Source of the DNA: Elusimicrobiota bacterium
GTDB taxonomy: Bacteria; Elusimicrobiota; Elusimicrobia; F11
Assembly (NCBI GenBank): GCA_022072025.1
Contig: JAJVIP010000017.1
Coordinates: forward strand, 1-53,461
Direction: 5' to 3'
Length of the DNA: 53,461 bases
Position 1 is the first letter of the stretch. Each line of letters opens with the position of its first letter. The position numbers and the translations under genes were made by a program. This document shows, one piece after another, positions 1-53,461 of the stretch. The notes under the pieces are model-generated. The model was not told where the DNA came from, made no database searches, and saw only the letters and a list, made by a program, of their open reading frames with translations.

Positions 1-248
1 ACGATTTCATCGTGGTTGAAATCGATAAATAGCCCCATTTCTCGTCGAAAACCGCATTTTTCCCGTCGAAAACACTCCTGAGTGATCCTGCTCAAAAAGT
101 GCCCCCATTTCGCAACTGTCTCGGCGCACCTTTACAAATAATTTACATTGGGCTGACATTGGGCTTACGTGAAATTAGGTACAATCCCGACCCGTTTTAT
201 CGACGATAAACGGGAAAAAACTGTAAAAAATAAGGGAGGATGGACCTT
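1..248. promoter_or_regulatory. Upstream region with spaced direct repeats
   Basis: No gene is seen here. CGTCGAAAAC occurs at 43-52 and again at 64-73, exactly 21 bp apart (two helical turns), each preceded by a CATTT-type stretch. CCATTTCGCAACTGTC at 105-120 is repeated exactly at 18625-18640. An AT-rich stretch (131-150) and a TACAAT hexamer (180-185) could belong to the promoter of the downstream operon, but no well-spaced -35 partner stands out. A remnant of an insertion-element end carrying repeated transposase-binding sites would look similar. Confidence 0.35.
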
Positions 249-350
249 GTGAACTTGCTGGTGTTTTTCCGCCCTTATCCCCTCAGACCTATTGACACAC
301 ACACTCAAAACCGGGGGCTGGTTGCAGGATGGGGAAAATCATGTGATTGA
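249..350 (+). CDS. Possible 33-aa leader peptide
   Basis: A GTG at 249 sits about 9 nt after the best Shine-Dalgarno in the area (AGGGAGG near 233-239). It opens a 33-codon frame beginning MNLLVFFRPYP and ending TGA at 348-350. This frame overlaps the first codons of the downstream TPR gene in another register, and its stop lies 3 nt after GTG 343, a possible start of that gene. It may be a translational-coupling leader, or it may only show that the N-terminus of the next gene is misread. No function can be given. Confidence 0.3.
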   Translation: MNLLVFFRPYPLRPIDTHTQNRGLVAGWGKSCD

Positions 351-2940
351 AAAATCATCCCCTCTCAAAATTGAGCTCCCCGCTGATTTTTCCTCGACGT
401 TCCGGCAGGTCTCTTTTTTTGTTGTCACTTTGATTTCCATCGCGGTTCCTTGCGGGGCCGAGGTTAGCGAGTTTGAGGCCATCGTGGAGTCCTATCAGAA
501 ATCCGAATTTGATCAAACGCAATTGAGGATTCTGGAGTCTCTGTCCAACCCGTCATTCGATTTATATAAGACCCCGCTACTATTGCTTTTGGCTTCGTCC
601 TATTTGGAGATGGGGGAGGTCGACCAAGCCGAGGTTTTGCTTAACGGCCTCCGCGGCATGACGCCACCCTTGAACTCAAGCGAGGCTTTTAATCTTTTGG
701 AAGCGCGATCAGAGGAAAGGGGCGGAAATTCTGATAAGGCGCTGCTCTCCCTCCAAAAAATTAACTCTGACCGATCGGTTTTTAAAAGCGCTTGCTTGTT
801 GGAAACGCAGGGGCAAAGTTACGCGGCCATTCTTAAATATCAACAATTGCTGGAATCTTTTCCCAACAGTCGGTTGACCGCGCCGAGCCGCCTGGGGCTG
901 GCGCGGTCTTACCTAACGCTTCGAGAATTTGATCATGCGCGACGGCAATTGGAGGGAGTCTCCGATCTTCCGGCAGATCTTAAGGCGCTCCAATCTTATC
1001 TCAGCGGGTCGCTTGCGTTTCAGACGGATAATTTTAAAGAGGCGCGCCGCTTTTTCTCAATGATTGATGATCGCGCGCCTCCGGCCCTTTTCGCCGCGTC
1101 GCGCCTGCTGGACGGACTTAGCGCTTTAAGAGATGGAAACGAGTCCGACGGCCAACAAATCTTAACCTCTCTTCTCACAAGCAAAGAAACAGACGCCGCC
1201 TTCCAAGCCTCCTTTGAACTCGTTAAACATTATTTGATCACCTCCCGTCCGGAAAGCGCGGTCTCTGTCTGCAACACCCTCTTACCGGCCTTAAGCAGAG
1301 ATCCCCGGAAATCCGAGATTCTTCTCTTGCGAGGCATCTCCTACGAACGAGCCGATCAGACAGACCAGGCGGTGAAAGATTTTCAAGAAGTCATGCAAGT
1401 GGGGAAAAAAGAAACAGTTGCCAAGGCGTTTGTCTTGACGGCTTCCGCTCTATGGACAAACCGTCAATTTGACCGTTTGACCACGGAGTTTTCCGCCGAT
1501 CTCAAAACCCACCGTCAGAATCAGAAAGCAAATGCCGCGTCTCAAGGCCCCCGGGCGCTGGAGTTTGAAGTATGCGATCTCTTGGTTGGAGAGGCCCATC
1601 TGAAAGGGAGACGTTATGCCGAAGCCGAGAAAATTTTTGAAGAGCTGCTGTTAAAACCTCTATCCCCCCATCTCAGTTCGAAAGCCACCGGAGGACTGGT
1701 GGCGGCTCTGGTGGCCCAACAGAAATATGGAGAGGCGGAAAAACGTCTTGATGAATTGATGGTGCGCTTTGGCGATGATCGAGCCGTCGTCAAATTCGGC
1801 CTTCTGGCGCAGGCGCATCTCTTTTGGAACAAAGGATCCTACGCGGAGGCCGCCTCGTCCTACACGAAATACGCGGAGATGTTTCCGGACGATGAAGACG
1901 CGCCGCTGGCTTTCTACATGACGGGCCGATGCCAGGAAAAAACCGCTGACCTCACGGCTTTCACAACTTGGGACGAACTCTCAAAACGATATCCGACCTC
2001 CGCTTACGCCCCTCGCGCGCTGGTTCGCTCCGCCTCCTTCGCGGAGCGATTGGGAGACAAAAATCGAAGCGCGGTTTACTATCAGAAAATGGCTCGAACA
2101 GGCGAATCCCCGATGGTTGAAGTCGCGCTCCTTCAGATCGGCCTCAACAGACTTAAGAGCAATCAAGATGAAGAGTCGATTCGAACCCTCAATCAATTCA
2201 TGGATCGTTATCCGTATTCGATCCATTCAGCGGAGGCGGTTCAAGGGATCACCGAGGCTTACCAACAGATCGCCTATGTGGAACCGCAGCAACTTCCGAA
2301 ATTGGCTGTCCAATTCGCTTCAAGCCCCACCACCGGAGAGGCTTATTACTGGATGGGCGTAAAAGAAAAAGATCCCGCTAAAGCGCTTATCCATTTTCAA
2401 AAAGTTCTTAAGGATTATCCGCGCACGCCGTCATTTGCGCGAGCGCTTTTTTACAAGGGGCAAGCGGAACTCGATCTTAAGGATTACCGACAAGCGCTCG
2501 TTTCGTTGGGGGAGTTCACCAAATCGAGCCGCGACCCCGATTTGAAGGTCATAGCTCAATTCCAACGGGCCGGAGCCCTGATGAAAGCGGGGTTCCCCGA
2601 TGAAGCTTGTCTGGCCTACGAACGCGTTGCCAAAGACGCGCCCACCTCAACCTATGCGTCAGAATCCTATTTGCGGTGGGCCCAGATATTGGAAACGAAG
2701 GGGGATTATGAAGGACAGGCCCGCGTCTATGAATTGTTCCTCAGAGAATTTCCCAACAATAAGAAGGCGAACGAAGTTTACTGGCGACTGGGGCATATCA
2801 AACGTCGGGCCGGGGCCTATCAGGTGGCGATGAATTATTACCGGAAGGTGGTTCCATCGGAGGGCGCGATCACGGCGCAAGACCTGGAGTCGGCCATCAA
2901 ATCGCTTGAAAAAATTTCTGAATCGCAGGCGCGGCCATGA
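292..2940 (+). CDS. Exported TPR-repeat protein, large
   Basis: An 882-residue frame from TTG 292, or 865 residues from GTG 343. Both starts are uncertain. A hydrophobic signal-like segment (about residues 40-57, ending VPCGA) predicts Sec export to the periplasm. The rest is a run of TPR/BamD/YbgF-like helical hairpins with the usual pattern (for example the segments starting AEAEKIFEELL, YAEAASSYTKYAEMFP and FARALFYKGQAELDLKD). TPR proteins of this type act as scaffolds, and no catalytic motif is seen. The stop overlaps the next start as ATGA, so translation is probably coupled. The neighbours place it in an envelope complex or in export of surface proteins, which is inference. Confidence 0.85.
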   Translation: MTHTLKTGGWLQDGENHVIEKSSPLKIELPADFSSTFRQVSFFVVTLISIAVPCGAEVSEFEAIVESYQKSEFDQTQLRILESLSNPSFDLYKTPLLLLLASSYLEMGEVDQAEVLLNGLRGMTPPLNSSEAFNLLEARSEERGGNSDKALLSLQKINSDRSVFKSACLLETQGQSYAAILKYQQLLESFPNSRLTAPSRLGLARSYLTLREFDHARRQLEGVSDLPADLKALQSYLSGSLAFQTDNFKEARRFFSMIDDRAPPALFAASRLLDGLSALRDGNESDGQQILTSLLTSKETDAAFQASFELVKHYLITSRPESAVSVCNTLLPALSRDPRKSEILLLRGISYERADQTDQAVKDFQEVMQVGKKETVAKAFVLTASALWTNRQFDRLTTEFSADLKTHRQNQKANAASQGPRALEFEVCDLLVGEAHLKGRRYAEAEKIFEELLLKPLSPHLSSKATGGLVAALVAQQKYGEAEKRLDELMVRFGDDRAVVKFGLLAQAHLFWNKGSYAEAASSYTKYAEMFPDDEDAPLAFYMTGRCQEKTADLTAFTTWDELSKRYPTSAYAPRALVRSASFAERLGDKNRSAVYYQKMARTGESPMVEVALLQIGLNRLKSNQDEESIRTLNQFMDRYPYSIHSAEAVQGITEAYQQIAYVEPQQLPKLAVQFASSPTTGEAYYWMGVKEKDPAKALIHFQKVLKDYPRTPSFARALFYKGQAELDLKDYRQALVSLGEFTKSSRDPDLKVIAQFQRAGALMKAGFPDEACLAYERVAKDAPTSTYASESYLRWAQILETKGDYEGQARVYELFLREFPNNKKANEVYWRLGHIKRRAGAYQVAMNYYRKVVPSEGAITAQDLESAIKSLEKISESQARP

Positions 2941-3809
2941 AACGATCTCTGGTTGCGGCGCTGATGGTTCTGTGGCCGACAGTCTTGTTGGCGGCCCTCC
3001 CGGATCCGGTTTATCAACTGTTCGAGGATGAGTCCGACCGAATGGTGATTCAACAGATGCCGTTCGAATTCGATCCCATTTCGCTTGGGTTTGACGCCGC
3101 TTCCAATGAACGGATGAATCATTTCCTCAATTCGCCCGCGGTCGCGATGACGTTGGCTTCTCTCGTGAACCTCCTTTCTCCAGAAGACATCAAGGGGTTC
3201 GAATCCACTGCCGCTGATTTGAAGGAGCGAACCCCGCTTCAATCCGTCTCCATTGAAACCTCCGCTTCCCACTCAAGTCAGGCGAAAAACCGGTCCGAAA
3301 AAATAACAACGGCCACCCATCCCATCTTAATGGACCGGGCCCGTGTATTTGAAAAAGCGGACCTCGCCCCTCTGGCTCGGGAACAATATGCTTTTGTTTT
3401 GAGATGGGACCCCAAAAATAAAGACGCCTCGAAAGCTTTGGAGGATTTGAAAACTCGAGAAATCGAAGAACATATGTCAGGCGCTCTCTCCGCGCAAAAG
3501 ATCGGCGCGTTTGATGTCGCGCTTCATCACGTCGATCGAATTCTCGCCGTGAATCCAACTCACACGCAGGCCTTGGGCCTCAAGAAACAGCTAACCCGCG
3601 AACGAAATTCTAAGGCGGAGCTGACCGACCGGGTTTCAAAGGATTACCTAAAAGGCATTGAGAGTTATCAAAACGGTCAGTTGGATTTGTCCCTCGCGCA
3701 TTTTGTTCGAGTCCTCAATTTGGATCCCAACCACAAAGGGGCTTTGGATTACATCGAAAAGATCGGGGAACGGATGAAGACGTCGTCCAAGAAGGAGCAC
3801 CTCCCATGA
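2937..3809 (+). CDS. Exported TPR protein
   Basis: A 290-residue protein starting with a clear signal peptide (MKRSLVAALMVLWPTVLLAA). The middle has a low-complexity Ser/Thr/Lys linker (about residues 95-125). The C-terminal half has two or three TPR hairpins (REQYAFVLRWDPKNKDA, ALHHVDRILAVNPTHTQA, LAHFVRVLNLDPNHKGA). Such short TPR blocks usually bind partner proteins. It overlaps the preceding stop by ATGA, and the following gene overlaps its own stop by ATGA. It probably works in the same periplasmic assembly as its neighbours. Specific role unknown. Confidence 0.85.
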   Translation: MKRSLVAALMVLWPTVLLAALPDPVYQLFEDESDRMVIQQMPFEFDPISLGFDAASNERMNHFLNSPAVAMTLASLVNLLSPEDIKGFESTAADLKERTPLQSVSIETSASHSSQAKNRSEKITTATHPILMDRARVFEKADLAPLAREQYAFVLRWDPKNKDASKALEDLKTREIEEHMSGALSAQKIGAFDVALHHVDRILAVNPTHTQALGLKKQLTRERNSKAELTDRVSKDYLKGIESYQNGQLDLSLAHFVRVLNLDPNHKGALDYIEKIGERMKTSSKKEHLP

Positions 3810-6800
3810 GACGGGTTCCCTGGGTTGCTTTTTTTCTTCTTTTGGGAAACCCCCTCTTCCTTTTTGCGGATCGGCGTCCACCGGAGACTCTCTGCCAGGG
3901 CGGCGCGTGCGGAAGCTCCTATGAAATTCCCGTTCACTCACTGGTTATGACGGGCGGTGTCGGCACATCGACACCAACCTTTCGCGATAGAGGCCATAAC
4001 ATCAGTTTCACGGTTGGCGAAGCGTTTTCAGGACAAATGAAGTGTTCCGGGGGAAACGAATGCTCTGAAGATCTGCGACTCGACATGGGCCACGGTTTCT
4101 TTGAATTCTATTCGGACCGGATTCCGATGTATGACGTTTCCTTGACGGTGAACGGAGGAAGCCCGGTCACCAACCAATTGAACATCAACTTGGGCGTCCA
4201 GTTCAAAGACGATCTGTCGGGTTTTTTGGAAGCCTCCTTCACCCAACAATCCTCCGGCAGAACGGAACTGCTGGAGCTCGACTCCGACAATTTCTTCGAG
4301 TGGTCTCTGGGAGAACCCCATATCTCAGACGGCGATTATCTCTTTCAATTTTGGTTCAAAGACCGCGCGGGGAATGTAACTGTTTCTCCCGCGACAGCCA
4401 GTGTGACCTTGGACCGCGTTCCGCCCCACTTCGGAGCCGTCTCAATCAACAACGGCGATTCCGTGACAGGAATCCCGCTGGTCCGGCTTGATTTGCAGGC
4501 AAGCGATGACAGGACCGGCGTCACCGCGGTGCGATTGGCCAACAGCACCAGCGCCGCCCCGCTCGAATATCCGTTCATCGCACCGCGCATGGCGATTGAG
4601 TGGTTGTTGGATATTTCGACCGGCGGAGAAAAAACCGTTTATGCCTGGTATCGAGACCGGGCCGGGAACTGGTCGACTCGGCCCTCCACCGACACCATCA
4701 ACCTCTACAACTTCAGACCCGATGGAACGTTAAGCTTCGTCGCGGATGGAACGAATGTGGTGGAAACGGCGCCCGGACAATTCCAAACGAAGATCATCAA
4801 TGTTCCGGTGAAATTCGATTGGGACGCCTCTCTGATCGGCATCCTTCGGTCCGTGAAACTTTCGGGAGGACCGCAACCTGTCACATTCGATCTTCCCACA
4901 ACCACCAATGTTTTTGTCCAACCGTACATCATCGCGCCTGAGTCCGGTCCTGATGGTCTCGCCACTCTTAGAGCCGTGTTTATCGATATTACCGGACGGG
5001 AAACACCTGAGACAATTAAAACCATTTATCTTGACCGAACGCCTCCTCCGACGCCATCGCTGGAGAATCTTCAAACTTTTTCATCCAGCCTGACGTTTGT
5101 GGCACAAATTCAAAACACCAAAGAAAACATTCTCTATTACACCGTCATTCCCGACCCTTCCTCGATTTTGCTGGGCGCGAGTTCCGCGACGATTCCAGTG
5201 GCCCTCGCCACGGCCCCTGTCACTTTTACTGATCTGAACTTACGGCCCAACACGCCTTATATCTACACAGTTCGGGCCTTTGACCCCTTGTCGGGATCGG
5301 TGGATCCTCTGGTAGTGGGACCGGTGGTCACTTTGGCTCAACCGCCCCTTAAAACCGTCGATCCGCAAGGAGTGGAAGTGAGCGTGATCCGTGTCGCGTG
5401 GGGAACCGCCAACAACCCGGGCGGCACAGAGTTTCGAGTTTTTTGGAGCAAAAATCCCGCGTTTCCTGCCTCCGAAACATCGTTCAGTGATTGGACCACC
5501 CAAAACCCGATGGACATCCAGGGGTTGGACGTCGGCACTCTCTATCATGTCCGGGTGGCGGCGCGGAACAGTGAAAACAAGGTCACGCCTCACGTGGATT
5601 TGGGAACGGGGAGGACCCTCAGCTACATCCAACCTCAACCCCCGGTTTCTTTCTATGCTGAACAGATCACCGCAACCTCCATTGTCTGGGCTTGGGTACG
5701 AAATCCCAGCACCGAACAGGGTTTCCACATTCTCAACTCGACGGGCGGCTTGGTGGCGGACATTCCCTTGAAAGTTTCGACCAATGTCCTCACCTATGAG
5801 GAACGGGACCTTGCGCCCAACTCGCTGGTCTCTCGAACAATTTTCTCTTACAACTTCTTGAATGATCAATTCACCGCCTCCGCTTCCAGGGGAGCGACGG
5901 CCGTGACGCCTCCGGCCGCCCCTTCCGCAGAGCCATTAACGGCACTGGGCAGTGAAATCACTGCTCACTGGGGACCCAATGGAAATTCAAGCGGCACCGA
6001 ATATCAAGCTGAAATCGCGTTGAATGAAAGTTTCACGGATCAAAGAGAAGCGAGCGACTGGACCCAAGAATTTGCCTTCCCGTTTCGAGGTTTGGCTCCG
6101 CAAACCACTTACTATGCCCGAGTTCGCGCGCGGGGACACTCCCACAACGACATTCAATTGGTGTCCAACTATGTTTTTCTGGGCGCGATCCAAACACGAA
6201 CCTTTGGGGCGCAGAACGAGCTCGATCTCACGAATTCCGCCTGGCAGCTTCGCCTTCCGCCGAACGCCATGGATCAAGATTTTGCGGTCCGCATGGAAGA
6301 AAAACCATCGAACTTTACGACCACAGATGTCGGCCTCATCCAACGCGCCACGGATAAAGCCTACCGGGAATCAAACGGTTACCGCTTCCCCATTCCCGGC
6401 GGGATGGTCGAAGTCACTTTGACCAACACGAAGGGCGCCTCCATTGACCCCATTCTCCAGAAACCGGGGGAGTTGATTCACCTCTATCAACTCTCAAACG
6501 GCCGATCGATTCAACCTACACGCTCGTTGGAGATCGGGCTTCAGTTGCCAGATCCCATGAACCCGCAACAGGAGAAAAACATATTGGCGAAAACACTCCG
6601 TCTGTGGGTGCTCGATCCGAAAACGGAAAGTTGGTTTCGCCTGCCCAGCAACGACGTGGATCTGTTCTTGAGTCGAGTGGAAGGCGGGGTCCAACGGTTT
6701 GGCGTGTTCGCTGTCATGGGAGCGGCGTCAACCGATGTCAATGAAGTGGTGGCCTTTCCTGTTCCCTGGCGGCCCAGCGGCCCCAACGCGGGGTTGGGGT

Positions 6801-7039
6801 CAGGGCAAACCGGCACTGAAGCGGGGGGAATCACGTTCGCGAACATCCCGCAAGAAGGCACCCTTCGCATTGTTGATTTGCAAGGGGCTCTTGTTAAAGA
6901 GATTCAGTTGATCGGAAATCCGACCGTCCAATGGGACGTGCGAACCACCGGCGGAGAAAAAGTCGCGAGCGGAACGTACTATTGGATCGCGGAATCGGGC
7001 GGCAATAAGAAGACCGGAAAACTGATGGTGATACGATGA
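3806..7039 (+). CDS. Large surface protein, FnIII domains, FlgD-like C-terminus
   Basis: A 1077-residue protein with signal peptide (WVAFFLLLGNPLFLFA). GAAGGAG at 3791-3797 is a good ribosome site about 8 nt before the ATG. It contains Ig-like beta-rich domains with FlgD/bacterial-adhesion phrases (YLFQFWFKDRAGN, TVYAWYRDRAGNW at about residues 180-300). Fibronectin-III modules occupy about 520-800 (YIYTVRAFD, YHVRVAARN, YYARVRARG). The last ~80 residues form a FlgD_ig/type-A sorting-like fold (WDVRTTGGEKVASGTYYW and GKLMVIR at the end). In Bacteroidota-like secretion such a C-terminus is recognised by the type IX system. Here a PorV-like gene follows at once, which fits, but no other T9SS gene is in the window. 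Confidence 0.8.
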   Translation: MRRVPWVAFFLLLGNPLFLFADRRPPETLCQGGACGSSYEIPVHSLVMTGGVGTSTPTFRDRGHNISFTVGEAFSGQMKCSGGNECSEDLRLDMGHGFFEFYSDRIPMYDVSLTVNGGSPVTNQLNINLGVQFKDDLSGFLEASFTQQSSGRTELLELDSDNFFEWSLGEPHISDGDYLFQFWFKDRAGNVTVSPATASVTLDRVPPHFGAVSINNGDSVTGIPLVRLDLQASDDRTGVTAVRLANSTSAAPLEYPFIAPRMAIEWLLDISTGGEKTVYAWYRDRAGNWSTRPSTDTINLYNFRPDGTLSFVADGTNVVETAPGQFQTKIINVPVKFDWDASLIGILRSVKLSGGPQPVTFDLPTTTNVFVQPYIIAPESGPDGLATLRAVFIDITGRETPETIKTIYLDRTPPPTPSLENLQTFSSSLTFVAQIQNTKENILYYTVIPDPSSILLGASSATIPVALATAPVTFTDLNLRPNTPYIYTVRAFDPLSGSVDPLVVGPVVTLAQPPLKTVDPQGVEVSVIRVAWGTANNPGGTEFRVFWSKNPAFPASETSFSDWTTQNPMDIQGLDVGTLYHVRVAARNSENKVTPHVDLGTGRTLSYIQPQPPVSFYAEQITATSIVWAWVRNPSTEQGFHILNSTGGLVADIPLKVSTNVLTYEERDLAPNSLVSRTIFSYNFLNDQFTASASRGATAVTPPAAPSAEPLTALGSEITAHWGPNGNSSGTEYQAEIALNESFTDQREASDWTQEFAFPFRGLAPQTTYYARVRARGHSHNDIQLVSNYVFLGAIQTRTFGAQNELDLTNSAWQLRLPPNAMDQDFAVRMEEKPSNFTTTDVGLIQRATDKAYRESNGYRFPIPGGMVEVTLTNTKGASIDPILQKPGELIHLYQLSNGRSIQPTRSLEIGLQLPDPMNPQQEKNILAKTLRLWVLDPKTESWFRLPSNDVDLFLSRVEGGVQRFGVFAVMGAASTDVNEVVAFPVPWRPSGPNAGLGSGQTGTEAGGITFANIPQEGTLRIVDLQGALVKEIQLIGNPTVQWDVRTTGGEKVASGTYYWIAESGGNKKTGKLMVIR

Positions 7040-8304
7040 AAAAGATATCGGTTGCCCTCGTGATTGGCTTTTTCGCCCATGGATCCCTTTTCGCAGATCC
7101 CGGGAAAACAGGATTGGGTTTTCTCTCCCTGGGCAATGGCGCTCGAAGCATCGGCATGGGCGAGGCCCAATCCGCTCTGGCGGAAGCCTCCAATGCTATC
7201 TATTGGAATCCGGCCGGGTTGGGACTGACTCCGTTTCCGGAATTGACGCTGACACACGCCGAACTTTTCGAGGATTCCGCTCAACAGTACGCGGCGCTCG
7301 CGCTTCCGCTCCGCAAGGGCGCGCGCGGGACATTGGGTTTTTCAGTCACGCGATTTTCCATCACGGACATCGAAGCGCGGGACGCGCAGGCCGCTCTGCA
7401 AAACGAAAAACTGGAACAGGAAGATTTAAATTTACAGGTTTCTTATGGGTTCCGCGTGGGCCCCCTTCGCCAAGGCTACGGGGGCCAGGGCGGGCTTGCC
7501 CCCCGAAGCTCGCCACAGGCGAGCGTAGGGGGGTTGTATCTGGGGGTCGGAGTAAAACGCATTTCAGAGAAGCTCGCCCATGTGTCCGCCAGCGCGTTTG
7601 GGTTTGATGTCGGAGCGCAATACCGGCCGGGGGAGGGTCCGGCGCGCGCCCTCGGGGAATGGGCGAGGCGGATGTCGTTGGCCGTGTCGGCTTTAAATAT
7701 GGGAAAGGGCCCGACCTTCGATAAAGAAGAAACGCCGCTCCCGCAAACAACACGTTTTGGTTTGGCCTACACCCATTTCCTGTGGGGAGACGCGTTAACG
7801 CTGGCCTCCGATTATGAGATCGCGAAAAGCGGTGAAAACCGGATGATGGGCGGAGCCGAATTTTGGGTCAAAAACATGCTCGCACTTCGGGCCGGTTATG
7901 TTCAGGGTCAAGACATAGGAGACGAAGTTCGTTTCGGCGCGGGATTCCGGTTCCAGACTCTTCAAATCGACTATGCCTTGGCCCGGTTTGGAGAGGCTCT
8001 CGGCGACACGCATCGCTTTACGTTGACGTTCAGGTTTGGTGAGGGCGCGGTCAAAGCGACAACAGGGCTCAAACCGGACTTGGTCGGATTTTATTTAAGC
8101 CAAGCGCAGGACGATTTGGCGGCGGGTTCTTATCATGAAGCGGTAATCAACGCCAACAACGTGTTGGAAGTCGATCCCCACAATCCCCAAGCGCTTCAGA
8201 TCCTTTTCGAGGCGGGTGAACGAATGAAAACTCCAAGCCCTCTTCCCGAACCGATGCCCCTCGAGAAAGTGGCGCCACAGGAAGAAACGAAGGACCACCC
8301 ATGA
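7036..8304 (+). CDS. PorV/UPF0164-family outer-membrane protein
   Basis: A 422-residue beta-barrel of the PorV/UPF0164 type, related to FadL. The signal peptide (VALVIGFFAHGSLFA) is followed by the family's opening pattern at about residues 23-60 (LGNGARSIGMGEAQSALAE then IYWNPAGLGL). The strand-rich middle ends about residue 330. The last ~80 residues add a TPR-like hairpin (YHEAVINANNVLEVDPHNPQA), unusual for the family and matching the TPR proteins upstream. A palindromic insert at codons about 142-166 breaks one predicted loop without shifting the frame. Family members act as outer-membrane shuttles for secreted surface proteins. ATGA overlaps occur at both ends. Confidence 0.8.
   Translation: MKKISVALVIGFFAHGSLFADPGKTGLGFLSLGNGARSIGMGEAQSALAEASNAIYWNPAGLGLTPFPELTLTHAELFEDSAQQYAALALPLRKGARGTLGFSVTRFSITDIEARDAQAALQNEKLEQEDLNLQVSYGFRVGPLRQGYGGQGGLAPRSSPQASVGGLYLGVGVKRISEKLAHVSASAFGFDVGAQYRPGEGPARALGEWARRMSLAVSALNMGKGPTFDKEETPLPQTTRFGLAYTHFLWGDALTLASDYEIAKSGENRMMGGAEFWVKNMLALRAGYVQGQDIGDEVRFGAGFRFQTLQIDYALARFGEALGDTHRFTLTFRFGEGAVKATTGLKPDLVGFYLSQAQDDLAAGSYHEAVINANNVLEVDPHNPQALQILFEAGERMKTPSPLPEPMPLEKVAPQEETKDHP
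7460..7533 (+). repeat. In-frame palindromic insert in PorV-like gene
   Basis: A GC-rich stretch with CCCCCTTCGCC and GGCGAGCG...GGGGGG arms encodes Gly/Gln/Pro-rich sequence unlike the surrounding barrel strands. It is 24-25 codons and leaves the frame intact. The same vocabulary (CTTCGCCAAGGCTACG, GGGCTTGCCCCCCGAAGC) recurs at 24929-24990 in the giant gene, which identifies a dispersed family. Confidence 0.7.
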
Positions 8305-8615
8305 TCAATAAAAATTCTCAGGCCCCAAAAAAATCCAGGTTCATCGGGGCCGTCGCGATTGGAATGGGGTTGGCGCTCATGGTTGCCATTCTTCTGTGGC
8401 GACAGAAATCATTCCTCTCACAAAACAAAGTCGAAGCTTTGGGCCTTCGAGGAACCTCCAAGGTATCGAGACCTTTAACGTCCACGCAAGTGGATCGCCT
8501 TGAAACCCACTTTCTGGATATCCAGGCTCCGCCCCAGCGTGACGCGCCGGCGATGAATCAAACGGTGAACCAAGTCGACGACATCAACCGTCTGAACGCG
8601 AGACAGCGCCCATGA
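8301..8615 (+). CDS. Small single-TM protein
   Basis: A 104-residue protein of no recognised family. A basic N-terminus (NSQAPKKSRF) precedes one transmembrane helix (about residues 14-33, GAVAIGMGLALMVAILLW). A hydrophilic tail of about 70 residues follows and should face the periplasm. It overlaps the stop of the PorV-like gene and the start of the TolC-like gene, both by ATGA. This size and topology suit an inner-membrane anchor or coupling subunit for the efflux/secretion complex encoded around it (inference). Confidence 0.7.
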   Translation: MINKNSQAPKKSRFIGAVAIGMGLALMVAILLWRQKSFLSQNKVEALGLRGTSKVSRPLTSTQVDRLETHFLDIQAPPQRDAPAMNQTVNQVDDINRLNARQRP

Positions 8616-10249
8616 GTCGAATTTATCCGAATAATTCAGTTAAAAGACCATTACCGTCTATCAACCGTGAATATTTTAGTGCCGTCATCCCGGCATGCTT
8701 TCTGGCCGGGATCCAGGTTTTTTCCGACGAGATAACCTGGGCCCCGGCCAAAAGATCGCCGGGGCGACAGCGTTTTGTACAGTACCTTTGGGTACGTTTC
8801 AACCGAATCATTTCGGTTTATCTGAGCGTCCTGTTTGTGACGATGCTCTTGGGGTCGCCACTTCTCGCTCAAGAGGGGGAGGAAGAATCGCCGATCCCGT
8901 TGGAAGCGGCAAAGCCGGCTGGCAGGCTCGTTAATTTGGCGGAATGCGTGGCCATCGGCATGAAAAATTACGAACCGCTTAAACTGGCTGATGAGGAGGT
9001 CGAGTTGGCCAGACTTAAACGGCAGGAAGCGCACCGCGGTCTTTTTCCGGCTCTTTCGATGAAGGCCGAACAGACCAAAGGAGAAACCGCCGATCCCTTT
9101 TTGTCGCCGGATTTTACTGAACAGAATTACGGGGCCACTCTGACCTATGACGTCATTGGAGGAGGGAAGATTATTTCGACGTATCGCCAAAGCGTGGCCT
9201 CGCACCTCGCGGCGACGCTCAGCCGCGAGAAAACCTATCAGGACTTTCTCTACAGTGTCCGGGAAGCCTATTGGAATTTGGCGGCCAATCAATCGAAGCT
9301 GAAAGATTTGGAATCAACACGAAACGCCATCCGTGAAGAGCTTAAAAAAGTGACGGAACAATATGTATTGGATGTGGCGGTGAAACAGCAATTCCTGGCG
9401 GTTAAATCCCAATATCTTCAAGCCAACACGCAAGTGAACAACGCCAAGAAAAATTTCGCCAAGGCCAAATGGGACATGGCGAAAGCGCTTGGAATTCCCA
9501 AACCCTCCGATTCTCCAGTGGAGGAAACCATTCCGTTCAATAAGATCGAGCCGAATCTCGACACGTGCCTATTGTTGGCCGCGACACACCGCCCGGATTT
9601 GAAAATGCAAGAAGAACTGGTGGAGATCGCCCGGCAGGGAACCAAAGTGGCCACCGCCTACAAAAAGCCGCGGATCAGTTTGAACTCGTTTTATGGACGC
9701 TCGGCTTCGGCCTATGAAGGAGACTCACTGAACTTCAGAGAAGATTGGCAATTAAACGCCACGCTCAGCCAAAGTTTCTTGGGAAATTCGATCGGGCTAA
9801 CAGGGTCCGACATCAAAACAAGCCCCAAGCTGGGACAATCAACACGGACACGGACGAAAACGGAAGGAGCGAGCCTCCATGTGCTCGATAACATGAGAAA
9901 CAGAACGGAGGACAAGCAATCGGATTTGGCGTATCGACAAGCGGCTCTGAAAAGGGACGACTTGAGAAAAGACGTGGCGATGGATGTGGAGATTTCTTTT
10001 TACAACGTCAACCAAGCGCTTCTTCAAGTCGAGTTTAGCGAAGAAGACGTCAAGCTGGCTGACGAGGAATTGAAGGTCGTCTTGTCCAAGGGACGGTACG
10101 GTCTGGCGGGTGTTCTCGAAGTGGCGCAAGCGCGGAACCGGCTTTCGGCCAGTCGAACCGCTCGGGTGGACGCGTTGGCTTCGTATCAAACGGCGATCGC
10201 GGGCTTAAATCGCGCCATCGGCGTGCCGGACCAATTTAAGGGGGAGTGA
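8612..10249 (+). CDS. TolC-family outer-membrane efflux protein
   Basis: A 545-residue frame. The mature part is a TolC/OMF protein: paired repeats of long coiled-coil helices (LAECVAIGMKNYEPLKLADE to YSVREAYWNLAANQSKL, then LDTCLLLAATHRPDLKMQEE to GLAGVLEVAQARNRLSAS). It forms the outer-membrane duct of tripartite pumps, the partner of the MFP and RND genes that follow. The ATG overlaps the previous stop (ATGA), but a palindromic repeat separates it from the signal peptide core (VYLSVLFVTMLLGSPLLA, about residues 68-86). Only MSRI lies before the insert, and RIISVYLSV resumes after it. This suggests that a signal peptide like MSRIISVYLSV was split by insertion. Whether the protein is still exported is uncertain. 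Confidence 0.85.
   Translation: MSRIYPNNSVKRPLPSINREYFSAVIPACFLAGIQVFSDEITWAPAKRSPGRQRFVQYLWVRFNRIISVYLSVLFVTMLLGSPLLAQEGEEESPIPLEAAKPAGRLVNLAECVAIGMKNYEPLKLADEEVELARLKRQEAHRGLFPALSMKAEQTKGETADPFLSPDFTEQNYGATLTYDVIGGGKIISTYRQSVASHLAATLSREKTYQDFLYSVREAYWNLAANQSKLKDLESTRNAIREELKKVTEQYVLDVAVKQQFLAVKSQYLQANTQVNNAKKNFAKAKWDMAKALGIPKPSDSPVEETIPFNKIEPNLDTCLLLAATHRPDLKMQEELVEIARQGTKVATAYKKPRISLNSFYGRSASAYEGDSLNFREDWQLNATLSQSFLGNSIGLTGSDIKTSPKLGQSTRTRTKTEGASLHVLDNMRNRTEDKQSDLAYRQAALKRDDLRKDVAMDVEISFYNVNQALLQVEFSEEDVKLADEELKVVLSKGRYGLAGVLEVAQARNRLSASRTARVDALASYQTAIAGLNRAIGVPDQFKGE
8676..8802. repeat. REP-like palindrome, copy 1
   Basis: GTCATCCCGGC...GGCCGGGATCCAGG is followed by a spacer and then AACCTGGGCCCCGGCC...GCCGGGGCGACAGCG. 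The inner arms pair CCAGGTT with AACCTGG. Related copies lie at 11938-12030 and 18436-18600. The insert is bounded by imperfect direct repeats (CCGAATAATT at 8627-8636 and CCGAATCATT at 8803-8812), as expected for an element inserted into the 5' end of the OMF gene. Confidence 0.8.
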
Positions 10250-10253
10250 CACT

Positions 10254-10528
10254 ATGAAATGGAATCGTGGAATCTTGTTTGAATGCGAAGAAATGTTTGA
10301 GGGTCGCCGTCGCCCCGGCCAAGCCTTTAAGTGGAGTGATTGTTGGAAAGTGTATAAGCCGGGGCCCAGTCGTTCCGGAAGAAGGTGTGATGGGATCACC
10401 CCCTTCTCGGGAGAAGCTGGGTCCCGGCTTATGCTCTTCTCGACGGACACCTCCTTTAAAAAATGGGCCGGGACGACGGCCGTCCTCGATCCTTTGTTGC
10501 GTTGCAGCCGAGCTGCGCTATGACGGAC
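10254..10528. repeat. ~275-bp intergenic element, copy 1
   Basis: This fills the gap between the OMF and MFP genes. It is closely similar along its whole length to 11663-11937, the gap between MFP and RND. Inverted arms CCGGGGCCCAG and CTGGGTCCCGG are central. One frame is open in both copies (MKWNRGILF... and MKWDRRILF...; 89 codons in copy 1), but the encoded sequence is typical of translated repeats. I call it a non-coding element. It supplies the last bases before the MFP start. Confidence 0.75.
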
Positions 10529-11650
10529 ATGAAACAATTAATAAAAAAACACAAAAAGCCGGTGATGGCGGCGGGCATCGTCCTTGTCTGCCTTTTGCTG
10601 GCGGGGGTGCGATGGTTTTCCAGTTATTCGTCCTCCGCGCGCTCCAAGTCTGAAAAACAATCGAAAAACCGCGCGTCTGAAACACCGGTCGTCGCGGCGT
10701 TCGTTTGCAAAAAGGTGAATTTCACAGATGAACTTGTTTTGACGGGAACGATGCAAGGCGGCGCTCGAATAGAGTTTCGATTTAACCGCGACGGACGCAT
10801 TCAAAAGCTCAACTACCGCGTCGGCGACAATGTGAAGAGAGGCGCGGTCGTGGCCGAACTTGAAACAGGCGAGGCCTATCTGAAACTCCAACAAGCCGAG
10901 TCCGAACTATCTCAGGTGATTGATCTCTACCGTTCAGGCGCCATTGCCAAGCCGCGGCTCACCCAAGCTCAACTGGCGGCGGAACTCGCGCGCAAAGAGT
11001 ACGACCGTTCCTTTATCCGAGCTCCGCGCGACGGCGCCCTCGGGGAGTTGAATGTCGAAGTGGGAGACACCGTCACCCCGCAAAACACCGTGGCCACGCT
11101 GGTCTCGATTGAGAATGTGTTTGTCGAGATGGGCGTGATCGAACGGGATCTCGGAAAACTTCATTTGGGCCAAAGCGTCCATGTGGAAGTGGAGACCTAC
11201 CCCGGCGCGGTGTTCAAAGGAAAAATCGCCAGCATCGCTCCCCAGGTGGAGGGCGCCAGCCGGACCCGAACCGTCCGGGCCGAAATTCCCAATGGGGAGC
11301 GACTCCTCCTTCCCGGCATGTTCGCCCGCGCCTATATTTTTATTCAAGAAAAACCGAATACGCTGGTTGTTCCGGCCGCGGCCATCCGCTCCTCAAACGG
11401 CAAACACACCGTTTATGGGGTCCGCGAAAACAACAAAATCCAAGAAGTGCCGGTGGAAATTGGATACGAAAGCTCGGACTATACGGAGATTCTCTCAGGT
11501 GTTGGCGAAGGCGATAAAGTGGTGGCGTCTTTGCCGGACAATCTTCGAGACGGATTGTCGGTCGAAGTCATAGAAGAAAAAGAATATCAGGGTCGTCATT
11601 CCCGCGAAAGCGGGATTGACGAAAACCCGATTTCCCCTTCGAAGGAATGA
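10520..11650 (+). CDS. RND membrane-fusion (periplasmic adaptor) protein
   Basis: A 376-residue protein from ATG 10520 (alternative ATG 10529). The longer frame upstream is only repeat DNA. An N-terminal TM anchor (VMAAGIVLVCLLLAGVRWF) is followed by a HlyD/AcrA-like arrangement: a lipoyl half (DGRIQKLNYRVGDNVKRGAVV), a short helical hairpin, the second lipoyl half (FIRAPRDGALGELNVEVGD), a beta-barrel (VFVEMGVIERDLGKL) and the membrane-proximal domain. It links the RND pump to the TolC-like duct. The hairpin is short, as in heavy-metal or MdtA-like adaptors. The last ~20 residues (HSRESGIDENP...) and the stop codon come from an inserted palindrome, so the native C-terminus has been replaced. 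Confidence 0.88.
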   Translation: MTDMKQLIKKHKKPVMAAGIVLVCLLLAGVRWFSSYSSSARSKSEKQSKNRASETPVVAAFVCKKVNFTDELVLTGTMQGGARIEFRFNRDGRIQKLNYRVGDNVKRGAVVAELETGEAYLKLQQAESELSQVIDLYRSGAIAKPRLTQAQLAAELARKEYDRSFIRAPRDGALGELNVEVGDTVTPQNTVATLVSIENVFVEMGVIERDLGKLHLGQSVHVEVETYPGAVFKGKIASIAPQVEGASRTRTVRAEIPNGERLLLPGMFARAYIFIQEKPNTLVVPAAAIRSSNGKHTVYGVRENNKIQEVPVEIGYESSDYTEILSGVGEGDKVVASLPDNLRDGLSVEVIEEKEYQGRHSRESGIDENPISPSKE

Positions 11651-11652
11651 CG
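11594..11652. repeat. dRS3-like palindrome forming MFP C-terminus
   Basis: GTCATTCCCGC-GAAA-GCGGGATTGAC at 11594-11619, then further on GGAATGAC at 11645-11652. The TGA stop of the MFP gene lies within this terminal GGAATGAC. It is the same family as 26320-26403 and 29938-29963. Confidence 0.8.
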
Positions 11653-11662
11653 GAAACTATTT

Positions 11663-11937
11663 ATGAAATGGGATCGTAGGATCTTGTTCTTATACGAAGA
11701 AATGTCTGAAGGTCGCCGTCGCCCCGGCCTAGCCTTTAAGTGGAGTGATTGTTGGCGAGTGTATAAGCCGGGGCCCAGTCGTTCCGGCAGATGGTGTGAT
11801 GGGATCACCTCCCTCTCAGGAAAGGCTGGGTCCCGGCTTATACTCTTTTCGGCGCACACATCCTTTAAAAAATGGGCCGGGACGACGGCCTTGCGTGATC
11901 CATTGTTGGGTTGCGGCGGAGCTGCGCTATGGAATGG
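11663..11937. repeat. ~275-bp intergenic element, copy 2
   Basis: Second copy of the element at 10254-10528, between the MFP stop and the RND gene. The two copies differ by scattered substitutions. It is directly followed by a REP-like palindrome, so the whole 11651-12081 gap is mosaic repeat DNA. I see no gene in it. Confidence 0.75.
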
Positions 11938-12030
11938 TACGGGATCCAGGTTTTCTTTTTGGGGAAAACCTGGGCCCCGGCCAAAAGATTGCCGGGGCGA
12001 CAGCGTCTTGTGTGGAACCTTTGGGTACGC
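11938..12030. repeat. REP-like palindrome, copy 2
   Basis: GGATCCAGGTTTTC...GGGAAAACCTGGGCCCCGG followed by CCAAAAGATTGCCGGGGCGACAGCG. Same family as 8676-8802, inserted just upstream of the first RND gene. It leaves an open frame into that gene that should not be taken as N-terminal extension. Confidence 0.8.
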
Positions 12031-12081
12031 ATCATTAGCGTGTCCGAGCGACGTTCACTTCGGTTGCAGCGGGGCCGTGCG

Positions 12082-15000
12082 ATGAAGAATCTCATTCAAC
12101 TATCAGTGAAACGCCCCATCGCGACGAGTGTTATTTACGCGCTGGTCTGCGGAGCGGGTCTTTTGGTTTGGAGCCGCATCCCGCAAGAAGTAATGCCGGA
12201 TCTGAATTTTCCTCAGCTCACCGTCGTGACGGAATATCCGCAGGCCTCGCCGCAGGAAATCGAAAACCTCGTGACCAAACCGATTGAAGAATCGGTTGGA
12301 ACGGTGAAAAACGTGCGCGAAGTGAGATCCGTCTCCAAGGAAGGGGTATCGCTGGTCACCGTGGAATTCTGGTGGGGAACCAACATGGATTTTGCTTCTT
12401 TGGGGATACGGGAAAAATTGGATTTGGTTAAAAGCCGGTTACCGCTCGATATTCGTGAACCGGTCGTGGTCAAATACAATCCGTTCGCGGCGCCAGTGTT
12501 GATTCTTTCTCTCACCGGACGTGAAGAGGTGGATTTAAGTTTTCTGACCCACATCGCCAAAAAAACCATCGCCAATCGCCTTCAAAAAGTCGAGGGGGTG
12601 GCGGCGGTGGACATCTCCGGCGACCGAGACGTGGAAATCCAAGTGGATCTGGATCAGAACCGGCTCGCCGCCTATCAGGTTCCGCTCCTTCAATTTAATC
12701 GCGGTCTCTCCCAATCCAACTATGACGGCGCGGCGGGAACCGCGAAAGAGGGAACCTATGATTACGCGGTTCGCGTGTTCACGCCCTTTTCCACCGCGGA
12801 ACACATCAAGTCGGCGGTGATATCGGTGGATGACCCCACAAAACGGGCTTCGTTCAGAGAGGACCGCCTGAGCTCCGTTGACCGTCAGGGAAAAAAAGCG
12901 GTTCAAGGCGATTCCCGCCTGATCAGCGTCTCGCAAGTCGGACAAGTCAACGAAGGCTTAAAAGAACGCTCCAGCTATTCGCGTTTGGATGGAAAAGAAA
13001 CCATCACGATCATGGTGCAAAAACAAGCGTCGGCTTCAACGCTTCGAACGGCGAAAAATATCAAAGTGGCGATCGAAGAATTAAAACCTCTTCTCCCAAG
13101 CGACGTCGAAACAATGATTGTTTATGACCAGGCCCTTATCATCGCCTCTGGTATTCAAGATGTCCTCTTTTCAGTTCTCTCAGGCGGACTGCTGGCCTTT
13201 TTCGCGCTCTACTTCTTTTTGAAAAGCTGGAGGGACGCGTTGATTGTAAGCGCCATTATCCCCACTTCTCTTCTGGCGACGTTGATTGTGATGCACCTAT
13301 CCGGCATCACCCTTAACACGATCTCCTTGGGCGGTCTCGCGCTCGGGATGGGGATGCTCGTCGACGCGGCGGTTTGCGTGACGGAAAACATTCATCGGCG
13401 CCGTTCAGAATATAAGGAAGACCTTGAGACAGCCATTGTCCAAGGAACCGAGGAGGTGGTGACGCCGGTTATTTCCTCCAATCTGACCTCCATCGCGGTG
13501 TTCCTGCCGCTCTTTTTTGTTCTCGGGCTGATGGGTCAGTTGTTTCGTGATCTCTCGCTCACCGTTTGTATTTCTCAGGTGATCTCCATCGTCGTGGCGA
13601 TCACGCTTATTCCGACGCTCTACAAGCTGATCGCGGATAAAGCCGGACCAACGACTTCAACGGAATTTTCTTCTCCATTCTTCATCCGGTTCCGCGAATG
13701 GTATCTGGGAAAATTGGATTGGTCTTTATCACAGGGGAAACCACTCTTCACCACCATCGCCGTTGTTTTTGTCATTTCCATCTTAGTTTTGGCGCTTTTG
13801 CCGCGACAATTTTTGCCCGCGATTGATACCGATCAAATCATTTGCAAACTATCGATGCCCAATGGAGCCTTGCTTGAGAAGACAAACGAAACCGCGATGA
13901 TGATCGAGCAGGAAGCCAAGAAAATTTCAGAAGTCGACCACATCACGACCACCGTCGGATCGTCCAACCAATCGGCGCTGAAACTCCTGGACAAAAATGA
14001 AGCCCAGCTATTAATCGACCTGAAAAAGGACCGCTCGCGTCCGGCGGACGCGGTGATTGAAGATCTGCGCGCCTCCTTAGCGGCGATGTCGTTGCCTGGC
14101 GGAAAGATTGAAATCTCCAAAGCGGGAGGCCCTCTCTCATTTGTTAAATCTCAAACCTCGCCGGTGATGGTTGTTCTCAAAGGAATCGATTTGGACAAAC
14201 TCACAGCCGCTTCGGCAAAGTTGGTCGGTGAATTGGAAAGTGTTCAGGGCCTCGCGCATGTGCGGCACTCCCTGGCGCTTCCGGCGCCAGAAATCAGACT
14301 CCATATCGATAAAGAGAGAGCGGCTCGCCTGGGCCTGACGGTGTCCGATATCGGCCAGACCGCCGGCGCCGCCTATCATGGCCGTGACGTCACGAAGATT
14401 CACCGCGAGGGAAAAGAGATTCCCGTGAAAGTGCGTTTACGCTCTGAGGACCGCGCGTCCATTCAGCAACTGCGCAGCCTGTTGCTGCCCCTCTCTGGAG
14501 GCGGCACCATTCCCTTGTCGGACGTGGCCTCGCTTCAGATGGCCGAGTCTCCTTCACAGATTTCGCGTCTGGATCAAGAACGATTTGTGTTGGTTCAGGC
14601 CGACGCGGAGGCCGGATTTTCTTCGGCCGACCAAAAAAAAGTGAAATCCATTGTTCAATCGTTCTCCTTTCCGCAAGTCACCGTTGAAGAGTCAAGCGAG
14701 AAAAAGTCCGAGCGGGAATCCTTCAAAAGTCTGGCCTTTGTCATTTTGGTTTCAATTCTGCTCGTCTACGCCATTATGGCGGTTCAATTCGAATCTTTCA
14801 CCCAACCCCTTCTCATACTTCTCACGATCCCGCTCTCAGTGATCGGAATGGCGCTGGGCCTCTTTATGACGGGGAAATCCATGAGCGCGATGGCGGCGAT
14901 GGGTTTTCTCCTATTGGGCGGAATCGTGGTCAACAACGGAATCGTGTTGATCGATTTCGTGAACTCAGAAATGGAGAAATACAAAAATTTACGACAAGCC

Positions 15001-15228
15001 CTTATAGAGGCCTGCCGAACGCGTCTTCGCCCGATTCTTGTGACCGCCACCACCACCGCCATCGGCCTTATCCCTCTCGCTCTCGGGATCGGCGAAGGCG
15101 CGGAGCTCCAAGCGCCGATGGCCATCACAGTGATTTTCGGCCTGATGGTGTCGACAGTCTTGACGCTTGTGGCCCTGCCGACTCTGTTCCTTGTGGTGGA
15201 CAATTGGAAGGAAGCTCGTCAATCATGA
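12082..15228 (+). CDS. RND efflux transporter, first subunit
   Basis: A 1048-residue HAE/heavy-metal-type RND permease of normal family length. I chose ATG 12082 because the N-terminus then reads MKNLIQLSVKRPIATSVIYA, the standard RND start. Recognisable parts are TM1, the first porter region (PEVMPDLNFP-like VMPDLNFPQL), TM2-6 (about 350-530) with TM4 GMGMLVDAAVCVTEN, the second porter region, and TM8-12 with GGIVVNNGIVLIDF. TM4 has a single Asp where many proton-driven pumps have Asp-Asp, so the proton relay may be atypical. It should form the inner-membrane motor, perhaps as a hetero-complex with the next gene as in MdtBC. Its stop overlaps the next start (ATGA). Confidence 0.9.
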   Translation: MKNLIQLSVKRPIATSVIYALVCGAGLLVWSRIPQEVMPDLNFPQLTVVTEYPQASPQEIENLVTKPIEESVGTVKNVREVRSVSKEGVSLVTVEFWWGTNMDFASLGIREKLDLVKSRLPLDIREPVVVKYNPFAAPVLILSLTGREEVDLSFLTHIAKKTIANRLQKVEGVAAVDISGDRDVEIQVDLDQNRLAAYQVPLLQFNRGLSQSNYDGAAGTAKEGTYDYAVRVFTPFSTAEHIKSAVISVDDPTKRASFREDRLSSVDRQGKKAVQGDSRLISVSQVGQVNEGLKERSSYSRLDGKETITIMVQKQASASTLRTAKNIKVAIEELKPLLPSDVETMIVYDQALIIASGIQDVLFSVLSGGLLAFFALYFFLKSWRDALIVSAIIPTSLLATLIVMHLSGITLNTISLGGLALGMGMLVDAAVCVTENIHRRRSEYKEDLETAIVQGTEEVVTPVISSNLTSIAVFLPLFFVLGLMGQLFRDLSLTVCISQVISIVVAITLIPTLYKLIADKAGPTTSTEFSSPFFIRFREWYLGKLDWSLSQGKPLFTTIAVVFVISILVLALLPRQFLPAIDTDQIICKLSMPNGALLEKTNETAMMIEQEAKKISEVDHITTTVGSSNQSALKLLDKNEAQLLIDLKKDRSRPADAVIEDLRASLAAMSLPGGKIEISKAGGPLSFVKSQTSPVMVVLKGIDLDKLTAASAKLVGELESVQGLAHVRHSLALPAPEIRLHIDKERAARLGLTVSDIGQTAGAAYHGRDVTKIHREGKEIPVKVRLRSEDRASIQQLRSLLLPLSGGGTIPLSDVASLQMAESPSQISRLDQERFVLVQADAEAGFSSADQKKVKSIVQSFSFPQVTVEESSEKKSERESFKSLAFVILVSILLVYAIMAVQFESFTQPLLILLTIPLSVIGMALGLFMTGKSMSAMAAMGFLLLGGIVVNNGIVLIDFVNSEMEKYKNLRQALIEACRTRLRPILVTATTTAIGLIPLALGIGEGAELQAPMAITVIFGLMVSTVLTLVALPTLFLVVDNWKEARQS

Positions 15229-18200
15229 GCGCTTATCAACTCACGCTCCTGGCCGGGTTCACGGTGCTGGTCATAAGTTTGGCGCGCCGGTTTCCACAAT
15301 TCGCTCTGTCACGGCCCGTTGCTCTTTTGGTGAGCTTGGTTGGATTGGGATTGGGCGGAGTTCTCGCCTTCTTCTTTATGCCGGTTGAACTCATGCCGAA
15401 CGCGAGTTTCGGGGTGATCACGATCACAACGCCCGTTCGAGGCGGCATGTCGCCGACAGACGTTGAGAATCTGATTTCCAAACCCATTGAAGAAGCCGTT
15501 TCTTCCGTCGCCCATGTTCGGGATATTTTTTCAAACTCAAAAACAGGCAAGTCCGTGGTGTCCTTGGAATTTGAACCAGGAATCGATATGGATTTCGCGG
15601 CGCTTGACGTGCGTGAGAAATTCGCAAAAGTCCAGGGGCGTCTGCCAAAAGAAATCGAACATCCGGTGATCGCCCACTACCGAGAATCAGATGTTCCCGT
15701 GTTGATCTTCGCTTTGACCAGCGAAAAACGCTCTCCAGAGGAACTCCGAACGCTCGTTGATGGAGGTCTTAAGGAGAAACTCCTGCGGGTCAAAGGCGTG
15801 GCCAATGTGGATATCGCGGGGGGACGGGAGAGAAAAATCATTATTGATGTGGACCGGCACCGATTGGCCGCGCAAGGCATGGACATCCGAGAAGTGGTGC
15901 GCGCCATCGAGTCTTCCAACTTGAACGTGCAAACCGGGGCCGTGCAAACCAATGCGATGACGACTTCCATTCGGGCCGTCGGACAATTCGTGAATCTTGA
16001 TGAAATCGGAAAAACCGTTATTGGAATATCCAAACAGGGAACTTCGATTTATGTCAAAGACGTCGCGCAAATCCGGGACAGTTACATGGAGCAAGAAAGC
16101 CTGTCGAGGTTAAATGAATCCTCCTCCGTGACGGTTTACATTCAGAAAGAATCCAGCGCCAACACGGTGCAAGTGGTCAAACAGGCGCGTCAAGTTTTGG
16201 AGCCTTTCCAAAAGGACCATGATTCCGATATCCGCACCGTCGAAATATCCAACCAGGCGGAGGCGATTCAACAAGCGATCAGCTCGGTTCGAATGTCTCT
16301 TTTCTTCGGTATATTTTTGGTCATGGCGGTGTTGGGATTCTTTTTGGGGCTGAAACCCGCTCTGGCCGTGGCCGTGAGCATTCCGCTGGCCACCTTGGTG
16401 ACGGGAAGCGTGATGTATATGGAAGGCTTGTCGCTCAATGTGATGACGCTTTCGGGGCTGGCCTTGGGAATCGGTCTCTTGGTGGACAACTCCATCGTCG
16501 TTTTGGAGACCATTTACAAGGCGCTCGCTCAGCGCGGGGATGATTTGAAAGCGCTGATCTTAAGGGAATCAAGTTCCGTATCGCCCGCGATCATCGGCGG
16601 AACCATCACCACCATTGTCGTCTTTATTCCGTTTCTTCTCCTTTCGAAGCAGGTCCAGATTATTTACGCGGGTGTGGCGATCACCATTACGGCGGCTTTG
16701 ATCTCATCGCTTTATGTGGCGCTCACCACTGTTCCTTCCTACGTCTTAAGAACATTTAGCCGTCCTTTGCTTTCATCGTCTCCTCGGCCAGTCTTGGGCG
16801 GAGATGACACACCTCCCCCTGCAAATTCTCGGTTCAAGCGGAGTGCCGTGCCGGGTGTTGAGGAAGCGCTTCCCCAAGCGCATCTGGTGATCCAGCGGCT
16901 CCAGGACCTTTATTCCCAGTTTCTTCCGAAGGTTTTGGAAATGAAAGGAAAATTCCTAGGGGGCCTGGGCCTATTATTTCTGCTCGCCGTTTATATGTTC
17001 CAATTCCACATTGATAAAAATTTGAGCCAGGGGGACGAACGCAACGAGTTCATCGTTTTTGTGGAACTTCCTTCCGGAAAGCGAATGGAAATTTCCGATG
17101 AAATCGTCAAAGAAGTCGAGTCCAAGATTCGCGCCCATGAAAAAACTGCGGCCAGCATTGAGAACATCACGACACGAATAGAAGGCTGGTCGTCCAAGGT
17201 TTATGTGGGTTTAAAACCGGCCAACAAAAGGAAACAATCGACCGAAGAGATCATTGAATCCTTGAGGCCCGTGGTCAAAGACATCGGACGCGAACAAGAC
17301 GCGTTCGTTTATTTTTCCTCGCCCAAGGAAGGGCAGGAACTCATCGTGAACATTTACGGCCAGGAAGAAAAAGTGGTCGCTGATTACGCGATTCAAGTGT
17401 CGTCTCTCTTCGACAAAGAGTCGGGGTTTATTGACACAAAAATTCGCTACCGCCCCGGTCGCCCTGAAGTCAAAGTGATTATTGATCCACGCCGAGCCGC
17501 GTTGTTCGGTTTGACACCGGCGGACGTGGGCCATGTGCTTCACGCGGGGACCCGGGGGCTTCGGGCCACCTATTACCGAGAAAAGGGAGAAGAAATTGAA
17601 ACGGTGGTTCGACTCAAGGTCGATCAGAGGGAATCGGTTGACTCCGTTAAAACCTTGCTTATTCCCTCGCCGCGCGGCGGTCAAGTTCCACTGGCTCAGA
17701 TCGCGGATTTCGATTTCAGCCTCGCCCCATCTGAAATTTGGCGGCACAACAAAGAGCGAATGATTCAGGTCTCCGCGACGGTTTCAAAGATGTCGCTTGA
17801 AAAGGCGGCGGAAAAAGCCAAACGACTCCTGGCGGAGCTTCCCTTTAACGGCGATTATTGGGCGGCCATCGGGGGTGATTATCACGATCGCCTTCAGGCC
17901 CAACGCGACTTTCAGAAAGCGCTGCTGATCACGGCCATTTTGATTTTTGCCGTATTGGCCTGCCTGTTTGAATCGATCCTTCAGCCCCTCCTTCTTTTCG
18001 TCAGCGTGCCCTTGGCCGTGATCGGAATTGTGCTTGCGCTCCTTGTCACCCGAACGCCGGTTACGATGGGGGTCATGATCGGAATCTTGATGACGGGGGG
18101 AATCGCCGTCAATAACGCGATCCTTCTCATTGAACGCTTCAACGCGGAGCGAAAAAAGAATCAATTGGGCCTGCACGATCTGTTGATGGACGCGGGCCGG

Positions 18201-19967
18201 GACCGCCTCCGGCCGATATTGATGACGACGGCCACCACGGTCTTGGGCCTTTTGCCGATGGCCCTGGACCACTCTGCGGGAGCCGAATTGTGGAGACCGA
18301 TGGCCATCACCACCATCGGAGGTCTTTTGATATCAATGGCGCTCACGCTATTTGTGTTGCCCTGTTTAATTGTTTATGTGGAAGACTTCAGACTGAGTCG
18401 CCTTCAAAAGACTGTTGCGAAAGTAAGCTTTAAGCCGTCATCCCGGCAATCTTTTGGCCGTACCGATACATTGGTTTGCATAATGCCGGTACGTACCGAC
18501 CAAGATCATTGTGGAACGGTACGGGATCCAGGTTCACCGTCCGGAAAAAACCTGGGCCCCGGCCAAAAACATGCCGGGGAGACAGCGTTTTGTGCACGTT
18601 TCACGCCTTTAGATACGAATTTGTCCATTTCGCAACTGTCCCTTCAAAGCGCCATTCATACAAAACCCGCACAAGACACGCCCGCAACGGAAGGTGTTGC
18701 GATAAAAAAATTATATCTGGCCATCATTTCCGTTTTCGCGGCGATGATGGCTTTGACCGCTTTCTCTCACGCGAGCCCATCAACCACGCTTCCGGCCTGG
18801 GTCGATCAGATGGTCACGCGACGAGTCAATGACCTCCTCACTCAAGGTCGCGTTATGGAAAAGAACAAACAATACCCCGACGCCATCGAGATCTATTTGG
18901 AAGCGGTCACCTTGGCTCCGACCGATTTAAGAGCGCGCGAATATTTATTGAGGGCCAATGCTCAGGGTTTAAAAGTGAAACGGCGCGAACACGAAAAGAG
19001 ACGGATGGGACTGGTTTCACAAGCCCAAGACAAACGCCGCGCCAATCGAGCCACCGCGCAAGCGCTTGAGGGGCGGATCTCTGAAGCGCAAGCGAAAGCC
19101 TCTCGCGGACGCTTCCCGCAAGCCTGCGATGGGCTTTTGAGCGTGGTCAATGACGATCCCACCTATGTTCCTGCGATCAAGGCGCTTGAAGACTTGCAAA
19201 ACCGAATTCGAAAACGCCTTGAAATCGGAGGGAAATTTTCATCTGAAGATGAAAAACAGGTGACGGAAGGATTCCTTTACTTCACTGAAAAGAAATGGAA
19301 CTCCGCGCTTGAGGCGTGGCGACCTGTGTTTGAGAGTGTTCCTTTGATCGAGAAATGGGGGAAAACAACCAACTTGGCCGCCTACGTCGCCAAAGCCAAC
19401 CAGAACGCGCTGGCGCAGGAACGCCAGAACAAAATCGACCAATCCATCGCGAGCGGACTCAAGAGTTTTCGAGAAAGTCGCTTGGAAGAGGCGCAGCAGG
19501 CATTCGAAGACGCGCTGAAACTCGATCCCTCCAACGCTCAAGCCCAACAATACGTTCGGCTTATACCGGGCCTCCTTGAAAGCGCGCGGCAAAATGTTTT
19601 GTCTGAAGTAAAACAACAACAGATCAACACCGCCCTTTCGGACGCGATGGAATTTTATTTAAAGGGTTATTTCGACGAAGCCGAATCGAAGGTTCGAATG
19701 GTTTTGGAAGAGTCGCCCCAACACGCGGGGGCCCTGGCTTTATCGGAGGACATCCGGGAAGCGCGGGGCCTGCCAAAACTCCCGTCGCTGAATGATCTTC
19801 GCACCAAAGAACAGTTGGAACTCGAAGAGCTTTATTCGCAAGGTATTATCTCCTTTGCTGAAGGGAAAATGGACGAAGCGAAAAAATCCTGGGAAACAAT
19901 TTTGCTCAAAGACCCGAATCATGCCAACGCCAAACGGGCGCTTAAGAAAATAAACGACGAAAATTAA
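15225..19967 (+). CDS. RND transporter fused in frame to TPR domain
   Basis: An open frame of 1580 residues from ATG 15225, which overlaps the previous stop. Residues 1 to about 1065 are a second, divergent RND permease. TM1 (VALLVSLVGLGLGGVLAFFF), TM4 with GIGLLVDNSIVVLETIY, TM10 with GGIAVNNAILLIERF and a final TM (LLISMALTLFVLPCLIVYV) are clear. A variable Pro/Ser loop lies at about 512-560. Residues about 1070-1165 are translated palindromic repeat. Then comes a signal-like helix (LYLAIISVFAAMMALTAFSHA) and about 380 residues of TPR. Topologically the helix could act as a 13th TM that puts the TPR domain in the periplasm. Alternatively the TPR part is translated separately and the repeat only removed the stop. 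No other RND I know has this C-terminus. Confidence 0.8.
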   Translation: MSAYQLTLLAGFTVLVISLARRFPQFALSRPVALLVSLVGLGLGGVLAFFFMPVELMPNASFGVITITTPVRGGMSPTDVENLISKPIEEAVSSVAHVRDIFSNSKTGKSVVSLEFEPGIDMDFAALDVREKFAKVQGRLPKEIEHPVIAHYRESDVPVLIFALTSEKRSPEELRTLVDGGLKEKLLRVKGVANVDIAGGRERKIIIDVDRHRLAAQGMDIREVVRAIESSNLNVQTGAVQTNAMTTSIRAVGQFVNLDEIGKTVIGISKQGTSIYVKDVAQIRDSYMEQESLSRLNESSSVTVYIQKESSANTVQVVKQARQVLEPFQKDHDSDIRTVEISNQAEAIQQAISSVRMSLFFGIFLVMAVLGFFLGLKPALAVAVSIPLATLVTGSVMYMEGLSLNVMTLSGLALGIGLLVDNSIVVLETIYKALAQRGDDLKALILRESSSVSPAIIGGTITTIVVFIPFLLLSKQVQIIYAGVAITITAALISSLYVALTTVPSYVLRTFSRPLLSSSPRPVLGGDDTPPPANSRFKRSAVPGVEEALPQAHLVIQRLQDLYSQFLPKVLEMKGKFLGGLGLLFLLAVYMFQFHIDKNLSQGDERNEFIVFVELPSGKRMEISDEIVKEVESKIRAHEKTAASIENITTRIEGWSSKVYVGLKPANKRKQSTEEIIESLRPVVKDIGREQDAFVYFSSPKEGQELIVNIYGQEEKVVADYAIQVSSLFDKESGFIDTKIRYRPGRPEVKVIIDPRRAALFGLTPADVGHVLHAGTRGLRATYYREKGEEIETVVRLKVDQRESVDSVKTLLIPSPRGGQVPLAQIADFDFSLAPSEIWRHNKERMIQVSATVSKMSLEKAAEKAKRLLAELPFNGDYWAAIGGDYHDRLQAQRDFQKALLITAILIFAVLACLFESILQPLLLFVSVPLAVIGIVLALLVTRTPVTMGVMIGILMTGGIAVNNAILLIERFNAERKKNQLGLHDLLMDAGRDRLRPILMTTATTVLGLLPMALDHSAGAELWRPMAITTIGGLLISMALTLFVLPCLIVYVEDFRLSRLQKTVAKVSFKPSSRQSFGRTDTLVCIMPVRTDQDHCGTVRDPGSPSGKNLGPGQKHAGETAFCARFTPLDTNLSISQLSLQSAIHTKPAQDTPATEGVAIKKLYLAIISVFAAMMALTAFSHASPSTTLPAWVDQMVTRRVNDLLTQGRVMEKNKQYPDAIEIYLEAVTLAPTDLRAREYLLRANAQGLKVKRREHEKRRMGLVSQAQDKRRANRATAQALEGRISEAQAKASRGRFPQACDGLLSVVNDDPTYVPAIKALEDLQNRIRKRLEIGGKFSSEDEKQVTEGFLYFTEKKWNSALEAWRPVFESVPLIEKWGKTTNLAAYVAKANQNALAQERQNKIDQSIASGLKSFRESRLEEAQQAFEDALKLDPSNAQAQQYVRLIPGLLESARQNVLSEVKQQQINTALSDAMEFYLKGYFDEAESKVRMVLEESPQHAGALALSEDIREARGLPKLPSLNDLRTKEQLELEELYSQGIISFAEGKMDEAKKSWETILLKDPNHANAKRALKKINDEN
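18436..18600. repeat. REP-like palindrome, copy 3, bridging RND and TPR
   Basis: GTCATCCCGGCAATCTTTTGGCCG, an inserted GGTACGTACC-type palindrome, then GGATCCAGGTT...AACCTGGGCCCCGGCC and GCCGGGGAGACAGCG. It lies exactly where the RND protein should end and contains no stop in the RND frame. CCATTTCGCAACTGTC follows at 18625-18640, identical to 105-120. Confidence 0.8.
18702..19967 (+). other. TPR module at end of RND frame
   Basis: A signal-peptide-like start (IKKLYLAIISVFAAMMALTAFSHASPS) and then TPR or TPR-like hairpins (AIEIYLEAVTLAPTDLRARE, AQQAFEDALKLDPSNAQAQQ, DEAESKVRMVLEESPQHAGA, AKKSWETILLKDPNHANAKR). As a stand-alone protein it would be the usual third exported TPR protein of this cluster. 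A purine-rich GGAAGG (18689-18694) is well placed, but the only in-frame codon at the right distance is ATA 18702. The in-frame ATGs at 18744 and 18747 would leave a signal peptide that is too short. Separate translation is therefore possible but not well supported. Confidence 0.6.
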
Positions 19968-19983
19968 GGATGGTATCTATATG

Positions 19984-20099
19984 ACGACAGTACAGTTGAA
20001 TGTCATCCCGAGGTCGCCGTGGCGACCGAGGGATCTCTACGGGATATTTAATAATCCTATAGAGATTCTTCACTGCGTTCAGAATGACAAACTCTTCAG
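19984..20099. repeat. Dispersed intergenic palindrome family
   Basis: GTCATCCCGAGG is followed by GGTCGCC-GT-GGCGACC, then ATCTCTACGGGAT...ATCCTATAGAGAT as a second hairpin, closing with CAGAATGAC. A partial relative (GTCATCTTGAACGAAG and following) lies at 21357-21383 before the second collar gene. It fills the gap between 19967 and 20117. Confidence 0.7.
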
Positions 20100-20116
20100 T
20101 TCCGGGGAGGTCACGT

Positions 20117-21304
20117 ATGTTTAATAACATGTTGAAAAATTGGATTCCCGCCTTCGCATTGTTGGTTGTTTTCGTGGTCCTGTCCGCCATTCCCGCAATG
20201 GCCGCGCCCACGACGATGCGGTTTCAGGGCCGTTTGACGGACAGTCAAGGTCGGCCGATTGTTGGAAATCCGCAGGTTCGTTTTGAAATATTTAACGCGG
20301 CCACCGGCGGCGCGCTGGTATGGGGGCCTTCCTCTTACCTGGGCGTCACCTCCAACGAAGCCGGCCTGTTCTCCGTCGACATCGACCTTGGCGTGAATGG
20401 AGCATCCACATTTGCGGCTCCAAACGATTTGTTCCTTCAGGTGACCGTCAAAGCGGGAACCGGCGGCCAAGACCAAATCCTCTCTCCCCGGCAAAAATTA
20501 TCAAGCGTGCCCTATGCCTTTTATGCTCAGACGGCCTCAAGCGCCTCCACAGCCGGAACCGCAAATTCAGTGGCCGACAATTCAATCTCCAATTCAAAAC
20601 TACAGGACAATTCCGTCAATTCTTTGAAAATTTTGGATCGTTCGATTTTGAGCATCGATCTTTCAACGGGCAGCGTGACATCCAATAATATCGCTGATGG
20701 AAGTATTTCAAATGTTGATATTGAAGATGAAACGATCACCCTGGCCAAATTGAGTGCCGATATATTGGCTTCGTGGAACTTACTCGTCCCGAAAGGCGTG
20801 ATTGTGGCCTATGGAGGGACAACTCCGCCGACAGGTTGGTTCCTTTGCAATGGTCAAGCCGTCAGTCGAACAACCTACGGGGCTCTTTTTTCCGTTATAG
20901 GAACGGCTTTCGGAAACGGCAATGGATCAACCACATTCAACCTTCCTGACTTTCGAGGGCGTTTTTTACGCGGTGTCGACCAAAGCGCCGGGCGCGATCC
21001 CGACACAGCTGGTCGTTCTGCGATGAACCCAGGTGGCGCCACTGGAGACAATATTGGGTCCATTCAAAACGATCAATTTGGATCACACAATCACAGCGTC
21101 ACCGATCCGGGTCACGCCCATCAAATTTGGGGGGATATCACAACGACTCTTCTCGGAGGGGGGCGTTTTCCAACCGCAGGTCAAAATTCTCTCGAAAACA
21201 TGGTTGAGAGCGAATCGGCGACCACCAGCATCACCGTTAATTCAGCGGGGGGCAGCGAGTCACGTCCAAAAAATGCCTTTGTGAACTACATCATCAAATA
21301 TTGA
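20117..21304 (+). CDS. Exported tail-collar-domain protein 1
   Basis: A 395-residue protein from ATG 20117, chosen because GGGGAGG lies just upstream and the signal peptide (FALLVVFVVLSAIPAMAA) starts close by. Residues about 27-140 are a beta-rich domain with MRFQGRLTDSQGRPI. A low-complexity Ser/Asn/Ile repeat linker follows (NSISNSKLQDNSVNSLK style, a triple-beta-spiral-like stalk). The C-terminal half is a phage tail-collar domain (TPPTGWFLCNGQAVSRTTYG, STTFNLPDFRGRFLRGVD) and a His-rich tip (FGSHNHSVTDPGHAHQ). It is probably a trimeric surface fibre rather than a prophage part, because no phage genes are nearby. Confidence 0.85.
   Translation: MFNNMLKNWIPAFALLVVFVVLSAIPAMAAPTTMRFQGRLTDSQGRPIVGNPQVRFEIFNAATGGALVWGPSSYLGVTSNEAGLFSVDIDLGVNGASTFAAPNDLFLQVTVKAGTGGQDQILSPRQKLSSVPYAFYAQTASSASTAGTANSVADNSISNSKLQDNSVNSLKILDRSILSIDLSTGSVTSNNIADGSISNVDIEDETITLAKLSADILASWNLLVPKGVIVAYGGTTPPTGWFLCNGQAVSRTTYGALFSVIGTAFGNGNGSTTFNLPDFRGRFLRGVDQSAGRDPDTAGRSAMNPGGATGDNIGSIQNDQFGSHNHSVTDPGHAHQIWGDITTTLLGGGRFPTAGQNSLENMVESESATTSITVNSAGGSESRPKNAFVNYIIKY
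20201..20494 (+). repeat. 294-bp duplicated segment, copy 1
   Basis: Identical to 21472-21765 except for three single-base differences, all at third codon positions and all silent (Val, Ala, Gly codons). Flanking sequence diverges at once on both sides. Confidence 0.9.
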
Positions 21305-21321
21305 TTTAACAAATACACCCT

Positions 21322-21351
21322 CTCATAAATTCAATCCGAGATACGTTATGA
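21322..21351. terminator. Inverted repeat between collar genes
   Basis: CTCATAA (21322-21328) pairs with TTATGAG (21345-21351) across a 16-nt loop, shortly after the first collar gene. There is no T-run, so terminator activity is doubtful. It may instead be a processing or regulatory hairpin. Confidence 0.3.
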
Positions 21352-21402
21352 GCGGTGTCATCTTGAACGAAGTGAAGGATCTCTTAAGGAAGGTAAATAA
21401 TT

Positions 21403-22386
21403 ATGACGAAGATGATGAAAGTGTTGATGTGGCTCATTGTTTTTTCAACGATGGCGACACTCTCCGCCTGGGCCGCGCCCACGACGATGCGGTTTCAGGG
21501 CCGTTTGACGGACAGTCAAGGTCGGCCGATTGTTGGAAATCCGCAGGTTCGTTTTGAAATATTTAACGCGGCCACCGGCGGCGCGCTGGTGTGGGGGCCT
21601 TCCTCTTACCTGGGCGTCACCTCCAACGAAGCGGGCCTGTTCTCCGTCGACATCGACCTTGGAGTGAATGGAGCATCCACATTTGCGGCTCCAAACGATT
21701 TGTTCCTTCAGGTGACCGTCAAAGCGGGAACCGGCGGCCAAGACCAAATCCTCTCTCCCCGGCAACACCTGTCGAATGTTCCCTATGCGTATTATTCCCA
21801 AATCGCTTCGAGCGCGACCGTGGCGGGAACCGCCAACGCCATTATCGATGGCGCGATTTCAACCTCAAAGATCCAAGACAGTTCTATTTCCGCCAGCAAA
21901 ATTCAAAATGGATCTATTGGCTCAATTCAAATTGCCGATCAATCCATTGGTTCGGTCGATTTGAGCACCGCTGTCAAATCTCAGTTTATACCATCGGGTA
22001 TGATCGCCTTGTTTGCGAGGGCTTGCCCAGAAGATTGGACTCGATTTGATGCCTTGGACAATCGGTTCCCGATGGGCCTCTCGAACTATTCCGGAATTCC
22101 GGGGGGATCAGGGGTTATTTCCGGATTAACCGTACAAGAAAGTGGCAATCATTCGCACACAGTCAATGCTCATACCCATGGGAGCGGAACTATTCGCACA
22201 ACGGGGGGTGTTTTCTCCATGCCTGTCGCTAGATTATCTCCTGGAGGTGTCGACATCGGTATTGATGGAGAAACGGCTCCGACGTCACCGCCAACAAATG
22301 CGACAGGAGAACACACCCATCCCATCACATCCGATGGATCGTGGAAACCACCTTACCTCGGCGTCGTTTTCTGTGAAAAGGATTAA
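21403..22386 (+). CDS. Exported tail-collar-domain protein 2
   Basis: A 327-residue paralogue of the previous gene with AAGGAAGG upstream. The signal peptide (VLMWLIVFSTMATLSAWA) is unrelated, but residues about 24-122 are identical to gene 1. The stalk (AISTSKIQDSSISASKIQNG) and the tip differ. The C-terminal part keeps only collar-like traces (GMIALFARACPEDWTRFDA, HSHTVNAHTHGSGTI). The shared head and different tips suggest two fibre versions with different targets. It ends 1 nt before the ATG of the membrane protein, so the two may be co-translated. Confidence 0.82.
   Translation: MTKMMKVLMWLIVFSTMATLSAWAAPTTMRFQGRLTDSQGRPIVGNPQVRFEIFNAATGGALVWGPSSYLGVTSNEAGLFSVDIDLGVNGASTFAAPNDLFLQVTVKAGTGGQDQILSPRQHLSNVPYAYYSQIASSATVAGTANAIIDGAISTSKIQDSSISASKIQNGSIGSIQIADQSIGSVDLSTAVKSQFIPSGMIALFARACPEDWTRFDALDNRFPMGLSNYSGIPGGSGVISGLTVQESGNHSHTVNAHTHGSGTIRTTGGVFSMPVARLSPGGVDIGIDGETAPTSPPTNATGEHTHPITSDGSWKPPYLGVVFCEKD
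21472..21765 (+). repeat. 294-bp duplicated segment, copy 2
   Basis: Partner of 20201-20494. It encodes the shared N-terminal head domain. Near-identity next to diverged flanks points to recent duplication or ongoing gene conversion. Confidence 0.9.
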
Positions 22387-22387
22387 T

Positions 22388-23473
22388 ATGACATCCAGAA
22401 TCTCCACCTATTGGGCAGTGGCTTTTGTCTTTATTGCATTTAATATCTGGCACAGCGCCGTTCGGGGCGTGTGGAACGGGTCGATAAAAGATTCTCTTAC
22501 CATGTCATCCAATGTGATCGAGCTGGCTCATAGCGTCGACACCGACATCCGCATACGCAAACCCTATGATGGGGCTTTTTTATATGCCATGACTTTTGAC
22601 CCTCTCATTATCACGGGAAAAGCGTTGCCTTACGTGGATGTTCCTGATTACAGATACAAGCGCATGTTATATCCATTGTTGGCGAACCTTACGGCGTTCA
22701 ATCAGCCCAAATTGTTTCCTTACAGTCTTTTTTTCATCAACGTCATTGCTTGGATTCTTTGCGCGATAGCGGGATGGCGTATCGCAATCAATGAAAATCT
22801 TCCACGTTTTGCGCTGGCATTCGGCTTGCTGAGCTTGACAGGATTGACATTCGCAACTTTTCGAACGCTTGCCGAACCATTGGCTCTTGCCCTCGTTCTT
22901 TGGGGGGGATACTTTTGGAGAAAAGAATCCAAAAAGACCGCAGTTGTTTTTTTTGCTCTGGCGGGCCTTGCTCGTGAAAACACCCTCCTTGTTCCAATCG
23001 CAGCAACTACCTTTGGAATATTTAAGGAGGGTTTATCCTGGCGCAAAGGAGCGGTATATCTTGTCATGTCTTTGCTGCCTTTCGCGATTTGGGCAACCTA
23101 TCTTTCTCATCGGTTACCTTCCGAAGGATATGTTTATTTTTCACGACTCGGATTCCCCTTGATGGGCCTGATTGCGGAGGGTCGACAAATATTTGTTTTC
23201 TCCACCACTTCAACCGAAAAAATCCGTTCTTTAAGCATCCTGATCTCCGTTTTGGCGATAACTCCCATTGTTCTTTTCAACTTCATACGTTTTCCAACAT
23301 TTTGGGGCGCACTTGCCGCCACAGAAGTTTTGTTCTGTAGTGTGTTGCGGGGAGATATATGGCTTTATCACGCAGGATCTGCCCGAATAGCGCTTCATAT
23401 TATGGCTTTCTTTCTTATTTATTTAATGGAGTTGGGCCGCCCCGATACAACCAGAGACAGGACAAATCATTGA
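22388..23473 (+). CDS. Polytopic membrane protein, GT-C-like
   Basis: A 361-residue protein from ATG 22388 (the frame upstream is a shadow of the collar gene). About nine hydrophobic segments are seen. After TM1 there is a loop with PYDGAFLYAMTFDP and then YRYKRMLYPLLANL. This acidic YDG...DP and (Y)RYxRMLYP pattern recalls GT-C-fold membrane glycosyltransferase-like proteins thought to build surface glycopolymers. WRKESKKTAVVFFALAGLARENTLL is also typical of that group. A role in decorating the collar fibres or the giant exported protein nearby is inference. AAAAGG overlaps the end of the preceding gene as ribosome site. Confidence 0.65.
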   Translation: MTSRISTYWAVAFVFIAFNIWHSAVRGVWNGSIKDSLTMSSNVIELAHSVDTDIRIRKPYDGAFLYAMTFDPLIITGKALPYVDVPDYRYKRMLYPLLANLTAFNQPKLFPYSLFFINVIAWILCAIAGWRIAINENLPRFALAFGLLSLTGLTFATFRTLAEPLALALVLWGGYFWRKESKKTAVVFFALAGLARENTLLVPIAATTFGIFKEGLSWRKGAVYLVMSLLPFAIWATYLSHRLPSEGYVYFSRLGFPLMGLIAEGRQIFVFSTTSTEKIRSLSILISVLAITPIVLFNFIRFPTFWGALAATEVLFCSVLRGDIWLYHAGSARIALHIMAFFLIYLMELGRPDTTRDRTNH

Positions 23474-23499
23474 TATCCAGATATTTCAAACGGGCCAAA

Positions 23500-23565
23500 T
23501 ACTTACAAATAGTTTACGTTGGATTTACGTTTATGCGGGAAAAATGCACTAAACTCTGCGCCGGA
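23500..23565 (+). promoter_or_regulatory. Putative promoter/leader of the giant gene
   Basis: ACAAATAGTTTACGTTGG (23505-23522) resembles ACAAATAATTTACATTGG (134-151) upstream of the first operon. TTTACG (23524-23529) and TAAACT (23550-23555) are hexamers with a non-standard 20-nt spacing. The shared AT-rich motif before the two longest units of the window is the main support. Confidence 0.3.
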
Positions 23566-26500
23566 ATGATGAAATTAACTTTTCACACCATTCGAAAATC
23601 GACAAAAAAGGCTCTGGCCGCTGGCCTTTCCTTCCTCCTTATATATGGGTCCGTCTCCACACCGCTCGCTCAAGCATCCGCCTTCACTCCTTTCTCCAAC
23701 CCCGGACAAGATTTCCTCTCAAAAGAGGAACAAGGTTTTTTTAATCCGCACAAAATCCGTCAGCGAATGGAGAACCAAGCGGCCGTGGTTCGTGAAATGC
23801 GCCAGAGAGAAGAACGGCAGGAAAGGCAAAAATTAAAGTCCATTCAAAACGTGCTTCAGAACATTCAAGACGTTCTTCAAACGAAATTCGCCAGCCAAGA
23901 AGAATTTCAAGCGGAAGTGGAACGCCGTCAGCGAGCCGCGGCCGCCATTTTTGGGGAAGGCGGGCTTTTCAATTTCGTGAAGTATGCGGACGGAAAAAAG
24001 GTGTGGTTCAAGGGCGGCCAAGTGGCCAAAGTGGAAGGCGAAAAAATCACAGATGGTCGCGGCCAGACGTCGGTGCGCGACATGTGGGACATGGAGTACG
24101 ACAACCGGGGCCTGCTCGTTTCTTATCGCGCGCAAAGCACGGATTCTCAGGGACACAGCCAATCGATTACCTGGCACGGCGCGACCTACACGGAAGACTC
24201 CCGCGCCTATGGGGGGGAAGGAACGTCATACAAGAAGCTCATGACGGGTTACACCGAGGAGATCACGGACGATCAGGGAAACCTCAAAGTGGTGGATTGG
24301 CGCGGCGCGACTTACAACGATTCCAATCAACTGACGAATTACACTCAGACAACGACGGATATCCTTGGAAACAAATCCATTTTAGTCTGGACCGACGGCG
24401 CCTACGACACCGCCGGTCGTTTGACAGGTTTCAATGAGACCACCACCGACTCCGACGGATTAACCACTCAACGTTCTTGGTCCGGCGGCACGTATGAAAA
24501 AAACCCTTCTTACGTCGACAAGAAAAAAACGCCGGCGTTGTCAGAATACCTTCTGACCGGTTATCACGAAGAGGTCACCGACAGCCGCGGCCAAAAAACA
24601 GTTCGTGATTGGACCGGAGCGACCTACAACCGCTTCGGCGAGATCACGAGTTATACGGAAGTGACGCGGAAGACGATCGCCCCCCCTTCGCCAAACGACG
24701 GCTTCGGCGGGGCAAGCGGGCAAACGCTCACTCAGAGCGTCCATTGGACCGGTGGCCAATACGACGACTTCGGCCGGCTCACTGAATACGATGAAAAAAG
24801 GGTGGGCTTCGACGGACTTGAAACCCGGTCCCATTGGCGCAACGGAACCTACGATACGCGCGGACGACTCACGTCCTACAACGAAACTGGTTTTGACCAA
24901 AACGGAAATCGAACGATCCGTTTCTGGTCCTCCTTCGCCAAGGCTACGGAGGATGGGGGCTTGCCCCCCGAAGCTTCAGCGAAGGGGGGATATGACCATA
25001 AGAATCGCCTCACGTCTTATTCCGAAACAGTCGTAGACGCTCGAGGCAACAGCCGCCGCAAGGACTGGACGGCGGAAAAGTTTGATCACCGGGGACGGGT
25101 ATTGAATTACACGGAAACGAATGTCGATCCCAACGGCATCGCCAAAGTGAAAACCTGGTCAACCGATTCATCCGGATACGATATTTATGGCCAACTCCAA
25201 CACTACGATGAAATCACCGTTGACCAAGCCGGCAACGAGTCACGGGTTCGTTGGGAAAACGCGGTTTATGACGCCCTCGGCCGGCTCAAGGAATATGAAG
25301 AAACCACCACGGATCTCTACGGCGGTGTTTCTCACCGGACATGGAAAGAGGGAACCTATGACGTGTTGGGTCGGGTCAAGAGTTATGTCGAAACGCGAAT
25401 TGATCCAGACGGTAATGTTGAAATCACGCGCTGGTCTGGCGCGCGCTATGGAACAACCGGCCAACTGCTCGAATACCATGAGGAAACCACCAACGCGTTC
25501 GGCGAAACCAACTTCAAAGATTGGCTGGCAACGGAAAATGATTACAACGCTTTGGGTGAACTTTTCGGATTTACGGAGCTGATCACCTATTTCGACGGGA
25601 CTCAGGTGGAGCGTCGGCGAACCGGAGCCGAATACGATTTCTTGGGCCGTCTCATTGGATACCAAGACGACATAACAACCACGCAGAAATTCGTCATTCC
25701 CGCGGAAGTGAATCTCCTCCCCACGCCTTCCAGTGGGGAGAAAAATACGGAATCGATCGTCGTTACGCGAGAACAACGGTTATGGAAAGGAACGTCCTAC
25801 GATGTCGTTGGCCGATTGAACTCCTATGAGGAAATGGTCTTCGGTGAGAACGGAACTCAAATCAAGAAATGGGAGGGGCGTTTTAACGGCAAAGGCGAAC
25901 TCATCGGTTCCAATGAGATTTTGGACAACGGCCGCGGCCTCGTCACCACCACGACCATGGACGCATTCGCCTTTGACCTTCGCGGACGAGCGACCGACAG
26001 TCGCCAAATTCAGGTTTTCTCCGACCACCCGGGCATCGCCGTCATCACCGATACCTCCAACCGAATCTTTGACCGTCACGGGCAAGCGAGCGGAGGGAAA
26101 GAGGTGGTACTCACCGTCGGCGTCGACGCGGAAGGGCGCACGGTTCACTTAACACAAGTGTCCGAACTCGCCAATGCCTCCTATGAAAACGGCGCTTTGA
26201 CCGGATACACCCAAAATACCCGAACCACGGGCACCGACCTCAATTTGACTTGGCAGGATTTTCGCGAGGAAAAGATCGTTTCCAATTTGACCCGGACCGG
26301 ATACACGGAAAAGACGACCGTCATTCCCGCGAAAGCGGGAATCCAGGCTTCAAACCTTTCGTCAAACGACACTGGATTCCCGATAGAGACATTCGGGAAT
26401 GACGGCGTTTCGGTCACCATCGTCACGAGAACCGGTATTAAGCGGGATTGGCAGGGCCGGGTTTTGTCTTACACCGATCTCATCTCTGAACCCGCTTTCG

Positions 26501-29500
26501 CACCGCAAACAACGCGGGCTTCGGCGGGCAAGCCGTCTTCGGAACTTCAGAGAAAGGTTGAGCGCGTGGCGACCGTTTATTCGGCCGGCGGCGATCTCGC
26601 GAGCACCTTCGAGAGAATCAAAACGCCGGAGGGACTCAACCAAGTCAAGATCATGACCGGAATCTCCCAGGATTCCCGGGGCCGGCTGGCCTCGTTTGAA
26701 GAGCGAACTCGGATCGTCGAAACGGGCGAGGAGGAAATCAAAAAACGAACCGCCTCCACCTACGACGCGTTGGGACGGTTAATCGGGACTGAAGACGAGA
26801 TAAGAACCACATTCCAATCCGGCCTGTCCCCCGAAGCCTTGGCGAAGGGGGACGCCCGACTTGTTTCTTGGAAGGCCAACCGGTTTGACCGATCCGGACG
26901 GGTTTCAAGCGATGAAAGAGTAACTCGGAAGTTTGATGACGACAGCATGAGCGGCGAACCGTCTTCGATTCAGGAATCGCTTCGAAATCTGTTCAGCTAC
27001 AACAACCGGGGACAAATCAGTGGATATCGGGAGCGGTTCCAGGATTCGACCCGACCCGACACGGTGGTCGAACGAACTGTCTCAGATTTGACGTATGACG
27101 TGTGGGGCCAAATCGCCACCTCCCGCGAAGTAGCCTTCACGCAAGGATTCGACGCCGCAGGGTCCTCCGTTCGCAAGGGTTCTCTCAATACGGAGACCGT
27201 TCGGTCGGATGCTCAATTTGATGCCTTCGGCCGGCTGATCGGTTTCCGGGAATCAACGCATCAAACCGGTCGCGCTGAAAACGGCGATTTGATTAATCAT
27301 CTCCAAGTTCGAACCCGCGTCGCGGCGGAATATGACTCGGAACGTCGAGACAGAATCCTCTCTTATACCGATGAATTAACCGATTCCGCGTCGCCGGGCC
27401 TGCTCACAGTGGTCACACGCGAAAATTTAAACTTTAACAACCGCGACCAGATCACCGAATACAAGGAAACCACCCGGAAATTCCTCCCCACGCCTTTCAG
27501 TGGGGAGGCTAGGAGGGGTATTAATTCCCCTCCTAACCTCCCCGTTGTACAACACGGGGAGGAATATTGGACGGAAACCGTTCACCGAACCGGCATTGTG
27601 TTCTCGGATAAAGGAAATGTTTTGGGTTACTCCGAATCACGGCGGTCGTCGGACCGTCCCGATGAAGTCAATCAGATTTCCTGGACCGGAACCTACGATG
27701 ACCGGGACCGCCTCAAATCAAGTCAGGAAGAGTCCGAAGTCTATGTCGGCGGAGCGCGACAAAGCCGGACCCTCACCAACCGAACCGACATTTCTTACGA
27801 CACGCAAGACCATCTCACCGGTTACACCGACTCGGCGATTCGTCAAATTACACTTCAAGGCGGATCGCTTTCAGAAGCCCTTCAGACAACCACCCGACGA
27901 GGGGACATGACCTACAACTCCCTCCAACAATTGACCTCCTACCGTGAAACCCAAATGAGATCCGATTCTCCCGAAATTCGAGAGATTTATTTCATGCAGG
28001 CCCGTTATGATCGCGTCGGCCGACTTGACCGGTTTGTTCAACAGACCCGCCAATTCTCTGAGGATCCGAAATTTGATCTGACGACGCGGGTGGAGCGAAT
28101 GGGAACGGTCTATAACGGATTCGGCCAGGTCTCCGGGATGACCGAAAACAAGACGTCGTCGGACAAGCCCACTCTACGTGTGACGGAAAAGACCACCAAC
28201 ATCACCTATGACGCGCAAGGCCGACAATTTTCATTCGTTCTGGATCGAACGGAAAACGACACCTTCCTCTCCTTCCAATCACGGAATCTGCTCACGAGAA
28301 CCCTTCGGCATTCCACAACCTATGATTCCCGCGGCCGAACTTCCGGAAGCGTGGAGGACGTTCGGACGCTCTCGATCGAACTCGATGTGACGGAACGTGT
28401 TGAAAAGAGGGAACAACAGTACAACGCCTGGGATGAAGTCATCAACGCCAAAGAAACCCGCCGCTCCTCCCAATCACCCGACAAAGTGACCGAGAAGATT
28501 TTTGAGGTCCGCGCAGTCGATCAACACGGCCGCGCCACGCACACCCATGAAACAGTCTCTTCGGGAAAATATGTCGAAACCCGCGAACGTGAAAAAATAA
28601 CGCTGAACGCGTTGGGCCAAATGATCGGATACCGGGAAACGTTCTCATCCTCATCTGATAACCGGCCGTCCCACACCGACTGGAAGGGGGAATACGATTC
28701 ATTTGGACGCCTCAAAGGGTTCTCGGAAGATCAAACCAAGGAGGGCTCGACCGCGATCAACACCACCCGTCGCGAATCTATCACCTATGACGGACTGGGG
28801 CAGGTATCTGCCTATGACGAAACGTCCCGGTCCTCCTTGACCCCGGACCTCGCGACCACCGTGACCTGGCAGGCCAAAGGCACCAACGCCTCCGGCCAGT
28901 TGACCGGTTTCAAGGAAACGCGAACCACCTCCGGCCCGGGAACAAATATTGAGGAAACGCGCGAACGTCAGGCCACCACCTATCTGCGCAACGGCCTGCT
29001 GAATGGTTTTACAGATGAAATCACCTCCTCAAAATCTCCAAATGTGACCACGCTGATCAACCGATCGGAAACACAATACGACAGGGAGGGCCGCGAATCT
29101 ACTTTCCGTGAGAATGAAAAGACCCGCGCTCGAGACGGAAGTCTTGATGTTTCAACCGACCGCCAACGCACCGCCTCTATATATAACGACCAGAACCAGC
29201 TGATCCACAAAACCGAGATAGGTCGCAGTGATGCCGCCCCTCTGGTCGCCAATCATTTAACCTGGAGCGGCGCTTACAATCAATCCGGCGCGCTGGCCTC
29301 GTACCGCGAGACCACGCATGCCGTTGGCCGCGACCGCGCCGGCAACGTGCTGGATAAAACCACCGTGCAGGCGGTGGACAGCCGCGGCTTTGATGCCGAG
29401 GGCCGATTGATCCATGAAACTGGTTCCACCGACAATGGAACGGGACAAATCACCTCGCGCCGCTGGGAGGCCCAGGGATTCGATGCCAGAGGACATCTGA

Positions 29501-32500
29501 CCGAAGAAACAGAAGACTTTGTGACGCGCGGCGAGGGATTGTATATCGAGTCCCATCTCCGAAAATTCGACATGACCTATGACGATCAGGGCCGACCGAA
29601 CGGCTATGGGGAGACCAAATCCAGCTCGGCCGATGACCTTGAAACCTCCACGCGCGTGAGTGGCGTGAAGTACAACACCAATGGCCAACGTATATCCGAG
29701 TCATCGGAGGGGTCGACATACGATCTCGGAACCGGCGGGGGGTTGTTCTCCAAGAAAACTTCTTCTCTTCGCGATAACATCTCCTACGACACCAAAGGGC
29801 GGCTCAAAGGTTATGTCGACACCGAAATCGATGAAAATACGGGAACCCTAACGCGGAGCACCCAGGAAAGCGCCGGTTACAACGATCTAGGTCTTGAAAT
29901 CAAAAACAATCGAGAAATCAAAACAACCGGCAGGGCCGTCATTCCCGCGAAAGCGGGAATGACGACAGTTTTTGAAACAACGGTGCGCACAACTTCTGAA
30001 ACCTTGACCTTCAACAAACTCGGCCAAGCGGTCCGAACGCGCGACACCTCTTGGTCCAGCGCCGCCCCGGACAAAGTGGACACCACCGTGATGGACGAAA
30101 TCGGTTACAACAGCGCCGGGCAAATCAATTCTTTCCATCGCTCGGCGCAATCCACCCATGTTTCCAATCCTTCTCTTTTCAGCACTTTTGAAGATGAGGT
30201 TCGGACTGAGACGCAGTACGATCAAAGCGGTCGCGTGACCGGGACCCAACGCGTGGTGTTCAATTCCGATGCCGCCGCGGTCAAACAGGACATCAGCGAC
30301 ACCGCCGCCTATAACAAACTGGGCCAACGCACCGATTCCACAACCAAGATTCACCGATCCACCCGAGATGGATCGCTCGACACGCATCAAGAGCAGGCCA
30401 CCTCCAACACCTACGACCGGCAGGGACGGGTCGAGGGTGAAATTCTTGTGGAACGAAATTCGCAGGCGCCCGGCCTCACCAACACCACGCGTGTCGGCTA
30501 CGAATATGGAGCGGGCGGACTCATCAGCGGCAAGAACACCACCACGGTCTCGAAGGGAAACGGGTTTTATCTTGAGTCCAGTTCCAAACGAAGCAACATG
30601 GCCTATGACAACCAAGGGCAACTGCGCGGTTACGACGAAACCAGGGCCTCCTCCGACAACCCCTCTCAAATTGAAACCGTCCGGCACGAGAGTGACGGGA
30701 TCAATGGGCTGGGTCAGGAAACGGGATACCATGAAACCAGCACCAAACACGGTCTGACCACCACAACCACGCGCAAAGGCGCCTCCTATGATTCCCTGGG
30801 CCGCCTCACCGATTTCACCGATGTCATCCAAGATCCCTCCGCTATCAAACGCACCGTGCAGCAAAGCGGCGCGGAGTTCAACCTGCTGGGGCAGTTGGTC
30901 AACAAGTCGCAAACCGTCACACAAACCGGCATGGACCAAAAAAGCGGCCGCGAACTCAACGTCACAACCAAAAATGAACAGAAAAAAATAGTTTATGACA
31001 CCGAGGGCCGCATGAAGGGCTACAGCGAGGATGTCAACTCATCGGCGTTGGGCAACAGCGTGCGTTTCTGGGCGGCGCAAGGGTTCAATGAATTCGGTCA
31101 GGCCAATTCCATTCGCGAGTCCGGGTTGTCGCCGCAAGAAGGTTCCTGGAGACGTCAATCGGATCATTTGGCGTTTGATTCAAGCGGGCGCCCGGTGACC
31201 ACGCACTTCAAAGGAACCTCCACCACGGCGGGCGATTATGATTTTGTCGACACCTCGGTTAAACCGGATGGAACCGTTTCCTATAACATCTTCGGCGAAT
31301 CCACCTACCACAAAGAAACCGGCACGAAGCATGGAATCGGGGCCTACACCAAAATCTCCGATTCCGGACTTGAGGATTCCTACGACGCCTGGGGCCGGCT
31401 TGAGCACAACCAAGAAACTTTAACCACCGACGCTGGAACCAATGTGTCGGACAACCGCACCGGCTACAACAGTCTGAACCAGGTGGTTGAGAAAAAAAGC
31501 CTTGGAACCGAGGAAATCATCGGCGAGGGCCGCCGCGACAGCGATTCGATTTGGACCGGCACTTACGACACGGAGGGACGACAGCTCTCTTTCCAAAGCA
31601 ACAAAACCTCCGAGGTGTTCAACACTGAAGGAGAATTTGTCGCCACTGAACAGGACGAACAGGAACGTGATGGAATTTTGTACGGACCCGACGGGCGCGT
31701 GAAAGGGTATTCGGATTCGACCCACCAGAAAACACAGGATCCCGCTGGCAAAACGGTTAAAGAAAACAATCAGGATTACACACGCAAAGGGATGATCTTC
31801 AATGAAGATGGCCAGCCCACGGATTATGAAGACGAGGGCATTATCAATGGGGCGGCTTACACAGAAACCTACAAGGCCACCAAATTCGCGAATTCCGGCG
31901 AGGCGCTGGTATGGAGCCGCCGCGGAACCAACGCGGCCACCGGTCCCACGTATGTCGATCAAACATCGGGAGAGGTGAACGACAAAGGTCAGATGACCTC
32001 TTACACGCAATCGGGAATTTCTGGCGGGCAGTTCTTTGAAAAACGCGCCTCCAACATCGCCTATGACGCCATGAACCGTGTCACATCCATGGACGAAGCC
32101 GGCGAAACCGATGCCGGCTCCTACCAAAACAAACAGTCCATGCGTTATGACCAATACGGCCGCCTGGCCGGCACCTTGGAATCAGGCACCGACAGTCAAG
32201 GAGCCTACACCTCGAAAAGCGGCGACTATGAATACGACGCGCAGGGACGGGCGCTGAAAAAAGTCACCGCGCGCACCGACGCGCTCGGCCAGACCACCAC
32301 CATCAACTGGAGCGCCGCCGGAAGCTATGACCCCACCGGACGGCTCCTGCGCACGCAGGAACAGGAAACTGTGGTTGATAAAAATGGGAACCGGGTGTCA
32401 CAGGGAACCCGTATCTGGGAAGCGGAAGAAATTTTCAATGACGGGGCCAACAGGGGCCTCCTCAAAAGTTCAAAAACCACTTCTGACATGACCAAGGCCG

Positions 32501-35500
32501 ACGGATCCACCGAAAAAACCGAATCGCGACGCGCGATTCTCTCTTTGGATGCCCAGGGTTTTGCCGCCTCCACCGTTGATGAAGTGACAACCTTGGGCCT
32601 CAGCGCCGCCGGCCTCAAAACGGAGACCCACCAGAAAGTGACCCGCAACAATATCGAGCGATACACCAAGGAAGACCAGCAAAACTCACCATCGCACCGA
32701 GCCGGACGCATTTCCGGCTTCGATGAAAAATTGGAGCAATCGGGCTCGGAATCTCCCATTTATTCCCGTAAAGCCAACATCAAGTATGACGAACATGGGG
32801 ATGAAACCACATACGACAAGGCCACCCTCACCAGCTCCGCCTTGGCCAAGGTCTGGGACGGGGTTACCGGGATCCTTGACAAAATTTTCTCCACTCTTCG
32901 ACGCGCCCTCATCCCCGCCAAAACGGGGAGCGTTGATCCGAGCCTTTCGACGATTGGATCTGGATCCGACACCGAAACATTGGGGAGCGGCTATCAATTG
33001 GACGTAAGCCAACGCGTCAACGGCCAGAAGGACAGCCTGGGCCGGGTCACTGAGTGGAAGGAAAGCCTCCGGTCTTCGGCCTCGCCCGCCAAACTGACCG
33101 TGACGGAGGTGAAAGTTGCCTATAAAGGATCGGGCTCCGAACTCGACACCTATGACGCGCTCACCACCGAAAACGTGGACAACTTTAAGAAAACCACCCG
33201 GGTGACACAAAAAGATTATGTCTATGACGGCGGCCGCGTGGTCTCCACCAAAGGCCACATACATGAACAAGCCGTCGACACCCGCACGGGGCTCATCACG
33301 CTCAACCGCGAATATGACTCCGCCGACCAAACCTTAAATTGGGACAGCCTGGGCCGGGCCTTAAAAACCGACCGGATTGTCACCAACGACACCGCCTCAC
33401 CCGCGCTCACGCGCCATGAAACATCCGACCTGACCTACGACGCGCAAGGCCGCGTGGCCACGCGCAACACACGCACCGGCGAAACCGGCACCGATTCTCA
33501 AACCGGCAAATCCTTGGATGCGTGGAACCAAGCGAAAGACGAATATGAGTACGGCGATAACAACCAGGTCATTCGAACCAAACGCACCTCCTCCAGCTCC
33601 CAAAAACCGGCGGAGGAGACCACCACCCTCATCGGCTCCAGCGATTTCGATGATTTCGGCCGCGCCCGCACCATTGAGACGGAGCGCACCACCCAATTTC
33701 AAGGCCGAACCACCACCGACTCTTCGACCGATAAAATCGAATCTTTCTCCGCCGACGGCCAGGCCGTCAAATTCACACGAACCACATCGTCATCCCCGAA
33801 TGACGGACTTATGACCGAATCCACCGAAAATCTCGAGAACTCTTTCGACCTATTCGGACGTGTGACCAAAACCAAAGGCAACCGCCGGCAGGTTGAAACA
33901 GAAACAAACGAAAACGGCGGGGTCTTGAACCGCGTGGTCACGGAAGGAAATGTTCTTTCACAAAACACCAAATTCAACGACCTGGGACAGGTGGTGGAAA
34001 CCCGTCGGCGAAATGAATCGCAAATATCCATCGTCACCGACGCGCAGGGCCATGAAACCAACAGACTCATCAAAGAGGATGGCGGCTTCACCACCGAACG
34101 CCTGAGCTACAACACCGCCGGTCAGGTTGACAACCATCAGAGCAAAGCCGTCTTTGGGCCAAACGCCGAATTCGCAGCGGTGAGCAACAACAACTCCTAT
34201 ATCTATGATAAGGACGGCGCGGTGGTCGACACATTGACCCAGACCACCACCCGCACCCAGGGGGGTTATGAGCGAACCTATGAATCACGGCTTGAAGGAT
34301 CGGACCGCGACCAAAACGGGAATCTCACCAACTTTACCCGCACCACCCTCAACGACACCGAGGCCCCCGACCTGATCCTCACTGAGAGGAACAAAGGCGC
34401 TGTTTACGATGTGCGAGGAAATCTCTTAGACGCTGACATTGAATCCATTGAATCGGTGCGGAATCCGGATGGAAGCCGCCACGAAACCGAAAAAAAGGTT
34501 CACCGCCATCTCGACATCAACGCGTTGGGACAGGTGACCGACCAATGGGAATTGGACCACACGCTGCTCGCCAAACTCGAGTCGGCGCTGACCGAACAAT
34601 CAAACGATTTGACCAAGAGGACAGAAAACCGTCCGGACTTTGACGCGGCACGGCAACCCATTGAACAGACGTTCCAATCGATTCTGAACCGCTTGGCGCA
34701 GGAAGAAGCGACGGCTGCGCAGCCTTATCAAGACAAGCTTTCAGCGCTGCTTCAAGAAGAAAAGAATTGGGAAATCCTCCTCCAAATGGTCGACCTTGCC
34801 GAGGCATGGGAAAAATTTATTGGCGACCCTCAAACGCTGCAGAAGGTCGATCCCATCTTAAGCCAGAGAGTGAATTCCCTGAACCACCGCTCCCCTGATC
34901 CGTCGCAATTTGACTCGATTCGGCAGGCGTTGGCCGAAACCTTCTTCAACACTTTAAATTCCTCTTTGAAAGAAAGCGCGGCCACCTTGGGTGTAACGAA
35001 AGCCTCAATGCCAGATTTTCTCCTCTCCTACGGGAAAACGGTCGATTCCCATGGCGGGTCGTGGAATCCAATTCAGAAGGTCTTCGGAAACGTCAACTTT
35101 AATCCGGGGAAACAATTCGGCCCAGAACCGGAAGCTCCGCCCCCCAGCCGGTTTGATCTTCTTTGGAAAATGGCGAATCAATCACTGGGGTCCAATTTTA
35201 ATCCGAATCCAAACCGTGGATCCGTCAAGCTTTCCTTCCTTAATCAAGTGAAGTCCGCTTACGACGGAGAACCGAGGGGGCCTGGGTCGCGACTCAGGGC
35301 GGTCAAGACAAGAATTGCGGATGAGCGAACAGCGGCGGAAGAAGGGCTAACGGACCTGAAAAAATCGTTCGAGTCGAAGCGGCATGAGGCCAAATTGGAG
35401 CGGGACAATAAGATCGAAGAAATCGGCCATGGGGAGGAAATTTGGACGGCTGAAACCCAGTCCTTAGAGGATGATATCGCCCATCAAAAAGAATTGCTGA

Positions 35501-38500
35501 CCCGTTATCAGGAAACCGGCAAGACCTCTTGGATAAAAGAGATGGTTTACGACGATCACGGCCGCGTCCAGGGCCAGAAAGATTGGAACCCGCAAACCGG
35601 CGCGTGGGACGCCAACACTGACTACACCTACAACCGCTACGGCCAATCGACCGGATACACCAAAACCCACGGCGGATCTGAAACGAAAAAATCTGAACGG
35701 ATCGAAATGTCCTATGGATATGACGGAAAACTAAAGAACACCTCCGTCAACACCAAGGAAATTCTAAACGGGCTGGAACACATCACCAAAACCTCCACCC
35801 GCGTGCTGGAGCGCGATTCCAACGGCCGCGTCAAAGAAGAAGAACAACAAGTCTGGGACTCCCATACGCCTGATAAAAAAGACACATTTTTAATCACCAA
35901 GAAATACGACAACACAAACCGGGAGGTGGGTTCATCAACCATTCTGGGACGGGAATCCAAGGGCACATGGACACTGCTTGGCCAAGAAACCGTCCGAACA
36001 ACCTCTTTCGATTCTTTAAACCGGACTCGAACCTATGAAAAAACATCGCTGCGAGCCGCTGAACCAAATGTAAAAACCACCATCAAAGGCCGCGCCATCT
36101 ACGGGAAAGACGGACAGGCGGTGGGCAGCGATGAGATCATTCGCCGCCAGGGCAAAACTCTTAACACCGAACAACATGTCGTTTCAATCACAACCCACTC
36201 GGACCCCCTGAAAAATCGAGTTGAGCAAATTCGTTTGGTGAATGGCGATTCGGCTCAACCCGGGAAATCAATATTGGACCGCATCGTTACCTTGAGCGGA
36301 AACGGCCTTGACAACCAATCCACGACGAAACGCCGTGAAGTGGCGCCGGGGATGGAAATTCACGAGTGGACATTCACGGATGAAAACACTTTCGACGCGC
36401 AGGGCCGGCTAACTTCAAAAACCACAAAGATATTCAATGACAATTACTTCGACCTCTCCAAAGTGGTCACCATCCGCCTCACGAACCTTACTTATGACGC
36501 CTTTGACCGGCAGACCGGTTATACCGAAGAGACCATCGACTCGACCACGCCGGATCAAATAAAAATCCTTGAGCGTTCGGATATGGTCACTGATGGCGAC
36601 GGTCTCCTTTATTCGTTCACGGAACGGGAAAAAGATGTGGTTCGAAACGTCCGCTGGACAACCTACAACGAAAACGGAGGGGTGACGGCTCAAAACGAAA
36701 TCAGGACTTGGAACGGCACGGGCGGGGGGAACATCCAAGGCCTCTCAAGCGAGTGGACGGAAGGCCAGGTCAACCTGGTGCAACAATATTTTTACGATTC
36801 CCTGGGGCGCGTTTCCGGTTATTCAATTTCGACGGCCGGATCCGGGGTGAACGGCGCCATGGCCGGTCTCTCCGTGGCCGGCACCGGGGCCAACCAAACC
36901 TTTGGCGGATATTTCACCTTGGATTCGGTTGCCAATTCGAATGGTTTTATCTCCACCACGCGCCAATTCCATCTCACCTCCGCCTCCCTTCGATATGAGT
37001 TGAGGCGGTCCAACATTCGATACGACTCCAAAGGCCGGGTCGTCCATTACGATCAAATCTCCACTCAATATGAAAAAACGAGTGAGCGCTACCTCTCCTC
37101 CAGCAAAAGCAAAACCAGCGGCAAACGCAAATCCAAGGAACGCGACGTGGCGGGGCTGGTCACGAGAACGGAATCGGTCGACACTTTGGAATTCAACTCG
37201 TTCGGCCAAGCCACGAAAACCCACACGCGCTACGCGCTTTCGAACGGGGATTTTGGATGGACCCAACAAGAGAACATGACCTACGACCAGAGCGGCCGCC
37301 TCGCCTCCGCCACCACCGAAAGCTGGCATCACACCTCGGGACGGCAGAAAGGCAAAGGCTACACGGTGGACCTCCATTCAAAGAAAGACCAAGTCTTCGC
37401 CTACGATGCGGAAGGGAAAGTCACCACCCAGGACACACGCGTGGAATTCGACCGAAAAACAGTCAGCGGGGGGAGAAGCCGCAACTTCTTCTCCTCTGAT
37501 TTCGGCAAGGCCGTCAAGATCGCGATTGTGGTGACGGTGAGCGTCTTGGGCAGCCCCCTCGCCGGCGCGTTTGTGTCTCTCATGCTCGAAATGGCGCTCA
37601 TGGCCCGGGCTGGAGCGAGCCCCAAACAGATGTGGCAGATGTTCGCCCTGACCGTGGCGGTGGAAGGGGCCACCATGGGAATGAAGAAGGCGGCGCCGGG
37701 TGGCGATGAGGTGACCAAGGGAGTGACGAAGAACGTTGGCGAGGAAGCCCTCAAGGCAGAATTTAAAAAGGAGGCGATGAAAAAGGTCGCGGAGATCGCC
37801 GCCAAAACAGCCGTTGGGTTTTCAATCCTGAAGGCCGGAGAGAAAATCGGCAGCCAACACGGCCAGGAAACGGCCGCGGCCTGGTTGGTGGTCCTCAATT
37901 ATCTCTCGCCTCAGTTTAAAGCCACGTCAAAAGGCGACACTCCTTTGCTCAAGAACATCGGCCAACCATTCAACTTGCAAAACCTCAACATCGCCGCGAC
38001 CATGGCGGGCGTGAAGCTGGGCCTTTTGGCCATCGAAAAGAACAACCGGAAACCAGGGGAGGAAACCACTTGGCTCATGGCCGCCCTGCAACAATCGAGT
38101 GGAATGCTCACGAATATAATCGGTGGAAGCTTGGGGGCGGCCGTTGGATACAAAGTGGGGTTTGCCAAACCCGGAAGCGGTTCAAACGCTCCCTTCAACG
38201 AAATGGAGAAGGGGCTCACCCGCGACCAAACCACCTCCCTGGCCGGCCGCGCTCAAGACTTCCTCAAGGGGCTTTTTAGCGGGATCCTGGGAGTGAAAGA
38301 ATCCGTTGGAAACCGATTGACTGATTTATTTAAGCCGTTCAACTTCAAAGAATATTTGGCGAAGTCATTTGAACCGCGAGATCAGGCCTCTGCGGATGCT
38401 GTTCCGGCACAAGATGGATCGGGTTTCTCTAAAGCGAAACTAAAGTTGGAAGGATGGTTGAAGAGAGGTCAGCAAAATATGATTGGCCATCGGCAGGCCT

Positions 38501-41500
38501 TGGCGCAGATAAAAGCACAGGCGGCTGAACTGAGAAACTCAATCGGGAAAATGGAAAAGACATTAAAGGATCTTGGATTTTCCGACGACCAGGCGAAAGC
38601 TGCGCTGGTTTCTCTGAGTACCACTCCTGAGGTCAAAGCTCCCGCTCTCCGCCTTTCTTTGCTGGAGAAAAAGGTGGAAGCCATCGGCCAAGCGCTCAAG
38701 GACGAAGACCTCACGAAATCAGAGATGGGCCTTTATGAATTCGACGCGCTCGATAAACAGTTCACAATAGCAGCCTCGGCGTCTCTCAATTCCTTGGAGG
38801 GAAGGGGGCAAGGCGTCAGTGAACTCTGGTCTGGATTGACAAACGTATTGAGAGCCCGCGCCTCGGGACGTCCGACAGAAAAACTGTCCGAATCCATCAA
38901 AGCTGAATCGGGTTTGTTGAAGAGTTTGGAGAGGTTGATTAACAAGGGCGTCCTCCCATCAAACCTACACAAATCCATCAGCGGGCATTTCCGTGCCGGC
39001 CTTGAGCAAAAGTCGGTCCAAGATCGCATCCAACTTGCTCGTGCGGAAGAATCCGATTTGGCGCGTTATGAATTGCGTCTCGCCGTCCAAGCTGATGCGC
39101 GGCAGTTCGGTGAAGGAGTGGCGAAGGGAGACTTCCTCAACGATGAAGATCGAACCTGGAAACATACGGCGGGGCAAATCGGGTTTGGATTAACCCCTCC
39201 AGGCTGGGCAGCAGACGTGCGCGACTTTGAGGCCAACCGAGAGAAAGGAAGCAATCTGGGAATGGCGTTTTCGCTGATCGGCCTCATTCCATTTGTGGGC
39301 GATGGCCTCAAAATTGGCGGGAAATCGCTCGCGAGATCGCTCAAGGGTGTGGACGCCGCGACGGAACTTGTTAAACGCGGAGACGAGATCGTTGAGGCAG
39401 GAGAAAAGATTGGCGAGCAATTACTCAAACACGGCAATGAGATCGCAAACGCTATGCCCAAAAACGGATTGTTTGCGAGAATTTCTCGCGCAGAAAGCGT
39501 TGAAGAATTTATTAAGGGAAATGGTGACTTTGCACGAGGCAATAATGAAGTGTTTGTGACGGCATTCGATGATATTAAGGACGTCAAAACGCCCTCGGGG
39601 TTTGCTGATCGGTTAAGTCTTTTCGAGAATTTCGAAGGAACGGTCAAAAGGACGACGGGTAATACCGTCGTTGTATTTAGGAAGACAGATATCTCGGGCG
39701 TAGCGACGCCAGTCAATCCACGCCTGCGCGGCTATGGCAACATCGGCACCGGCATAACAGCTGGCGGCGCTCGTGAATGGGTAATTCCCAATGGGGATAT
39801 AAGACAGTTGAGGAAGGAAGGTTTTGAAATAGAGAGTATCTATTCGGTTGATTTCAAGGGGGTGAGGACAGAATGGAAAATTGCTGCCAACAAAGATGGG
39901 ACATACTCGGTCGTTTCGAAGGAGATGAGAAAAGGAATCGAGACGAGCAAAAACAATGGGAGGACCTTCACCAATACATCAGAAAAATTGGGAGCGTCCC
40001 ATTTGGAGACTACTTACAAAGATGCTCCCGCTGCGGGCAACTATGGCTCGATTCCGCCAGAAAGGGCGGGAAAGGAGATCTCTATATCCTCACAAAAATC
40101 TCTCGCGAAGACGCCAAACAGAAATTCCCCGACGCCAACATCAATTAATTCCACCGCAAAAAAAGCCGCGGCTTCAGCTGCGGTTTTGGCCGGAGCGGGA
40201 ATGCTTGTTTCTCCCGCAGCCCAGGCCGCTCCCGCGGTTCAACCCCTCCCCGGCAAGAACGGCCCCGCGGTGGCGCTCAAGGAACTCACCCAAGTCCAGT
40301 CCCAGGTCAAACAAGAAGTTAACGCGCAATCCGCCAAGCAAACCGCCGCCACCGCCTCCCTCGATAAAACCCTCTCACCCTCCAAACCTCGCGGCCTCAA
40401 AGAATCCCTGGCCCTCGCCGTCGCCGCCCCGTTTAAGCTGGTGGGGGCGGTCATCACTCGCACACTCAAACTCATGATTCAACTGCCCTTCATCGGCCCC
40501 GCATTTGATTTCGCGACCAAAGCCGCCTGGCAACTCAAAGGGGCCATTCTGGGGGGAATGTCGACCTTGGTGAGTGGGGATGTCATGGATAAACAGGAAC
40601 TCACAGAGGATGGAAAATTTCCGTTTGACTCAAATCTCCTTCATGTGGCGGCGATTAGTGTGAATGGGGTTAAGAACGATCCGGATGATTCAATTTTGCT
40701 CCAAAAATTGGTCACGGAAGGTTTTAATGTAACCGATACTGTGAAGATATCGAATGGCACACACTTTCTAGGCCTAGGCGATGCAACCCAGGTTCTCCTA
40801 CATGAACTCGGCGCCTATGACAAACCCGTTCTGAATTTGGTGTCGGCCCTCCGCCAGGGGATAGAAGAGAAAGGCGAGGTGTATGTGGTGGCCCATAGCC
40901 AAGGCACAGCCATCACCACCATGGCGCTGGAATTGTTAACTGCCAAAGAACGAAGCAAGATCCATTATTACGGCGCCGGCGGTCAATTCTTTGTGGATGC
41001 TCAAGTATGGGGCCTGGCCAGCGCCAGGAACGTTTGGAACAAGGGGGACCCGGTTCCCGCCACCGGCAACCTGATCAATCCGTTAAACTTGGTGGTAGAG
41101 AAACGCTTCAGCCGCATGTTCAAAGACCGAGTGGCGGGAAGCGATGGGCAAACCAGTTGGGCGGAAATTAATATTGGTGAAAACGGCAACAAACACGAAT
41201 TCACGAAATTTTATTCAGCGGACATGAAAGCATGGTCGCAGGAAAAGGCGTTGGACTTTCGCCAACGAAAAATGGAGGAGTTAAATGAAGTTAAGAAGAA
41301 TTTTATGGATAACATCCCTGGGTCTTTTTCTGATCGGTTGCTCACGGGTGAACGAGGACTTGAGCCAACAGCCGCCTTACAATCAACTAATCGGGCACAG
41401 ATTCAGGACCAAAATAGAACTGGTAGTCTTCAGCTTAAAGGGAAAAACCAAAAAAATACTGGTGGACAAATTGGGGAAAAGATTTCCGGCTTTAGAGAAG

Positions 41501-44500
41501 ATCAAACCTCCGTTTCCATTCAACTACCAGGACAAAATTATATGGGGCATCCTACCGGTAGAGACGGATCTCAAGGTGCTCAAAGTGACCCAAGAGGGCT
41601 CCAGCGGAATGAGTTTCACGCGCCTAAATCTGGAAGTATTGAAATCGAGCGATCCCCAGTGGATCAACCAAGTCATGGACTTTTCACTTCTGACAACCTA
41701 CGACAACGAGAACCCGGTCCCGAAGTTCAACCCAGAGTACGTGGAGGAGATTCCGGCGGCACCGTAGGGTTTTTCGCCAAACCCGGAAGCGGTTCAAACG
41801 CTCCCTTCAACGAAATGGAGAAGGGGCTCACCCGCGACCAAACCACCTCCCTGGCCGGCCGCGCTCAAGACTTCCTCAAGGGGCTTTTTAGCGGGATCCT
41901 GGGAGTGAAAGAGGACGCCGCCACCACCGCCGCCAAACCCCGCGGCCTAAAAGAAACCCTGGGCCTCGTTCTGGCCGCCCCGTTCAAACTGACGGGAACC
42001 CTTATCACCCGCACCATGAAGCTCATAACGCAACTTCCCTTCATTGGCCCCGCCTTTGATTTAGCAACCAAGGCCGCCTGGCAACTCAAAGGGGCTATTT
42101 TGGGTGGAATCTCGACTCTGGTGAGCGGAGATGTCCTGGATAAACAGGAATATACCGAAGACGGAAAGTTTCCTTTTGACTCAAATCCTCATAAGGTAGC
42201 GGCTATCAGTGTAAATGGGGTTAAGAACGACAAAGAAGATGCGAAATCCATGCGTCAAGCAATGATGAATGGATTCGAGATTGAGAAAGCCTCCTATATT
42301 ACAAATGGGACTCATTTACTTGGATTCGGTGACGCCATCCAAGTATTCCTGCATGAACTCGGCGCCTATGACAAACCCGTTCTGAGTCTGGTGTCCGCCG
42401 TCCGCCAAGGGATAGAAGAGAAAGGGGAGGTGTATGTGGTGGCCCACAGTCAGGGAACAGCCATCACCACCATGGCACTGGAATTGTTGACACCCGAAGA
42501 ACGAGGCAAAATCCATTATTATGGCGCCGGCGGCCAATTCTTTGTGGATGCCAAGGTATGGGGCTTGGCGAGTGCGCGGAATGTATGGAACAAGGGTGAC
42601 CCGGTTCCCGCCACTGGGAACCTCATCAATCCATTAAATCTGGTGGTTGAAAATCGCTTTAGCCGTATGTTTCAAGACCGCGTGGAAGGGGGCGATGGGC
42701 AAACAACTTGGGCCGAGATTGATGTAACTGAAAAAGGGAACAAACACGGATTTCAAATTTTTTATTCCGATGACATGGAAACATGGGCCCAGGAAAAGGC
42801 TTTGGATTTTCGTCAACGACGAATGGAGGAATTAAATGGAATTGAGAAGAATTTTACGGATAACAACCATGGTGCTTCTTTTGATCGGATGCTCACGGGT
42901 GAACGAAGACTTGAGCCAACAACCACCCTACAACCAACTGATCGGGAAAGAATTCAAGACGAAGATCGAGTTGGTGGCTTTCAGCTTTCACGACAACAGG
43001 AGAAAGCTGTTATTAGAGAAAATCAACTGGGAGTTTCCCTCTCGGGAAAAAATAAAACCACCATTTCCAATCACTTATCAGGACAAAATTATTCGAGGAA
43101 TATTACCGCCAGAAACACAATTCGAAGTGATTCAAGTGAAATCGGAGGGGGGATCAGCAGGACCGTTTACCCGTCTTTACGTGAAAATCACTCAGTCTCC
43201 GGATCTGACTTGGGTAGGGAAAATAGTCGGTCCATCCTATCTCACAACCTACGACAACGAGAACCCGGTCCCGAAATTCAACCCAGAGTACGTGGAAGAG
43301 ATTCCGGCGGCGCCGTAGGGTTTTTCGCGAAGGCCGGGGCAATTATGGGCGGACTTCTCTCCATTTTCGTCAAACCCTTCCAAACAATCCTCGCCAAACT
43401 GGGGTTTGGCCGGCCCTCCTCGCCAACGAGAGTCTCCGCTCCTCGGCCTGGTGTGATAGAGGAATTGAGAATGAGCTTGTCTTCAGACCCCGCCCGAGCG
43501 GAGGAAGGAAGATTGTTGAAACTCTCCGCGGCTTTTCAAGACGCTCAAAAATCAATTCCCCAAACCGCCCAAACGCTGGTGTCCTTAAAATCGGGTGTCA
43601 ACGCCGTTGAAAAATCGGCGAAGTCGATGGGCCCCATGCTTCAACGCCTGGGGTTCGATGAAGCGGAATCGAATAAAATAATTGCTTCTTTCGGCCGTGT
43701 CGCGGGCCTCCAACATATTCTTTCGAGCTGGAAGGTGATGCAGCGGAGCGCGGAAGAAGTGGCCTCCGCGCTTGAGGCCAAAGAGTTGGGGAAAGCGGAG
43801 GTGGCCTTTGGGGCCCATGAAGGGGCGCGGCGCACCTTCCATAAGGCCGCGAATGAGATGCAAAACACACTTCTGAAACGGGTGCAAGCGAATAGAGAAG
43901 TGAGAGAAGGCCTCGCGCAAATACTCAGGGCGCGGATGGAAGGGAAGGGGCGCGAGGCGCTGGGGAAATCGCTTCAGGCCGAGTCGCAATTGATACGGTC
44001 CTTGTTGGACAAGGGCCGGAAAGGTCTTTTGCCGGCCTCGGGCGGGGGACTTCTCTTGAAGGGGATGAGAAGCCAACTAAACCAAACGCCGGAACGGATG
44101 CAACTGGCGAGAAATGAGGACATTTTAAGTATCGGCCAAGAACGGAAATCGGCCTTGGATTCTCTGGTATGGTATACAACCAACGTGCGCGAGGAGGCAA
44201 AGCAGCGCGACGCCTCTATGTATACAAGCCTGATGGCGGCGGTGAACCCTTTGGGTCCGGTGGATGAAACGCTGCGCGTGATGGAGAAATCAAGCGGCGG
44301 TTGGAAAGGCCATTTGGCGGGATGGGGAACGTTGATGTCGGGAGAAGCCTTGGAAGCAATGGCGCTCCTGATGCCCGTCATCAAAGGTGTTCAGGCTCTT
44401 CCTGTTGTCTTAGACGAAGGTGTGAAAACGGCGGGACCCCGCCTGGGATGGAGTGATAAGACACAGGAAATTGCCAGCGAGTGGGCTGGAAAAACGGGCA

Positions 44501-46767
44501 CGGCGGCGGCCTTTGCTTCCCTCGGGTTGGAAGGTCCGAAAAAGGTTGTGGCGTGGGGAATGCGTTCGCTTATTTTGTTGGCGGCGGGGGAAGGCATCGA
44601 CTGGGGAAGCGAGGCCGCCAGCCAGGGTTTGAGCCATAGAGCCGGATGGGACAAGGAATCTGAAACTATTTTGAATCAGCGATTGGCGGGGTTTGCCTGG
44701 CTGCTTAGCGCCAAAGGTTCGGAAAAAATGGCGCAAGCCGGACTCAAAAAATTGGGGATCCAAGCGAAGGATTACCGCTCGACATTGGACCGGGCCGATC
44801 AATTCAAACAGGAATTGCAATCGCGCAGAAGCGGCGCCAAACAACAGTCGGAAATAATTTTCAAAGAAAAAATGAACGCAGAGACAAAAAATGTCAATGC
44901 GAAGGAGGATTTATCACTTGAACGGAAACTGGATCAAGAAGTGGCTGCGCTTCGGCGCATCCGAGCCAACAACGCTCCCAAACAACTCGGAGGAGCTAAC
45001 GGAGGAGCTGGTCAACAGTTGGTCAAAGGAACAGCTCAAAGCCTTTTACTCGAAGAAGCTAAAGGAGCTCGACGCGAAATTCGCGGACTTACAGAGTCGC
45101 AACAAAAATCTGGGAAAGAAGTACGACGATCTGGGACAGAAGTACAACGATCTGGGACAGAGGTACAACGATCTGGGACAGAGGTACAACGAATCGATCC
45201 AAAAATCGAAGCAACTCGAGCAGAAGTACGACGAATTGATCGCGCGATGGGAAGAGTCGATAAAATCCGAGCCAGGGCGAAAATAGGAATCGAACGGATC
45301 GATCGCGCAAGCCGTTTTCTCACACCATTGGACAAAGCCTCAGATCTAGAGAAACCGCTCAGCGCAAGGTCGTTATTAAGAGATCCATCTGATCGAAAAG
45401 CGGCCGCGCTTGACCAAAAAGAGAAAAATGCTTTATTAAAAGAGGCCAACACCCTTATTGAGAAAGCCTTCGGTCAAGCAAAGCCGACCTTCGCTTCACC
45501 ACGGTCCACCTTATTGACGCGGAGCCTGACCGCCCCCGGAGTTCTTGGCGCGATATTTTTGGCGGGTTCATTGGGTTTTGGAATCCATTCTTCCGCCGAC
45601 GCAGCGCGAGGTGTAACCGCGCCAAACGGGACATCTTCCGGCGAATCGCCGACAATGAGCTCATTGGCCAATCGACTGCCAAAAGTGGCGAATTATATCG
45701 AAGAAAGGGCTTTGAACATCGTCGAAGGAGCTGTAATTTTTGGAGAAACGGTAACAAATGCGATCATGTCAAAATCCGAATCAACTGTTGAAAAGATTGT
45801 TGACGTGGCGATAGATGTGAGCCGAAAAACCGTTGACGTGGCACAAAGCATGGGGAGTGGAATGCGAGATCGGCTTGAAACGTCTAAGGATCTCGTGCTG
45901 CTGGCCGGTGACACTGTAAAGAATTTTATAGGAGCTAAACCAGGTGAGGCCAATGTTTCTCATTATCAGGACGGTATCGCCAAGGTCGACATGAAACTGG
46001 ATTGGATAAACGTTGTCAAGCCTAAACCCATTCAAGCCACAGCCGATGTCATAACCGGTGTCGTCTTCGGAAATATTCGTTGGACAAAAGCTGCGGATGT
46101 TGCAGCCCCCAAACTCGCGAGGCTCATTGACAGCAAAATGTTTAATTTGATTGAGGTGCCAGGGGTCAATAGCGAAGGGCTCAGCAAGGAACAGTTGAAG
46201 GCAATCGCCTCAAATCTGGACCTTAAGTCGAACCAGACCTTGGTCATTCTTCATAGCGCGGGAACGGAGGCGGGCGCAAAGTCGATGCCGTTGACACATC
46301 GGGACAAATCCGAAGTGTTCTACCTCGTTCTTTCGCCCCGCATGGCACCGAGTCGATACGCCATATACATGAAAGCGGGAGGAGTGCCGCCATCCCAAGT
46401 GATAACCGTTAATTCCAAGTACGATTTTCCGCACAAAGCCGACGTTGGCGTTTTGTCCCATAGTGTTTTCGCAACTGCGGTATCGATGCTCGTCGCGATG
46501 GGAACCGGCCGAGGTTCTCAGGTCATCGGCACTCTACCTCGATTCTGGCACGACTACGAACCGGTGACAGAGACGGGAACACATATATTCTTAAAGGAAG
46601 GATATAAACTGAGTGATCGTAGCAGGAGAGGATTGGGACACAGCGGCATGTATGAAGGGTTGGCAAATGATCGAAAATATGACGTGGAAATCAATGGAAA
46701 GATCAGTGTTTGCCGGGTCTCATTGCCGGATTTAATCAACGAAATCCGAAGAGGGAAATATCAGTGA
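23566..46767 (+). CDS. Giant exported YD-like repeat polymorphic toxin, multi-module
   Basis: About 7733 codons without a stop. Starts at 23533, 23566 or 23569 are possible. I prefer 23566/23569, which gives MMKLTFHTIRKSTKKALAAG and a Sec signal peptide (LSFLLIYGSVSTPLAQASA). Order by residue: coiled coil (~50-110), YD-like repeats (~175-3660), helical spacer (~3660-3990), more repeats (~3990-4625), hydrophobic pre-toxin region (~4640-4860), then toxin-like modules to the end. Three have Ser-His-Asp hydrolase features (Ser 5778, 6295, 7564). The classical Rhs core signature (DPxGL type) was not seen. Four small genes lie in other frames inside its 3' third, and a coupled gene follows. It probably acts in contact-dependent antagonism. 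It could be made as one chain, be proteolysed, or express its modules separately. Confidence 0.85.
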   Translation: MMKLTFHTIRKSTKKALAAGLSFLLIYGSVSTPLAQASAFTPFSNPGQDFLSKEEQGFFNPHKIRQRMENQAAVVREMRQREERQERQKLKSIQNVLQNIQDVLQTKFASQEEFQAEVERRQRAAAAIFGEGGLFNFVKYADGKKVWFKGGQVAKVEGEKITDGRGQTSVRDMWDMEYDNRGLLVSYRAQSTDSQGHSQSITWHGATYTEDSRAYGGEGTSYKKLMTGYTEEITDDQGNLKVVDWRGATYNDSNQLTNYTQTTTDILGNKSILVWTDGAYDTAGRLTGFNETTTDSDGLTTQRSWSGGTYEKNPSYVDKKKTPALSEYLLTGYHEEVTDSRGQKTVRDWTGATYNRFGEITSYTEVTRKTIAPPSPNDGFGGASGQTLTQSVHWTGGQYDDFGRLTEYDEKRVGFDGLETRSHWRNGTYDTRGRLTSYNETGFDQNGNRTIRFWSSFAKATEDGGLPPEASAKGGYDHKNRLTSYSETVVDARGNSRRKDWTAEKFDHRGRVLNYTETNVDPNGIAKVKTWSTDSSGYDIYGQLQHYDEITVDQAGNESRVRWENAVYDALGRLKEYEETTTDLYGGVSHRTWKEGTYDVLGRVKSYVETRIDPDGNVEITRWSGARYGTTGQLLEYHEETTNAFGETNFKDWLATENDYNALGELFGFTELITYFDGTQVERRRTGAEYDFLGRLIGYQDDITTTQKFVIPAEVNLLPTPSSGEKNTESIVVTREQRLWKGTSYDVVGRLNSYEEMVFGENGTQIKKWEGRFNGKGELIGSNEILDNGRGLVTTTTMDAFAFDLRGRATDSRQIQVFSDHPGIAVITDTSNRIFDRHGQASGGKEVVLTVGVDAEGRTVHLTQVSELANASYENGALTGYTQNTRTTGTDLNLTWQDFREEKIVSNLTRTGYTEKTTVIPAKAGIQASNLSSNDTGFPIETFGNDGVSVTIVTRTGIKRDWQGRVLSYTDLISEPAFAPQTTRASAGKPSSELQRKVERVATVYSAGGDLASTFERIKTPEGLNQVKIMTGISQDSRGRLASFEERTRIVETGEEEIKKRTASTYDALGRLIGTEDEIRTTFQSGLSPEALAKGDARLVSWKANRFDRSGRVSSDERVTRKFDDDSMSGEPSSIQESLRNLFSYNNRGQISGYRERFQDSTRPDTVVERTVSDLTYDVWGQIATSREVAFTQGFDAAGSSVRKGSLNTETVRSDAQFDAFGRLIGFRESTHQTGRAENGDLINHLQVRTRVAAEYDSERRDRILSYTDELTDSASPGLLTVVTRENLNFNNRDQITEYKETTRKFLPTPFSGEARRGINSPPNLPVVQHGEEYWTETVHRTGIVFSDKGNVLGYSESRRSSDRPDEVNQISWTGTYDDRDRLKSSQEESEVYVGGARQSRTLTNRTDISYDTQDHLTGYTDSAIRQITLQGGSLSEALQTTTRRGDMTYNSLQQLTSYRETQMRSDSPEIREIYFMQARYDRVGRLDRFVQQTRQFSEDPKFDLTTRVERMGTVYNGFGQVSGMTENKTSSDKPTLRVTEKTTNITYDAQGRQFSFVLDRTENDTFLSFQSRNLLTRTLRHSTTYDSRGRTSGSVEDVRTLSIELDVTERVEKREQQYNAWDEVINAKETRRSSQSPDKVTEKIFEVRAVDQHGRATHTHETVSSGKYVETREREKITLNALGQMIGYRETFSSSSDNRPSHTDWKGEYDSFGRLKGFSEDQTKEGSTAINTTRRESITYDGLGQVSAYDETSRSSLTPDLATTVTWQAKGTNASGQLTGFKETRTTSGPGTNIEETRERQATTYLRNGLLNGFTDEITSSKSPNVTTLINRSETQYDREGRESTFRENEKTRARDGSLDVSTDRQRTASIYNDQNQLIHKTEIGRSDAAPLVANHLTWSGAYNQSGALASYRETTHAVGRDRAGNVLDKTTVQAVDSRGFDAEGRLIHETGSTDNGTGQITSRRWEAQGFDARGHLTEETEDFVTRGEGLYIESHLRKFDMTYDDQGRPNGYGETKSSSADDLETSTRVSGVKYNTNGQRISESSEGSTYDLGTGGGLFSKKTSSLRDNISYDTKGRLKGYVDTEIDENTGTLTRSTQESAGYNDLGLEIKNNREIKTTGRAVIPAKAGMTTVFETTVRTTSETLTFNKLGQAVRTRDTSWSSAAPDKVDTTVMDEIGYNSAGQINSFHRSAQSTHVSNPSLFSTFEDEVRTETQYDQSGRVTGTQRVVFNSDAAAVKQDISDTAAYNKLGQRTDSTTKIHRSTRDGSLDTHQEQATSNTYDRQGRVEGEILVERNSQAPGLTNTTRVGYEYGAGGLISGKNTTTVSKGNGFYLESSSKRSNMAYDNQGQLRGYDETRASSDNPSQIETVRHESDGINGLGQETGYHETSTKHGLTTTTTRKGASYDSLGRLTDFTDVIQDPSAIKRTVQQSGAEFNLLGQLVNKSQTVTQTGMDQKSGRELNVTTKNEQKKIVYDTEGRMKGYSEDVNSSALGNSVRFWAAQGFNEFGQANSIRESGLSPQEGSWRRQSDHLAFDSSGRPVTTHFKGTSTTAGDYDFVDTSVKPDGTVSYNIFGESTYHKETGTKHGIGAYTKISDSGLEDSYDAWGRLEHNQETLTTDAGTNVSDNRTGYNSLNQVVEKKSLGTEEIIGEGRRDSDSIWTGTYDTEGRQLSFQSNKTSEVFNTEGEFVATEQDEQERDGILYGPDGRVKGYSDSTHQKTQDPAGKTVKENNQDYTRKGMIFNEDGQPTDYEDEGIINGAAYTETYKATKFANSGEALVWSRRGTNAATGPTYVDQTSGEVNDKGQMTSYTQSGISGGQFFEKRASNIAYDAMNRVTSMDEAGETDAGSYQNKQSMRYDQYGRLAGTLESGTDSQGAYTSKSGDYEYDAQGRALKKVTARTDALGQTTTINWSAAGSYDPTGRLLRTQEQETVVDKNGNRVSQGTRIWEAEEIFNDGANRGLLKSSKTTSDMTKADGSTEKTESRRAILSLDAQGFAASTVDEVTTLGLSAAGLKTETHQKVTRNNIERYTKEDQQNSPSHRAGRISGFDEKLEQSGSESPIYSRKANIKYDEHGDETTYDKATLTSSALAKVWDGVTGILDKIFSTLRRALIPAKTGSVDPSLSTIGSGSDTETLGSGYQLDVSQRVNGQKDSLGRVTEWKESLRSSASPAKLTVTEVKVAYKGSGSELDTYDALTTENVDNFKKTTRVTQKDYVYDGGRVVSTKGHIHEQAVDTRTGLITLNREYDSADQTLNWDSLGRALKTDRIVTNDTASPALTRHETSDLTYDAQGRVATRNTRTGETGTDSQTGKSLDAWNQAKDEYEYGDNNQVIRTKRTSSSSQKPAEETTTLIGSSDFDDFGRARTIETERTTQFQGRTTTDSSTDKIESFSADGQAVKFTRTTSSSPNDGLMTESTENLENSFDLFGRVTKTKGNRRQVETETNENGGVLNRVVTEGNVLSQNTKFNDLGQVVETRRRNESQISIVTDAQGHETNRLIKEDGGFTTERLSYNTAGQVDNHQSKAVFGPNAEFAAVSNNNSYIYDKDGAVVDTLTQTTTRTQGGYERTYESRLEGSDRDQNGNLTNFTRTTLNDTEAPDLILTERNKGAVYDVRGNLLDADIESIESVRNPDGSRHETEKKVHRHLDINALGQVTDQWELDHTLLAKLESALTEQSNDLTKRTENRPDFDAARQPIEQTFQSILNRLAQEEATAAQPYQDKLSALLQEEKNWEILLQMVDLAEAWEKFIGDPQTLQKVDPILSQRVNSLNHRSPDPSQFDSIRQALAETFFNTLNSSLKESAATLGVTKASMPDFLLSYGKTVDSHGGSWNPIQKVFGNVNFNPGKQFGPEPEAPPPSRFDLLWKMANQSLGSNFNPNPNRGSVKLSFLNQVKSAYDGEPRGPGSRLRAVKTRIADERTAAEEGLTDLKKSFESKRHEAKLERDNKIEEIGHGEEIWTAETQSLEDDIAHQKELLTRYQETGKTSWIKEMVYDDHGRVQGQKDWNPQTGAWDANTDYTYNRYGQSTGYTKTHGGSETKKSERIEMSYGYDGKLKNTSVNTKEILNGLEHITKTSTRVLERDSNGRVKEEEQQVWDSHTPDKKDTFLITKKYDNTNREVGSSTILGRESKGTWTLLGQETVRTTSFDSLNRTRTYEKTSLRAAEPNVKTTIKGRAIYGKDGQAVGSDEIIRRQGKTLNTEQHVVSITTHSDPLKNRVEQIRLVNGDSAQPGKSILDRIVTLSGNGLDNQSTTKRREVAPGMEIHEWTFTDENTFDAQGRLTSKTTKIFNDNYFDLSKVVTIRLTNLTYDAFDRQTGYTEETIDSTTPDQIKILERSDMVTDGDGLLYSFTEREKDVVRNVRWTTYNENGGVTAQNEIRTWNGTGGGNIQGLSSEWTEGQVNLVQQYFYDSLGRVSGYSISTAGSGVNGAMAGLSVAGTGANQTFGGYFTLDSVANSNGFISTTRQFHLTSASLRYELRRSNIRYDSKGRVVHYDQISTQYEKTSERYLSSSKSKTSGKRKSKERDVAGLVTRTESVDTLEFNSFGQATKTHTRYALSNGDFGWTQQENMTYDQSGRLASATTESWHHTSGRQKGKGYTVDLHSKKDQVFAYDAEGKVTTQDTRVEFDRKTVSGGRSRNFFSSDFGKAVKIAIVVTVSVLGSPLAGAFVSLMLEMALMARAGASPKQMWQMFALTVAVEGATMGMKKAAPGGDEVTKGVTKNVGEEALKAEFKKEAMKKVAEIAAKTAVGFSILKAGEKIGSQHGQETAAAWLVVLNYLSPQFKATSKGDTPLLKNIGQPFNLQNLNIAATMAGVKLGLLAIEKNNRKPGEETTWLMAALQQSSGMLTNIIGGSLGAAVGYKVGFAKPGSGSNAPFNEMEKGLTRDQTTSLAGRAQDFLKGLFSGILGVKESVGNRLTDLFKPFNFKEYLAKSFEPRDQASADAVPAQDGSGFSKAKLKLEGWLKRGQQNMIGHRQALAQIKAQAAELRNSIGKMEKTLKDLGFSDDQAKAALVSLSTTPEVKAPALRLSLLEKKVEAIGQALKDEDLTKSEMGLYEFDALDKQFTIAASASLNSLEGRGQGVSELWSGLTNVLRARASGRPTEKLSESIKAESGLLKSLERLINKGVLPSNLHKSISGHFRAGLEQKSVQDRIQLARAEESDLARYELRLAVQADARQFGEGVAKGDFLNDEDRTWKHTAGQIGFGLTPPGWAADVRDFEANREKGSNLGMAFSLIGLIPFVGDGLKIGGKSLARSLKGVDAATELVKRGDEIVEAGEKIGEQLLKHGNEIANAMPKNGLFARISRAESVEEFIKGNGDFARGNNEVFVTAFDDIKDVKTPSGFADRLSLFENFEGTVKRTTGNTVVVFRKTDISGVATPVNPRLRGYGNIGTGITAGGAREWVIPNGDIRQLRKEGFEIESIYSVDFKGVRTEWKIAANKDGTYSVVSKEMRKGIETSKNNGRTFTNTSEKLGASHLETTYKDAPAAGNYGSIPPERAGKEISISSQKSLAKTPNRNSPTPTSINSTAKKAAASAAVLAGAGMLVSPAAQAAPAVQPLPGKNGPAVALKELTQVQSQVKQEVNAQSAKQTAATASLDKTLSPSKPRGLKESLALAVAAPFKLVGAVITRTLKLMIQLPFIGPAFDFATKAAWQLKGAILGGMSTLVSGDVMDKQELTEDGKFPFDSNLLHVAAISVNGVKNDPDDSILLQKLVTEGFNVTDTVKISNGTHFLGLGDATQVLLHELGAYDKPVLNLVSALRQGIEEKGEVYVVAHSQGTAITTMALELLTAKERSKIHYYGAGGQFFVDAQVWGLASARNVWNKGDPVPATGNLINPLNLVVEKRFSRMFKDRVAGSDGQTSWAEINIGENGNKHEFTKFYSADMKAWSQEKALDFRQRKMEELNEVKKNFMDNIPGSFSDRLLTGERGLEPTAALQSTNRAQIQDQNRTGSLQLKGKNQKNTGGQIGEKISGFREDQTSVSIQLPGQNYMGHPTGRDGSQGAQSDPRGLQRNEFHAPKSGSIEIERSPVDQPSHGLFTSDNLRQREPGPEVQPRVRGGDSGGTVGFFAKPGSGSNAPFNEMEKGLTRDQTTSLAGRAQDFLKGLFSGILGVKEDAATTAAKPRGLKETLGLVLAAPFKLTGTLITRTMKLITQLPFIGPAFDLATKAAWQLKGAILGGISTLVSGDVLDKQEYTEDGKFPFDSNPHKVAAISVNGVKNDKEDAKSMRQAMMNGFEIEKASYITNGTHLLGFGDAIQVFLHELGAYDKPVLSLVSAVRQGIEEKGEVYVVAHSQGTAITTMALELLTPEERGKIHYYGAGGQFFVDAKVWGLASARNVWNKGDPVPATGNLINPLNLVVENRFSRMFQDRVEGGDGQTTWAEIDVTEKGNKHGFQIFYSDDMETWAQEKALDFRQRRMEELNGIEKNFTDNNHGASFDRMLTGERRLEPTTTLQPTDRERIQDEDRVGGFQLSRQQEKAVIRENQLGVSLSGKNKTTISNHLSGQNYSRNITARNTIRSDSSEIGGGISRTVYPSLRENHSVSGSDLGRENSRSILSHNLRQREPGPEIQPRVRGRDSGGAVGFFAKAGAIMGGLLSIFVKPFQTILAKLGFGRPSSPTRVSAPRPGVIEELRMSLSSDPARAEEGRLLKLSAAFQDAQKSIPQTAQTLVSLKSGVNAVEKSAKSMGPMLQRLGFDEAESNKIIASFGRVAGLQHILSSWKVMQRSAEEVASALEAKELGKAEVAFGAHEGARRTFHKAANEMQNTLLKRVQANREVREGLAQILRARMEGKGREALGKSLQAESQLIRSLLDKGRKGLLPASGGGLLLKGMRSQLNQTPERMQLARNEDILSIGQERKSALDSLVWYTTNVREEAKQRDASMYTSLMAAVNPLGPVDETLRVMEKSSGGWKGHLAGWGTLMSGEALEAMALLMPVIKGVQALPVVLDEGVKTAGPRLGWSDKTQEIASEWAGKTGTAAAFASLGLEGPKKVVAWGMRSLILLAAGEGIDWGSEAASQGLSHRAGWDKESETILNQRLAGFAWLLSAKGSEKMAQAGLKKLGIQAKDYRSTLDRADQFKQELQSRRSGAKQQSEIIFKEKMNAETKNVNAKEDLSLERKLDQEVAALRRIRANNAPKQLGGANGGAGQQLVKGTAQSLLLEEAKGARREIRGLTESQQKSGKEVRRSGTEVQRSGTEVQRSGTEVQRIDPKIEATRAEVRRIDRAMGRVDKIRARAKIGIERIDRASRFLTPLDKASDLEKPLSARSLLRDPSDRKAAALDQKEKNALLKEANTLIEKAFGQAKPTFASPRSTLLTRSLTAPGVLGAIFLAGSLGFGIHSSADAARGVTAPNGTSSGESPTMSSLANRLPKVANYIEERALNIVEGAVIFGETVTNAIMSKSESTVEKIVDVAIDVSRKTVDVAQSMGSGMRDRLETSKDLVLLAGDTVKNFIGAKPGEANVSHYQDGIAKVDMKLDWINVVKPKPIQATADVITGVVFGNIRWTKAADVAAPKLARLIDSKMFNLIEVPGVNSEGLSKEQLKAIASNLDLKSNQTLVILHSAGTEAGAKSMPLTHRDKSEVFYLVLSPRMAPSRYAIYMKAGGVPPSQVITVNSKYDFPHKADVGVLSHSVFATAVSMLVAMGTGRGSQVIGTLPRFWHDYEPVTETGTHIFLKEGYKLSDRSRRGLGHSGMYEGLANDRKYDVEINGKISVCRVSLPDLINEIRRGKYQ
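24679..24726. repeat. In-frame palindromic insert a
   Basis: GC-rich CCCCCCCTTCGCC...GGCTTCGGCGGGGC encodes APPSPNDGFGGASG between two YD-like units. Frame preserved. Confidence 0.6.
24929..24990. repeat. In-frame palindromic insert b
   Basis: TCCTTCGCCAAGGCTACGGA then GGGGGCTTGCCCCCCGAAGC...GCGAAGGGGGG encodes SSFAKATEDGGLPPEASAKG. It shares long words with the insert at 7460-7533 in the PorV-like gene. Confidence 0.75.
25686..25747. repeat. In-frame palindromic insert c
   Basis: A half copy of GTCATTCCCGCG joined to CTCCCCACGCCTTCCAGTGGGGAG (arms CTCCCCAC/GTGGGGAG). It encodes FVIPAEVNLLPTPSSGEKN. Confidence 0.7.
26320..26403. repeat. In-frame dRS3-like palindrome d
   Basis: Outer arms GTCATTCCCG and CGGGAATGAC enclose GCGAAAGC and CTGGATTCCCG. 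It encodes VIPAKAGIQ..., the hallmark translation of this repeat family. 84 bp, a multiple of three, frame kept. Confidence 0.85.
26497..26546. repeat. In-frame palindromic insert e
   Basis: CCCGCTTTCGC...GCGGGCTTCGGCGGGC encodes AFAPQTTRASAGKPSSE between two repeats. It is a diverged member. Confidence 0.5.
26821..26861. repeat. In-frame palindromic insert f
   Basis: Perfect arms GTCCCCC (26826-26832) and GGGGGAC (26847-26853) around GAAGCCTTGGCGAA. It encodes GLSPEALAKGDAR. Confidence 0.75.
27481..27563. repeat. In-frame palindromic insert g
   Basis: CTCCCCACGCC...GTGGGGAGG, then AGGAGGGG...CCCCTCCT and a GTTGTACAAC palindrome. It encodes the Pro/Gly-rich FLPTPFSGEARRGINSPPN and following residues within one YD-like unit. 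Confidence 0.75.
29938..29963. repeat. In-frame dRS3-like palindrome h
   Basis: Perfect 11-bp arms, GTCATTCCCGC and GCGGGAATGAC, with a GAAA loop. It encodes VIPAKAGMT and interrupts a YD-like unit. Confidence 0.85.
32905..32942. repeat. In-frame palindromic insert i
   Basis: A degenerate copy, CTCATCCCCGCCAAAACGGGGAG, encodes ALIPAKTGSVDPS. Confidence 0.55.
34555..35535 (+). other. Helical spacer inside the repeat shell
   Basis: About 327 residues without YD-like units, rich in Glu, Lys, Gln and Leu and predicted helical. Recognisable pieces are LAKLESALTEQSNDLTKRTE, a Pro/Asn-rich centre (FNPGKQFGPEPEAPPP) and a coiled coil (KSFESKRHEAKLERDNKIEE). It separates repeat blocks 1 and 2. It could be a receptor-binding or stalk element. 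The function is unknown. Confidence 0.6.
35536..37440 (+). other. YD-like repeat block 2
   Basis: About 15 further units (YDDHGRVQGQKDWNPQTG, YDAFDRQTGYTEETIDSTTP, YDSLGRVSGYSIST). One Gly/Ala-rich interruption lies at about 36840-36930. The last unit (YDAEGKVTTQDTRVEFDRK) directly precedes the hydrophobic region. Confidence 0.8.
37490..38163 (+). other. Hydrophobic pre-toxin region
   Basis: Two strongly hydrophobic segments (VKIAIVVTVSVLGSPLAGAF and LMLEMALMARAG), helical segments (KKVAEIAAKTAVGFSILKAG) and a Gly-rich turn (IIGGSLGAAVGYKVGF) follow the repeats. Regions like this precede C-terminal toxins in many Rhs/YD proteins and may help membrane translocation (family knowledge). No specific family name is claimed. 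Confidence 0.6.
38164..38300 (+). repeat. 137-bp exact direct repeat, copy 1
   Basis: Identical over 137 bp to 41776-41912. It encodes AKPGSGSNAPFNEMEKGLTR and following residues up to LGVKE. It marks the junction between the conserved pre-toxin part and the first variable module. Confidence 0.95.
38420..39110 (+). other. Helical linker domain, copy A
   Basis: A helical domain of about 230 residues with ELRNSIGKMEKTLKDLGFSD, LTNVLRARASGRPTEKLSES and QDRIQLARAEESDLARYE. A diverged copy with the same order of motifs lies at 43460-44200, so this is a mobile pre-toxin unit. Confidence 0.65.
39165..39945 (+). other. Toxin module 1, unidentified C-terminal domain
   Basis: It starts with a glycine/aspartate-rich pre-toxin segment (LTPPGWAADVRDFEANREKG, LIPFVGDGLKIGGKSLARSL) of the kind common before polymorphic-toxin tips. 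It ends with a compact alpha/beta domain (NEVFVTAFDDIKDVKTPSGF, GNTVVVFRKTDISG, GNIGTGITAGGAREWVIPNG). I do not recognise the enzymatic family. Gly-Ala-Arg-Glu-Trp may be part of its active core. The DNA is more AT-rich than the repeat shell, as is usual for exchanged tips. Confidence 0.6.
39873..40148 (+). CDS. Nested small CxxC protein, candidate immunity protein 1
   Basis: A 91-residue frame lying entirely inside the giant gene in a different register. ATG 39873 follows a purine-rich AGGGGGTGAGG (39857-39867), a good ribosome site. The product looks like a folded cytoplasmic protein: a charged helix (KRNRDEQKQWEDLHQYIRK), then a Cys-x-x-Cys-Gly motif (LQRCSRCGQLWLD) and LYILTKISREDAKQKFPD. 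Such small CxxC/Trp proteins occur as immunity proteins in toxin loci. Its start overlaps the end of the toxin-1 domain. No homology search was possible, so immunity is inferred from position and character. Confidence 0.6.
   Translation: MENCCQQRWDILGRFEGDEKRNRDEQKQWEDLHQYIRKIGSVPFGDYLQRCSRCGQLWLDSARKGGKGDLYILTKISREDAKQKFPDANIN
40381..41284 (+). other. Toxin module 2, lipase-like alpha/beta-hydrolase
   Basis: It begins with a membrane-active-looking segment (ESLALAVAAPFKLVGAVITR, MIQLPFIGPAFDFATKAAW). The hydrolase domain follows: VYVVAHSQGTAITTMALELL with nucleophile Ser at codon 40897, NKGDPVPATGNL with Asp at 41047, and NKHEF with His at 41194. The Ser-Asp-His order and the N-x-x-D-x-V-P phrase fit lipase/phospholipase-like toxins of the type used against membranes. 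The periplasmic lipoprotein encoded next fits as antidote. Upstream, an Ala-rich TM-like segment (AAASAAVLAGAGMLVSPAAQ) may help delivery. Confidence 0.75.
41285..41767 (+). CDS. Nested lipoprotein, candidate lipase immunity 1
   Basis: A 160-residue frame inside the giant gene, shifted by +1. GGAGGAG at 41274-41280 lies 4 nt before ATG 41285, the clearest ribosome site in the area. The N-terminus is a textbook lipoprotein signal (RRILWITSLGLFLIGC, lipobox LIGC at residues 16-19). The mature part holds SRVNEDLSQQPPYNQLIG and ends TYDNENPVPKFNPEYVEEIP. By eye it is about 60% identical to the gene at 42836, and more similar than the giant-frame translation of the same DNA. Lipoprotein antidotes of secreted phospholipases act in the periplasm, which fits the module before it. 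Confidence 0.8.
   Translation: MKLRRILWITSLGLFLIGCSRVNEDLSQQPPYNQLIGHRFRTKIELVVFSLKGKTKKILVDKLGKRFPALEKIKPPFPFNYQDKIIWGILPVETDLKVLKVTQEGSSGMSFTRLNLEVLKSSDPQWINQVMDFSLLTTYDNENPVPKFNPEYVEEIPAAP
41776..41912 (+). repeat. 137-bp exact direct repeat, copy 2
   Basis: Partner of 38164-38300, 3612 bp downstream, in the same frame of the giant gene. It begins 9 bp after the end of the lipoprotein gene and ends just before the second lipase. It is an evident recombination joint. Confidence 0.95.
41935..42835 (+). other. Toxin module 3, second lipase-like hydrolase
   Basis: Paralogue of the module at 40381-41284, aligned over its whole length. It starts with AKPRGLKETLGLVLAAPFKL and has VYVVAHSQGTAITTMALELL (Ser codon 42448), NKGDPVPATGNL and NKHGF in place of NKHEF. 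The most divergent stretch is the segment after VNGVKNDKEDAKS (about 42225-42300), where specificity or immunity recognition may lie. The repeat joint directly precedes it, without a helical linker. Confidence 0.75.
42836..43318 (+). CDS. Nested lipoprotein, candidate lipase immunity 2
   Basis: A 160-residue +1-frame gene inside the giant frame. GGAGGA (42825-42830) lies 5 nt before ATG 42836. The lipobox is again LIGC after RRILRITTMVLLL. The N-terminal 37 and the last ~25 residues are almost identical to the first lipoprotein, and the middle (residues ~38-130) is diverged. This is the pattern expected if the middle carries specificity for the matching lipase. Confidence 0.8.
   Translation: MELRRILRITTMVLLLIGCSRVNEDLSQQPPYNQLIGKEFKTKIELVAFSFHDNRRKLLLEKINWEFPSREKIKPPFPITYQDKIIRGILPPETQFEVIQVKSEGGSAGPFTRLYVKITQSPDLTWVGKIVGPSYLTTYDNENPVPKFNPEYVEEIPAAP
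43319..44890 (+). other. Toxin module 4, helical linker B plus hydrophobic domain
   Basis: It opens with FFAKAGAIMGGLLSIFVKPF. The second copy of the helical linker follows (VNAVEKSAKSMGPMLQRLGF, LAQILRARMEGKGREALGKS, PERMQLARNEDILSIGQERK). Then come about 200 residues with amphipathic or hydrophobic helices (SGEALEAMALLMPVIKGVQA, VVAWGMRSLILLAAGEGIDW). No catalytic motif is seen. A pore-forming or membrane-inserting activity is possible but only inferred. Confidence 0.5.
44918..45286 (+). CDS. Nested coiled-coil protein, candidate immunity protein
   Basis: A 122-residue +1-frame gene inside the giant frame. I chose TTG 44918 because AGGAGG (44903-44908) is 9 nt upstream. ATG 44891 would have no such site. 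It begins MNGNWIKKWLRFGASEP. Residues ~25-115 form a continuous coiled coil with perfect heptads (KYDDLGQ, KYNDLGQ, RYNDLGQ, RYNESIQ) encoded by a 21-bp tandem repeat. There is no signal peptide, so it is probably cytoplasmic or bound to a membrane face. Position after a toxin-like module suggests immunity or chaperone function. The giant frame over this stretch also reads as charged helix. Confidence 0.6.
   Translation: MNGNWIKKWLRFGASEPTTLPNNSEELTEELVNSWSKEQLKAFYSKKLKELDAKFADLQSRNKNLGKKYDDLGQKYNDLGQRYNDLGQRYNESIQKSKQLEQKYDELIARWEESIKSEPGRK
45121..45204 (+). repeat. 21-bp tandem repeat, about 4 units
   Basis: The unit GTACAACGATCTGGGACAGAG starts at 45121, 45142, 45163 and 45184, the last unit degenerate. 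As 21 is a multiple of three, both overlapping frames stay open at any copy number: YNDLGQR heptads in one, VQRSGTE in the other. Confidence 0.9.
45540..46767 (+). other. Terminal module, third alpha/beta-hydrolase
   Basis: A hydrophobic segment (VLGAIFLAGSLGFGIHSSAD) and a helical stretch lead into a hydrolase-like domain. NQTLVILHSAGTEAGAKSM carries the candidate nucleophile Ser (codon 46255), followed by VITVNSKYDFPHKADVG with a candidate Asp and GLGHSGMYEGL with a candidate His. The order matches the two lipases, but sequence similarity is low. This is the real C-terminus of the giant protein, and its stop overlaps the HEAT gene start. Confidence 0.6.
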
Positions 46768-47420
46768 AAAAAAGATTACTCATAATCGCTTTTGGTGTTG
46801 CGGTTGTAACTTATTTAACCATCACATCCTATCCAATCCAAATGGGTTGGTGGATGTTTAAAGATTTTGTCAATCCTAAATTGACAGAGCAGACAGAATC
46901 GGCATTTAGGAAAAAATCGAGTGCTTACTTACTGCGCAAGTTAAAAAGCAAGGTGTATGCACAGGTGGATATTGCCGAGTTTATACTGAGAGAGAGGAAA
47001 GAAAATAGAGCCATCCCAATATTAATCGAACTGACGAAATCAAAAAATAAAACCATCAGAAGCGGAGCTATTCAAAGCCTGGGGTTTTGGCAGGATGAAA
47101 AAGCCATTGATGCGTTGAATCAAATTGTGAGAATTGGCCAAAGCCAAGGCTCTGATTACTTGAATGCACTATATGCTCTCTCACAGGCGCATCACGATCC
47201 AATTTACCCGGAGATTCTGAACATGGCAAAAAACGGTTCCCATACCTCTTGGGTGGTGGAATTGCTGGAACACTTCCCCGAAAAACCTGAAACACTTCCA
47301 GCGCTGAAGAAAATAGCGGAGCAGGATCCCGAGAGTTATGTCCGCGACAAGGCGAGGAAGGCGATAGAAAAAATACAAGCTTCCGGTGGGAAGAGTTCTG
47401 CATCGGTCACCTTCCGCTGA
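46764..47420 (+). CDS. Membrane-anchored HEAT-repeat protein, candidate immunity
   Basis: A 218-residue protein. GTG 46764 overlaps the giant gene's TGA (GTGA), with AGAGGG about 8 nt upstream. Any longer start would run inside the toxin gene. One N-terminal TM or uncleaved signal (KKRLLIIAFGVAVVTYLTIT) is followed by HEAT-like hairpins (RAIPILIELTKSKNKTIRSG, KAIDALNQIVRIGQSQG, ALKKIAEQDPESYVRDKARK). The body should face the periplasm. The DNA is visibly AT-richer than the repeat shell. Tight coupling to the last toxin module and a periplasmic binding fold make it the likely antidote for that module. Confidence 0.75.
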   Translation: MKKRLLIIAFGVAVVTYLTITSYPIQMGWWMFKDFVNPKLTEQTESAFRKKSSAYLLRKLKSKVYAQVDIAEFILRERKENRAIPILIELTKSKNKTIRSGAIQSLGFWQDEKAIDALNQIVRIGQSQGSDYLNALYALSQAHHDPIYPEILNMAKNGSHTSWVVELLEHFPEKPETLPALKKIAEQDPESYVRDKARKAIEKIQASGGKSSASVTFR

Positions 47421-47594
47421 TTTGGGCTCCGGACCCCGATCCAAACCCTGGTTTAAGCCAAATTCAAAATATGGCCATTGAATCCCTCACAGGGCCCTGC
47501 GACGCGCGATAAAGAATTATTGGCGAAACTGAAGCAGAAAGAGCGAGGTGTCAAATAGAAAAAATTCAGTGGGTTTTTCTGGAACGGAGTAGTA
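47421..47594. other. Gene-poor gap with possible remnant
   Basis: No complete gene is seen. A short open run at about 47504-47559 encodes DKELLAKLKQKERGVK and then a stop, like the C-terminus of a lost gene, without any start in frame. No tRNA or clear terminator was seen. Confidence 0.3.
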
Positions 47595-47631
47595 GTATCA
47601 TAAATCCTAGTATTTATACGGAGTGTGATAC
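47595..47631. promoter_or_regulatory. Inverted repeat before the small HTH gene
   Basis: GTATCA (47595-47600) and TGATAC (47626-47631) form outer arms around TAAAT...ATTTA. The right arm abuts the GTG start, so a bound protein would block initiation. It could be an autoregulatory operator of the adjacent gene. Confidence 0.45.
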
Positions 47632-47823
47632 GTGAGAAAAAATGATGGCGATGTTTTTAAGCGGTGGCTAAAAATGGAAAGACTCAGCTACGAGAAATTT
47701 GCTCAGAAAACTGGGATCCAATATGGAACGATGTTGAAATGGACGCGTGGCGCAAAGCCGCGGCCAGTAACCCAAAAATTAATTCGACGAAAATTTCCTG
47801 ACTGCCCTTTGGTATTGGAATGA
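47632..47823 (+). CDS. Small XRE-like helix-turn-helix protein
   Basis: A 63-residue protein from GTG 47632, with GGAG about 8 nt upstream. The sequence VFKRWLKMERLSYEKFAQKT followed by GIQYGTMLKWTRGAKPRP fits a five-helix XRE/Cro-type DNA-binding fold: Tyr-Glu-Lys-Phe-Ala in helix 2 and Gly-Thr-Met-Leu-Lys-Trp in the recognition helix. It is short, with nothing beyond the DNA-binding part. It may regulate itself and the cluster that starts 60 bp downstream. Confidence 0.6.
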   Translation: MRKNDGDVFKRWLKMERLSYEKFAQKTGIQYGTMLKWTRGAKPRPVTQKLIRRKFPDCPLVLE

Positions 47824-47883
47824 GAGGTCATCAGAAAGGAGCGTTTCGCCAGTAGTCAATTGGCAAGTTGATTTTACCCCCTC

Positions 47884-49563
47884 ATGGAACCGACGACTGA
47901 AAAGAATGAACAACCACAAAGGACGGAGTCTACAGGCGCAGATCGTAGGCTTAACTGTCGTTTGCTCCACAATACGGCAATCAAGGTGGTGCCAATTGAC
48001 AGCACGAGGGTTCAGGCTCGCGAAACCAACAATGGTGAAATCATTGACATTGGACTCGGTGGAATCAAGTTTCAAACCAACATTAGGTTGGAGAATGGGC
48101 ATAAAGTTCACGTCAATCTGGATCTTGAAAAATTTGGAGTTGTTGAACACCTAGGGGGAACTGTTGTTTGGGGAGAATCAATCATCCCATTCTTCAATGG
48201 TTTTGGGCAGGATAAGCAGCCTTCCACTCAGCTCGCTCACCAATATGGCGTCAAATTTGATCAAACCAATCTCCATCAGATGCAAACGCTTGTCAGTTTC
48301 CTCGATTCAAATCTCTCGTCGCGCCATTCTCGGAAATTGGGAATAAATAGACGACGCTACGACTACTACCAAAGCTTTATTTCTCAAGCAAAGGAGAAAA
48401 AGGCTTATTACGAACCGCGCACCCCCGAAAGCGCTCCTTGCCCAGTCGTGAAAATCGACGGCAGGGAAATAATTCAACTCTGTTCAAATAACAGTCTGGG
48501 AATGAGTGTGGACCCGCGCGTGGTTAAGGCCGCAAGAGAATCTTTGGAAATTTTCGGAACTGGATGCGGAGGGTCTCGGCTCGTTTCTGGAAATCTATCT
48601 ATTCAAAAAAAATTGGAACAGAAATTGGCTTCTTTTATGGGATATGAAGAAGCGATTGTATTGATGACAGGCTATATGGGGAATTTGGGTGTTATAGAAG
48701 CGCTGACCAATACCTATGACCTCAATCGGTTGCCTGGAAAGGAAAACATTGTCGGTATTTTCACTGACCACGAAAACCATAAAAGCATCATTCATGGTTG
48801 TCAGCTGGCCGCGGTTAAAAATTCGGCCGTCATTCGAACTTATGACCATCTTAATATGTCGCATCTGGAAGAACAGCTGCGCACAACGCATACCAGCAGA
48901 AAAATTATTATTACGGAAGGCGTATTCAGCATGCGTGGCGATTTGGCGCCACTTCCTGAGGTCGTTTCATTAGCGAAAAAATATAAAGCTTTGGTCTATT
49001 TGGATGATGCTCACGCGATCGGCCATTTGGGGAAAAGAGGGCGCGGATCCATTGAGCATTGGGGCATCAAGAGTGTCGATATTGTTTTGGGAACGTTCAG
49101 TAAGGCTTTTGGCGCCGCTGGGGGGTTCTTGGTTGCAAAGGCCGATTTATGTGAATTCTTAAGGCTCCAAACCAATACGTATATTTTCAGTTCAGCACTT
49201 CCACCAGCGACTGTTGGCGGTGTTTTGGAATCCCTAAATCTCATTGAGAACGAGCCAAGCATTCGGGAAATTTTTTGGGAGAACGCGAGATATTTCCGAC
49301 AGGCAGTTGCGAAGAAAGGGTTCGATACGTTGGGATCACAAACCCATATTACGCCTATTTTCATTGGTCCGGATGAAAAAGCCATTCGGATCGCTGACCG
49401 GCTCTTTGACAAAGGCATTTTTATTCCCGCGATAAGGTGGCCAGCGGTTGCGCCAGGCCAATCGATTCTTCGATGTATGGTAATGGCGCAACACACCAAA
49501 GCACAATTGGATTTTGTCGCTGAAGAGTTAGCGAAATTGGGACGACAAGAAGGAATTATTTAA
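47884..49563 (+). CDS. PilZ domain fused to alpha-oxoamine synthase
   Basis: A 559-residue protein. An in-frame stop just upstream fixes ATG 47884 despite a weak ribosome site. Residues ~20-140 are a PilZ-like domain: RLNCR at 22-26 matches RxxxR, but the second motif reads DIGLGG where Ser is expected (D/N-x-S-x-x-G). Residues ~150-555 are a PLP-dependent alpha-oxoamine synthase (BioF/Kbl/SPT/CqsA family): TDHENHKSIIHG, LDDAHAIGHLG (Asp 374, His 377) and GTFSKAFGAAGG with PLP Lys 407. These enzymes join an acyl-CoA to an amino acid with loss of CO2. No biotin or sphingolipid genes are adjacent. The kinase downstream suggests a signal synthase, controlled through PilZ (inference). Confidence 0.85.
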   Translation: MEPTTEKNEQPQRTESTGADRRLNCRLLHNTAIKVVPIDSTRVQARETNNGEIIDIGLGGIKFQTNIRLENGHKVHVNLDLEKFGVVEHLGGTVVWGESIIPFFNGFGQDKQPSTQLAHQYGVKFDQTNLHQMQTLVSFLDSNLSSRHSRKLGINRRRYDYYQSFISQAKEKKAYYEPRTPESAPCPVVKIDGREIIQLCSNNSLGMSVDPRVVKAARESLEIFGTGCGGSRLVSGNLSIQKKLEQKLASFMGYEEAIVLMTGYMGNLGVIEALTNTYDLNRLPGKENIVGIFTDHENHKSIIHGCQLAAVKNSAVIRTYDHLNMSHLEEQLRTTHTSRKIIITEGVFSMRGDLAPLPEVVSLAKKYKALVYLDDAHAIGHLGKRGRGSIEHWGIKSVDIVLGTFSKAFGAAGGFLVAKADLCEFLRLQTNTYIFSSALPPATVGGVLESLNLIENEPSIREIFWENARYFRQAVAKKGFDTLGSQTHITPIFIGPDEKAIRIADRLFDKGIFIPAIRWPAVAPGQSILRCMVMAQHTKAQLDFVAEELAKLGRQEGII

Positions 49564-49570
49564 GGGGGTA

Positions 49571-50890
49571 ATGATGATCAGAGCACGAAAAATATTGAGT
49601 CTTTTTGCGGCATTACTCATGCTATCGCAATCGCATGTTTTCGCTGTTGGATCTAGAGGACTGGGAAATCAGGCGATTGGCGCATACTCATTGGGCCAAG
49701 CGAATGCGGTGGCCGCACGCGCGGAGGACATATCAACAAACTTTTTCAACCCCGCAGGATTGAGCCATTTGAGTGGAATCCATCTGAGCGGGGGATTCGA
49801 TCTGTTAGCTCCAGAATATTCGCATACCAGTACCAGCGGCGCCAAAGAGGACGCGAAGGACAATTCCTTTTTTGTCCCCAACTTATTTCTGGGAGGAGAA
49901 GTCAAAAACACAAAATTTTCATGGGGATTGGGGATGACTTCTCCTTTTGGACTCGCAACAGAGTGGAGCAAGACCGGATTCTCCAAGTATGTGGCAACCA
50001 AATCTGAATTAAAGACTTTGCACGTCAACCCAAACGTTTCGTATCGATTCAATGAGAAAATATCGGCGGCCATTGGCGCCGACTATATGCGATCTGATGC
50101 GGATCTCCAGCGGCAAGTCAACGTTTTTGCGGTGAATACGACGTTGCCTCCATTCACAATCGATCCAACAACTCCCGATGGTAGCTTTCAGCAAGAGGGA
50201 GATGGCGATGGCTGGGGATATAATCTCGGTCTCATGTTTAACCCCTTTCCAAACCATCGATTGGGACTGGCTTACCGAAGTCGAATTAGCATGACTGTTG
50301 ACGGAACTGCAAAACTTTCCAATATGAGTGGAAGTATGGCGACCGTATTTGGAGGCAGTACTTATTCAACTGCCGGTGAATCGGTGCTGAAATATCCCGA
50401 TTCAACAACGTTGGGGTACTCAATTAATTTCAGCGAGAAATTGACTGTTGAAACTGATATCGAATGGACAGGATGGTCGACCTTTAAAGAGCAACGTGTT
50501 ACCTACACACAAGAAACGGATCCCACCCGGCTCGCAATTTTAAACTCTGGAAACCCGCAGTCTAGGAAGTGGAAGGACGTGTTAAGTTTGGCGATTGGCA
50601 CCCAATATAAACTGAATGAGCAATGGGCCTTGCGTGGCGGATACTTATATATGGACTCGCCGGTTCCGAATGAGACGTACGAACCTTCGGTTCCGGATTC
50701 TGATTTGCATGGACTGTCGATTGGTACGGGCTATACGGTTGGCCGTGTCTCCTTGGATCTGGCGTATTTGGCTAATTTCTTCAAATCGAGGAACGTTTCA
50801 AATAATGTTGGAGCGCCCTTATCGGATGTGGACGGAAAGTATGAGTCTTTTTCCCATTCGCTGGCCTTGAATGCCACTTACAGATTTTGA
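49571..50890 (+). CDS. FadL/OmpP1-family outer-membrane transporter
   Basis: A 439-residue protein (ATG 49571, or 49574, which sits better behind AAGGGGG at 49562-49568). Signal peptide LSLFAALLMLSQSHVFA. The mature protein starts with the FadL hatch pattern (GLGNQAIGAYSLGQANAVAA, STNFFNPAGLSHL), followed by alternating beta strands and ending LALNATYRF with the terminal Phe typical of outer-membrane barrels. FadL proteins pass hydrophobic compounds such as fatty acids across the outer membrane. Beside an oxoamine synthase it could release or take up the hydrophobic product. Confidence 0.88.
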   Translation: MMIRARKILSLFAALLMLSQSHVFAVGSRGLGNQAIGAYSLGQANAVAARAEDISTNFFNPAGLSHLSGIHLSGGFDLLAPEYSHTSTSGAKEDAKDNSFFVPNLFLGGEVKNTKFSWGLGMTSPFGLATEWSKTGFSKYVATKSELKTLHVNPNVSYRFNEKISAAIGADYMRSDADLQRQVNVFAVNTTLPPFTIDPTTPDGSFQQEGDGDGWGYNLGLMFNPFPNHRLGLAYRSRISMTVDGTAKLSNMSGSMATVFGGSTYSTAGESVLKYPDSTTLGYSINFSEKLTVETDIEWTGWSTFKEQRVTYTQETDPTRLAILNSGNPQSRKWKDVLSLAIGTQYKLNEQWALRGGYLYMDSPVPNETYEPSVPDSDLHGLSIGTGYTVGRVSLDLAYLANFFKSRNVSNNVGAPLSDVDGKYESFSHSLALNATYRF

Positions 50891-51831
50891 ATGTTTTGGA
50901 AAAAGACCATCAGATAATTGATTTTCACACGCATCTCGGAGATGTGTGCAGCGGTTGTTATCCAAGAAAAGCGGTTCCGAGTCGGTTAGGATTTGTTACG
51001 CCCAATCTTTTGGAGAAGACTTCGCATAACAAGATCCTCACGCAGGTCATCGGATCACCTTTTTTCCCGAAATCCCCACTGATATCATCGGCTGTCACCT
51101 CAGCATCCTTCGGTAATTCCTCGAATCTCATCGCTGAAATAAAAAGTAATGGCGTGGCCAAAGCGGTTATTTCTCCCATCGAACCATTTGTCTCCACCAG
51201 CGAGGTGGCTTCTGAATGTCAAAGGTATCCGGATCAGCTGGTTGGATTGATGTCCGTTAATTTCGCTAAATTTACGGTGCAGCAAATTCAGGAGGCGATC
51301 CGAACTCAATCAAAATTGAGGCATTGCCCAGGAATTAAATTCCATCCGAATCTTCAAGGCGTACATCCGCATTCAGAAAAAGCCCAGGCCCTTTTTGATA
51401 CTGCAGAAAAGGAAAAGATGTTTGTTCTTGTCCATGGGGGCATCACTCCTATCGTCTATGGGGATGAGCGCCGCTTTTCTGTTTCGGAAACCCTGATTGC
51501 AGCTCTAAAACCCTTCCCTTCCTTAAAGGTGATTGTAGCCCACGTCGGAAGTTATTTTCGTACAGACGATGATTTCGTGGAGAAAGTTTTGCAAATGCCA
51601 AATATTATGGTTGATACGAGCGGGGTTAGCCCAGACGTTATATTGCACGCGTTGGAAATTCTTGGCCCAGAGCGAGTGATATACGGCTCAGATTGGCCGT
51701 ATGGGACGATGCGGTATTCACTGAAATTTGTTCGAGAGGCAGTGACCAAGTATTGTTCGGGAAATAAAAATGATTGCGAAACTGTGCTCGCAAGAATTTT
51801 AAGTAAGAATGCTGAGGCATTGTTGTCATGA
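50887..51831 (+). CDS. Amidohydrolase-2 family metal-dependent hydrolase
   Basis: A 314-residue protein. TTG 50887 overlaps the FadL stop (TTGA), and TTG 50896 is an alternative. TIM-barrel amidohydrolase landmarks are in order: DFHTHLGD (metal-binding His-x-His), GIKFHPNLQG, FVLVHGG, VIVAHVGSY and VIYGSDWPYG (Asp). Related enzymes are decarboxylases or hydrolases of small carboxylic acids or lactones (gamma-resorcylate decarboxylase/PDC-type). Substrate unknown. Within the cluster it could mature or degrade the synthase product. Its stop overlaps the kinase start (ATGA). Confidence 0.85.
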   Translation: MNVLEKDHQIIDFHTHLGDVCSGCYPRKAVPSRLGFVTPNLLEKTSHNKILTQVIGSPFFPKSPLISSAVTSASFGNSSNLIAEIKSNGVAKAVISPIEPFVSTSEVASECQRYPDQLVGLMSVNFAKFTVQQIQEAIRTQSKLRHCPGIKFHPNLQGVHPHSEKAQALFDTAEKEKMFVLVHGGITPIVYGDERRFSVSETLIAALKPFPSLKVIVAHVGSYFRTDDDFVEKVLQMPNIMVDTSGVSPDVILHALEILGPERVIYGSDWPYGTMRYSLKFVREAVTKYCSGNKNDCETVLARILSKNAEALLS

Positions 51832-53461
51832 ATATTACGGGGGTCAGTGTATTGATTTTTCTCGTTACCCTCCTGAATTTGGGCTTTGGACTGTTCACGC
51901 TCAAGAAGGGCCCCCAAAAAAAGACAAGCACCGTCTTTTTTTACATTTGTCTTTGCTTGTCTGTATGGACGGCATCACACGCAATCGCGCTCACGGTGAC
52001 GAGCAATGAACTGGCTCTATTTTGGACACGCATGATTATGGTTGGAGCCATTTTTCTTCCGTGGACGTTCAGTTGGTTTGCAAACGTCTTTGAAGACGAC
52101 TCCTACGTCCTCAAGTGGCCGATTTTTATTCTCCATATCTCGGTTGTGGCGTTCCTATTGGTGAACGTGTTTTCGCCAGACATGATCAGAGAGGCTTTTA
52201 TCACCAGGGGCGGAATTGTTTGGAAAGGCGGGTGGGTATTTAATCTCTATTTCACTTACTACGCGCTGTTCATGGGGTATGGGATTTTTGTTTTCGTCAA
52301 AAAACGAGCCCAAGCCAAAGGATTATTTCGGGCTCAGCTCTCGTATGTTTTGTTTGGGGCTATTTCCAGCATTTCCCTGGGATTGTTGGTAAGCATTTTT
52401 CTGCCAATAATTGGTGTGACGCAACTCAATAAATATGGACCGGTTGGGACATTGTTAATGATTGGGTCTTTCTCCTATGCGATTGTCCGATACCGGTTAA
52501 TGGATCTTCGCGTGTTCATAAGGGAAACCGCGCGATATTTTTTGTCGGCCGGTTCGCTGGCATTTCTTATGTCGTTTGTCGTCGTGGTTGCCGCTGGAGA
52601 TCTGCGCCTTGGTTTCCTTGTCTTCCTGCTTTCACTGTTATTGCCGATAGGGCAGAGGCGATTAAATAACTGGATTGTGGCCGAGCTAAGTAGGCGAGGT
52701 TTGATTAATTCGAAACAGGCGCAAAGGGTAAAAACAATTTCTGACCGGATTCAGGGTGTTGGCCCGAATATCGCCCATTTGGGAGCAACCATCACCGAAT
52801 TAATGCTTGATCTGATGCCAACGACCGAGAGTTCTTCGTTTTTTGTTGTGAACACCGAAAAAAACCTCTTTGAAATGGTGGCCGGGGCAGGAAACATAAA
52901 AACACGTTTTGAAGCGATTCAAACTTCCGATCCGCTCATCGAATACCTGGACAAAAATCAGCGAGTGCTCGTTAAAAGTGAAGGCGCGAGATCATTTCCT
53001 GGCGGAAATTTCGAGGAAATAAGAAAAACATTTGAAGCCTACAAAGGAGAGGTTTGCGCGCCTTTAGTCGTTCTTGAAAAGGTTGTGGGTCTTATCTTTC
53101 TCGGAGAGAAATCAGATCATAGGGCCTATTTTCTTAATGAAGTTGAGGAAATTGAGAATGTCGCAAAAGAAGCGTCCATCGCTTTAAAGCATGGCTTAAC
53201 AATGGCGAATTATTCTTCAGAGATAAAAAAGTGGGCTCATGATTTAAATCAAACCCTGAAACCATTATCACAAGGTTTCGAAGTTCTTGTGAATAACGAC
53301 CCCAGCATTGCTGATGATCCTGTGAGGTCTGCAGTTTATGACAAAATGAAAAGGCCCTTAAAAAAGTTGAAGGAATTTCTTCACTTTTTGGCTCAAGGCG
53401 CCCGAATTATGGGTGACACACTGCGAAATCAATACCAATTGGAACCGATAAACATCGAGGA
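51828..53461 (+). CDS. 7TM-GAF sensor histidine kinase, 3' end missing
   Basis: ATG 51828 overlaps the previous stop (ATGA). The frame is open to the window end (544 codons) and the gene continues beyond. Seven to nine hydrophobic helices occupy residues ~5-290 (VLIFLVTLLNLGFGLFTL, FYICLCLSVWTASHAIAL, ending VRYRLMDLRVFIRETARYFL), as in HisKA_7TM-type sensors. A GAF-like domain follows (~305-450; SSSFFVVNTEKNLFEMVAGA, VCAPLVVLEKVVGLIFLGEK). The dimerisation helix has WAHDLNQTLKPL with the probable phospho-acceptor His 471. The ATPase domain would lie outside the window. It probably senses a small, possibly hydrophobic signal. Confidence 0.8.
   Translation, partial: MNITGVSVLIFLVTLLNLGFGLFTLKKGPQKKTSTVFFYICLCLSVWTASHAIALTVTSNELALFWTRMIMVGAIFLPWTFSWFANVFEDDSYVLKWPIFILHISVVAFLLVNVFSPDMIREAFITRGGIVWKGGWVFNLYFTYYALFMGYGIFVFVKKRAQAKGLFRAQLSYVLFGAISSISLGLLVSIFLPIIGVTQLNKYGPVGTLLMIGSFSYAIVRYRLMDLRVFIRETARYFLSAGSLAFLMSFVVVVAAGDLRLGFLVFLLSLLLPIGQRRLNNWIVAELSRRGLINSKQAQRVKTISDRIQGVGPNIAHLGATITELMLDLMPTTESSSFFVVNTEKNLFEMVAGAGNIKTRFEAIQTSDPLIEYLDKNQRVLVKSEGARSFPGGNFEEIRKTFEAYKGEVCAPLVVLEKVVGLIFLGEKSDHRAYFLNEVEEIENVAKEASIALKHGLTMANYSSEIKKWAHDLNQTLKPLSQGFEVLVNNDPSIADDPVRSAVYDKMKRPLKKLKEFLHFLAQGARIMGDTLRNQYQLEPINIE

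Follow-up and report, generated by a model that had tools for sequence, protein, structure and literature searches.

The genes at the end of the DNA stretch analyzed here, a window of 53,461 nucleotides from an Elusimicrobiota bacterium, form one module of a recurrent family in which the PilZ-fused enzyme differs from module to module on a homologous chassis of FadL channel, sensor kinase, regulator and cyclase. We propose that this family constitutes an undescribed type of lipid-signalling cassette, in which the enzyme product would pass through FadL and be read by the 7TM kinase; the chances of this proposal appear to us evenly balanced. The genes present and their order, the identity of their domains, their conservation and the exchange of enzymes were observed directly in the genomes. 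The window covers positions 1-53461 of contig C17 in a 3.64-Mb genome (G000), and the contig could be read past its end. The initial annotation had placed a PilZ-synthase, a FadL, an amidohydrolase and a 7TM kinase in this region; Pfam confirmed all four, which lie on the + strand, and a unit made of synthase, channel and sensor is still the best reading of the locus, whose components are the following.

47632..47823, + strand: small Cro/C1-type HTH protein (63 aa), first gene of the cluster, 5' of the synthase
47884..49563, + strand: PilZ-fused alpha-oxoamine synthase (AOS) of 559 aa (Pfam/NCBIfam, AF2, invariant catalytic residues)
47995..48303, + strand: PilZ domain of the synthase (Pfam 31.1 bits, cut-off 22.5; motif scan)
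49571..50890, + strand: FadL-family outer-membrane hydrophobic channel (Pfam PF03349, Toluene_X/FadL, 255 bits)
50887..51831, + strand: amidohydrolase-2 family metal-dependent hydrolase or decarboxylase (Pfam PF04909, Amidohydro_2, 83 bits)
51828..53461, continuing to contig position 53903, + strand: 7TM sensor histidine kinase (HisKA_7TM 63 bits, HATPase_c)
53930-54427 of the contig, outside the window: receiver-only response regulator of 165 aa (ORF; alignments with sibling regulators)

The genes follow each other head to tail in the order HTH, PilZ-AOS, FadL, amidohydrolase and 7TM kinase, and the receiver gene comes next, past the end of the window. The junctions between synthase and FadL, FadL and amidohydrolase, and amidohydrolase and kinase measure +7, -4 and -4 bp, as short or overlapping as initially described, and the amidohydrolase begins with a TTG codon overlapping the FadL stop. 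A response regulator beyond position 53461 had been set beforehand as a test of the locus, and the receiver gene was indeed found 26 bp 3' of the kinase; its product has no output domain and aligns with sibling receivers that match Response_reg. The complete kinase (691 aa) is laid out as 7TM-GAF-HATPase, with HATPase_c scoring 58 bits; Pfam HisKA gave no match, and the AHDL motif was recognized by eye. With a HATPase domain, a phosphoacceptor histidine and a cognate receiver, kinase and regulator qualify as a two-component system. The channel scores far above the PF03349 cut-off of 29.7 bits expected of a FadL outer-membrane transporter. In the amidohydrolase, the HxH motif (residues 14 and 16), His183, His219 and Asp269 are invariant with the orthologue described below.

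A search of the genome for PilZ domains revealed three further long PilZ proteins besides the window synthase, each directly flanked by a HisKA_7TM protein and separated from a FadL by at most one gene. They define three sibling modules.

Module B (contig C6, locus L057): FadL, PilZ with a further domain lacking a family match, kinase, receiver, 7TM-cyclase
Module C (contig C10, locus L058): HTH, FadL, PilZ-HMGR-like protein, kinase, receiver, 7TM-cyclase
Module D (contig C43, locus L059): PilZ-AAR/PigE-like reductase, 7TM-GAF protein, FadL

All four FadL proteins of the genome scoring above the Pfam cut-off sit by PilZ-fused and HisKA_7TM proteins, and nine of the ten HisKA_7TM matches of the genome fall at these loci. 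By a rough estimate, the probability that random placement would put the four FadLs no more than two genes from the four fusions is ~5e-11. Since short spacing is common in bacteria, such genes might be mere chance neighbours in a gene-dense region; this explanation is refuted by the fourfold recurrence in the genome, the conservation in another family and the overlapping reading frames, which leave it a probability close to nil. Modules B and C share identical spacers of 112 bp between regulator and cyclase and of 22 bp between enzyme and FadL, and each also has a solo PilZ gene and one other protein, conserved at 63% identity from one module to the other. Module D is preceded by an OmpR-type regulator and four additional 7TM kinases. 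Next to several modules lie large proteins containing alpha/beta-hydrolase segments. The C-terminal domain of the module B fusion has one weak match as a possible GNAT (LBL_2463, E 1.7e-4); its AF2 model yielded no usable fold (pLDDT 38), and a PDB profile search with two cyanobacterial relatives returned no match.

Identity between modules amounts to 36-66% for FadL, 31-48% for the receiver, 33-42% for the cyclase and 23-35% for the kinase, whereas the enzyme domains display no similarity to one another (z at most 1.7 against shuffled sequence). The FadLs of modules C and D are 66% identical despite their unrelated HMGR-like and AAR-like enzymes, and the channel therefore does not track enzyme chemistry. 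In the PilZ-HMGR of module C, the catalytic Glu is replaced by Gln and the catalytic His by Asp, so at least one of these 'enzymes' may act by binding and not by conversion. Additional versions were collected by running a FadL profile over the phylum and inspecting the neighbourhoods of the best matches: a double PilZ fused to a 4HBT (hotdog) thioesterase and a PilZ-methyltransferase, both in G001; a PilZ-aldehyde dehydrogenase (Aldedh) with a 7TM-cyclase and a FadL farther off in G022; an AAR cut by a contig end in G003; and an AOS in G002, taken up below. At locus L130, a ketosynthase without PilZ is located 3' of a FadL that is sister to the module B FadL. All the enzymes recognized use acyl thioesters, aldehydes or acids as substrates or belong to the methyltransferases. 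The module FadLs form a single clade (SH-aLRT 99), to which FadLs of families f8 and f15 also belong; no module was found in the neighbourhoods of the latter. A search of 226 genomes of the class recovered no orthologues of PilZ-HMGR, PilZ-AAR, module B or PilZ-methyltransferase, bar one AAR relative (G003). A FadL-profile scan of GTDB contigs, carried out with few patterns, found FadLs in many phyla and module neighbours only in Candidatus Obscuribacterium magneticum (L131), which NCBI places in Elusimicrobiota, and partly at L130; within the reach of these few patterns it detected no clear module outside this Elusimicrobiota lineage. The membership of the window locus in a module family with interchangeable enzymes had escaped the initial annotation.

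The initial annotation made its reading depend on conservation of the cluster, and the same set, partly reordered, is present in a genome of another family of the same class (G008, locus L052). The five genes encode there a receiver, a FadL, a PilZ-AOS, an amidohydrolase and a 7TM kinase, with the order of FadL and synthase swapped relative to the window. Identity to the window proteins is 62% for FadL, 54% for PilZ-AOS, 44% for the amidohydrolase, 34% for the kinase and 24% for the receiver. By domain it reaches 61% for AOS and 46% for the 7TM part of the kinase, whereas PilZ stands at 33% and the remaining kinase at 28%. The best conserved parts are thus AOS, FadL and 7TM, which would be the ones contacting a ligand, and we count this pattern in favour of a lipid-signal cassette. 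The window 7TM shares only 21-29% identity with the sensors of the other modules. Among the modules found, the amidohydrolase is restricted to those of the window and G008, and of 341 genomes of the phylum only 2 carry the window-type PilZ-AOS fusion itself; scanning GTDB contigs with the synthase as a single query sequence gave no match.

The synthase consists of a PilZ domain (residues 38-140) followed by an Aminotran_1_2 domain (residues 195-548, 172 bits). Its AF2 model has a mean pLDDT of 79.5, with most of the AOS domain above 90, and its best fold match is the Thermus enzyme ThAOS (PDB 7POA; TM 0.92 over the target, 39% identity). The PLP lysine Lys407, within TFSKAFG, as well as Asp374, His377, His299 and Arg530, are invariant among 11 homologues; as a PLP-binding lysine is common to all AOS, it does not discriminate for CqsA or LqsA. 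Plain BioF, Kbl or SPT identity was rejected, all scores lying under the curated NCBIfam cut-offs: 366.7 bits against 426 for BioF, 337.6 against 460 for Kbl, and 329, 294 and 255 against 640, 500 and 670 for the SPT models, the first of which is the Bacteroidetes type. The SPT-like genes of the phylum, at 536-551 bits, likewise stay under the strict SPT cut-off. The BioF of the G008 bio operon scores 440 bits, and a separate BioF-like gene adjoins a BioD-like gene in the window genome (L011). A tree of 42 AOS proteins places the enzymes of the window and G008 in a separate clade (100/99), outside the phylum's Kbl-like and SPT-like groups. On these sequence grounds, we class the window synthase as a distinct AOS, whose predicted reaction condenses an amino acid with an acyl thioester to give an alpha-aminoketone. 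ThAOS is promiscuous: it accepts several amino acids and acyl-CoAs of C2-C8 and forms a broad set of alpha-aminoketones from them (PMC10230504).

A firm grouping with biotin or sphingolipid enzymes, which the initial annotation had held against its own reading, was not found. No bio genes stand beside the synthase in the locus neighbourhood, no tdh was seen among its neighbours, and neither an acyltransferase, a reductase nor an ACP gene lies next to it. This bears on another explanation, membrane-lipid remodelling, in which AOS would make a sphingoid-like or aminoketone lipid of the envelope while FadL and the kinase would serve lipid homeostasis. SPT and the sulfonolipid enzyme are indeed among the AOS relatives, and real SPT genes, located beside a GNAT acyltransferase, occur in the phylum. 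The synthase, however, falls far below the SPT cut-off and outside the SPT clade, a tree forcing it into that clade being borderline in the AU test (p 0.052); it lacks the neighbours just mentioned, and remodelling leaves the HMGR, AAR, thioesterase and methyltransferase cassettes unexplained. We consider it improbable. In G002, an AOS with an N-terminal extension in which Pfam does not detect PilZ clusters in the tree with the SPT and sulfonolipid enzymes, away from the pair formed by the window and G008. A single clade of the G002 AOS and the window-type fusions is not rejected (AU p 0.143), and two separate AOS recruitments are accordingly unproven.

The kinship with CqsA and LqsA that the initial annotation had put forward did not withstand comparison. 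The AOS tree was built without CqsA, profile scores being used in its place: the model for alpha-hydroxyketone (AHK) autoinducer synthases (NF005526) gives 166.8 bits for the window synthase and 173 for its G008 orthologue, against a cut-off of 428, and in the PDB, Thermus ThAOS (295 bits) ranks first, ahead of Sphingobacterium SPT (281), with CqsA at 81. On these family-model and PDB scores the kinship was rejected. Quorum sensing by alpha-hydroxyketones of the CqsA/LqsA type, suggested by an enzyme of the same superfamily next to a multi-TM kinase and a receiver, is largely refuted by them; the HisKA_7TM sensor and the unrelated enzymes of the sibling modules argue against it as well, and we hold it to be very improbable.

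Gating by c-di-GMP was also put forward initially. The window PilZ domain has an RxxxR motif (RLNCR), whereas its second motif reads DIGLGG, with Ser replaced by Gly; the G008 orthologue has the canonical DISLGG. A motif scan found c-di-GMP motifs retained in most module PilZ domains: those of G008, module B and module C are canonical, and the window and module D have partly degenerate ones. Judged by these motifs, c-di-GMP gating of the window module is no more than plausible.

For the lipid-signalling cassette, we infer the substrate, the product, the control by c-di-GMP, the direction of transport and the identity of product and kinase ligand as follows. The PilZ-fused enzyme would use acyl-CoA or acyl-ACP to produce a hydrophobic small molecule, its activity or location being tuned by c-di-GMP bound to the PilZ domain. 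The molecule would cross the outer membrane through FadL and be sensed in the membrane by the 7TM kinase, which would signal to the receiver-only regulator; in some modules, output would probably also proceed via the 7TM class III nucleotide cyclase and the small HTH repressor. The amidohydrolase could trim or degrade the molecule, in the window a putative aminoketone, and exchange of the enzyme on the same chassis would give rise to new signal types. Weighing against the proposal are the close similarity of FadLs that accompany unrelated enzymes, the altered catalytic residues of the PilZ-HMGR, the Ser missing from the second PilZ motif of the window and the occurrence of the window-type fusion in only two genomes. 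Somewhat more tentatively, we envisage a combinatorial platform: a chassis made of HTH protein, FadL, 7TM kinase, receiver, 7TM nucleotide cyclase and solo PilZ would accept, in PilZ-fused form, any enzyme acting on acyl thioesters, so that one genome could run several private or parallel lipid channels, each gated by c-di-GMP.

The main rival explanation does without a self-made signal. FadL would import lipids from the surroundings, from prey or from a host, the PilZ-enzyme would capture or modify an acyl compound, and the 7TM kinase would report on it. FadL proteins import hydrophobic compounds, and such scavenging and sensing would agree with a FadL that is well conserved across modules with different enzymes, with the altered catalytic residues of the HMGR-like domain and with the large alpha/beta-hydrolase-segment proteins at several modules. 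Yet no FadD or beta-oxidation genes were seen in the modules, which differ in this from the usual fatty-acid uptake set; AOS uses up an acyl thioester in forming a C-C bond, a biosynthetic and not a catabolic step; and conservation of the window 7TM sensor is limited to the module that has the same AOS. We judge scavenging unlikely, though deserving of serious consideration.

Several known systems share parts of this design. Gene sets made of a synthase, a kinase and a regulator are known as PhcB/PhcS/PhcR/PhcQ (PMC8578825) and LqsA/LqsS/LqsR (PMC3376566). The Phc system of Ralstonia resembles the modules in combining an enzyme for a fatty-acid-derived signal (the methyltransferase PhcB), a sensor kinase and receiver regulators, one of them receiver-only (PMC8578825). 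This likeness is drawn from the described gene content, and one sibling module carries a PilZ-methyltransferase. The Phc operon has no described FadL or PilZ, and the present family exchanges its enzyme among paralogous modules. Cqs and Lqs (CqsA-CqsS and LqsA-LqsR-LqsS) likewise have a regulator and a multi-TM kinase next to an AOS-superfamily synthase (PMC3376566); here the synthase scores outside the AHK family, the sensor is of the HisKA_7TM type, and a PilZ fusion, a FadL and an amidohydrolase are added. ThAOS (PDB 7POA), the closest solved relative in sequence and fold, is by contrast a stand-alone enzyme without PilZ, for which no signalling neighbourhood was noted. In rhizobia, FadL takes up long-chain AHL signals (PMC9938287), and the Sinorhizobium protein is a channel for a long-chain quorum-sensing signal (PMC9938287), a parallel to the signal passage proposed for the module FadL; fadL and the synthase are separate genes there, whereas channel, synthase and sensor share one cluster here. 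In the literature, as far as our incomplete coverage extends, nothing linking PilZ, FadL, quorum sensing and histidine kinases was found, one unrelated review aside. There is a reasonable chance that the interchangeable-enzyme design represents a new principle. If the cassette proposal is true, it joins enzyme-plus-kinase quorum sensing, passage of lipid signals through FadL and PilZ control by c-di-GMP in one operon. It would also provide concrete lipid-signal candidates (an aminoketone, an aldehyde, a fatty acid or an ester) in a little-known uncultured lineage, and the exchange of enzymes on a fixed sensing chassis would make the origin of lipid signal languages directly testable; the platform, if real, would be a new bacterial route for evolving such languages. 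Even without a self-made ligand, a family that links PilZ-fused lipid enzymes with FadL channels and 7TM kinases appears undescribed.

The small HTH gene at the head of the cluster was absent from the initial gene list. Its product shares 55% identity with an HTH protein encoded 5' of a FadL in G002 and 69% with the HTH ORF located 5' of the module C FadL. The window copy matches Pfam HTH_26 weakly, and the module C copy exceeds the cut-off of this model.

The PilZ fusion protein in module C of the source genome scores 362 bits against Pfam HMG-CoA_red, although its catalytic Glu is replaced by Gln and its catalytic His by Asp; no further HMGR was found in the genomes of the class that were searched. 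This protein and four of the other features considered here are as follows:

L058 (contig C10), 13950-15608: PilZ-fused HMG-CoA-reductase-like protein of module C
L059 (contig C43), 9527-19155: five 7TM proteins clustered around the single PilZ-AAR (acyl-ACP reductase) gene of module D
L130, 1045-1755, and L114, 8605-9300: proteins of about 235 aa with a degenerate HATPase end, adjoining receiver genes
L057, 10440-11957: unassigned C-terminal domain of the module B PilZ protein, with relatives at L206, 4800-5879, and L207, 2797-3891
Window, 23359-46767: YD/RHS-like ORF of 7802 aa with alpha/beta-hydrolase segments

Four of the five 7TM proteins of module D are complete histidine kinases. A comparable kinase row adjoins the thioesterase module of sister genome G001 (L116:2832-8994). 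The proteins of about 235 aa look like ChpT-type phosphotransfer proteins; if they are, the pathway would be a phosphorelay.

In the cyanobacterium Gloeothece, conjugative plasmids carry relatives of the module B domain that are about 25% identical and annotated as hypothetical.

The YD/RHS-like ORF stops shortly upstream of the window module, and a homologous segment (36-43% identity) adjoins a FadL/7TM locus in sister genome G002 (L112:872-3064). A second, distinct family of large proteins, whose ends are shared and swapped, adjoins module D, where two tandem copies are 91% identical (L059:1741-7523), and the G002 loci L117 and L121.

In several Elusimicrobiota families, serine palmitoyltransferase-like alpha-oxoamine synthase genes adjoin a GNAT acyltransferase of about 370 aa, often also beside an rfaE-like nucleotidyltransferase (L024, L025, L030, L031, L035, L042); synthase and acyltransferase probably constitute a sphingolipid gene pair.
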